Positions 1-40,920 of a stretch of DNA of 40,920 bases are shown here, in pieces (position 1 is the stretch's first letter; every line of letters starts with the position of its first letter). The translations under genes and the position numbers were made by a program. The stretch spans positions 1 through 40,920 of the forward strand of contig MHHS01000051.1 of assembly GCA_001817115.1 (NCBI GenBank), given 5' to 3'. This DNA is from Candidatus Andersenbacteria bacterium RIFCSPHIGHO2_12_FULL_45_11b. GTDB taxonomy: Bacteria > Patescibacteriota > Andersenbacteria > UBA10190. The notes under the pieces were generated by a model. The model saw only the letters and a list, made by a program, of their open reading frames with translations, made no database searches and was not told where the DNA came from.

Positions 1-80
1 TTCTCTAAATTTGTTGAATTGTTGCAAATTGACTCCGTACGTTACGGAGTCTCATATGTTTCTGAACTTATGCAGAGTCA

Positions 81-989
81 CTACTTTATTTTAATACTAT
101 ATTTTTTTGCGAATGTTGGCAGAAGGCTCTCCTTGTGCTTTCGCAACCCTTCTATCCCTAAGTCTTGTTCATAATTAATGGACTCACATCCCTTATTACG
201 AAAAACTACTGCGAATGAATGCATTAAATATGCATACGCGCCAACTAAGGACACCGATGCCACTTTTTCAAAGTGCAACATCGCATAACCATTACGAAGA
301 TCCTCCCCTATTACAAACCCCTTCATTTTATCTTGAATATATAGCCCAATAATAGTGATGTTGGGAATATGCCCGCCATTTAAAAGCTTATCTATAGCGC
401 TCAGTTCTTTTAGATTTGGGTCTTCTCCCGTAGCCCCTCTTTCATCCATCCAATCTTTCGTTATAGAAAGTATCTCGAGCTTAATTTGAGAATCTTGAGT
501 ATCTAATATTTTTATTTCTGGCAGATACATTCTTTCGCACCTATTCATAAAATTTCTCTTTCCGCGTAATTTGTTTCCCTTAAAACCATCTATCTTTTCA
601 ACCGAAAGTATGTAATCAAAACCATCTCTATCCTCGTCTATCTGAAATTCTACTTGCTGATCGCTAACTTCTTTTATAACATCCTCTGGCAATAAACGAA
701 GCGTCGAATCAATACCAGCATCCTTTGCGTAATTCAAAAGAGTAGAAATTGTGCCAAGAACTTCATTTGTACCTAAAAACGAAAGAAACGGCTCTCCTGA
801 TATATAATCAATAAACATTACAACTAAATTGTCGTTCAAAAGACTTATTCTGAATCCATTGCCAATATCCCAACTCCACATACTCGTAAAATTGAAATCA
901 GAGTACGGCAGGAACTTTGACGTATATCCTATAATCTCCTTCCTATCTGTAATTTCGAGAGACTTAAATTCTGGGAATTTCGGAATCAT
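81..989 (-). CDS. DUF2156 / phosphatidylglycerol lysyltransferase C-terminal-like (GNAT-fold) protein
   Basis: 302 aa ORF; N-terminal 'LPYSDFNFTSMWSWDI' and C-terminal 'INYEQDLGIEGLRKHKESLLP' resemble the DUF2156/LPG_synthase_C family. Confidence 0.8.
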   Translation of the reverse strand: MIPKFPEFKSLEITDRKEIIGYTSKFLPYSDFNFTSMWSWDIGNGFRISLLNDNLVVMFIDYISGEPFLSFLGTNEVLGTISTLLNYAKDAGIDSTLRLLPEDVIKEVSDQQVEFQIDEDRDGFDYILSVEKIDGFKGNKLRGKRNFMNRCERMYLPEIKILDTQDSQIKLEILSITKDWMDERGATGEDPNLKELSAIDKLLNGGHIPNITIIGLYIQDKMKGFVIGEDLRNGYAMLHFEKVASVSLVGAYAYLMHSFAVVFRNKGCESINYEQDLGIEGLRKHKESLLPTFAKKYSIKIK

Positions 990-998
990 CAGATTAAT

Positions 999-1088
999 CT
1001 AATACAAAAGGAGTAAAAAGCGAATTTCAGCCTCGGTGAATTTAACACCTTTCCAACACAATCATTTTGGTGATTTTTGCGCCGAAAT
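999..1088. repeat. Direct repeat copy A (90 bp, identical to 17687-17776), continuing with divergence into the DUF2156 coding region
   Basis: ctaatacaaaaggagtaaaaagcgaatttcagcctcggtgaatttaacacctttccaacacaatcattttggtgatttttgcgccgaaat is present at both sites. Confidence 0.95.
1042..1088 (-). pseudogene. 3' remnant of a SpeD-like (AdoMetDC family) gene
   Basis: Reverse complement encodes FGAKITKMIVLERC*, matching the C-terminus FGAKTTKMTVLDR* of the SpeD-like ORF at 19634-20002. Confidence 0.75.
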
Positions 1089-1140
1089 AATAGTATGGGT
1101 CATTTCCCAAAATGTTCTCTAGGCAATACAATTGCAGTAT

Positions 1141-1770
1141 ATGATATATATCAATTCTCGGACTATTGCAGAAGCTTGGCAAGATGCCTTAAAAGCTCTT
1201 TATGCACAAGGCAAGGTTGTTGAGAATAATGAAATATTCCGTGACTCCGTAATGGCTATTGAAGTTAACGATACAACCTCGGAACTTTTCGATGATCGAT
1301 TTCCAATGTCAAAGCAAGATGTAGAAACAATTAATCATTACTTAGTTACTGGCGAACGCGAAGATAAGGTTATTCATGATTGGACCAAGATTTATCGGAA
1401 GCGGCTTTTTGATAGCGCACCTAACCAAATTCAAAATATTATCGAATATCTTCGTAAAAAACCTACTGGGAAACGCGCTCAAGCATCCATATGGCAACAA
1501 GCCGTAGACTTAACAGGTACCATCGCTCCCTGCTTACAACTACTATGGTTTCAAATTGATGATGGTAAATTAGACATTCATGTTCACATGAGAGCTAGTG
1601 ATTGTTACGGAAAACTATTGATGAATATGAATGAATTCGTAGCACTGCAACAGTACATGGCTAATGAGTTGCAAGTTGAATCAGGAAAATATTACCACTT
1701 CATTGATACGTGTCATTTTAATAGCTCTGATAAGGAAAAGATTGAGAGTTTAGTAGCTGAATTGAAATAA
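1141..1770 (+). CDS. Thymidylate synthase-family protein (short ThyA-like; methanogen TysM-like or nucleotide hydroxymethylase-like)
   Basis: 'TIAPCLQLLWFQIDDGKLDIHVHMRASDCYGKLLMNM...GKYYHFIDTCHF' aligns with the ThyA catalytic Cys (PCH), RSxD, N and H blocks; ATG at 1141 chosen over TTG at 1132. Confidence 0.75.
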   Translation: MIYINSRTIAEAWQDALKALYAQGKVVENNEIFRDSVMAIEVNDTTSELFDDRFPMSKQDVETINHYLVTGEREDKVIHDWTKIYRKRLFDSAPNQIQNIIEYLRKKPTGKRAQASIWQQAVDLTGTIAPCLQLLWFQIDDGKLDIHVHMRASDCYGKLLMNMNEFVALQQYMANELQVESGKYYHFIDTCHFNSSDKEKIESLVAELK

Positions 1771-1775
1771 AAAAA

Positions 1776-1824
1776 AGCTTTGGACTTGTTCACGAGGTTT
1801 TTCTCGTTACTTAAATCCAAAGCT
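1776..1824 (+). terminator. Hairpin/terminator-like structure after the ThyA-like gene
   Basis: agctttgga...tccaaagct outer stem with inner acgag/ctcgt stem. Confidence 0.55.
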
Positions 1825-1840
1825 GTTGAAAGTACATTTT

Positions 1841-2410
1841 CTATCCCCTTATCGCTTTCAGATAAGGAGAATAGATCGATTGAGCAATCTGCGACACCTG
1901 ATTATCGTGAGCAATAACACTCAAATCAAACAGATGATCATATGCTCCATTTTGAAAATCTGCTAGTTCTTGTAAGGCAGCTCGTAAGCGACTGCCCGTA
2001 GGATCCCGTTCATCTTGTCCGAGTCGAATCCGGAGAACTTCCTCAGACGGCGGAATGAGATAAATTACAAACAGCCGATCTGGAAAAGCCTGGGTCATAA
2101 CATCCATACGGCTAATTGGCCAGTCCAATAGCGGAAAGCTCCCGCTGTCAAACGCCTCAATAATTGGCGTAAGTGGCGTGGCGTAACGAATTCCGTACAG
2201 ATCATTAATGACCAGAAATTCACCACGACTATCCATTTCGTCCATCCGTGCTTCACTTAACGGTATTTTATCTGCCTCTCCCTCCCGCAGCTTGCGAGTT
2301 ATATACGGAGAGATATAAACAAACCGACCGTCGAGCTTTCTCAGTTCACGAATAACTGTGCTTTTCCCTGTGCCGGATGGACCCAGCAAGAGAAGAAACT
2401 TACTTGCCAC
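1841..2410 (-). CDS. Guanylate kinase-like P-loop protein
   Basis: GPSGTGKST P-loop, 'YITRKLREGE', 'IPPSEEVLRIRL', Gmk-like layout. Confidence 0.8.
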   Translation of the reverse strand: MASKFLLLLGPSGTGKSTVIRELRKLDGRFVYISPYITRKLREGEADKIPLSEARMDEMDSRGEFLVINDLYGIRYATPLTPIIEAFDSGSFPLLDWPISRMDVMTQAFPDRLFVIYLIPPSEEVLRIRLGQDERDPTGSRLRAALQELADFQNGAYDHLFDLSVIAHDNQVSQIAQSIYSPYLKAIRG

Positions 2411-2413
2411 TCA

Positions 2414-3268
2414 TCATCTCCTTTGCTCGTTAAGTTTAGCTTTCAGTTCAATCGCGACATTCCGTATTGCCTCCCCCCAAGGAATCCCAATGGGATTATC
2501 TGGGTAAAGAACGGCACGCGAAGAATTAACAAACACTCCACTTTTCTGAGAGTTAAGTAAGGAGCGCAAATCGGCATAACTACCTCCTTGCGCTCCAACA
2601 CCAGCCAACAGAATAGGCGTGTTATCTGGAATGGTCGTCCGCACTGCTGCGAGGTCCATTCCAGCTGTCGCTGAAAGTACTACCACCATATTACCGTTAG
2701 TACTCCAGCGATTCACCACCAGGTCAAGAATGTGTTGCCACAATGCTCGACCATCGATCATGAGCGCGTCCTGCACAATCGAACTACCTGGGTTACTGGT
2801 TCGGACCAGAACTACCACAAGCTTATCGGACAGCTTCGCTACGGGCTGAAGAACATCGTCTCCCATATAGGGATTAACAACGATGCCATCCGCACCCATA
2901 GCATCCAGGATATTCTCAATGTAAGCTGCCATCGTGTTGTCGATGTCGCCGACTTTGCAGTCAACTATCACAGGTATCCCCGCATAATTTGTGTGGGTAT
3001 ACGCAATGATACTTTTCAATACATCGTGACCACCTGGCAGTAGATCAAAGAATGCCTTTTGGACTTTATACGCACAGACATGCTCTGCTGTCACATCAAC
3101 CACGCCTTGCAAAAATTGCAGGGTTTTTTCTTCGTCAGTTCCTTTCTGAGAAAAAACCTCCGCCGGAAGCCGATGGAGATCCGGGTCAAGACCGCAACAA
3201 AGTAACGTATTATGCTGAATCATTCGTTGATACAGCATTTCTTTTGCCGTAGCCATGAGATTAGTCAT
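2414..3268 (-). CDS. pyrF: Orotidine 5'-phosphate decarboxylase (type 2)
   Basis: 'CGLDPDLHRLP', 'VIVDCKVGDIDNTMAAY', 'VLVRTSNPGS' motifs; start uncertain (3292, 3268 or 3256). Confidence 0.88.
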   Translation of the reverse strand: MTNLMATAKEMLYQRMIQHNTLLCCGLDPDLHRLPAEVFSQKGTDEEKTLQFLQGVVDVTAEHVCAYKVQKAFFDLLPGGHDVLKSIIAYTHTNYAGIPVIVDCKVGDIDNTMAAYIENILDAMGADGIVVNPYMGDDVLQPVAKLSDKLVVVLVRTSNPGSSIVQDALMIDGRALWQHILDLVVNRWSTNGNMVVVLSATAGMDLAAVRTTIPDNTPILLAGVGAQGGSYADLRSLLNSQKSGVFVNSSRAVLYPDNPIGIPWGEAIRNVAIELKAKLNEQRR

Positions 3269-4079
3269 CCTCCTTTGCTTTTTGATTAGCAACTAGATTG
3301 ATATGGCCAAGGTGCTGCTGTTTAGCCAGTAAGTGTCGCAGTGTGTCCGCTGTAGGAGCCACTATAATGGGCTCTAAATCACCAGCAACGTAGCCATTAC
3401 CCTGAAAAATTTCCGCCTTCTTGGGATTGTTAGTCGCCAGATTAATCTGGCATACCGCTGGAATCTCAAAAAACTTGAGAATACAGATTACACCAGCGTA
3501 CGTTCTAACATCAATGACACCGCCTGGGGCCAGTAAAGAAGCAGACTCAACGGTATCAAGCTTAAGTTCATCTTGTAACCACATTGTTGCCAATTTGAAA
3601 GGCAATCCCATACCACGACCATCTTGTCGTGGAATATGAACGATCATGCCCTCACCAATTTCATCCAGCTTTTTCATTGCTAGAAGAAGTTGTTCGGAGC
3701 ATTCGCAGGAGCAGTCACCGAACACTTGACCCGTCTCACAACCAGAATCCGTACGCAGAACCAACTGTTCTTTGTTTTGGAAAACAGGCATGAACTCGGC
3801 GTTAAGCTGAGCTCGTACGATCACCGAATATTTAATCCAGTGATCGTCGATAGCAAAATCGAATTGCCAAAACTTGCCGCTTTTAGTGTTAAGAACACCA
3901 ATACCGCGACGTTCAACTGCATACCAGCGACTTGATCCATTTTCATGAACTAAGATGCGCTTAGTCAGTGGTTTCATTGCTTGCTTGATGGCAGCAACGA
4001 ATTGTTCAACTTCTTCGAGAGACATGCCATTACGAACGGCAATCTCGCTTAGATCAACTAGTGATCCGAACGATGGCAT
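3261..4079 (-). CDS. GTP cyclohydrolase II-like (RibA family)
   Basis: 'GCETGQVFGDCSCECSEQL' keeps the C-x10-C-x-C zinc site; 'RQDGRGMGL' and 'INLATNNPKK' are RibA motifs. Confidence 0.85.
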   Translation of the reverse strand: MPSFGSLVDLSEIAVRNGMSLEEVEQFVAAIKQAMKPLTKRILVHENGSSRWYAVERRGIGVLNTKSGKFWQFDFAIDDHWIKYSVIVRAQLNAEFMPVFQNKEQLVLRTDSGCETGQVFGDCSCECSEQLLLAMKKLDEIGEGMIVHIPRQDGRGMGLPFKLATMWLQDELKLDTVESASLLAPGGVIDVRTYAGVICILKFFEIPAVCQINLATNNPKKAEIFQGNGYVAGDLEPIIVAPTADTLRHLLAKQQHLGHINLVANQKAKEDD

Positions 4080-4083
4080 AATA

Positions 4084-4479
4084 TTACTCCTTGTTTGTAG
4101 TGTCTGGTGGAGGTGTATACGTTCCGTCGCTTTTCTTCTTCGCGATAAGACCGTGTCGAAGGTTATAAGCTAACCGACCATCGTCATATTTCATAGGACT
4201 ACCGAGTACGACACCGCAAGAAGAGCAGACGAGATTAGTCATGTTCTTCGTCTCTACAATATCAGCCCGGTCTTGGAGCTGAGCCAATACAGGAGGTGCA
4301 AAGATGCGATTTAAGTAAAGCCGAAGGACTCTACCGGGACCATCCTTTTGATACAGCAAAATCCATGTGTTGCAGGCTGCGCAAGAGATGTCCAGAAACT
4401 TTGCAGACCCTCCACGCACCTTGCGATACCGATCGTTCTTGAGAGTAAACTGTTGAGTTGGCTGCTTTTCTTCAAGCAT
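4084..4479 (-). CDS. Hypothetical zinc-ribbon protein
   Basis: 131 aa with two CxxC pairs (CAAC, CSSC); 4 bp upstream of the RibA-like gene, same strand. Confidence 0.7.
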   Translation of the reverse strand: MLEEKQPTQQFTLKNDRYRKVRGGSAKFLDISCAACNTWILLYQKDGPGRVLRLYLNRIFAPPVLAQLQDRADIVETKNMTNLVCSSCGVVLGSPMKYDDGRLAYNLRHGLIAKKKSDGTYTPPPDTTNKE

Positions 4480-4626
4480 AAGGAATCCTTTTAATTATCA
4501 AAGGGCTGCCCAGAACTTACTATGAAAATATAGTAAGACTATTATTCGTACTACATAATCGATAGGAAGTCAATAAATTCGCCACCATCAATCCTTACTG
4601 TGAATTATAGGTTATATTACTAGCAG

Positions 4627-4998
4627 ATGAACAAAGCTACTTTATACATTATCAATACCTCTCGATTCTTCGGGGACTTTACGCCAATTGTTCCGTATAT
4701 GGCGCTTTTTTTCATACAGCACAATATTTCTGTTTCGCAAATTTCTCTTTTATTCTTGCTATGGGCGTTAAGCATTCTCGTGTTTGAAATCCCGACAGGA
4801 ATGCTTGCGGATAAAGTAAATAGAAAAACAATTCTTATTGCATCTCGCGTACTCAAACTTTGCTGCTTTGCTGTTTGGCTAGCATGGCCAAGTTTTGCAG
4901 GATTCGCGGTCGGGTTTATTTTATGGGGCATTGCAACCGCATTGGATTCTGGTGCGTTTCAAGCATTTTTATATGACCACTTGCACGACCATAATGCT
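4627..4998 (+). pseudogene. Truncated MFS transporter (N-terminal about 4-5 TM segments)
   Basis: MFS-like 'FEIPTGMLADKVNRKTIL'; homology stops near 'HDHNAR' where the frame runs antisense into the next gene's 3' end. Confidence 0.7.
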
Positions 4999-5004
4999 CG
5001 TAAA

Positions 5005-5550
5005 CTATTCTGCCGTCCAACGAATAATTTCTGCATTAGAAACATCCACCGCACCTTTAATAAACATGTGTGGAATTAGATGAAACAAAAATGGCTTTTC
5101 GCCTTTTTGGGCAACTTCTTCGTAGTATTCAATAGTATTTGGAGGAACCTCGCTTAGCTCTTGATATTTTTCCGGATCGACCAACGCAACGTCTTGTGCA
5201 TGTATCCCAAAATCACCCTCGCTAGTTCCAGGATAAGAATACCACACCATAGGAAGATGTTTTACATCATTAATCGGAATCTTGTACCAGAGTTTTTCTG
5301 GATCTGGACTAAGCCCCGCTAAAATCATCGCTTCAAATACTTTCGAAGGCTCAATAGGCGCTACAAAAATAACATCGTTCCAAGAACAGTTTAAAACCGG
5401 AATCTTTTGTTGTGCCAACCCTTCTCGGCCAACATACTTCTCATTCTCTTGCGCAAATATCGCCGGGTACTTTCCCTTCAAGCTACTAAGGGGATATAGG
5501 ACTACCCCCTGCATTGCAGATGGTTTTTGATGGTAAAGATATTGCATCAC
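5005..5550 (-). CDS. Hypothetical protein
   Basis: 181 aa ORF with coding-like composition; no family recognised. Confidence 0.6.
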   Translation of the reverse strand: MMQYLYHQKPSAMQGVVLYPLSSLKGKYPAIFAQENEKYVGREGLAQQKIPVLNCSWNDVIFVAPIEPSKVFEAMILAGLSPDPEKLWYKIPINDVKHLPMVWYSYPGTSEGDFGIHAQDVALVDPEKYQELSEVPPNTIEYYEEVAQKGEKPFLFHLIPHMFIKGAVDVSNAEIIRWTAE

Positions 5551-5752
5551 AATACAGTATAACCCTTGCAGTGTTGTCGCAAGTCGAGCAATTCAACCAG
5601 CAGATCAAGCAGCGGAAAAGATTTGCAATACGGTAGGCCATTAAACATGCGTTTACTACCCCACTTGCCCATCTACCACGTTCTCGGACGTGGTCTTTTA
5701 CTATTACACGGGACGTTAGAACTATTTTTAAGGGGTTGAATGATACAACGAT

Positions 5753-6511
5753 TTATATTCCAGACTTTTTATAAAGTTCTGAAATATTCGTAAATTCCTT
5801 TTTCTGCTCGATTTCTTCTGTAACGATGTCCCCATTTCGATTATATACTTTATATGCTTTCGCATGAGGTTTTGAAGTAATGACGCGATATGTATTGCCC
5901 ACAAATTCGATAGCGCACCCATCATCAACCCCTATACCAAATCCGCCTATTTTTCGAATCATGTCTTCAAAGTTTTTTCTTCGTTTCACTCCGAGCGTTT
6001 CACTGTCAAAGTGTGGGCAATGGATACCTTTTAAAAACCCCAAGCCAGTAACATTTGTATATATCCATTTTTCATCATCATAAAAAGACATTGAATCGCT
6101 ATGCCCAGATTCATACCAGCATATAGACCCCGCGCTTAAACCGCTTAAAATAATTCCTCGTTCCCATGCTTTTTTCAAAACCTTGTCCACTCCAAGTAAT
6201 CGCCAACGCTTCATCATCTTGAGCGTATTACCTCCGCCCACATATATAATGTCAGTATTAAGAATTTTGCTTTCTATCTCTGCCCTAGATAGCTTCCCGT
6301 TAGCAAGCAATAAAACGTCTGTCTTACAACCAAGCTGTTTGCCAAAATATTTTTGTATACCTTCCCAATATCCTTGCGCATCACCACTCGCAGTGGGAAT
6401 AAACAACAATTTCGGATGCTTTTTGCCAGAAAGTCGAATAATCTCCTTATCAATGACAAGAGTTTCTTTTTCGTCAATTTCCCCTCCGCCGATTGTTACT
6501 ATTTTCTTCAT
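5753..6511 (-). CDS. Peptidase S51 family protein (PepE/cyanophycinase-like)
   Basis: 'IYVGGGNTLKMMKRW', 'GLSAGSICW' nucleophile elbow, 'FGIGVDDGCAIEF'; ATG at 6511 starts the MKKIVTIGGGEI sequence. Confidence 0.85.
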   Translation of the reverse strand: MKKIVTIGGGEIDEKETLVIDKEIIRLSGKKHPKLLFIPTASGDAQGYWEGIQKYFGKQLGCKTDVLLLANGKLSRAEIESKILNTDIIYVGGGNTLKMMKRWRLLGVDKVLKKAWERGIILSGLSAGSICWYESGHSDSMSFYDDEKWIYTNVTGLGFLKGIHCPHFDSETLGVKRRKNFEDMIRKIGGFGIGVDDGCAIEFVGNTYRVITSKPHAKAYKVYNRNGDIVTEEIEQKKEFTNISELYKKSGI

Positions 6512-6578
6512 GCGATAATCGTAATTGAGTTTTGTAGCTTCGTCGAATATGGGTAGAACTTCAAAAATAGCAAAAGAA

Positions 6579-7031
6579 TTACATTGAGAGCACATCCCCA
6601 TGCCTCTTTCCCGGCACCACTACAAGCTTTGCGTGCAGCTTTCGTGCAATGATCTCCGCAGTCTTCTTCATAGCGGGAATTTCAAACTCCCCAACGTAAA
6701 CCGTAACCGCACAAGTAACTGTGGGGATAGGCCCTATCTCCTTGTATCGCTTCTTTCCAATGAGCCGAAGAAAGCTTTTTCCAGCCAGTTGTACTGTTTC
6801 TGTAAAAATTGGCGAAGGAGAGTATAGGTGAAGCTCTTTCGGAGGGTTCTTTTCCGCCACTATCAAAGCTATCGCTGCGCCAATAGAGTGCCCGGTTACA
6901 ATATCTTTGCTTGTAAGGTGAACCTTGTCGCACCAGTCTTGTATCGTATTATGTTTCCACGTCAAATTAACCGAAATGACTCTCTTCGGTAATTTATATT
7001 CTTTCGTATCTAATGCAATGAATAGTTTCAT
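6579..7031 (-). CDS. Alpha/beta hydrolase-like protein
   Basis: 'VTGHSIGAAIAL' nucleophile elbow; 'VPGKRHGDVLSM' near the C-terminus. Confidence 0.65.
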   Translation of the reverse strand: MKLFIALDTKEYKLPKRVISVNLTWKHNTIQDWCDKVHLTSKDIVTGHSIGAAIALIVAEKNPPKELHLYSPSPIFTETVQLAGKSFLRLIGKKRYKEIGPIPTVTCAVTVYVGEFEIPAMKKTAEIIARKLHAKLVVVPGKRHGDVLSM

Positions 7032-7104
7032 AAAAAAGAGCGGTTTTGGTGAGACCGCCGAACTCCTGACGTTTATACGTCGAACTCTCCGTTCTTACAT
7101 CTGC

Positions 7105-7437
7105 TCATCCAGTGTGCATGAGCACTAGCGCAAAGACCGCAAGCGCTACCCCTGCCCATTTCTGCGTCGACATATGATCGTCAAACATAACGGGGCCAAC
7201 CACAAGAGCAACGGCGCAGTTCGCGAGCAGAAAGAGAATAACGCAATCTGCGAGCATTCCCTTCTTCAGCATTACGGTGAACAGCACAAGCGCCAGTATC
7301 CAACAAGCGTACCCTCCCAACAGATAAATCGGCTTGTGGCTGACCTTTGCCCAGTGGTTCAGGAGGATATCTCCAGTACCGCCCACCAGCCCAGAAGCCA
7401 ATGCCAATACATACAGCATGACATGCGCGCGATCCAT
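7105..7437 (-). CDS. Small EamA/SMR-like membrane transporter
   Basis: About 110 aa with four predicted TM segments, DMT/SMR-like. Confidence 0.65.
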   Translation of the reverse strand: MDRAHVMLYVLALASGLVGGTGDILLNHWAKVSHKPIYLLGGYACWILALVLFTVMLKKGMLADCVILFLLANCAVALVVGPVMFDDHMSTQKWAGVALAVFALVLMHTG

Positions 7438-7837
7438 GAAAATCTCCTTCGTATACGGTGTTTTTGAGGCACTTCGCCTCAACCAATAGAGCTGTAAAGA
7501 ACACTTGCATTATTATACATAATGTGGTGAAAAAGTCAAATATGGTAGCAGGGGCGATGCCATTTACAGTAACACGAAACGTGTTCGTATCGATTCTCCT
7601 GTTCCCTATCAACCCTACACCACGTTCTCACGAACGTGGCTTTTGTCAGAAAAAGCTCCCCCCATTCTTGAATACTCGAAGTTGCCACCTATGCGGTCAT
7701 CTTGTACAGAAATTTGCATTATTTTTATAGAACAGCTATACTAATAAGTCAAGAAAAATACCTTGGCTACGGGCAATAAAATCCGTACCTTCTGTTTCTA
7801 AAAGTACCTTCACAATCAATTAAAAGGACACCGAATC

Positions 7838-8953
7838 ATGAAAAAGGAAATTATGTCGCCAGAACGTTTGGCAGCCTCGTTGGCAATTCTAGACCTGACG
7901 GATCCCAAAAATGGGATTCACGCTATCAACATTGTCGCCAGTAATGTAGTTCGTGCATTGGAGAAAACTTATCGGGGAGTGATTGTTGAAGAGGTGCGTT
8001 CTGTCCCTGAAGTCTCCGTAAAAGAGAACTTCGACGATCTTCTCTTCCCCACAGACAACGCTGGACGATCTTCTCGTTACACGAGGTATGTTACGGAGGA
8101 CACAGTTTTGCGAACTCATACCTCAGCGGTAATTCCGAGATGGCTTGAAAAAGTATCTCGGGATAATGCTAGCGATCGGATTGTTGTCCTGCCGGGAATG
8201 TGTTATCGCCGTGATGTTGTGGATAAAACTCATTGTGGCGAGCCACACCAGATGGACGTTTGGCGAATCAAACGCGGTAATCCCCATTTTGCCAGGACAG
8301 ACATGCTTCACTTGATAGAAACTATCTTGGGATCGGTGGTTCCAGGATATAAATACCAAGCAAATGAAGTCGTACATCCTTACACTATGAACGGTCTTGA
8401 AGTGTACGTCTCGGTAAAAGGGTCATGGCTTGAGGTTCTTGAATGCGGTGAAGTTCATCCGACAGTTCTCAAGAATGCGAATCTTGATCCTAACGAATAC
8501 TCAGGGCTTGCTCTGGGAATGGGTCTTGATCGGCTAGTGATGATCACTAAAGATATTGACGATATTCGTGTTTTGAGATCAGAAGATCCTCGAATAAGGC
8601 GCCAAATGGCAGATCTTAAAAAGTTCGTCCCTGTCTCAAACCAACCGGCAACCAAAAGGGTCCTCTCATATTCGACTTCCGTCGAAAAAACGGAGGAAGA
8701 CATTTGCGAGGAAATTCGCGACGAGCTAGGTCCAGATACTATCTTCATAGAGAGAATCGAGTACTCCGAAATTTTCTATGAACAGCTTCCGGAAAAGGCC
8801 AGATCAAACCTCGGCATTAGCCCAGACCAGAAAAATGTTGTGGCAACACTGACATTCCGATCATTAGAAGGCTCAATGCCAAAAACGATGGTCAATGAGT
8901 GGATGCAGCGTCTCTACCCGAGACTAAATAAGGGAAATCGGGGATACATGTAG
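7838..8953 (+). CDS. Single-chain phenylalanyl-tRNA synthetase-like protein (class II core plus FDX-ACB domain)
   Basis: Motif 2 'YRRDVVDKTHCGEPHQMDVWRI', motif 3 'GLALGMGLDRLVMITKDIDDIRVL', C-terminal FDX-ACB-like 'VVATLTFRSLEGSM'. Confidence 0.8.
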   Translation: MKKEIMSPERLAASLAILDLTDPKNGIHAINIVASNVVRALEKTYRGVIVEEVRSVPEVSVKENFDDLLFPTDNAGRSSRYTRYVTEDTVLRTHTSAVIPRWLEKVSRDNASDRIVVLPGMCYRRDVVDKTHCGEPHQMDVWRIKRGNPHFARTDMLHLIETILGSVVPGYKYQANEVVHPYTMNGLEVYVSVKGSWLEVLECGEVHPTVLKNANLDPNEYSGLALGMGLDRLVMITKDIDDIRVLRSEDPRIRRQMADLKKFVPVSNQPATKRVLSYSTSVEKTEEDICEEIRDELGPDTIFIERIEYSEIFYEQLPEKARSNLGISPDQKNVVATLTFRSLEGSMPKTMVNEWMQRLYPRLNKGNRGYM

Positions 8954-8976
8954 TCGCTTGCAAATCTGTTTCGTAG

Positions 8977-9002
8977 AGGCCACAGACATCTGTCTGTGGC
9001 CT
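8977..9002 (+). terminator. Rho-independent terminator
   Basis: aggccacagacatctgtctgtggcct followed by attttat. Confidence 0.8.
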
Positions 9003-9017
9003 ATTTTATATATAAAA

Positions 9018-9047
9018 CCCCCGTTGTCAGTTTCGCTGACACGGGGG
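9018..9047 (-). terminator. Rho-independent terminator for the minus-strand LysRS-like gene/operon
   Basis: Reverse strand CCCCCGTGTCAG-CGAAA-CTGACAACGGGGGTTTTA. Confidence 0.8.
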
Positions 9048-9064
9048 CTGTAATACACCAAACC

Positions 9065-10513
9065 TTAAAAAACCGGGAACAACTCGACATCTCTCGTATC
9101 CTGTGTGTTTAACAGAAGCATTAAAAGATGCTCCATTCCTACTGCGATACCTCTGCACGGAGGCAGTCCAAACTTTAATGCATTAATGATATCCTCATTT
9201 ACGCCGTTTGACTGACCTACTCTGCGATATTCCATCTGCTCTTCCATCCTCCGTCTAAGAATCTCGGGATCACGCTCTGGATTAACAATTGTAACAGTAG
9301 GTCTACCATTGATAATCAAGAGAGTCTCATCAACAGTTGATCCACCTTCATTGATCTTGTAAAGCGGTGATTGAGCAGCCGGTAGATTTCTTAGAAAAGC
9401 AGGCCCAGTAATATGAGACATCACGTGCGTATACAAGGCTGTTGCTATTGTATACTTATTCTCCCTTATGGGACGAACAATTTCTGCTTTATCTAAAATG
9501 TGCAAAAGCTCTTGGACAGGACATGCTTCGTCATATCTTAAACCCGTACACTTTTCGATCTCTGCCATAAAATCATAAACCATCCAGTTTCCTGAACAAT
9601 CTATCTCTCCCTTTGGAGTAAGAATTGACGTTGAACCGCTTAACTGCATCAGCACGTCGCAAATCATGTCATGCGCCAAATCCTCCATTTCATCACTCGT
9701 CGCATATGCATGATACAATTCAAGAATAGTAAATTGTGGAAGTTTGCTAGCTGTGGAATCCTGGTTCCGAAATGATTTACCGATCTCAAATACCTTTGAG
9801 AACCCGGCAATCATCAACTTCCATAGGAATAGCTCGGACGTTAACCTCAGATATATGTCCCGATTACGTCCAGCTGCCCGTGTCACGAACGGATCAGCTA
9901 AACCTGCCTCAAAAGACTCTTGAAGCAAGGTCATATTTAATTCCTCATACCCTTTCTTGTAGAGAAATTGCCTGATCGCACGAAACACTGTCGAACATTT
10001 TCGGAAATGCGAGATTTTTTTCTGGTCCCGAATCAGCTGGAGATGTCTATGAGCATACAAGTTTGATCTCTTTCGAAAATCAATATTGCTATCGTATACA
10101 TCACTCGTCGCCTTTGACAGCAACGTGATCTTTTCTCCAAGAAAAACATCTTCGCTTGCGATCCTAAGCCTTATACCATCCAACATTACTATATCTCCAT
10201 ACTGCACAAGGGAATTTATCGTTTCAATGTTATCCAGCGTACGTATTAAAAACGCAGGAATAGATACCCCATTTCCCTCTATTTTTTCAAGGATAATGAC
10301 GTTTCTTCCTTCCATGGTGTCAAAGACACCAAGTCTAGATATTTTCCCAGTATTGTCAGAAAGCATAAGCCTTCCAACAAGAGTGGTCTTTTCTTCATAG
10401 GGCACGTTTTTCAAGGCGCAGACCTCGATAGCCCCCCTTGGCACCTCACGACGATTGGTAAGAGGATCGTTTTCGAGAGCAAAAACTCTCTTTCCTCCAT
10501 TTTTTTTCTGCAT
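9065..10513 (-). CDS. Lysyl-tRNA synthetase class II paralog with altered catalytic motifs
   Basis: OB-fold-like N-terminus; 'ADPFVTRAAGRNRDIYLRLTSELFLWKL', motif 2 'VFEIGKSFRNQDSTASKLPQFTILELY', motif 3 'RGIAVGMEHLLMLLLNTQDTRDVELFP'. Confidence 0.85.
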   Translation of the reverse strand: MQKKNGGKRVFALENDPLTNRREVPRGAIEVCALKNVPYEEKTTLVGRLMLSDNTGKISRLGVFDTMEGRNVIILEKIEGNGVSIPAFLIRTLDNIETINSLVQYGDIVMLDGIRLRIASEDVFLGEKITLLSKATSDVYDSNIDFRKRSNLYAHRHLQLIRDQKKISHFRKCSTVFRAIRQFLYKKGYEELNMTLLQESFEAGLADPFVTRAAGRNRDIYLRLTSELFLWKLMIAGFSKVFEIGKSFRNQDSTASKLPQFTILELYHAYATSDEMEDLAHDMICDVLMQLSGSTSILTPKGEIDCSGNWMVYDFMAEIEKCTGLRYDEACPVQELLHILDKAEIVRPIRENKYTIATALYTHVMSHITGPAFLRNLPAAQSPLYKINEGGSTVDETLLIINGRPTVTIVNPERDPEILRRRMEEQMEYRRVGQSNGVNEDIINALKFGLPPCRGIAVGMEHLLMLLLNTQDTRDVELFPVF

Positions 10514-10597
10514 AGAGAAAGACCTCCTTACTTATTTTGATTGTAAATGCACAAACAGAGAAAACTCTTTCCCCTATTTTCCATTACATATATTATA

Positions 10598-11554
10598 TTA
10601 TTTTATATGGGTTGTCAAATCAGCCGCAATGACAACATTTGAATTATTGGCTTCAATAGTAAGTTGCCCGCCAATAGGAAAAATCATATTTTCAACCGCA
10701 TGACCAAGTTCCCCTACCTCAATAACCGGAAAATTATATTTTTTCCCATATTCTAAAATGATATCGCTCACATTACGGTTATTCTCAAGAATTTCTTCCT
10801 TGCACATAAAAAAGTGACCGATAATAATTCCATTACAATATTTCTTAAAATTTGGTTGTTGAAATATTTGTGCAATATATGATTCAATGCGGGAAAAAGA
10901 CTCGCCAATAGATTCAATTATGAAGATAAACGGTTTAGAAACTGCGCGGATAGGATCACTGTCAGTGCCTAATAAGAGACAAAAGGAAGGTAAACAACCA
11001 CCCAGGCACACTCCAGTAGCTTTACCTGGCTTAATGACCTTCCACTGTAGATAATCAGGGTGATGCCGATAATTAATATAATTAGTAAAAAGAAAATCTT
11101 TTAAATGATTAACAGTGTATTCAGTTGCATTTTTACCAAGTCCCCAAATAACATCAATACCGTGATATGAAGTTTCACCCGTGTGAGCATATATAGCATT
11201 CAGCAATACGGTGATATCACTAACTCCAAATAATTTTTTAGGGTTTTGTTTAATAATGTTCCAATCTATGTCAGACAATAATTCATTTGAATTATCTCCA
11301 CCCTGTGTACAAAAAATTGCTTTAACCTTTGAATCTTTATATGCTTCTTCAATATCTGATATTCTTTCCGCAGCCGTGCCAGATTTATAGTACTCTTTTC
11401 CGCTGGCGTATTGACCATACTGCACCTTCAAGCCCATGTCATTAAGAATATCTACACCTCGGTTATAAAGTGCCATTGCTTCAGGATTATCCTTAATGGT
11501 AGCAGATGGTGAAATCACTGCTATAGTATCGCCTCTTTTCAATGTTTGATTCAT
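10598..11554 (-). CDS. S66 family peptidase, MccF / LD-carboxypeptidase-like
   Basis: 'TQGGDNSNELLSDIDWNIIKQNPKKLFGVSDITVLLNAIYAHTGETSYHG' carries the S66 nucleophile context and MccF-like 'GGxNSNxLL'. Confidence 0.87.
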   Translation of the reverse strand: MNQTLKRGDTIAVISPSATIKDNPEAMALYNRGVDILNDMGLKVQYGQYASGKEYYKSGTAAERISDIEEAYKDSKVKAIFCTQGGDNSNELLSDIDWNIIKQNPKKLFGVSDITVLLNAIYAHTGETSYHGIDVIWGLGKNATEYTVNHLKDFLFTNYINYRHHPDYLQWKVIKPGKATGVCLGGCLPSFCLLLGTDSDPIRAVSKPFIFIIESIGESFSRIESYIAQIFQQPNFKKYCNGIIIGHFFMCKEEILENNRNVSDIILEYGKKYNFPVIEVGELGHAVENMIFPIGGQLTIEANNSNVVIAADLTTHIK

Positions 11555-13227
11555 AGTCTTTTTATTAAGTAATTATTCAGAACTAAATAATCAATGTTAG
11601 ATTTTATAAATATTTTTATCGCATCTTTAGGCGTTTCAACCATTGGTTCTCCTTTGATATTAAAAGACGTGTTAATTAATATTGGGGTCTCTGATATTTT
11701 AGCAAATTCCTTTAAAAGAACATATAGCCGTGAATTTTGATTCTTAGATAAAACCTGCAACCTCGATGTATTATCGACATGAACGGCTGCCGGTATTTTT
11801 TTTGTTATTCTTTTATTTAATGGAGTGTAAGCAAAAAGCATATAAGGTAACGAGTCGGCAACCACTTTCGGAGGACAATAAAAATAGTCACTTAGGTCAT
11901 CAATGGTCATCATGGGAGCAACTGGACGAAAAGATTCTCGGCTTTTTATTTTATTCAAACGAACACGAGTGCTCATTTTTAACGGACTAGCAAGGATACT
12001 ACGATGTCCAAGTGCTCTTGGGCCAAACTCTGACGCTCCTTGAAACCAAGCTACCACATTATCATCAGCTAATAACTTAGCAATTTTGGGGGGGATCTTG
12101 TTATATCTAAGTTTTTCAAAATTAATATATTTTCGGTATTTATTAATAGCTTGTGTAAGAACTTTATCATTATATTTATATCCAAGATACACAGGCGGCA
12201 CACCCGATGAAATCTTTTTTTGGTTTCCATTGATTTGGTAATGTCCATAAAGAGCCGCTCCGATTGATACTCCGTTATCTCCAGGTGCACTAGGTATGTA
12301 AACACGCTTAAAACCAGACTTCTCTAAGATTTTAGTGTTGGCAATAGCATTTAAAGCCACTCCACCTGCGTAACATAAGTTTCTATGGCCTGTGACTTCT
12401 TTTATTCTTCGGGCATAAAATAGAACGACATTATTTATTATCTTTTGTACAGAAGAAGCGACGTCTGCAATATTTTTCTGTCCTGTGTCCCTATTAACTG
12501 TTTTTGCGATACAACGATAAAGACCGATGTTATCAATTTGATAGTATGTATCTTTTTTAACGCAATACTTTGAGAATTTTTTTACATACCGAGGTTTTCC
12601 ATAAGATGCAATCCCCATTAATTTACCTTCTCCGAAAGGTCCAAAACCACACAAAGAAGCAGTATTTTGATACAAGACACCCACAGAATTACTAAGAGCA
12701 ATAATCGTATTAGTGGAATGATTTATTTGACCAGTAACTTTTTCTAATAAATGTAGACTACCTCCGTGGGCAGAATATAGTGATACTGTCTCGAAACTGT
12801 CATCAAAATAATCACCCGCCCCATCTATCACAAGCACCGCCGCTTCAGTATAGGGTGATGTGTAGAAAGCATGAGCAGCATGTGCTAGATGATGATTTAT
12901 ATTTATATAATTATCCACAGGGACATTGGTCCCAGTTAGGTTTGATCCAACTATCATGCTTACTTGTTCCTCAATATGTTTATTGCCCTGTTTAAAATAT
13001 TTATAAAATCTATTGATTTTCTTTCGGAGAGAATCGATGGAGGGGTTAAGAAAATTAGAATCAAAGTATTTTGCTTCAGATTTTAAATTATATTGGCTAT
13101 TATCGTACTTTATACAGTGGCGAACATGGCTCAACCTCTCCTCTTCTATGGCGATAGAAACCTTACCATTTTCAACGATTGCAGCCGAACTATCATGAGG
13201 AGATAAACTTAATCCTAGAATAGTCAT
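11551..13227 (-). CDS. Carbamoyltransferase, NodU/CmcH/TobZ family
   Basis: 'MTILGLSLSPHDSSAAIVENGKV', 'INHHLAHAAHAF', 'GASEFGPRALGHRSILASP', 'LINTSFNIKGEPMVETPKDA'. Confidence 0.93.
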   Translation of the reverse strand: MTILGLSLSPHDSSAAIVENGKVSIAIEEERLSHVRHCIKYDNSQYNLKSEAKYFDSNFLNPSIDSLRKKINRFYKYFKQGNKHIEEQVSMIVGSNLTGTNVPVDNYININHHLAHAAHAFYTSPYTEAAVLVIDGAGDYFDDSFETVSLYSAHGGSLHLLEKVTGQINHSTNTIIALSNSVGVLYQNTASLCGFGPFGEGKLMGIASYGKPRYVKKFSKYCVKKDTYYQIDNIGLYRCIAKTVNRDTGQKNIADVASSVQKIINNVVLFYARRIKEVTGHRNLCYAGGVALNAIANTKILEKSGFKRVYIPSAPGDNGVSIGAALYGHYQINGNQKKISSGVPPVYLGYKYNDKVLTQAINKYRKYINFEKLRYNKIPPKIAKLLADDNVVAWFQGASEFGPRALGHRSILASPLKMSTRVRLNKIKSRESFRPVAPMMTIDDLSDYFYCPPKVVADSLPYMLFAYTPLNKRITKKIPAAVHVDNTSRLQVLSKNQNSRLYVLLKEFAKISETPILINTSFNIKGEPMVETPKDAIKIFIKSNIDYLVLNNYLIKRL

Positions 13228-13237
13228 AATAAAAAAA

Positions 13238-14101
13238 TCATTGATAAATATCAGGTCTCCTGTTTTTTATAATATTGAGGGCATTTAGATTTAATACTCT
13301 CTCTTCAATAAGAGAAGCTACTAAATCAACCTCTATGGTTAATTCTCCCAGTTTATCATCAATTTGCCCGAGTATTTTACCACTGGGTGCAATAATTTTA
13401 CTAGAACCGAGAAACTCCAAGGATTTGTTCTGGTTGACCCCGACTTGATTAGAAACAACCACTAAACACTGATTTTCCACAGCTCTAACTTGATCATAAA
13501 TATCAAAAATATTTTTACTCTGATCATTTATTTTCTGATCGTTATTTTGGTGAACATCAGTATATGCCCAGGCAGATATTATTATAATAATCTCGGCCCC
13601 TTTAAGGGCTAGAGTTTTGGCTGCCTCTGAAAAACATTTATCATAACAAATTAAAACACCAATTTTCCCCACGGGTGTCTGGAAAACCTCTAAAGAATTT
13701 CCGGGAAACAAAAAATAAGGCTCATTAGTTGCTAAATGAGTTTTTCTATAAACGTAATGAGTTTTATCTGGCAAAATAATGTAAGCACTATCAAACATTT
13801 GGCCGTAACCTAAGCTGTCGTCTCTCTCAATAGCTCCCAGAACGATAACCTGGTTATTTTTAGCCGCTATTGCTTTGATCTCCTGTAGAAATCGAATAGA
13901 TGTCGTATTAGTTAAATTAATGGCTGATTCAAGATAATATTTGATAGATTCTTGCTCTAAAAAAGGCATGTATCCCTGCACACAGGCTTCTGGAAATACT
14001 ACTAAATCGCTTTTGGCGTGCTTTAGTAGTATTTTCTTTATTGATCCGATATTATCTTCGGAGTTTAAAGTGGCTTTAAAATTGACAGTGGTAATTTTCA
14101 T
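13238..14101 (-). CDS. Carbon-nitrogen hydrolase (nitrilase superfamily)
   Basis: Glu-Lys-Cys triad contexts 'VVFPEACVQGY', 'YRKTHL', 'GVLICYDKCFSE'. Confidence 0.9.
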   Translation of the reverse strand: MKITTVNFKATLNSEDNIGSIKKILLKHAKSDLVVFPEACVQGYMPFLEQESIKYYLESAINLTNTTSIRFLQEIKAIAAKNNQVIVLGAIERDDSLGYGQMFDSAYIILPDKTHYVYRKTHLATNEPYFLFPGNSLEVFQTPVGKIGVLICYDKCFSEAAKTLALKGAEIIIIISAWAYTDVHQNNDQKINDQSKNIFDIYDQVRAVENQCLVVVSNQVGVNQNKSLEFLGSSKIIAPSGKILGQIDDKLGELTIEVDLVASLIEERVLNLNALNIIKNRRPDIYQ

Positions 14102-14104
14102 ATA

Positions 14105-14911
14105 TTATTGGTCAAACAAAGAGATTTGCTCCTTGATCGGTCTTTTGCGACTAATAATAACCCCATAAGAAAGATACTTATGATTCTTATTAAATAAGGT
14201 CATAGTCTTGTTAAGTCTCCTATAGATGGCTGACTCTATTTCCGAAGAATATTTTTTTTCTTGTGCTATCGTTCGACAATATAACTTAACATCATTTTTA
14301 CTAACAAGCTTGACTTTATCCGTGAAAGTATAATACTTCTCTAAACCACAGATCTTATATAAATTCATCCAGTACTCTAAGCCCCATGGTTCAATACTAA
14401 TCTCCAAGAGATTATTTAGATTATTCAACAGAGATACTGGCGGTTTTTTATGATAAAAGAAATTAATATCAATAACAAACCCCCAGGGTTTTACCACTCT
14501 GGCGTATTCGCTTATGGCCTTTTTCTTATTTTTAATAAATGCTGTTGAGCCACCAGAAAAAGCGACATCAAAGGACTCATCCTTAAAGGGTATCTCCATA
14601 CCATCGGCCACCAAAAAATTCACAAGATGGCCTAATGGATCTTTTGACTGATAAAGCTTTGCGGCCTCAACCATATTTGGGCTGATATCTATGCCCGTGA
14701 CATCTGCCTTCGCAAGATGGGCGATTTCAAAAGTACAATAACCAGTATTACAGCCTATGTCCAAAACTTTTGATTTGTGATTTATAAAACTGTTTTGTAT
14801 AGATTGTCTGACTGAAATTTGACCACCAGGGGGCCGATTTACCTCATTCAAAAGGGCCATAAACTCAACATATGGCATATTCTCAATTTGTTGTGCGCTA
14901 AGTTTATGCAT
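14105..14911 (-). CDS. Class I SAM-dependent methyltransferase
   Basis: 'KVLDIGCNTGYCTFEIAHLAKADVTGIDISPNMVEAA' motif I and 'ADGMEIPFKDESFDVAFSGG'. Confidence 0.88.
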   Translation of the reverse strand: MHKLSAQQIENMPYVEFMALLNEVNRPPGGQISVRQSIQNSFINHKSKVLDIGCNTGYCTFEIAHLAKADVTGIDISPNMVEAAKLYQSKDPLGHLVNFLVADGMEIPFKDESFDVAFSGGSTAFIKNKKKAISEYARVVKPWGFVIDINFFYHKKPPVSLLNNLNNLLEISIEPWGLEYWMNLYKICGLEKYYTFTDKVKLVSKNDVKLYCRTIAQEKKYSSEIESAIYRRLNKTMTLFNKNHKYLSYGVIISRKRPIKEQISLFDQ

Positions 14912-14926
14912 AATAATATATAAGAA

Positions 14927-15298
14927 CTATCTAAAAATTTCCTTTTTATCTACTGATAAAGGTATAAAATATTCACAAATTTCAGAAAACAGTTTTCTGC
15001 AAGTTTCCTCATTATTTTGTGAATAATTACACAAAAAAACATCTAACGTTATATATTGCAATTCCGGCCAGGTATGTACTGAAATATGTGATTCCATCAA
15101 ACAAACGACACCAGTGAACCCCTCCGTCTTTCCAAATTTATGGTAATAAGATCCTAGTTCTCGGAGTTTATGTTTCTTAATGAGACTACTTAAAAAAAGT
15201 TTAAATGCCTTTTTTGACCCAGCTTTGATAAGAGACCCTGTTTGGATTTGGCCTAAAATGTGTAGACCGGTAATAACTTTTTTATTCTTGTTACTCAT
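14927..15298 (-). CDS. speD: S-adenosylmethionine decarboxylase family protein (class 1b SpeD-like)
   Basis: 'CLMESHISVHTWPELQYITLDVFLCN' contains the self-cleavage Ser, catalytic His and Cys contexts. Confidence 0.9.
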   Translation of the reverse strand: MSNKNKKVITGLHILGQIQTGSLIKAGSKKAFKLFLSSLIKKHKLRELGSYYHKFGKTEGFTGVVCLMESHISVHTWPELQYITLDVFLCNYSQNNEETCRKLFSEICEYFIPLSVDKKEIFR

Positions 15299-15322
15299 TG
15301 CAGTTATTTTAATTTTATCTTA

Positions 15323-16375
15323 CTATGGATATGTTCTAATATTTTTTAACCGCGGATATAAGATTGCGTCACGTATATTATTTTGGCCAAGGATCCAAGT
15401 AATAAACCTCTCTATTCCTAAACCAAAACCAGACGTACCGCTATAATTTGCAAGGTCTCTAAGATGTATATACCACTCATAAGAATCGGTGGAAATATTT
15501 TGACGAAACAGCGACTCAAGTATTTCTTTTTTATTATCTTGTCTTTGACCACACCCAATAATTTCGCCACCAAAGGCTCCCTCAAATAAAGGAGGAAATA
15601 TTAGATCGGCATTAAGCACCTTTTCAGAATCCTTTGGATCTGGCTTTTGATAAAAAGGAACCCTATCACGGTCATAACCGTATATCCAAAAAGGAGTTTT
15701 ATATCTGAGCAACTGACTTAAAATAATCTCACTATTTGATTTTAGATCACGACCATGTTTAGTGTAATTTACAAGTCGCCCGAATCCATTTTCCTCCAAT
15801 AGTCCAACAGCTTCATCAAAAGTTATGCGAGGAAATTTTTGCGCCTTTAACACAGCCTCAATTGAGGTTCTAGTCGCTTTATCGTCTAAAGCTAATTTTT
15901 CAACAATATCAGGCAAATCTTTTATTGTTTTTACTAAAATTTTAATGTACTTCTCAACTAAAGGAATCAGATCATCAATTTGACCTCTTATTTCAGCTTC
16001 ACAATGGTAAAACTGATTAAGATGTTTCTCATCTGGATTCTCCCCGCGCATTGATGGTAAATAACAATAGACTTTATCGAAGCCATTCATTAGTACTGGT
16101 TCAAGACCAAATTGTGCTGAATCTACAAGAAAAGTTTTAAGATCGCCAAATTTAATCGATATAGCTTCAGAATCTGAGCTAGGTCCCATAGGAGAAGAAA
16201 TGCTAGGCGTGATCATAAATAAGTCAACATTATAGGCCCCCTGTGTTTCTGACCAATATTTATCAGTTGCAATTTTAATATAATGCCTCAATTTGGTTAA
16301 TTCTCTAAAATATTGAGAATCTGCGACTCTTAAATAATGTGTTCTTGGATTATACTTTGGAATATTAAGTTTCAT
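15323..16375 (-). CDS. Asparaginyl-tRNA synthetase-like class II ligase lacking the N-terminal anticodon-binding domain (archaeal AsnA-like)
   Basis: Motif 2 'SMRGENPDEKHLNQFYHCEAEI'; 'GGEIIGCGQRQDN...YEWYIHLRDLANYSGTSGFGLGIERFITWILGQNNIRDAILYPR'; no OB-fold in the first ~50 aa. Confidence 0.87.
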   Translation of the reverse strand: MKLNIPKYNPRTHYLRVADSQYFRELTKLRHYIKIATDKYWSETQGAYNVDLFMITPSISSPMGPSSDSEAISIKFGDLKTFLVDSAQFGLEPVLMNGFDKVYCYLPSMRGENPDEKHLNQFYHCEAEIRGQIDDLIPLVEKYIKILVKTIKDLPDIVEKLALDDKATRTSIEAVLKAQKFPRITFDEAVGLLEENGFGRLVNYTKHGRDLKSNSEIILSQLLRYKTPFWIYGYDRDRVPFYQKPDPKDSEKVLNADLIFPPLFEGAFGGEIIGCGQRQDNKKEILESLFRQNISTDSYEWYIHLRDLANYSGTSGFGLGIERFITWILGQNNIRDAILYPRLKNIRTYP

Positions 16376-16500
16376 AGCAGTTATAAAGTATTTTATTTAA
16401 AGTATACTAACTAAATGATGATTTGTACTGGGAAAGGTTAATTTAATTATACTTTTGATAACAAACGCATTATACAAATCTTTACATAATAAGTCAATCT

Positions 16501-17013
16501 CCACGGGCTTACGCCCGTGGCATGTATGTTAGAACGCAAGCATAGCTTGTCCTGAATCCTCTTTGCCCTGCATCTTGATATACCTTCGTATGATGTCTTC
16601 ATTCACCCCTACGGTAGAGACAAAGTACCCATCTGACCAGAAGCCTCCACCCCAGTATATCTGTTTGATGAAGGGGCATTTTTCGCGTATGGCGCGGCTG
16701 GTATTTGTTTTAATGATGCGTACGGCAGTTCCTGGTGCCATTTTTGGGGGAATGGAAATGAGGAGGTGGAGGTGATCTACGTCATGGTTAATCTCCTTAA
16801 ACTCGATTTCGGAGTAGTGCTTCCTAATCTCTTGCAACTTCAGCGCCATAAACGCAAAAATTCCTTCGTTAATGACCTTACGGCGGTACTTGGGTGTCAG
16901 GACTACGTGGTATTCACACAAATACACTGCGTGGGCTTGTTTCCGGTATCTCATGTCTCCATGATACTAGAGGATTCAGGAATCCACTCCTTCCCTCGGG
17001 CTTACGCCCGGGG
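16501..17013 (-). mobile_element. IS200/IS605-family insertion sequence with flanking hairpins, no tnpB
   Basis: ccacgggc-ttac-gcccgtgg (16501-16520) and cctcgggc-ttac-gcccgggg (16994-17013) bracket an intact TnpA; true ends probably lie slightly outside. Confidence 0.85.
16529..16954 (-). CDS. tnpA: IS200/IS605 family transposase TnpA (HUH Y1)
   Basis: 'EYHVVLTPKYRRKV', HUH 'DVDHLHLLISIPP', C-terminal 'DIIRRYIKMQ' with candidate catalytic Tyr. Confidence 0.93.
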   Translation of the reverse strand: MRYRKQAHAVYLCEYHVVLTPKYRRKVINEGIFAFMALKLQEIRKHYSEIEFKEINHDVDHLHLLISIPPKMAPGTAVRIIKTNTSRAIREKCPFIKQIYWGGGFWSDGYFVSTVGVNEDIIRRYIKMQGKEDSGQAMLAF

Positions 17014-17064
17014 CATGAAATTAGGTGGAGTCAAATTCTTACATGTCTAATTTGTCATATTTTC

Positions 17065-17092
17065 TTGACACTTCTTATTTTGTCGCTATAGA
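17065..17092 (+). promoter_or_regulatory. Candidate sigma70-like promoter overlapping an inverted repeat
   Basis: ttgaca - 16 bp - tataga; TTTTGTC-gctata-GACAAAA inverted repeat covers the -10. Confidence 0.5.
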
Positions 17093-17158
17093 CAAAAAAG
17101 TAATCCTTGCTATTCTCCATACGTAGTAGTTCGTTCCAACTTGAAAAGGAGGTTTTTG

Positions 17159-17350
17159 ATGTGGTTAAAAGAAGCAGGAAGAAAATGTGCCAACTTTGCA
17201 GGGAAGTTGCTGAAGTCGCTCATGCATCGTCGCGCTCCTTTAGCGAAGCAACTCGACCGAGAGATTGTCGAGGAACCTGCTGACAAGCCTGCGCGAATCA
17301 AAATTCCCCCAAATTATTTCCACCCATCAATGTGGCGAGTTAGAATGTAG
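17159..17350 (+). CDS. Small basic protein (63 aa), unknown function
   Basis: aaaggagg SD six bases before ATG; MWLKEAGRKCANFAGKLLKSLMHRRAPLAKQLDREIVEEPADKPARIKIPPNYFHPSMWRVRM; upstream promoter-like and downstream terminator. Confidence 0.65.
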   Translation: MWLKEAGRKCANFAGKLLKSLMHRRAPLAKQLDREIVEEPADKPARIKIPPNYFHPSMWRVRM

Positions 17351-17370
17351 GTCAAGGGGACCCCTTTACT

Positions 17371-17401
17371 AGCCTTCACGAACAATCGTGAAGGCTTTTT
17401 T
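17371..17401 (+). terminator. Rho-independent terminator
   Basis: agccttcacga-acaa-tcgtgaaggct then T-tract. Confidence 0.85.
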
Positions 17402-17431
17402 CTATTCAAAATTTTAAGATTTTGCGATTAC

Positions 17432-17677
17432 CTACTCAGCACGCTCAATATCGTTGTCTCCAATTAACGAATAAAAAGGCTCGCTTGTTACGTAGTCAGA
17501 AAAATTAACAACTAGGTTTCCATTCAACTCACTAACCATAATTTTTCCATCAATATCCCAGCTCCACATACTCGTGAAATTAAAATCAGAGTACGGCAGG
17601 AATTTTGACGTATATCCTATAATCTCCTCTCTATCTGTCATTTCGAGAGGCTTAAATTCTGGAAATTTCGGAATCAT
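17432..17677 (-). pseudogene. Truncated second copy of the DUF2156 gene (81 aa of about 302)
   Basis: N-terminus MIPKFPEFKPLEMTDREEIIGYTSKFLPYSDFNFTSMWSWDI matches the 81..989 protein; reading frame ends early. Confidence 0.85.
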
Positions 17678-17686
17678 CAGATTATG

Positions 17687-17776
17687 CTAATACAAAAGGA
17701 GTAAAAAGCGAATTTCAGCCTCGGTGAATTTAACACCTTTCCAACACAATCATTTTGGTGATTTTTGCGCCGAAAT
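17687..17776. repeat. Direct repeat copy B (90 bp, identical to 999-1088), including a speD 3' remnant
   Basis: Base-by-base comparison with 999-1088; same orientation. Confidence 0.95.
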
Positions 17777-17786
17777 TAGCTGCGCC

Positions 17787-18521
17787 CTATTTTAAGCTTA
17801 AAGCCAAATCAACTTTATTCGTAGAAAATTGATCTACTTTCAACTCTATCGCCCTTTGAATCGATTCTTCAGTGTCGCAATTAGCCGCATGAACTTTTAA
17901 GCCAAGATCGTGCAATTGACCAACAAATTCTTTAGACAATATTAATAATGGACAATGAACCACATCAAGTCGCCCGAGTATTGCGGTTCCTTTTATAATA
18001 TCCTCTCCTAAGCTGGCGGACATCCACGATGGATACTCCTGGATAAAGACTCCGATTGTTGCATTCGGCTCCATTTCTTTTACTCGAGACAATACTTGCG
18101 CATGTGGGGAAGTAAATTCTATAGAACTTACAAGCCCGTACTTTTTTGCAGTTCCAAGAGCGATCTCTAGGAATTCTGCTGTATACCCCTTCAGTTCAAT
18201 CTCATATACTATCTTATCGCCAAATAATTCAAATACTTCTTCAAGAAACGGGACTTTTTCGTTCGCGAATTGATCAGAAAACCAGCTCCCCGCATCAAGC
18301 GATTTGATATATTGCGAGTCTTCCTCGCTAATCAACCCTTCTCCGTTATTCGTTGTGCCCAAAAAGTAGTCATGATGAACAATTAATTTTTTATCTTTAC
18401 TCAAATGGATATCGAGTTCAATAGCATCAACCCCCTTATCTACGGCCGACTTGAAAGACGCGATTGTATTTTCCGGGAAGTGTTCCCTATCTCCTCTATG
18501 TGCGATGATTTTGGGGGTCAT
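17787..18521 (-). CDS. Glycerophosphodiester phosphodiesterase family protein
   Basis: 'IIAHRGDREHFPENTIASFKSAVDKGVDAIELDIHLSKDKKLIVHHD'. Confidence 0.93.
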   Translation of the reverse strand: MTPKIIAHRGDREHFPENTIASFKSAVDKGVDAIELDIHLSKDKKLIVHHDYFLGTTNNGEGLISEEDSQYIKSLDAGSWFSDQFANEKVPFLEEVFELFGDKIVYEIELKGYTAEFLEIALGTAKKYGLVSSIEFTSPHAQVLSRVKEMEPNATIGVFIQEYPSWMSASLGEDIIKGTAILGRLDVVHCPLLILSKEFVGQLHDLGLKVHAANCDTEESIQRAIELKVDQFSTNKVDLALSLK

Positions 18522-18633
18522 ATTTTTAAAAACTATATCATTTTTTGCAAAAGCCGGCTTCGGGCCAAACGATCTCTCCTGCATGATCTGAACAGCATGT
18601 CGCAGGGGTGGTATTACTACCATCCCTGCTTTT

Positions 18634-19116
18634 TTATCCCTTAAAACTCACACTATCAAAAAATGCGCTGTTAGCCTGCCCCCAAGTCCAATGAGCTATT
18701 TCTTTGACAAGAGGGAATGTGTCCATGTTCTCTATACTCTCTTCATTAGCCCGCTGGAACGCAACTGATTCATTATTTATCGTTGGTTTTTCATCGTGTA
18801 TGTCGCATAAAAAAACGATGAGCAACGGCTGGAAGATGTGATTTTTGACTGATAGTAAATATTCGGGAGAACTAAATACGCCCAGGAGCTTTTCAGGAGA
18901 TACCTGAAATCCAGTTTCTTCCAATAATTCTCTTTTCAAGCAAGAAACGACGGATTCCCCTAATTCCATTTTTCCTCCCGGCAGCGCCCATAGCGAACTA
19001 TCTTCCCTTTTATGAAGCAATATATGCCCCTTGGAATTCAGTACTACTCCGTGCACAGAGGGGGTCCATAACTGATTTGGCGCAAGAGACTTATTATTAT
19101 AATGAACCGTGATCAT
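18634..19116 (-). CDS. NUDIX hydrolase
   Basis: 'ALPGGKMELGESVVSCLKRELLEETG' Nudix box. Confidence 0.92.
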   Translation of the reverse strand: MITVHYNNKSLAPNQLWTPSVHGVVLNSKGHILLHKREDSSLWALPGGKMELGESVVSCLKRELLEETGFQVSPEKLLGVFSSPEYLLSVKNHIFQPLLIVFLCDIHDEKPTINNESVAFQRANEESIENMDTFPLVKEIAHWTWGQANSAFFDSVSFKG

Positions 19117-19133
19117 ATTATATAATACTATAT

Positions 19134-19529
19134 ATGGAAAAAGCATATATCAGTATTAGCTTCAAAAATCGCAAAAAACTTGATGCCGAAATCTCAGCTT
19201 TAAAAGAAGTATTGCAAAAACACAATATACGGCCACAAGTATTTGTTGATGAATACGTTTTTTCTCCAGAGCAAGAAAAAGAAATGATGGAACAAGCTAC
19301 GAAAGATATTTCTGAATCGTCACTTCTGATTGCAGAGCTGACAGAAAAAGCTATTGGCGTTGGGATTGAAGTCGGCTATGCCGCCGCGCTCAAGATTCCA
19401 GTGCTATATGTAAAGCACAAAAACGCTGAATACTCGAAAACCATTGGCGGTTTAAGTGCAAAAGTTATTTCGTATGAAAATACTGAAGACTTAAAAAAAC
19501 AATTAGATCAATACCTTAACTTAAACTAA
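19134..19529 (+). CDS. Nucleoside 2-deoxyribosyltransferase-like protein
   Basis: 'AYISISFKNRKKLDAEI...SSLLIAELTEKAIGVGIEVGYAAALKIPVLYV'. Confidence 0.75.
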   Translation: MEKAYISISFKNRKKLDAEISALKEVLQKHNIRPQVFVDEYVFSPEQEKEMMEQATKDISESSLLIAELTEKAIGVGIEVGYAAALKIPVLYVKHKNAEYSKTIGGLSAKVISYENTEDLKKQLDQYLNLN

Positions 19530-19581
19530 GAAAAATATCACCAAAACCAGTCAATAAGCCTACAACCAGACTATGGCACAC

Positions 19582-19605
19582 AAAAGCCCCTCGCGAGGGG
19601 CTTTT
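19582..19605. terminator. Bidirectional terminator hairpin
   Basis: aaaagcccctcgcgaggggctttt, perfect palindrome between convergent genes. Confidence 0.85.
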
Positions 19606-19633
19606 GTTATTTGAATTTTAAGCTTTCGTACTA

Positions 19634-20002
19634 TTACCTATCCAACACGGTCATTTTTGTGGTTTTTGCGCCAAAGTATTTTTGACAAAATTCTAAGGCA
19701 ACATTGGCGTCAAAATCTTTGCAGCTGAATATATCGATATATGCACGATTTGCTACTTCATCTAAATGCACCGTAATCGAAGACGTTTCAATGAACTGAA
19801 TAGCGGAATATCCCTCAAGATTTCCTGCTCCGAAGCGGTCGATATGGCATGGGCCATGAGCCTGCATATTTACGACCTCAATAACCTCTTTCACGAAGTT
19901 TTCTAGTAATTCCTTATTATTGACACGATCATGCTCGCAATCGTGCAAATCGATTGCTGCTGATTTCCCCCATTGATCCTGAAACGATAGCGGATGGCTC
20001 AT
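19634..20002 (-). CDS. Divergent SpeD/AdoMetDC-family protein
   Basis: 'ETSSITVHLDEVANRAYIDIFSCKDFD' corresponds to 'ESHxxxHTWPExxxxxxDxFxC'; ESH is replaced by SSI. Confidence 0.75.
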   Translation of the reverse strand: MSHPLSFQDQWGKSAAIDLHDCEHDRVNNKELLENFVKEVIEVVNMQAHGPCHIDRFGAGNLEGYSAIQFIETSSITVHLDEVANRAYIDIFSCKDFDANVALEFCQKYFGAKTTKMTVLDR

Positions 20003-20147
20003 ATGGATATTATCCTTATACCTTACACTATCCAAATGGAAAAGTCAACTTTTTTCGACACTCCTGCCATTTATTGACACAACCCCCTACCCATGGTTCC
20101 CTTTGTCGAGAGGGATCGTTCTTTTCACCACTATAAGAGGAAGCGCC

Positions 20148-21092
20148 ATGCAGTTTGCTCACCGGCACATTGTGTCTGTTGACCAATTCACCAAGGGAGA
20201 AATTGAGCATCTATTCCAATTTGCGCATCGAATGCGCCCTATCGAACAACACGTTGTGCGATGCCAAGTATTAGACGGCTACATCCTCGGAAGCTTCTTC
20301 TTCGAAGCAAGCACGCGAACTCGCATGAGTTTCGAAACTGCCTTTATGCGCCTCGGCGGATTAGTGAACACCACGACCGGGTTTACCTTCTCCTCTATGG
20401 CAAAGGGAGAATCGCTTGCAGATACCATTCGCGTTGCTCAAGGCTATTGCGACATTATCGTAATGCGCCACCCAGATGTCGGCTCTGCTGAACTTGCGTC
20501 AAGATATTCGACAAAGCCGATCATTAACGGCGGAGACGGGCCGGGAGAACACCCCACGCAAGCACTTCTCGACTTGTTCACTATTAAGGAAGAGAAGCAG
20601 CGAGTAGACGGCTTAACTATTGCGATGATCGGCGACTTGAAACATGGACGAACCATACATTCGCTTGCCAAATTACTGACACTATACAGCGACATCAAGA
20701 TTCAATTGATCGCGCCCGAGGAAGTGCAAATGCCTCCGGAGCTCGTTGAGTATCTTCGGTCGAAAGGATGTGAAGTTACACAATCAGATCGTTTGGAGGA
20801 TTGCTTGCCTTCCGCAGATGTGCTGTATGTGACTCGAATTCAAAAGGAACGCTTCGATGACGTAGAATCGTATAGCCGAGTTAATGGCACCTATTCGATT
20901 AATCGCGCATTGATCGAAAGGGGTTGCAAGAGCGATGTGACGATCATGCATCCGCTTCCCCGCTTAGGAGAACTGGCAACCGACGTGGATAACCTTCCAG
21001 GAGCTGCTTATTTTCGGCAAGCAGAAAATGGGACGCTTGTTCGCATGGCCCTCTTTATTCTCGTTCTCCGGAAAGAGAATAAGTTCGTGTAG
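20148..21092 (+). CDS. pyrB: Aspartate carbamoyltransferase catalytic subunit
   Basis: 'FFEASTRTRMSFETAF', 'GDGPGEHPTQALLDL', 'MIGDLKHGRTIHSL', 'MHPLPRLGEL'. Confidence 0.95.
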   Translation: MQFAHRHIVSVDQFTKGEIEHLFQFAHRMRPIEQHVVRCQVLDGYILGSFFFEASTRTRMSFETAFMRLGGLVNTTTGFTFSSMAKGESLADTIRVAQGYCDIIVMRHPDVGSAELASRYSTKPIINGGDGPGEHPTQALLDLFTIKEEKQRVDGLTIAMIGDLKHGRTIHSLAKLLTLYSDIKIQLIAPEEVQMPPELVEYLRSKGCEVTQSDRLEDCLPSADVLYVTRIQKERFDDVESYSRVNGTYSINRALIERGCKSDVTIMHPLPRLGELATDVDNLPGAAYFRQAENGTLVRMALFILVLRKENKFV

Positions 21093-21099
21093 CGCGTTA

Positions 21100-21127
21100 G
21101 CGGAGCTTGTACCCCAGGCTCCGTTTT
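21100..21127 (+). terminator. Rho-independent terminator after pyrB
   Basis: cggagc...gctccg followed by ttttttt. Confidence 0.75.
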
Positions 21128-21168
21128 TTTACTTCCAAAATCTTTCTTCTGCAAATACAATATAAAGT

Positions 21169-21981
21169 ATGACACCAACAATCACTGCACTAGGTACCGG
21201 ATGCGCAGATTCCACAAAATATTTTCAAACTGCTTTTTTAATCCAAGACGAGCATACTAATCTTCTTATCGATACGGGCGGTGGAAGCGGGATTTTATCC
21301 CAACTCGACAAATGCGATATTGATTTAAATAGCATTCAGAATATTTTTATAACGCATAAGCATATTGATCATATTTTCGGCGTATTCTGGATATTGCGGT
21401 TTCGAGGAGCGAACATTGCAAACGGAAAAGCAGATAACATTACTATCTATGCATCAGCAAAAAATATCGCGCTTATAAAACAAGTATCCGGAATATTTTT
21501 AAAAGAGAAAGTAATTGCTTTATTTGATTCAAAAATACGTTTTATTGCAGTAGACAAAACCGCAAATACAAAAATAAACGACTGGGGTTTAGAGTTTTTT
21601 GACATACAGAGCAAAAAAGAAGAACAATTTGGCTGCCACATCAGGCTTCCTACTAACAAAACAATCGCTTTCATCGGCGATGAACCATACACCGATGCAA
21701 TACTTCCCCACTGCAAAAATATCGACTACTTTTTTCACGATTCGTATTGCTTGGAAAAAGATCGAGACATATTTCACCCTGAGGAAATATCGCACTCTAC
21801 TGCAAAAGAAGCAGGCGCGAACGCGCAAAAAGTGCAAGCAAAAAACCTTATTCTTTTCCACACAGAAGACAAATTGACGTTTGGAAATCGAAAAGAATTA
21901 TATGCAGCAGAAGCGAAAAAAGAATTTTCCGGGAATGTTTTCGTGCCGGATGATGGAGATGTGATTGAGGTAGTAATCTAA
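21169..21981 (+). CDS. Metallo-beta-lactamase-fold hydrolase (RNase Z-like)
   Basis: 'LLIDTGGGSGI', 'FITHKHIDHIFGVFW', 'FIGDEPYTD', 'FFHDSYC', 'HST'. Confidence 0.85.
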   Translation: MTPTITALGTGCADSTKYFQTAFLIQDEHTNLLIDTGGGSGILSQLDKCDIDLNSIQNIFITHKHIDHIFGVFWILRFRGANIANGKADNITIYASAKNIALIKQVSGIFLKEKVIALFDSKIRFIAVDKTANTKINDWGLEFFDIQSKKEEQFGCHIRLPTNKTIAFIGDEPYTDAILPHCKNIDYFFHDSYCLEKDRDIFHPEEISHSTAKEAGANAQKVQAKNLILFHTEDKLTFGNRKELYAAEAKKEFSGNVFVPDDGDVIEVVI

Positions 21982-22030
21982 TAATAACTGCTCAATTTCC
22001 TACATCCCAGCGTTTTGATATACTTCGTTC

Positions 22031-22612
22031 ATGACGAAGCGTAAATTTTACTGCTACGTTGATGAGTCTGGGCAAGACACCAAAGGACGATTATTTGTAG
22101 TATCTGTTGTTATAGGCAATCGCGAAGCCAGAGACGTCCTCGAAAATATATTGGGAGAAATTGAATTATCGTCCGGTAAACGAAAAAAGAAATGGCAAAA
22201 AACAACATTTCAACAACGCAACACGTATTTAGAAAAGATTATTACGCTTAAAGAATTACACCGTGCCCTGTTTACCGCTCAATATGAAACAACTAAAGAA
22301 TACGAATCGCTTACTACCTATACTGTAGCGCAAGCAGTAAACACGTATGCTGCTGAAACGGATTATAAAGTAACTATAATTATCGACGGATTAACGAGCG
22401 CATCCCGACAACGAGTTATGCGCCATCTCCATAAACTCAAAATTAAATATCAAAAAGTGGTTCTGGGAGCACGAGATCAATCCAGTGCCCTTCTTCGACT
22501 CGCCGATGCCTTGGCAGGATTGGCACGAGATTATTACGAGGGAAATACTAATGCTAAAAAGTGGATCAAGGCATTTGTAAAAATGGGACTTCTTACAAAT
22601 TTGAAGGACTAA
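22031..22612 (+). CDS. DUF3800 family protein
   Basis: 'YCYVDESGQDTKGRLFVVSVV' and C-terminal 'ARDQSSALLRLADALAG'. Confidence 0.85.
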   Translation: MTKRKFYCYVDESGQDTKGRLFVVSVVIGNREARDVLENILGEIELSSGKRKKKWQKTTFQQRNTYLEKIITLKELHRALFTAQYETTKEYESLTTYTVAQAVNTYAAETDYKVTIIIDGLTSASRQRVMRHLHKLKIKYQKVVLGARDQSSALLRLADALAGLARDYYEGNTNAKKWIKAFVKMGLLTNLKD

Positions 22613-22614
22613 AA

Positions 22615-22680
22615 AACCTCGGTGTCCACCGAGGTTCCCAGCGCGAGGCTGGCTGGCCCTATTCCCGCCACAAGGGTCGG
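22615..22680 (+). other. Multi-stem structured element downstream of the DUF3800 gene
   Basis: aacctcggtg-tc-caccgaggtt; ccagc-gcgag-gctgg; ggccct...agggtc, three consecutive stems. Confidence 0.6.
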
Positions 22681-22784
22681 TTTATGAGCAGTACTGCTAA
22701 TATATCACAAAACTGCAAAAATGCAATGTTTTTGTTCGTAAGTTCAACTTGGACTTATTTCAATCAATATGACACCCTTATTGC

Positions 22785-23276
22785 ATGCAAGAAAACAACA
22801 AAATGGTCACGTGCGAGCTTATTACCGGGGAAAAGAAAGAAGTTCCAGCCGAGCAATTGGTATTTCGCCCTGCAGCGTATGCTCTCGTATATGATGCCCC
22901 AAAACTACTCCTCGTAAATACAAAAAGTACAGGAAAATGGTTCTTTCCAGGCGGCGCTATTGAAAAAGGAGAAAAAACTGAAGAGGCGTTGCGACGCGAA
23001 GTTCAAGAAGAAACAGGTACTATTCTTGATACACTTGAATTTTTTACGTTCAAAGAAAGTTTCTTCTACTATGAACCTCATGATCAGGGGTATCACAGCT
23101 TTAGTCTTTTTTATATTGCGAACCCCCAGAGCACAGAGCCCCAGCCATTTGAAAAGGATCCAACCGAAGAGGCTGATCGATATGAATGGGTGAATATCAA
23201 TTCTCTACAGCCGGAAGACATGCAAAGTTTTGCAGGGGAAATATTAGATAAATTCCGCGCCTCGTTAGTTCAATAA
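22785..23276 (+). CDS. NUDIX hydrolase
   Basis: 'FFPGGAIEKGEKTEEALRREVQEETG' Nudix box. Confidence 0.93.
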   Translation: MQENNKMVTCELITGEKKEVPAEQLVFRPAAYALVYDAPKLLLVNTKSTGKWFFPGGAIEKGEKTEEALRREVQEETGTILDTLEFFTFKESFFYYEPHDQGYHSFSLFYIANPQSTEPQPFEKDPTEEADRYEWVNINSLQPEDMQSFAGEILDKFRASLVQ

Positions 23277-23284
23277 AAAACCTA

Positions 23285-24022
23285 TTACCCCACCACAAAC
23301 TTGATCCCAAGTATGGCAACAACGATCGCGTATACAACCTTCACAAACTTATTCCCCCTCTTAATTGCAATATGCGTCCCGATATATCCGCCCACAAGCA
23401 TTCCTGCCAGCATAGCTAGGCCATAGCTGTAATACACGACTCCGCTAAATATATAGACGAGCAGCGATATAGAAGCGAGTAAAAAACCAGGAATACGACG
23501 AGTGGCGTTAGATTCTAGCGCCGTAAATCCTAATAAATTAATCATAACAACTGTAAGCAGCATCCCCACCCCCGCTCCAAAGGCTGCTTGAAATATAAGA
23601 ACTATAAAGTAAGCAACGCACCCAATAACTTCTTGAATATTATTTGGTTTTGAACTCACTAATCCCGCATCTTTAATGAAAATAAAAGGCAGTGCAATAA
23701 GCATAGTTACCCCTACTAATTTTTCTATAAATGCATTATTTGTAACTAGTAAAAGATTTGATCCGATAAATGCAGCAACAATACTTAACACAGAAAGATA
23801 GATAACGTAATCTTTACGAACATATTCCGTCTTTCGAAACTTTGCGATTGATCCTAGCGTTAATCCAAGTGATCCGAATTTAGTAGTAGCAACTGCAATT
23901 TGAGGAGGCAGACCAATGAGAATAAAAAATGGAGCAGATATAAGCCCTCCGCCTCCGCCGGCCATACCGCTTACAATACTAGCTAAAACCCCTGCAATGA
24001 ATGTCCAAAGAAGCATTAACAT
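23285..24022 (-). CDS. Sulfite exporter TauE/SafE family protein
   Basis: 'GMAGGGGGLISAPFFILIGLPPQIAVATTKFGSLG' and multiple TM segments. Confidence 0.9.
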   Translation of the reverse strand: MLMLLWTFIAGVLASIVSGMAGGGGGLISAPFFILIGLPPQIAVATTKFGSLGLTLGSIAKFRKTEYVRKDYVIYLSVLSIVAAFIGSNLLLVTNNAFIEKLVGVTMLIALPFIFIKDAGLVSSKPNNIQEVIGCVAYFIVLIFQAAFGAGVGMLLTVVMINLLGFTALESNATRRIPGFLLASISLLVYIFSGVVYYSYGLAMLAGMLVGGYIGTHIAIKRGNKFVKVVYAIVVAILGIKFVVG

Positions 24023-24127
24023 GCTACCGAACAAAAAACATAACCACAAGCATGAATGCACTCTACATGACAACAAACGAGATTAGAATACTCGCTAAAT
24101 CAGCTCTACTCTCCTACAATAAACCTT

Positions 24128-25885
24128 ATGCAAGCCGTAACCTCCGTATTTAAAGCATTTACACCAAGTATTAGGAAGCATTGGGTTCTTTTCGGCGCGT
24201 CGATACTGCTCATGATTGGCGCCGTTCTTTTCGGCGCAGCCTTCCCTTTTTACACAAGAATGCTTGTAAATGAGTTCGCAAAGAATACCCATGACGCATC
24301 GCGGGCATGGCTGATTTTTCAAACTCTTATCTGGATGTATGTCGGAGTCAATATTTGCTATCGGCTGTTTGACATCACTATAACTCTATTCCAGGCAAAA
24401 GTAGCGCGAGACCTCACAAAGCGCAGTTTTGCCGTACTGCAAACTCAATCGATGCATTTTTTTGAGAACTCTTTTACAGGATCCATTATAACGAGCGCGA
24501 AACGATTCAGTAATGCTTTTGATGGCATGGCTGATGTGTTTTTCTATCAGCTCCTCAAAAGCAGCATCCTGTTTATTGTTATATTTGTTGTGACCGTTAG
24601 AGAAAGGCCGTTACTGGCTGTGCTCGTAGCGGGCTGGATGCTCGTATATTGCGGGCTGATTTTGTTTGCAATACGCTTTCAACTCCCATTCTTCAATGCC
24701 AGCGCGAGCGTTGATTCTGAAGTTGGCGCCGTTCTCGCCGATTCAATAAGCAACCACATGACCGTGAAGTCATTCGGCCGAGAAGCAACTGAAGCAAAGC
24801 GCTTTCTTGCAGTTATTCAAAAAAGCTACATCATGCGCCTTAAAGCATGGTTTGCCAGCAATGCGGTCTTTGCAATACAAGGCATTCTCATGGCTATAGC
24901 AGAGCTTGGGCTAACCTGGTACCTCATAACAGGGTGGCACAAAGGAGAAGTAACAATTGGCGATTTTGTATTTTTCCAGGCCTACATACTTTGGATGATT
25001 GAACAAATTTGGAACCTTGGTCCAATGATGCATCGCTTCTTTGAACATGTATCTGATGCGAAAGAAATGGCTGACATCTATCACATAACGCCTGATGTAC
25101 AAGATACTCATGGAGCTAGCACTTTAAAAGTTACAAGTGGCAAGATTGAATTTCATAAAGTTACTTTTAGCTATAAAAATAGCAAACGCGGAACATATCA
25201 AACTATCAATAATTTAACGCTTACAATCCCGGCCGGGCAATCCATAGGCCTTGTCGGTCGAAGCGGGGCAGGCAAAAGCACAATCGTGAAGTTATTACTA
25301 CGATTTTACGATTTGCATAATGGGCGAATTCTTATTGATGGCCAAGACATCACAAAAGTTACTCAAGAAAGCTTGCGCCAACAGATTGCGGTAGTCCCTC
25401 AAGATCCGCAAATGTTTCACTCTACAATACGACACAATATTGCGTTTGCACGACCGGATACAACTGAAGCAGAAATTATTGAAGCGGCAAAGAAGGCGTA
25501 TGCATGGGACTTTATTCAAGAGCTCCCCTATGGCCTCGATGCTATCGTAGGAGAACGCGGCGTAAAGCTTTCCGGAGGACAGCGCCAGCGCATTGCAATT
25601 GCGCGCGCAATTTTAGCAGATCCTCACATTCTCATATTGGACGAGGCGACGAGCGCACTTGATAGTGCGACGGAAAAAATCATCCAACAAGCAATCGCGA
25701 ACTTGCTGCAAAGCCGCACTTCGATCGTGATCGCGCATCGCTTAAGCACCATCATGCGATTAGATCGCATTGTAGTTATTCAGAATGGTAGAATTATTGA
25801 AGATGGAACCCACCAAGAACTTCTTGGTCACAAAGGAGAATACGCCGACCTTTGGGCGCACCAAAGCGGAGGATATTTAAAATAA
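24128..25885 (+). CDS. ABC transporter, fused permease/ATP-binding protein (MsbA/MdlB-like)
   Basis: Walker A 'GRSGAGKST', signature 'LSGGQRQRIAIARAIL', Walker B 'ILILDEATSALD'; N-terminal TM domain. Confidence 0.95.
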   Translation: MQAVTSVFKAFTPSIRKHWVLFGASILLMIGAVLFGAAFPFYTRMLVNEFAKNTHDASRAWLIFQTLIWMYVGVNICYRLFDITITLFQAKVARDLTKRSFAVLQTQSMHFFENSFTGSIITSAKRFSNAFDGMADVFFYQLLKSSILFIVIFVVTVRERPLLAVLVAGWMLVYCGLILFAIRFQLPFFNASASVDSEVGAVLADSISNHMTVKSFGREATEAKRFLAVIQKSYIMRLKAWFASNAVFAIQGILMAIAELGLTWYLITGWHKGEVTIGDFVFFQAYILWMIEQIWNLGPMMHRFFEHVSDAKEMADIYHITPDVQDTHGASTLKVTSGKIEFHKVTFSYKNSKRGTYQTINNLTLTIPAGQSIGLVGRSGAGKSTIVKLLLRFYDLHNGRILIDGQDITKVTQESLRQQIAVVPQDPQMFHSTIRHNIAFARPDTTEAEIIEAAKKAYAWDFIQELPYGLDAIVGERGVKLSGGQRQRIAIARAILADPHILILDEATSALDSATEKIIQQAIANLLQSRTSIVIAHRLSTIMRLDRIVVIQNGRIIEDGTHQELLGHKGEYADLWAHQSGGYLK

Positions 25886-25896
25886 GAGAAACGCTC

Positions 25897-26352
25897 ATGT
25901 CTCAAAATTGCCTCGTCTGCGATAGAATTCAATCAATAAAAGACGATAACAATCCATACTTCGTTGCAGAACTTGAAACCGGATATGTTGTTCTAGGTGA
26001 TTATCAATTTTTTGAAGGCTACACCCTGTTTCTTTCAAAGATACACGCAAAAGAATTACACGAACTTGATTCAGAATTTCGAAAACAATTTGTATGGGAA
26101 ATGAGCATTACAGCAGAAGCAGTATTCAAGGCATTTCACCCTAAAAAGCTTAATTATGAACTGCTTGGCAATACGGATGAACACATACACTGGCACATTT
26201 TTCCAAGGCACGAGAATGACCCACTCCCTAATCGAACGGTGTGGAATATTGATAAAGAAATTCGAAATGCAGAATCTGCGAAACCTTCACGGGAAAAATT
26301 GCAGAAATTGAAAGAGAAATTAAAAAATATCTTCAATAACAACAAAATTTAA
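25897..26352 (+). CDS. HIT family hydrolase
   Basis: 'CLVCDRI' and 'HIHWHIFPR'. Confidence 0.88.
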   Translation: MSQNCLVCDRIQSIKDDNNPYFVAELETGYVVLGDYQFFEGYTLFLSKIHAKELHELDSEFRKQFVWEMSITAEAVFKAFHPKKLNYELLGNTDEHIHWHIFPRHENDPLPNRTVWNIDKEIRNAESAKPSREKLQKLKEKLKNIFNNNKI

Positions 26353-26361
26353 TTTGGGGAT

Positions 26362-27195
26362 TCAATCAAGTTTCTTCGCCTTGAACCCAAATATAGTTTT
26401 GTAATTTATTTCTCCAAATAATACCGGATAAAAATCAGAATCAGAAAGAATTGGCGTCCTGCCTTCGGAATATCCAATAATATCTCCTTTATGGATTATC
26501 TCATAATTTTTTATTTCTACGTTCGGAGTATCGGTCTCTAATTTTGGATACGTTGCATAACATTCAAACTGCTGTGGCTTACGAGCATTAGTAACGAAAT
26601 CCGTTGGTTTTATTACGCCCAACAACGAGAGGATATTTCGAATGTCTGCGCATGTCCTATCTCTCGTTTCGGCATCATTACCGCCATATTCGAATGCAAT
26701 AACGGGAATAGTTTTATCGGGTAACCTAGCAGCAGCAGGCAGTGATGTTCCCTTTGTCGCGATCATATGTAGAATAATTTTTGCATTTTCGCACACGGAT
26801 ATCATTTTTTGCACTTCCGAGGAATCATCTTCGATAATCAAACAATCCTTCGTAGCTGAAACCGTTGAATGGATATCGATAACATAATCAAAATTAGGAA
26901 TATATTGCATCATCTGAAACGCCACCTGCTCCTCGTAACCACCAGTAACAGATCCAGGGAAAGACCTATTTAAATCAGAATCGATAAATCTCTTGCCTTC
27001 TTTGAGAGCTAGCTCGTTTGCTATATGAAAAATAACTGAGCCACTCTGTATTGAAATTTCTTTCAATTTATCCAAAACTTCAATTCCTAGCGTTTCGTTA
27101 CCGTGACTGCAAACATTTACCAACACTCTTGGATACGAAAGATTTTTTGCTTGCGATATTAATGTTGTATATTTTTCGATTATTTCTAAATTCAT
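26362..27195 (-). CDS. Succinylglutamate desuccinylase/aspartoacylase family protein
   Basis: 'VNVCSHGNETLGIEVLDKL', 'DSDLNRSFPGS', 'DYVIDIHSTVS', 'IAFEYGG'. Confidence 0.88.
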   Translation of the reverse strand: MNLEIIEKYTTLISQAKNLSYPRVLVNVCSHGNETLGIEVLDKLKEISIQSGSVIFHIANELALKEGKRFIDSDLNRSFPGSVTGGYEEQVAFQMMQYIPNFDYVIDIHSTVSATKDCLIIEDDSSEVQKMISVCENAKIILHMIATKGTSLPAAARLPDKTIPVIAFEYGGNDAETRDRTCADIRNILSLLGVIKPTDFVTNARKPQQFECYATYPKLETDTPNVEIKNYEIIHKGDIIGYSEGRTPILSDSDFYPVLFGEINYKTIFGFKAKKLD

Positions 27196-27203
27196 GCAAA
27201 CGT

Positions 27204-27614
27204 CTAATTATGATTATTCGGATTATACAATTCCAAAAACTTCTTCACATTGGAAAACAGCGGTACTTTTTTCGCATCGTCTATCGAGAAAAATCTGATT
27301 TCAATGCATTCGTCGGACGGAACAAAATCCAAATGCTTTAGTTGTGTAATATACAAAACGTTATTAACCCATCCAAGCTTGGCGAGACAAGCAAGAAAAT
27401 ATGACGGGTGTTCGGCAACAAACAGAGTTTCTAACCCCATTTCCTCTCGGATTTCACGCACGATGCCATCTTGCGGTTCTTCACCCCAATCCAATCCCCC
27501 GCCCGGCAAATCCCATTTGCCAGATTCTGCTTTTGCAAGCAAAAAGGTACCGTCTTCCCCTAATACAAGTGCTTTTACGCTTGTTCTATAATATGCGTTT
27601 GAAATTTGTGGCAT
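27204..27614 (-). CDS. NUDIX hydrolase
   Basis: 'WDLPGGGLDWGEEPQDGIVREIREEMG'. Confidence 0.92.
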   Translation of the reverse strand: MPQISNAYYRTSVKALVLGEDGTFLLAKAESGKWDLPGGGLDWGEEPQDGIVREIREEMGLETLFVAEHPSYFLACLAKLGWVNNVLYITQLKHLDFVPSDECIEIRFFSIDDAKKVPLFSNVKKFLELYNPNNHN

Positions 27615-27670
27615 ATGGCAAGGGTAGCATATACAGTACACTTGTTACACTGTTATATAAAAGTCAAAAC

Positions 27671-28294
27671 ATGCCACAAAATTCTATCAAAAACATTATC
27701 TTCGACGTAAGCGACGTACTCACGACGTATGCGCATGGGCCACAATACTCTAACGAACTGCTGTCAGAAGAAACGGGTGTTTCAATGGACGTAATTAAGG
27801 ATTTTTTCAAGGAATACATAGAAACTGGTCGAAAAGTACAGGGATTATCGTTTGAAGAATTTTGGCCAACAAGAACAGTGGATACGAAACAATTAACATT
27901 GGAAGATGTGAAAAAATCGGGTAAACGGCACGGTGACAACATCGCAATTAACCAACAAATGACTGCACTCTTACAAACATTGCGACCTACCTATCGCCTA
28001 TTCGCACTCACAAACGCATGGAAGCCCGGACATCCGTTTAAATCAAAACTCGAATCGTATTTTGAAGCATTTGTGCAATCATGCGATATTCATTTATGGA
28101 AACCGAATCGAGATGTTTTTGAATACATGATCGAAACGTATAATCTTACACCCCAAGAAACATTATTCATCGACAACGACTTGAAAAACATAGAAATGGC
28201 CCAGCAAGTAGGCATGCACGCAATTCAGTTTTTTACTTTTGAAAAACTTACTGAAGAATTGCGAAATTTTCTAACACCCGGTGTTAGAATTTGA
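27671..28294 (+). CDS. HAD-family hydrolase
   Basis: 'NIIFDVSDVLTTYAHG', 'LFALTNAWKP', 'KPNRDVFEYM', 'LFIDNDLKNIEMAQQVGMHAIQF'; first Asp followed by Val-Ser as in HADs with altered motif I. Confidence 0.82.
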   Translation: MPQNSIKNIIFDVSDVLTTYAHGPQYSNELLSEETGVSMDVIKDFFKEYIETGRKVQGLSFEEFWPTRTVDTKQLTLEDVKKSGKRHGDNIAINQQMTALLQTLRPTYRLFALTNAWKPGHPFKSKLESYFEAFVQSCDIHLWKPNRDVFEYMIETYNLTPQETLFIDNDLKNIEMAQQVGMHAIQFFTFEKLTEELRNFLTPGVRI

Positions 28295-29015
28295 ATTTTT
28301 TATTAAGGTACTCTAGCGAAAGCTGCTCTTCTAATTTCTTGCATTCACGTTCTGTAAGAATTTGCTCCAATTCTTTGGCAATATTTTCGGTAATTATGTT
28401 TTGTTTAGCAAGCGGCCTAATAAAAGATACCAGCTTTTGAGCAAAGTCAGGACTCATATCTATGCCTTGAGTAAGGTAATGGTGAATATTTTTTGCCAAA
28501 ATAGTCTGCAAGCGACTAGCTCGCCACTGCAAGTGCTCAAAAACGTTCTTGCTGAGCGTTACATCAGAATCGAGATTTAAAGTTTTAGGTGAATGAACTA
28601 ATTTCCACGTATGACGAATAATTCCTAAAATACCTGTTTTTTCTAACACATCTGCATCATGAACAATTTTTGCTTCCAAACTTTTTGCTTTAGCAGTTCC
28701 TTCATGAGATGCAACGCATTCGGCAATTTGATCTACATCATCTTTAGAAAGACACAGCGGCTTCAGTATGCTCTTAACAATTTTTTTATTCGTTTCATAA
28801 TTATAATCGTCCCCCGTAGGAAGAGCTGTGTCATGCAAAAAAGCACCGGCAACAGCTATCGGCAGATCGGCTTCCATTTTTTTTGCCATGAATTCTACAA
28901 TAGCAACCACGCGAAGCAAATGCTTATTGCCTTTTGACTTGCCGCCGAAAGCCGCATCGTGATCAATCGCGATGGCCAGTTTTTTTATATCCCGGAGATT
29001 CTGTTTAGTAAGCAT
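28284..29015 (-). CDS. HD-domain phosphohydrolase-like protein
   Basis: 'HLLRVVAIVEFMAKKM', 'AGAFLHDTALP', 'ASHEGTAKAKSLEAKIVHDADVLEKTG'. Confidence 0.85.
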   Translation of the reverse strand: MLTKQNLRDIKKLAIAIDHDAAFGGKSKGNKHLLRVVAIVEFMAKKMEADLPIAVAGAFLHDTALPTGDDYNYETNKKIVKSILKPLCLSKDDVDQIAECVASHEGTAKAKSLEAKIVHDADVLEKTGILGIIRHTWKLVHSPKTLNLDSDVTLSKNVFEHLQWRASRLQTILAKNIHHYLTQGIDMSPDFAQKLVSFIRPLAKQNIITENIAKELEQILTERECKKLEEQLSLEYLNKKFKF

Positions 29016-29084
29016 AGATAGTAAACTAAGTTGATTTAAAAGAGCTGGCGTCGGTAAAACCTTGGCCAGCCTCGTCGTCCTTCA

Positions 29085-29621
29085 TTAGCCCCTGGATAGA
29101 ATCCAGTCTACCAGTGAATCGATATCAGCACCGCCTTCGTTATTAACAGTGATGCGATTTTCAGTGCTAGCCGGAAATGCTTCGAATATATCCTGAAAAC
29201 GAAGATACATATTGAGCGATTCTTCGGTAGTAAGGATGTGCCCCGTTCGAGCCGTAGCTTGCAATCGTTTTTTAACAACCTCGTAGGGACATTGAATCTC
29301 AATCCAAGTCACTTGAACGTGCCGATCGACGCAACAAGATTCCAGTTGAGTTCTCAGCGAATGCAGATGAAAGACTTCATCCATAATCGCCACCTCAAGG
29401 CCCTCATCAAACCGACCAAAGACGTATTCGAGCGCCTTTTGGTAGTACGACCATCGCAAATCAGGGGGATCAATTTCATGCTTGACCAGAACCGGATCAA
29501 CGTCGGTTTTCTTGAAATCATCAAGATCGACAATCATCGTGTCCGTTTTTTTGCTAACTCCTCGAGAAATAGTAGACTTGCCTACCCCCGGCAACCCGGC
29601 AAACAACAGTAATCGCTTCAT
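29085..29621 (-). CDS. AAA_33-like P-loop nucleotide/small-molecule kinase
   Basis: 'LLFAGLPGVGKSTISRGV' P-loop, 'CPYEVVKKRL'. Confidence 0.8.
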   Translation of the reverse strand: MKRLLLFAGLPGVGKSTISRGVSKKTDTMIVDLDDFKKTDVDPVLVKHEIDPPDLRWSYYQKALEYVFGRFDEGLEVAIMDEVFHLHSLRTQLESCCVDRHVQVTWIEIQCPYEVVKKRLQATARTGHILTTEESLNMYLRFQDIFEAFPASTENRITVNNEGGADIDSLVDWILSRG

Positions 29622-29660
29622 CGCCCTACTCCTTATTTGATTTTAACTTCAAAGAACTAA

Positions 29661-29686
29661 AAACTAGCCTCATCGGAGGCTAGTTT
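29661..29686. terminator. Terminator-like hairpin
   Basis: aaactagcctc-atcg-gaggctagttt. Confidence 0.65.
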
Positions 29687-29904
29687 AAGAAAAAGAACCT
29701 TATTTGCTCTCTACCTAAAATCAGCCACCGCAGAAGGCTTAGTATAATAATATGAATATTGAGCAGTATCTTTTAACGACATTGAGTTCATGATAGAGAG
29801 CCTGATCGTTATTGTCAATAAAATGCACCCTTTTCCAGGCTTATTCATTTCCAGAAACATACTAATGCAAAACCTATATGCATAAATATTTTCGTGAATG
29901 TATT

Positions 29905-29940
29905 AAAAAACCTCGAGAAGAAATGAATCTTCTCGAGGTT
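29905..29940 (-). terminator. Rho-independent terminator for the minus-strand ABC transporter
   Basis: Reverse strand AACCTCGAGAAGA-loop-TCTTCTCGAGGTTTTTT. Confidence 0.85.
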
Positions 29941-29963
29941 CAAATGATCAACTTTCGCTTGCT

Positions 29964-31709
29964 TTATACATATCCGCGGACTTGATGAGCCCAGAGATTT
30001 GCATACATGCCTTCCGCACTCAACAGGTCTTCATGCGCTCCATCTTCGGCAATCTTTCCGTTTTCCATAACGACTATGCGATCCAAACTCATAATCGTGC
30101 TCAACCGGTGCGCAATTACAACCGAAGTACGCCCTCGCAATAGATTGGCAATTGCTTTTTGGATGTACTTTTCAGTTTCGCTATCCAGCGCACTGGTTGC
30201 TTCGTCCAAAAGAAGAATCTTCGGATCTGCAAGTATCGCACGGGCAATAGCAATCCGCTGGCATTGACCTCCAGAAAGCTTCATTCCGCGTTCTCCTACC
30301 ATAGTATCCAGACCATCAGGAAGTTTTTCTATGAACTCCCATGCATACGCTTGCTTGGCTGCCTCGACTACGTCCTCCTCGCTTGCATTCGGACACGCAA
30401 ATGCAATGTTTTCCCGAATCGTACGATGGAAGAGTTGCGGCTGCTGCGGAACAACCGCCATTTGCTGACGCAAACTTTTTTGCGTCACATCGGTGATATC
30501 CTGCATATCGATCCGGATATATCCGGAATCCAGCTCATACAGTCGCATAAGGAGCTTTACGAGCGTACTTTTGCCAGCGCCGGTTCTTCCTACCAAGCCA
30601 ACAGATTGGCCGGGAGGAATCTTCATATCGATTCCGTTAATAGCAAAGCTCTTCTCTGAATATACTGTCCCGTAGTGAAAAGTAAGAGCATGAATGTCTA
30701 TCTGCCCTTCCGAAATCACTAACGGGTGAGCCTTTGGCGCATCTCGCACCTCTGACTCCAGATCAAAGACTTCTGTCATTTCCCTTGCTTCCGCAACGAG
30801 AATAAAAAGTTTTCGAACCGAGTGAACGAACGTCCATAAATGACCCAATATCCAAGCCATATATGTCTGGAAGAAAACCAGATCTCCTGTCGTAATCGTT
30901 CCTTTCGCCCAGCCGCCTATCATCCACCATACGAGGCCGACTTCTGCGACCATCATCATAATCATTTGCATCGCCATGCCTGCGTTTCCTACCATCCACG
31001 CCTTCAAGCGTTTCTGATAGTTTTCAACCACAACAGTATCGAATCGTTTCTGTTCAGATGGCTCGCAGCCGAACGACTTGACCGTGAGATGACTCCCGAT
31101 AGAATCCGCGCATGCACCTCCTACCTTGCTGTCTGCTTCCGCCGATGCTTTTTCGAGTGGATATCTATACTTAATCAGGATGGCGCCAACCGCGAGGAAA
31201 GCGACGACCCACGCACCAAATGCAAACGCGAAGCTTGGCATAGTGCTGAAAAATGCAACAAAGGCAAAGCATAGAATAAGGATACTTCGCCCCACTTCTA
31301 CAAACAGCACATCGATTATTCCTTCGAAAGAATTTCGAAACCGGCCGGCACTTTTTACGAGCGCCCCCGTAAAAGCATTTTCGAAGAAACTAATGGATTG
31401 CCGTTGGATAGCCGCGAAACTGCGCTGATCTAAATCGCGCATAATTCGCGCCTCATACAACGAAAGCGCCACATCGAAGATTCGATATGCCAAGAACGTA
31501 CCAACGCCGAGCATGAGATACTGCCAAAATATCTCCTTGGCCAAGGACACATTTTTCTCTTCCGCCGTAAACACATTTACAATGTTCCTCAACAGAAAGG
31601 GGCGAAGTGATGCAAACGCAATTGCTCCCGAAATAGAGATGCACAATATCACAAACAATAAGTGATACTTGCGCATACTGGGCCAATAGGCACGAAATAC
31701 CGCTAACAT
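29964..31709 (-). CDS. ABC transporter, fused permease/ATP-binding protein (paralog of 24128-25885)
   Basis: Walker A 'GRTGAGKST', signature 'LSGGQCQRIAIARAIL', Walker B 'ILLLDEATSALD'. Confidence 0.95.
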   Translation of the reverse strand: MLAVFRAYWPSMRKYHLLFVILCISISGAIAFASLRPFLLRNIVNVFTAEEKNVSLAKEIFWQYLMLGVGTFLAYRIFDVALSLYEARIMRDLDQRSFAAIQRQSISFFENAFTGALVKSAGRFRNSFEGIIDVLFVEVGRSILILCFAFVAFFSTMPSFAFAFGAWVVAFLAVGAILIKYRYPLEKASAEADSKVGGACADSIGSHLTVKSFGCEPSEQKRFDTVVVENYQKRLKAWMVGNAGMAMQMIMMMVAEVGLVWWMIGGWAKGTITTGDLVFFQTYMAWILGHLWTFVHSVRKLFILVAEAREMTEVFDLESEVRDAPKAHPLVISEGQIDIHALTFHYGTVYSEKSFAINGIDMKIPPGQSVGLVGRTGAGKSTLVKLLMRLYELDSGYIRIDMQDITDVTQKSLRQQMAVVPQQPQLFHRTIRENIAFACPNASEEDVVEAAKQAYAWEFIEKLPDGLDTMVGERGMKLSGGQCQRIAIARAILADPKILLLDEATSALDSETEKYIQKAIANLLRGRTSVVIAHRLSTIMSLDRIVVMENGKIAEDGAHEDLLSAEGMYANLWAHQVRGYV

Positions 31710-31803
31710 GGTCTTTCTCCTTACCTAAATTGTGAAAAAACTTCCTAGTTCAGCCTAAATTGGCAATCTGGACTTTTTAATTTACACTTAATTGTTTAAT
31801 TAG

Positions 31804-32343
31804 TCAAATTTTCTCCTCCGCAAGGAGCAGCGCTAAGACCGTATCAATCACGTGCAGTTCCCCGCTCTTAGCCATAGCGAGAGCTTCTCGAAATGGCTTC
31901 TCGATTATTTCTATATCTTCAGTGTCGTCTAAATGTTGATCCGATGTTTTTTTGGCATTTTTTGCAAGATAGAGATGAATATTTCCACCGACTGTTTTAC
32001 CTGCGCTTTTTATAAAATATCCGAGCTTGCTCCAATTGTCTGATTCATACCCCGTTTCTTCTTTAAGTTCCCGCTTCGCAGCTTCCAGGGGATCTTCACC
32101 GTCTTCCATATACCCCGCCGGGAGCTCGATTATAATTTGCGAGATGCCATGCTTGTATTGGCGTACCAGAGGAACAATGCCGCTTGGCGTTATAGCAAGA
32201 ATCATAACGATATCATTCCACACGCCAAGATAGTACTCATCGAGAATTTTCCCGGGCCGCACTTCGACCATATCCTTGCGCACGCTATACCACTTATTTT
32301 GCAATACCCATTCTGATTTTATTAATTTCCACGGCTTGATCAT
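31804..32343 (-). CDS. NUDIX hydrolase (ADP-ribose pyrophosphatase-like)
   Basis: 'IIELPAGYMEDGEDPLEAAKRELKEETGYES'. Confidence 0.92.
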   Translation of the reverse strand: MIKPWKLIKSEWVLQNKWYSVRKDMVEVRPGKILDEYYLGVWNDIVMILAITPSGIVPLVRQYKHGISQIIIELPAGYMEDGEDPLEAAKRELKEETGYESDNWSKLGYFIKSAGKTVGGNIHLYLAKNAKKTSDQHLDDTEDIEIIEKPFREALAMAKSGELHVIDTVLALLLAEEKI

Positions 32344-33212
32344 AGTGCTGTAAATACTACCTCTTCTTGCATAAGCGAGGAACTTTTTGCGGAAACATCT
32401 TGCTGATTTCCAGTAGTAAAATATTGGCAGCCTGTTTTCTTGTTTAGTTTTTTCTCTATCTCTGGATGTCGATCAAGATAGCTTTCCAGGCTTTGCGCAA
32501 CGATTTCCGGCTGGCGGATAAGAATAGTGCGCTTTGGAAGTAGCCTTTGGATTGTATCGGCGACGAATTCATAATGGGTGCAGGCGAGGAGTATTGCATC
32601 AACAAAACCTCCCCTAGCCCCTCCTTCGTAAGGAGGGGAAGCGTCGTCTCCTGCCCTTACTAAGGGGAGGCTGGGAGGGGTGGATCGTGTACACAAAGTT
32701 TTTATGCAAACTTTTACCTCTTCCACAACTCGCTCATCATCCGCGCCATATTGTTCGATTATACCGGCAAGATTATTGCATGGCTGCTGAATAATTTTAA
32801 TTTCCGGATTTAGCTTATGAATTTCTTTTTCATATGCCCCCGTACTGACTGTATGCTGCGTGGCAAGAATGCCGATTGTTTCGAAATGATGACCAGATAC
32901 TGCTTCTGCAGTTGGAACGATAATGCCTAAGATTTTTTTAGCCGGATGCGTTATAGACATCCATTCCTGTTGCAGACGGCGAAGCGCGCTTGCGGATGCC
33001 GTATTGCACCCGAGAATTACAAGATTGCAGCCTTTTTGAAACAGCTGTTCTACTCCTTGCTTTGTGAGCTCAAAGATTTCTTCATCAGGCTTTGGACCAT
33101 ACGGCGCATGGGCATTATCGCCAAGATACGCATACGAATAATCTGGGAGACGACTGCGCAATGCGCGCAGGATCGCTAATCCTCCGTATCCGGAATCAAA
33201 AACGCCAATCAT
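32340..33212 (-). CDS. murI: Glutamate racemase
   Basis: 'MIGVFDSGYGGLAILRALR', 'LGDNAHAPYGPKPDEEI', 'LVILGCNTASA', 'ILLACTHYEFV'. Confidence 0.92.
   Translation of the reverse strand: MIGVFDSGYGGLAILRALRSRLPDYSYAYLGDNAHAPYGPKPDEEIFELTKQGVEQLFQKGCNLVILGCNTASASALRRLQQEWMSITHPAKKILGIIVPTAEAVSGHHFETIGILATQHTVSTGAYEKEIHKLNPEIKIIQQPCNNLAGIIEQYGADDERVVEEVKVCIKTLCTRSTPPSLPLVRAGDDASPPYEGGARGGFVDAILLACTHYEFVADTIQRLLPKRTILIRQPEIVAQSLESYLDRHPEIEKKLNKKTGCQYFTTGNQQDVSAKSSSLMQEEVVFTAL
32608..32682. repeat. Palindromic repeat inserted in frame within murI
   Basis: acctcccctagcccctccttcgtaagg...ccttactaaggggaggctgggaggggt, imperfect inverted ends; encodes 'STPPSLPLVRAGDDASPPYEGGARGG'. Confidence 0.85.
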
Positions 33213-34201
33213 TTTGTGTAAATACTTTCTGCCCTTTCTTTTAATGGACGCCACCACGATTCATGATTCTGATACCACGCCACTGTTTCCTTCAGCCATT
33301 CTTCAAAACTGTGTTCCGGCTGCCAGCCTAATTCATTGTGAATCTTCGTCCAGTCAACGGCATAACGCCTATCATGCCCCGGGCGGTCGGCAACGTAAGC
33401 TATTTTATCTTCAGATACTCCCATAATTTCTAATACTTTCAGCGCAATATCTTTATTTGATACGTCGCTCGTCATACCGCCCACCAAATACGTCTCGCCG
33501 TTTTTGCCCTTGCTTAGTACCGCATCAATTGCCCGGCAGTGGTCTAGTACATACAGCCAGTCGCGCACATATAGGCCATCACCGTATATTTTTACAGTGC
33601 CCCCGTCGATAATATCCGTAATCATGCGCGGGATGAATTTTTCCGGATGCTGATATGGTCCGAAATTGTTAGAGCAATTCGTAATCGTTATCGGCAACCC
33701 ATATGTTTCGTGATATGCGCGCACGATATGGTCAGACCCTGCTTTTGATGCAGAATATGGGCTTCGCGGCGCATATGGAGTAGTTTCAGAAAATGCGTCA
33801 TCGGTTCCTAATTCTAAATGACCGAATACTTCATCTGTTGATATGTGATGAAAATGTTTATTATATTTTTTCGCCGCTTCAAGAAGCGTAAACGTACCTT
33901 TAATATTAGTCTCTATAAATATTCCTGGATCCAAGATAGCACGATCATTATGCGATTCTGCCGCAAAATGAACGATTTTATCTGCTTTTTCCACCAAATC
34001 GCCTACAAGATCTGCGTCTAAAATATTCCCCTGAATGAACGAGTAACGAGAACTCTGTTCTACGTCTTTTAAGCTCGCCAAATTGCCCGCATACGTGAGC
34101 GCATCCAGGTTAATAATGTCGTCTTCCGGATACTTTTCGAGCCAGTAACGGATAAAGTTAGATCCGATAAACCCCGCGCCGCCAGTAACAAGTAATGTCA
34201 T
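33209..34201 (-). CDS. rfbB: dTDP-glucose 4,6-dehydratase
   Basis: 'MTLLVTGGAGFIGSNFIRYWLEKYPED', 'FHHISTDEVFGHL', 'YSASKAGSDHIVRAYHETYGLP'. Confidence 0.95.
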   Translation of the reverse strand: MTLLVTGGAGFIGSNFIRYWLEKYPEDDIINLDALTYAGNLASLKDVEQSSRYSFIQGNILDADLVGDLVEKADKIVHFAAESHNDRAILDPGIFIETNIKGTFTLLEAAKKYNKHFHHISTDEVFGHLELGTDDAFSETTPYAPRSPYSASKAGSDHIVRAYHETYGLPITITNCSNNFGPYQHPEKFIPRMITDIIDGGTVKIYGDGLYVRDWLYVLDHCRAIDAVLSKGKNGETYLVGGMTSDVSNKDIALKVLEIMGVSEDKIAYVADRPGHDRRYAVDWTKIHNELGWQPEHSFEEWLKETVAWYQNHESWWRPLKERAESIYTK

Positions 34202-34244
34202 GATTTTTAGTATATAGCCCCCCACTCTTTACGCAACCAACACA

Positions 34245-34283
34245 CCCCTCACCCTAACCCTCTCCCCGTCAGGGGAGAGGGGA
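34245..34283. repeat. Intergenic palindromic repeat
   Basis: cccctcaccctaaccctctccccgtcaggggagagggga. Confidence 0.75.
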
Positions 34284-34290
34284 AACAGCT

Positions 34291-35724
34291 CTAATCCTTT
34301 CGCGCGAATAGGGGCTGGGATGGTTTTTTGATTGGCTGAGCAACTACGAGCTCACGAATACTTTGAGATGTATCTGGCAACAACGCATGAAGCGCCTTGC
34401 CTATAGCAGCAATTCCCTGTACCACTTCCGTGAGGACGCGCGCAATATCTTCCGTCTTTCCTTCTTTTGCCAGCTCCCACGGTTTTGCAGAATCGATGAC
34501 GTCATCTAAATGCGCAATAAAAATCCATACTTCCGCAAGCGCTTTATCGAATGAAAATTTCTCGATATATCCGCCAACTTTTTTAATCATTTCTTGGCCT
34601 TGTTGAGATATTTCTTCCGGATTTTCGATAACCACTTGGTACTTCTCAACCATTGCCAGAGTACGCGACACGAGGTTGCCTAATCCGTTCGCCAACTCCC
34701 CATTGTATCTCTGCCGTAATCGATCAAATGAGAAATCCCCGTCGCTCCCAAATGGGATTTCTCGGAGCACATAATAGCGCAACACGTCTTTGGAATACTG
34801 CTGCACAAGCTGCATGGGATCAATTGCATTGCCCAAGCTTTTTGATATTTTCTCTCCATTAACTGTAAAGAATCCGTGAGCAAATATTGTGTTCGGCAAA
34901 TCCAGACCGGCAGATAAAAGCATCGCGGGCCAAATAGCACAGTGAAATTTTATGATATCTTTTCCAATCAAGTGAACATCAACTGGCCACCATTTTTCAT
35001 ACCCATTATTCGGGTATCCTGTAACGGTGAGGTAGTTTATAAGTGCATCAAACCATACATATACGGCATGTTCTTCATCTTTTGGAAAACGAATCCCCCA
35101 CGCTTGAGATTGGCGAGAAATAGAAATATCTTCCATTTCATCGGTAATATATGACAGCATTTTATTGCGCGCGGACGTAGGCTGTACTGCGTTTGGAAAA
35201 TCTTCATACCACTTCAAAAGATGATCACGATAGTTGCTCAACTTAAAAAAGTAGTTCTTCTCCTTGATTATGTTCGGCTCTGTTTTATGAGTAGGACACT
35301 TGCCTTCTATGAGATCCTTCTCGGCCTTAAACTCTTCGCATCCAACACAGTAATAGCCTGTATAATCTCCTAAGTAAATATCGCCCTTTGCTTGCATAGC
35401 TGCAATCATGGCCTGAACTGCGCTTTTATGCTCTTCTGACGTGGTTCGAAAAAATGTATCGTATGTGATATCCATGTCATCAAAGGCTTTTTTCCACGTG
35501 TCGGCCATAGCATCCACATACTGTTGCACCGGCATATGCTGTTTTTCTGCCGCCTCTACGTTCTTCTGGGAATTTTCATCAACTCCCGTCGACAATAGCA
35601 CATCTCTCCCCTGTGCCCGATAGTGGCGCGCAAGTACGTCTGCTGCAATACCGGTATACATGTGCCCGATGTGCGGCGATGCGTTTACGTAATAAATTGG
35701 GGTGGTAAGAAAGTATTTTGCCAT
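34291..35724 (-). CDS. metG: Methionyl-tRNA synthetase
   Basis: 'TTPIYYVNASPHIGHMYTGIAADVLARHYRAQG', 'GEKISKSLGNAIDP'. Confidence 0.96.
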   Translation of the reverse strand: MAKYFLTTPIYYVNASPHIGHMYTGIAADVLARHYRAQGRDVLLSTGVDENSQKNVEAAEKQHMPVQQYVDAMADTWKKAFDDMDITYDTFFRTTSEEHKSAVQAMIAAMQAKGDIYLGDYTGYYCVGCEEFKAEKDLIEGKCPTHKTEPNIIKEKNYFFKLSNYRDHLLKWYEDFPNAVQPTSARNKMLSYITDEMEDISISRQSQAWGIRFPKDEEHAVYVWFDALINYLTVTGYPNNGYEKWWPVDVHLIGKDIIKFHCAIWPAMLLSAGLDLPNTIFAHGFFTVNGEKISKSLGNAIDPMQLVQQYSKDVLRYYVLREIPFGSDGDFSFDRLRQRYNGELANGLGNLVSRTLAMVEKYQVVIENPEEISQQGQEMIKKVGGYIEKFSFDKALAEVWIFIAHLDDVIDSAKPWELAKEGKTEDIARVLTEVVQGIAAIGKALHALLPDTSQSIRELVVAQPIKKPSQPLFARKD

Positions 35725-35736
35725 ACTGCACCCACT

Positions 35737-36261
35737 CTAGCGGATATCTTTAACGGTGTACATATACAGCGGAGCGCACTTCTTTGCTCTAAAAATCATT
35801 CTTGGAGGCACATCTTGCATAGGAAATGCATAAGAAAAGATTATGGTCGCGTCTTGAACAGGTTGCTTTGCAATATATTCCCGTATTTTTTGCATATGCT
35901 TTGGCATGAGAAATGCGAATATGTATGTGGTATCTGGCGGAATGGGCAGTTTAAAAAAGTTGCCATAATGCACCTGTGTTTTTTTATCTCGCATAGTACG
36001 CATCCACGCAATACACCACATAATTGGCGATAATTCATACCCAATCGTCTTTGCTCCCCTTTTTGCCGCCTCGTGCATAATTTTTCCATCCCCGCAGCCT
36101 AAATCAACGAGTACGTCTTTTTCGGATATGCCGACAGCATCAAATGCTTTTTTTACCACGGCGATTCTGGTAGGCGCCCACGGAGCACCGATGATTCCGG
36201 CGTACGCAGTCGGCAACAACAACCCCGATCCGATCAGCGTCGCTAGCAACAATACATCCAT
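35737..36261 (-). CDS. SAM-dependent methyltransferase with N-terminal hydrophobic segment
   Basis: 'DVLVDLGCGDGKIMHEAAKRGAKTIGYELSP'. Confidence 0.83.
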   Translation of the reverse strand: MDVLLLATLIGSGLLLPTAYAGIIGAPWAPTRIAVVKKAFDAVGISEKDVLVDLGCGDGKIMHEAAKRGAKTIGYELSPIMWCIAWMRTMRDKKTQVHYGNFFKLPIPPDTTYIFAFLMPKHMQKIREYIAKQPVQDATIIFSYAFPMQDVPPRMIFRAKKCAPLYMYTVKDIR

Positions 36262-36822
36262 TTATGCGTCTTTTACTTTGAGTTTGCGGGTGACTGCGAT
36301 ATTTGCTTTTGGAATACGAATTGTCAGTACTCCGTTTTTCATTTTTGCTTCTGCATTGTCCGCATCAATTTCCACGGGCAAAATAATAGATCGGGAAAAT
36401 GTGCCCCAATAGCATTCCTGGTAGAAATAATCCTGTTCTCGCACATCATATACGCGCTTTCTCTCTCCGCGAATCGTCACCATGTCGTTGGTAATAGATA
36501 CGTCTAAATCGTCGGGCGAAACACCGGCAACGGTGCTTTGGATAATAACATTCGCATCATCCTGAAATACATCAACGGTAAGCTGACCTTCTTGATCTTC
36601 GTCGGCCATCAGCGCATTGTCGTCTGCATACTCTTCTTCCATTTCTGGCTCTGGTTCAGATAGCACAGTTTCAACTTCGCGCGATAAAAAATCGGATCCG
36701 CTTGCTTGAGTATCATGAATAGGAATTTCCTGGTCTTCAGAATCGCCAGGACTGCGCAACACTTTTGCTCCTGTTAACCGCTCAAAAAAACTTCGTGGTT
36801 CCTGCGTCATAAGTAATTGCAT
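36262..36822 (-). CDS. Hsp20/alpha-crystallin family small heat shock protein
   Basis: Alpha-crystallin domain 'LTVDVFQDDANVIIQSTVAGVSPDDLDVSITNDMVTIRGERKR' and 'GVLTIRIPK'. Confidence 0.93.
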   Translation of the reverse strand: MQLLMTQEPRSFFERLTGAKVLRSPGDSEDQEIPIHDTQASGSDFLSREVETVLSEPEPEMEEEYADDNALMADEDQEGQLTVDVFQDDANVIIQSTVAGVSPDDLDVSITNDMVTIRGERKRVYDVREQDYFYQECYWGTFSRSIILPVEIDADNAEAKMKNGVLTIRIPKANIAVTRKLKVKDA

Positions 36823-36855
36823 GTACTATAGCACAATGATTGCGATATGTCGTTA

Positions 36856-39405
36856 TTATTTTAATAATCCTCTGCTCATATCGATATCTTGCAGCTGCTG
36901 CTGAAGCCTTGCGAGCTCGTTTTGTTTCTCCTGCACCTTTTCTTCCGGCGCCCTGCCGCGCATACTCTCGATAATCTGCTGCGTTGCTTGTATTTTTGCT
37001 GTAATGGTTTGCGCTCGAGTATTGAGCCTGTCTCGCCCTTTTTTCAACGCTTCTTCTGTAATTTCTGCTGCATACAACATAATAACTCCTCCTGTGGATA
37101 GCGGGTACGAGCGCATGCGACCGCCCGCTTCAGCAACAATATGCACTCGCGCTAACGCCTCTAGCGTTTCCGGCATTGGGAGAGACGCATCGGAATATAT
37201 TTCTACGACGCTGCCCATAGGAATTCCGAATACTATGCGCGCGGAACGAACCGCAGTAACTACTGATTGAAATACGCGCATCGTGTCTATTGCTTCTTGC
37301 GATACGGCATATTCCGCAAATTCCCATGGAGATGTGATGAGTAGCTCTGAATTGCCAGCATGCTCCCATAACACTTCTGTGATATGCGGCATGAACGGAT
37401 GCAGCATTTTAATAATGTCCGCAAATACAGCGCGGGCAACTGCTGTTGATCCTTCTTTTTTTACGATTTCTAGATACCAATCTGCAAATTCATACCACAC
37501 AAAATCCTGAAGCAATCGCGCAGCTTCCCCGATCTTGTATGCCGCGAGCATGGCGCCCACTTCTTGAGAAACTTGGTATGCACGAGCGCGAATCCACATG
37601 TCTGCAGCTCCTTCCTGCCGCCTATCTTTCAGCTCATCGAGCAATCGCGCGATGTTCCACAGCTTATTTGCGAAATTTTGCGCAGCCCGTATAGCTTCCG
37701 GATCGAATTTCATCTGCTGCATGTCAAAGCTCATCTGATGCATCAGTCCGAATCTGGTTGCGTCGGCCCCATGAGCTTCAATTAATTCAATCGGATCAAT
37801 ACCAGTGCCCAGCGACTTGCTCATACGCTGTCCGTTTTTTGCAAGAACTACAGGATGAATAAGCACGTCGCGAAATGGAATGTCGTGCACCAGTTCCAAG
37901 CCGGAAAAAATCATGCGCGCTACCCATAGGTACAAAATTTCTCTTGCAGTTACCAGTACGCTCGTCGGATAATAGTTGCGCAAATCATCTGTGGCATCCG
38001 GCCAACCAAGCGTCGCAAATGGCCATAAAGAAGAAGAAAACCAAGTATCGAGCGTATCAGGATCTTGCTCATAATCGCCTTCTGGCTTCTCACTCGACAC
38101 TACAAAATTGCCGTCTTCTTGATCAGTGCCATGCGTTCCTTTTTTCCACCACACTGGCAGACGATGCCCCAGCCAAATTTGCCGATTAATATTCCAATCA
38201 TGCACATGCTCCATCCAATCAATAAAATGACTCTTCCATCGAGGCGGTATAAATCGAATTTGATCATTTTCTGCCGCTGCAATCGCCTCTTCTTTGAGCT
38301 TGCTCATATCCACGAACCATTGGCGCATCACTTGAGGCTCAATAACTCCCTTTCCCCTATCGTTCAGCGCGACATTATGCTGGTATTTCGCATCAACAGA
38401 GATGAGCAGGCCCAAGCTCTCCAATTTTTCAGCGATTTTTGGCCGAGCAGCCGCAATATTCATTCCTGCAAATTCACCTGCAATCGGCAGCAGCTTCCCA
38501 TTAAAATCAATAATCTGCTCCATGCCAAGATTATGCCGCTCTGCAATTGCAAAATCAGTAAGATCGTGCCACGGAGTAATGGTCATAACGCCCGTTCCGA
38601 ATTTCATGTCAACGGATTCGTCTTTTATAACGGTTGCCGTAATATCGCCATTAATCCAAGGGGCGGTAAAAGTATCTCCGTGCGCATACTGGGCATATCG
38701 AGGATCGTCAGGGTGCATCACTACATATTTATCTCCAAATTTTGTCTCCGGGCGAGCCGTGCTTATTTCAAATGGGCCATACCGAAATGTATAGAGCGGG
38801 GCTTTTTCTGTTTTGTATTCAATCTCTAAATCAGAAACAGTAGTCTGTGTTTTTGGATCCCAATTTACAATACGCGCTCCGCGATAAATGTATCCTTTTT
38901 TGTAATATGATAAAAATGTCTCATTTACAGCTTGAACATATTTCGTATCCATCGTGAACCTGTTCCGTGTCCAATCGCATGAGGCTCCTAACCGCTTCAT
39001 TTGGTTGAGAATCTGCGCCCCTGTTTTTTCATACCACTTCTCCGTTTTTTCAATGAACGCTGCCCGACCAATTTCCTCTTTTGTTTTTCCTTCTGCGAAT
39101 AACTGATCAACAATTATTTTATTTGTAGGAAGTGCGGCATGGTCTGTACCAGGCATCCAAAGCGTCGGTTCGCCTTTCATGCGATGCCAGCGCACAAGAA
39201 TGTCCATAATCGTATCTTGCAAAGCATGTCCCATATGCAATACCCCAGTAATATTCGGCGGCGGAAGCATTACGACAAACGGTTTCTTGCCTTGTTTCAG
39301 CAATTCTTCGTTTGGCTGAAAGGCTCCAGAATCCTCCCACTTCTTATATACGGACTGTTCGTGATCTTTGGGGCTGTATTGAGCAGATAATGCAGGCATA
39401 CGCAT
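36856..39405 (-). CDS. valS: Valyl-tRNA synthetase
   Basis: 'VVMLPPPNITGVLHMGHALQDTIMDILVRWHRMKG', 'GQRMSKSLGTGIDP', C-terminal coiled coil. Confidence 0.97.
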   Translation of the reverse strand: MRMPALSAQYSPKDHEQSVYKKWEDSGAFQPNEELLKQGKKPFVVMLPPPNITGVLHMGHALQDTIMDILVRWHRMKGEPTLWMPGTDHAALPTNKIIVDQLFAEGKTKEEIGRAAFIEKTEKWYEKTGAQILNQMKRLGASCDWTRNRFTMDTKYVQAVNETFLSYYKKGYIYRGARIVNWDPKTQTTVSDLEIEYKTEKAPLYTFRYGPFEISTARPETKFGDKYVVMHPDDPRYAQYAHGDTFTAPWINGDITATVIKDESVDMKFGTGVMTITPWHDLTDFAIAERHNLGMEQIIDFNGKLLPIAGEFAGMNIAAARPKIAEKLESLGLLISVDAKYQHNVALNDRGKGVIEPQVMRQWFVDMSKLKEEAIAAAENDQIRFIPPRWKSHFIDWMEHVHDWNINRQIWLGHRLPVWWKKGTHGTDQEDGNFVVSSEKPEGDYEQDPDTLDTWFSSSLWPFATLGWPDATDDLRNYYPTSVLVTAREILYLWVARMIFSGLELVHDIPFRDVLIHPVVLAKNGQRMSKSLGTGIDPIELIEAHGADATRFGLMHQMSFDMQQMKFDPEAIRAAQNFANKLWNIARLLDELKDRRQEGAADMWIRARAYQVSQEVGAMLAAYKIGEAARLLQDFVWYEFADWYLEIVKKEGSTAVARAVFADIIKMLHPFMPHITEVLWEHAGNSELLITSPWEFAEYAVSQEAIDTMRVFQSVVTAVRSARIVFGIPMGSVVEIYSDASLPMPETLEALARVHIVAEAGGRMRSYPLSTGGVIMLYAAEITEEALKKGRDRLNTRAQTITAKIQATQQIIESMRGRAPEEKVQEKQNELARLQQQLQDIDMSRGLLK

Positions 39406-39459
39406 AGTATGCCCCAAAAGGCCTAAAAATCAATCTGGCGGACATAATCCCCCTGCGTT

Positions 39460-39924
39460 ATGCTGTCACAATACATGTCATACACAATCGCAATTGAATC
39501 AGTTAGCGTAGTAGGACAAGAAGCATCATCTGGAGGATTTACATGCAGCGAAGCTCACAAATCATGTATGCCAGCGTTCGTGTTCAGTGTTGCGGGCCAG
39601 GTTGGTTTTCGAAATGCGCTTGAACATTTAGTTGATTGCAGAAAAAAAGAATGCCAGGGACTTCGCAAAAAAGTGCGCGAAAGCATGCATGCAAAAATTA
39701 AGTGGCTTTTTGCCGAAAATGCCCTATTGGGATGCATGGAATGCCAATCCTTCTTGTATGGCTCCAGACAGCCAATGAACTTAGGTGAGAATAAAAACTT
39801 CGTCTTAACTGCTCATCATTTAGCAAAATGCTCGCACGATTCTTGCGCCCGCTTGCGCAGATCTGTACTCCTTACAATCCGAGATTCCGTAAGCCCTTCT
39901 GCAACCAGCAAGGATTTGATGTAA
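39460..39924 (+). CDS. Hypothetical Cys-rich protein
   Basis: 154 aa; recurring 'HLxxCxxxxCxxLRxxV' units; an in-frame start at 39475 is also possible. Confidence 0.6.
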   Translation: MLSQYMSYTIAIESVSVVGQEASSGGFTCSEAHKSCMPAFVFSVAGQVGFRNALEHLVDCRKKECQGLRKKVRESMHAKIKWLFAENALLGCMECQSFLYGSRQPMNLGENKNFVLTAHHLAKCSHDSCARLRRSVLLTIRDSVSPSATSKDLM

Positions 39925-39932
39925 GGATAAGT

Positions 39933-40028
39933 TGTCATCCCGGGCTTGACCCGGGATCCACGTCGCCGGATTCCGGCTCCCCACTTCGCCCGTTGGCTTC
40001 GCGGGGCGCAGCGGAGGCCGGAATGACA
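39933..40028. repeat. Intergenic repeat with terminal inverted repeats
   Basis: tgtcatcccgggcttgacccgggatcc...ggaggccggaatgaca; inverted TGTCATCC / GGAATGACA ends. Confidence 0.75.
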
Positions 40029-40920
40029 CTACTTCGAGAACTCTTCTATAGAAATTTTCGCAGTTGCATCGATTTCGCGCCAAGTTTTTATTCTGCCGGC
40101 CTCAAACGCATATACCCCAACTTCCCCGATCATTACGGCGTTATCGCCGCATAAGTGAAGCGGCGCAACATGAAATGCAGTGGCATGCCGTTCTGCAATC
40201 TGCGCAATTCTTGTGCGCAATGCTGTATTTGCAGCCACGCCGCCTGCGAACAAAATTGTTTTGTATTCAGTTTGCGCCACTGCATATTCAAGTTTTGCTG
40301 CCACAGAATCGCAAATTGCTTGCTGAAAGCTAGCCGCAATGTCTGATTTTTGCTGATCATCAATCGCATCACCAAGATCGCAAACTTGATACAGCACTGC
40401 CGTCTTCAAGCCGGAATAACTGAAATCAAGATTGTGCGAATGTTCCATCGGACGCGGAAAATGAAATGCATTCGGATTCCCCGCTTCTGCAAGCTTGCTT
40501 ATTTTTGGACCGCCCGGATATCCAAGCCCCAGCATTCGCGCTACTTTATCGAATACTTCTCCAATTGCATCGTCGCGCGTTTCTCCTATCACTTCATATT
40601 GCAAATGACTTTTCATGCGAATAAACATCGTATGCCCGCCGGAAATAATAATAGCCAGTGCAGGCCAGCTTTTAGCTGGTAGCTGGTAGCTTTTAGGTTC
40701 GTTTTCAACAAGCAGTGCAGAATATACATGCCCTTCTATGTGATGCACCGGGACTATAGGCTTATTCCATACGTATGATAGCGCTCGAGCTGCCTGCACG
40801 CCTACAGCAAGCGACGGCATAAGCCCAGGGCATGTGGTGACGGCAATAGCATCAATATTTTCTCTTTGAATTCCTGACTTTTCCAGTACAACCTGGATCA
40901 TCGGACTGATCACTTTTTCA
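40029..40920 (-). CDS. tsaD: tRNA N6-adenosine threonylcarbamoyltransferase, 5' end beyond the window
   Basis: 'TTCPGLMPSLAVGVQAARAL', 'VHHIEGHVYSALL', 'ISGGHTMF', 'VFDKVARMLGLGYPGGPKI', 'FAGGVAANTALR'; frame open to window edge. Confidence 0.95.
   Translation of the reverse strand, partial: EKVISPMIQVVLEKSGIQRENIDAIAVTTCPGLMPSLAVGVQAARALSYVWNKPIVPVHHIEGHVYSALLVENEPKSYQLPAKSWPALAIIISGGHTMFIRMKSHLQYEVIGETRDDAIGEVFDKVARMLGLGYPGGPKISKLAEAGNPNAFHFPRPMEHSHNLDFSYSGLKTAVLYQVCDLGDAIDDQQKSDIAASFQQAICDSVAAKLEYAVAQTEYKTILFAGGVAANTALRTRIAQIAERHATAFHVAPLHLCGDNAVMIGEVGVYAFEAGRIKTWREIDATAKISIEEFSK

Follow-up and report, generated by a model that had tools for sequence, protein, structure and literature searches.

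Operon layout and flanking features

The window, a stretch of 40,920 nucleotides from Candidatus Andersenbacteria bacterium RIFCSPHIGHO2_12_FULL_45_11b, carries a compact six-gene unit on its minus strand (Table 1). The first-pass annotation had described six packed genes at 10598-16375 as a probable operon, and an ORF check confirmed all six minus-strand ORFs at these coordinates, with gaps of 24, 15, 3, 10 and -4 bp at the five junctions. Every ORF (6/6) has significant Pfam matches (tRNA-synt_2, AdoMet_dc, Methyltransf_11, CN_hydrolase, Carbam_trans_N/C and Peptidase_S66/S66C). The genes share a low GC content of 0.32-0.36 (GC3 0.24-0.36), whereas the other genes of the window that were measured lie at a GC content of 0.40-0.49. 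A single strong promoter-like site (16497-16469) is the best among 40 sites, a regional total to be set against 30.0 +/- 5.8 in shuffles. The six-gene unit is a biosynthetic operon. It is likely of horizontal origin, and its bearer is a tiny, probably host-dependent bacterium.

Table 1. Features of the operon and its flanks (positions in the window).
Feature	Position	Strand	Remarks
Degenerate LysRS-like gene	9065..10513	-	Downstream of operon; possibly associated, outside core
S66 serine peptidase, MccF clade, 318 aa	10598..11554	-	Peptidase_S66/S66C; Ser112 and His285 retained
NodU/TobZ-type carbamoyltransferase, 558 aa	11551..13227	-	Carbam_trans_C 3e-61, Carbam_trans_N 5.6e-37
Nitrilase-superfamily C-N hydrolase, 287 aa	13238..14101	-	CN_hydrolase 3.3e-39
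MccD-like SAM-dependent transferase, 268 aa	14105..14911	-	Methyltransf_11; top PDB match MccD 5FCD
SpeD1, pyruvoyl S-adenosylmethionine decarboxylase, 123 aa	14927..15298	-	AdoMet_dc 4.5e-20; proposed decarboxylated SAM source
AgnA-like ligase, 350 aa	15323..16375	-	AsnRS catalytic core without OB/anticodon domain; Pfam tRNA-synt_2
Sigma-70-like promoter	16469..16497	-	TTGACT-17-TATAAT, upstream of operon; 11/12 matches
Complete IS200/IS605 element	16501..17017		tnpA 16529-16954; borders operon on upstream side; NF033573 above cut-off

The ends of the IS200/IS605 element are marked by matching hairpins, CCACGGGC at 16501 and CCTCGGGC at 16994; two such hairpins occurred in 0/100 shuffles. Scanning the window for Rfam families and tRNA genes gave no matches. 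In the LysRS-like gene on the other flank, 39 of the 86 residues that are invariant in canonical LysRS are altered, the motif-3 Arg is replaced by His, and the GC content (0.42) differs from that of the operon. Given the degraded ATP-binding motifs and the dissimilar base composition, we rejected an immunity synthetase as the preferred reading of this gene. It was the sole candidate for a resistant aminoacyl-tRNA synthetase copy of the agrocin 84 type, and the six operon genes themselves include neither such a synthetase nor an exporter.

An AgnA-like ligase with an AsnRS core

Alignment of the ligase with the AsnRS core starts at about residue 36 to 71, and its top match in a fold search is AsnRS bound to Asn-AMP. 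R110 and E112 of motif 2, R323 of motif 3 and R278 are invariant in an alignment of 16 ligase-family members. Identity reaches 44-59% with nine Patescibacteria and archaeal homologues and 57% with a Bradyrhizobium homologue, compared with 33% for AgnA of agrocin 84, which has been described (PMC4392301). In the ligase tree, the AgnA-like family is split from canonical AsnRS with 100/100 support (with a long-branch warning on one canonical row), and the ligase and AgnA fall in different subclades. Grouping with housekeeping orthologs, which the first-pass annotation had named as counting against its proposal, is therefore not seen for the ligase. By these comparisons the ligase is an AgnA homologue, which supports the earlier view of an aminoacyl-tRNA synthetase-like ligase in a biosynthetic operon; its amino-acid substrate is probably Asn. 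Searches of viral contigs with alignments of the ligase and of the MccD-like enzyme found no relatives of either. Matches to the ligase in phage records were fragments and Listeria, Staphylococcus and Enterococcus phage proteins of 26-33% identity, which we took to be ordinary AsnRS-like sequences.

SpeD1 adjoins an MccD-like transferase

The gene at 14105..14911 had been labelled a methyltransferase. It is a class I SAM enzyme that is better described as MccD-like: a PDB search returned MccD 5FCD at 8.9e-29, against 6.6e-14 for the runner-up chain, indicating homology specific to MccD. In a reciprocal search of 72,556 plasmids, the top ten places were taken by records that also encode an AgnA-like ligase, followed by the microcin C group, represented by MccD from microcin C operons of E. 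coli. Judged by its homologues, the enzyme belongs to the aminopropyl/3-amino-3-carboxypropyl transferase family.

SpeD1 (ESHISVHTWPE...DVFLC) retains the Ser, His and Cys residues together with the Pro of WPE, which we infer to be the Pro diagnostic of bona fide AdoMetDC; a second SpeD has SSITVHLDE instead. SpeDC residues are lacking in SpeD1, and its diagnostic residues disfavour an ornithine or arginine decarboxylase. The catalytic motifs that had been reported as intact were confirmed for both SpeD1 (ESHISVHTWPE with the downstream Cys) and the nitrilase (Glu/Lys/Cys). SpeD1 has AdoMetDC diagnostics in common with the SpeD-SpeE route to spermidine, but its partner here is an MccD-like enzyme, and no spermidine synthase was detected in the genome (94% complete). 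A speD gene lies immediately upstream of the MccD-like gene at two loci, the one in the window and L024 in one other genome. An aminopropyl-bearing product, as first proposed from the presence of SpeD, is thus plausible. The MccD homology, the SpeD adjacency and the absence of a spermidine synthase all point to aminopropyl transfer to a phosphoramidate, and we give decarboxylated SAM an even chance of being the aminopropyl donor.

The S66 peptidase and putative tailoring genes

The S66 peptidase is single-copy and the only S66 enzyme detected in the genome. By sequence, it falls in the MccF clade as had been claimed (best MccF-like chains 117-126 bits, LdcA 50-75 bits); in a fold search of the PDB the E-value likewise prefers MccF, yet TM-scores to LdcA are similar. 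The catalytic motif, previously called intact, is so for Ser112 and His285, which align with MccF, while the Glu is shifted by one position in the alignment. The loop that bears the nucleobase-stacking Trp of MccF is deleted. This Trp is W186 in E. coli MccF, as PDB entry titles also indicate. Since this loop is missing, the self-protection assigned to the enzyme is uncertain and stands as a lead; we propose that the peptidase may cut an acyl-N-P amide, for immunity or for maturation.

The remaining two genes are probably tailoring genes. The nitrilase scores under the cut-off of TIGR03381 (N-carbamoylputrescine amidase), and the PDB matches of the carbamoyltransferase are the carbamoyltransferase 7xb6, GdmN and TobZ. 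Neither occurs as an operon member in any of the 19 other ligase loci compared. A Bradyrhizobium nodU gene about 3 kb from the ligase was rejected as a partner; we take its proximity to be coincidental because it is on the opposite strand of a symbiotic plasmid, with an IS element between the two genes in pUSDA76.

Recurrence and comparison with known systems

The ligase, a class I SAM enzyme and an S66 peptidase occur together in Patescibacteria, an archaeon, Bradyrhizobium, Bacillota, Xenorhabdus, Agrobacterium and Streptomyces. Of 19 other loci, 13 combine the ligase with an S66 gene and 16 combine it with a class I SAM enzyme, whereas no such association was seen at canonical AsnRS-family loci (0/20, with shorter control flanks of about 1.5 kb). 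Co-occurrence of all six families, suggested at the outset as a check, thus extends to these three; among the other ligase loci compared, SpeD recurs only at L024, and the nitrilase and carbamoyltransferase at none as operon members.

The first-pass annotation did not recognise the gene combination. The view that it is unrecognised is not supported, because agrocin 84 has a ligase, an MccD-like enzyme and an S66 peptidase, and microcin C has MccD and MccF. In the agn genes of pAgK84, the AsnRS-core ligase AgnA is accompanied by an adjacent MccD-like SAM enzyme (Arad_15003) and the MccF-like AgnC5, and the window has the same agrocin-84-type set within one operon. The two differ in that SpeD, the nitrilase and the carbamoyltransferase belong to the window operon and are lacking from the agrocin 84 stretch as read, while a LeuRS immunity gene and other acyl and sugar genes are confined to the agrocin side; the ligases, at about 33% identity, belong to separate subclades. 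In common with the mcc operon of microcin C, the window operon encodes an MccD-like transferase and an MccF-clade S66 peptidase. Unlike mcc, it has no ThiF-like MccB and no MccE, with SpeD standing in for the MccE decarboxylase domain. Among the window ORFs scanned with Pfam, all longer than that of the 7-residue MccA, there was no ThiF-like gene; an MccA-type precursor gene did not come to light among them either, and the operon is not classed as microcin C. A plasmid locus in Streptomyces NBC_01707, which we take to be a phosmidosine-type nucleotide cluster, likewise has an AgnA-like ligase, an MccD-like enzyme and an S66 peptidase close together, but it has its own molybdopterin hydroxylase, tRNA-ligase-like gene and condensation-domain genes. 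In the open-access literature, the scope of our search as opposed to subscription titles, we found no description of such Patescibacteria clusters or of the ligase mechanism.

Proposed product and alternative readings

The mixture of core enzymes from agrocin 84 and microcin C, both 'Trojan horse' antibiotics, suggests a new nucleotide-type antibiotic made without a ribosomal peptide. We think it quite likely that the product is a phosphoramidate or aminoacyl nucleotide, and probable that it is an agrocin-84/microcin-C-like antibiotic in the form of a P-N-bonded aminoacyl nucleotide, built without a ribosomal peptide. MccB builds the N-P bond from Asn via a succinimide (PMC12250964). By analogy, the AgnA-like ligase would activate an amino acid (probably Asn) by adenylation and yield an acyl-phosphoramidate nucleotide such as MccB makes. 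SpeD1, whose family is clear, would supply decarboxylated SAM, from which the MccD-like enzyme would transfer an aminopropyl group to the phosphoramidate phosphate. The nitrilase and the NodU-type carbamoyltransferase might perhaps modify the acyl or nucleoside part, and the S66 peptidase may break the acyl-nitrogen bond, for self-protection or acyl exchange. More tentatively, AsnRS-derived ligases of this clade could be a widespread non-ribosomal counterpart of MccB that forms the P-N bond from a free amino acid, joined in some Patescibacteria by MccD-like aminopropylation with decarboxylated SAM from a dedicated SpeD. If true, streamlined Patescibacteria bear transferable operons that specify nucleotide 'Trojan horse' antibiotics against aminoacyl-tRNA synthetases, AsnRS-core ligases become a testable enzyme family to account for how the P-N bond of agrocin-84-type compounds arises, and the operon is a natural test case for the use of decarboxylated SAM by MccD-type enzymes.

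An agrocin- or phosmidosine-type nucleotide could also be made with no aminopropyl transfer, the MccD-like enzyme methylating or otherwise acting on it and SpeD serving elsewhere, e.g., for a polyamine acyl acceptor. Agrocin 84 is the sole AgnA-family product that we know of, and to our knowledge an aminopropyl group is not among its described features; MccD-like enzymes of AgnA clusters therefore need not move aminopropyl. Those of Agrobacterium, Xenorhabdus, Exiguobacterium, Peribacillus and Streptomyces are linked to AgnA without SpeD or MccE, and at some other ligase loci the class I SAM enzymes (MTb, MTc) are unrelated. However, SpeD pairs solely with MccD-like enzymes, as an immediate neighbour both times, and no spermidine synthase was detected in the genome, which leaves this reading rather unlikely.

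Less likely still is a product that lacks a nucleotide, the carbamoylated amino-acid amide or polyamine conjugate first put forward. The operon does encode SpeD, a carbamoyltransferase of the NodU type and an amidase that is a relative of N-carbamoylputrescine amidase, but it is the nucleotide-antibiotic genes of agrocin 84 and microcin C that recur, not the nitrilase or carbamoyltransferase. Homology thus makes an N-acyl phosphoramidate nucleotide a better candidate than the simple amide. A housekeeping role for the ligase, as AsnRS or asparagine synthetase A in a chance neighbourhood, seems very improbable. The best named matches of the ligase are indeed the NCBIfam AsnRS and AsnA models, and canonical AsnRS was not found in G000, yet in profile searches the ligase scores under every AsnRS/AsnA cut-off. 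The missing OB domain, the separate clade and the repeated association with S66 and SAM enzymes also speak against such a role. Furthermore, the ligase is absent from the 12 other genomes of the same class examined, and since GatB was found in the genome, it is dispensable for Asn-tRNA formation.

Operon composition and origin

The operon proposed in the first-pass annotation is real; it comprises genes for an AgnA-like ligase, SpeD, an MccD-like enzyme, a nitrilase, a carbamoyltransferase and an S66 peptidase. All six ORFs are full-length for their families, the intergenic gaps are tight (24, 15, 3, 10 and -4 bp), and the genes share a low GC content (0.32-0.36, GC3 0.24-0.36) compared to a GC of 0.40-0.49 in those remaining window genes that were analysed. 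A TTGACT-17-TATAAT site is present 5' of the ligase gene. The window makes up all of contig C51. A close ligase homologue was found in 0/59 relatives sampled first, in 0/12 class-mates and, among 379 further genomes of the phylum, in just two, a pattern most simply explained by horizontal acquisition. Reading the pathway as wholly unknown is not upheld: it is most likely a novel form of the agrocin 84/microcin C kind, with an unusual host and an unusual SpeD-MccD pairing.

Features of the window
Feature	Position	Strand	Remarks
S51 peptidase	5753-6601	-	
SrmL, PheS-related "mystery ligase"	7838-8953	+	NF051887, 401 bits (cut-off 300)
LysRS-like gene, second copy	9065-10513	-	84 bp downstream of operon; motifs 2 and 3 degraded
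Six-gene operon	10598-16375	-	
IS200/IS605 element	16501-17017		Complete, matching hairpins; adjoins operon
Second SpeD homologue	19634-20035	-	Lacks AdoMetDC-type Pro
Ornithine/aspartate carbamoyltransferase-like gene	20103-21092	+	Divergent from second SpeD homologue
ABC exporter-like gene	24128-25885	+	Not adjoining operon
ABC exporter-like gene	29964-31709	-	Not adjoining operon

The AgnA-like ligase and its genomic partners

The ligase (350 aa) is an AsnRS catalytic core without the OB/anticodon domain and scores under all NCBIfam cut-offs for AsnRS and asparagine synthetase A. The closest match to its predicted structure (mean pLDDT 83, with low confidence near residues 54-76 and 110-121) is P. 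horikoshii AsnRS complexed with Asn-AMP. Homologues with 44-59% identity occur in Falkowbacteria, Gracilibacteria, Paceibacterota, Parcubacteria, Taylorbacteria and other Patescibacteria, a Woesearchaeota archaeon and Bradyrhizobium; those from Peribacillus, Exiguobacterium, Pantoea, Xenorhabdus, Streptomyces and pAgK84, the last being AgnA of agrocin 84, have 33-36%. The family splits from canonical AsnRS at 100/100 support in a tree with a long branch on one canonical row, and R110, E112, R278 and R323 are invariant within it. Asn is the likeliest substrate, because, in our reading of the alignment, the Asp carboxylate-binding position of AspRS is occupied here by Leu, as it is in AsnRS. The genome encodes GatB, and an indirect route to Asn-tRNA is therefore available to the cell. 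On two Bradyrhizobium symbiotic plasmids, the ligase clusters with S66, HAD and class I SAM enzyme genes; this ligase (57% identity to that of the window) is nested among Patescibacteria sequences in the tree, a case of inter-phylum transfer.

Co-occurrence of the six families held only in part. In the annotated neighbourhoods of 19 other ligase loci, S66 is near the ligase in 13 and a class I SAM enzyme in 16, while the nitrilase and carbamoyltransferase recur as operon members in none; the closest plasmid relatives of these two are general members of their families. None of 20 ordinary AsnRS-family loci has S66 or a class I SAM enzyme, although these control flanks span just ~1.5 kb and the match is incomplete. 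The binomial figures rest on an assumed background rate of 3% or 10% and say no more than that the association is unlikely to have arisen by chance. Ligase and S66 lie between 1 bp and 7.3 kb apart, with the two largest distances (6-7.3 kb) in agrocin 84 and Streptomyces. The SAM enzymes belong to three unrelated subtypes (MccD-like, MTb and MTc), and AlaRS-like or ProRS-like ligases, HAD hydrolases and kinases also recur. At one locus (L025:11841-13919), a single 692-aa ORF beside the ligase fuses an AlaRS-like domain to an S66 domain.

The MccD-like enzyme and SpeD

Judged by sequence, the operon SAM enzyme is MccD-like: its top match among solved structures is MccD (5FCD, 8.9e-29; second chain 6.6e-14). 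Among 72,556 plasmids, its top records are carriers of AgnA-like ligases (Exiguobacterium, Peribacillus, Xenorhabdus, agrocin plasmids and Streptomyces NBC_01707), followed by a group of plasmids from E. coli and Salmonella. The one inspected from that group, from ATCC 25922, encodes a ThiF adenylyltransferase, an MFS transporter, the MccD-like protein, a GNAT acetyltransferase and S66, matching the microcin C gene order. The Streptomyces sp. NBC_01707 plasmid combines an AgnA-like ligase and an MccD-like enzyme with a molybdopterin hydroxylase, a tRNA-ligase-like gene and S66, and may carry a phosmidosine-type cluster.

The operon SpeD retains ESHISVHTWPE and DVFLC. According to PMC10407285, Ser63, His68 and Cys83 are catalytic and true AdoMetDC is recognised by a Pro, which we take to be the Pro of WPE. 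The second SpeD homologue is possibly a pyruvoyl amino-acid decarboxylase. No spermidine synthase was detectable in the 884-kb genome (94% complete). In another genome (L024), a SpeD with the same ESHISVHTWPE-type block lies directly 5' of an MccD-like gene whose product is 49% identical to that of the window, and the two MccD-like sequences group at 100/99. This association, seen in two loci, fits a supply of decarboxylated SAM by SpeD to the MccD-like enzyme.

Proposed reactions and immunity

What is directly seen is gene content, homology and association, and from these we infer all operon reactions. MccB of microcin C adenylates the C-terminal Asn of a peptide; a succinimide forms, and a second ATP is used to make the N-P bond (PMC12250964). 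By analogy, the ligase would carry out the equivalent reaction on a free amino acid. In microcin C, MccD works together with MccE to attach aminopropyl to the phosphate, with decarboxylated SAM still a possible donor (PMC10491745). The MccD-like enzyme would transfer aminopropyl from decarboxylated SAM to the phosphate, the carbamoyltransferase and nitrilase would tailor the molecule, and S66 would cleave the acyl-nitrogen bond.

S66, the only copy detected in the genome, scores higher in sequence against MccF-like chains (117-126 bits for the best) than against LdcA (50-75 bits); Foldseek also ranks MccF-like structures first, although its TM-scores to LdcA are similar. Ser112 and His285 are retained. 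The self-protection suggested by the first-pass annotation is a lead and not a finding, because the loop bearing the nucleobase-stacking Trp of MccF is missing and the Glu is one position off in the alignment.

The neighbouring LysRS-like gene is not convincing as an immunity synthetase: 39 of 86 residues invariant in canonical LysRS are changed, including the motif 3 Arg, and its base composition differs from that of the operon. It has no close homologue in the relatives searched, and canonical LysRS is encoded on another contig (C32). SrmL has no close homologue among 14 relatives. No exporter could be assigned to the operon, since both ABC exporter-like genes lie apart from it. S51 enzymes, one of which is encoded in the window, can confer resistance to processed microcin C (PMC9239234).
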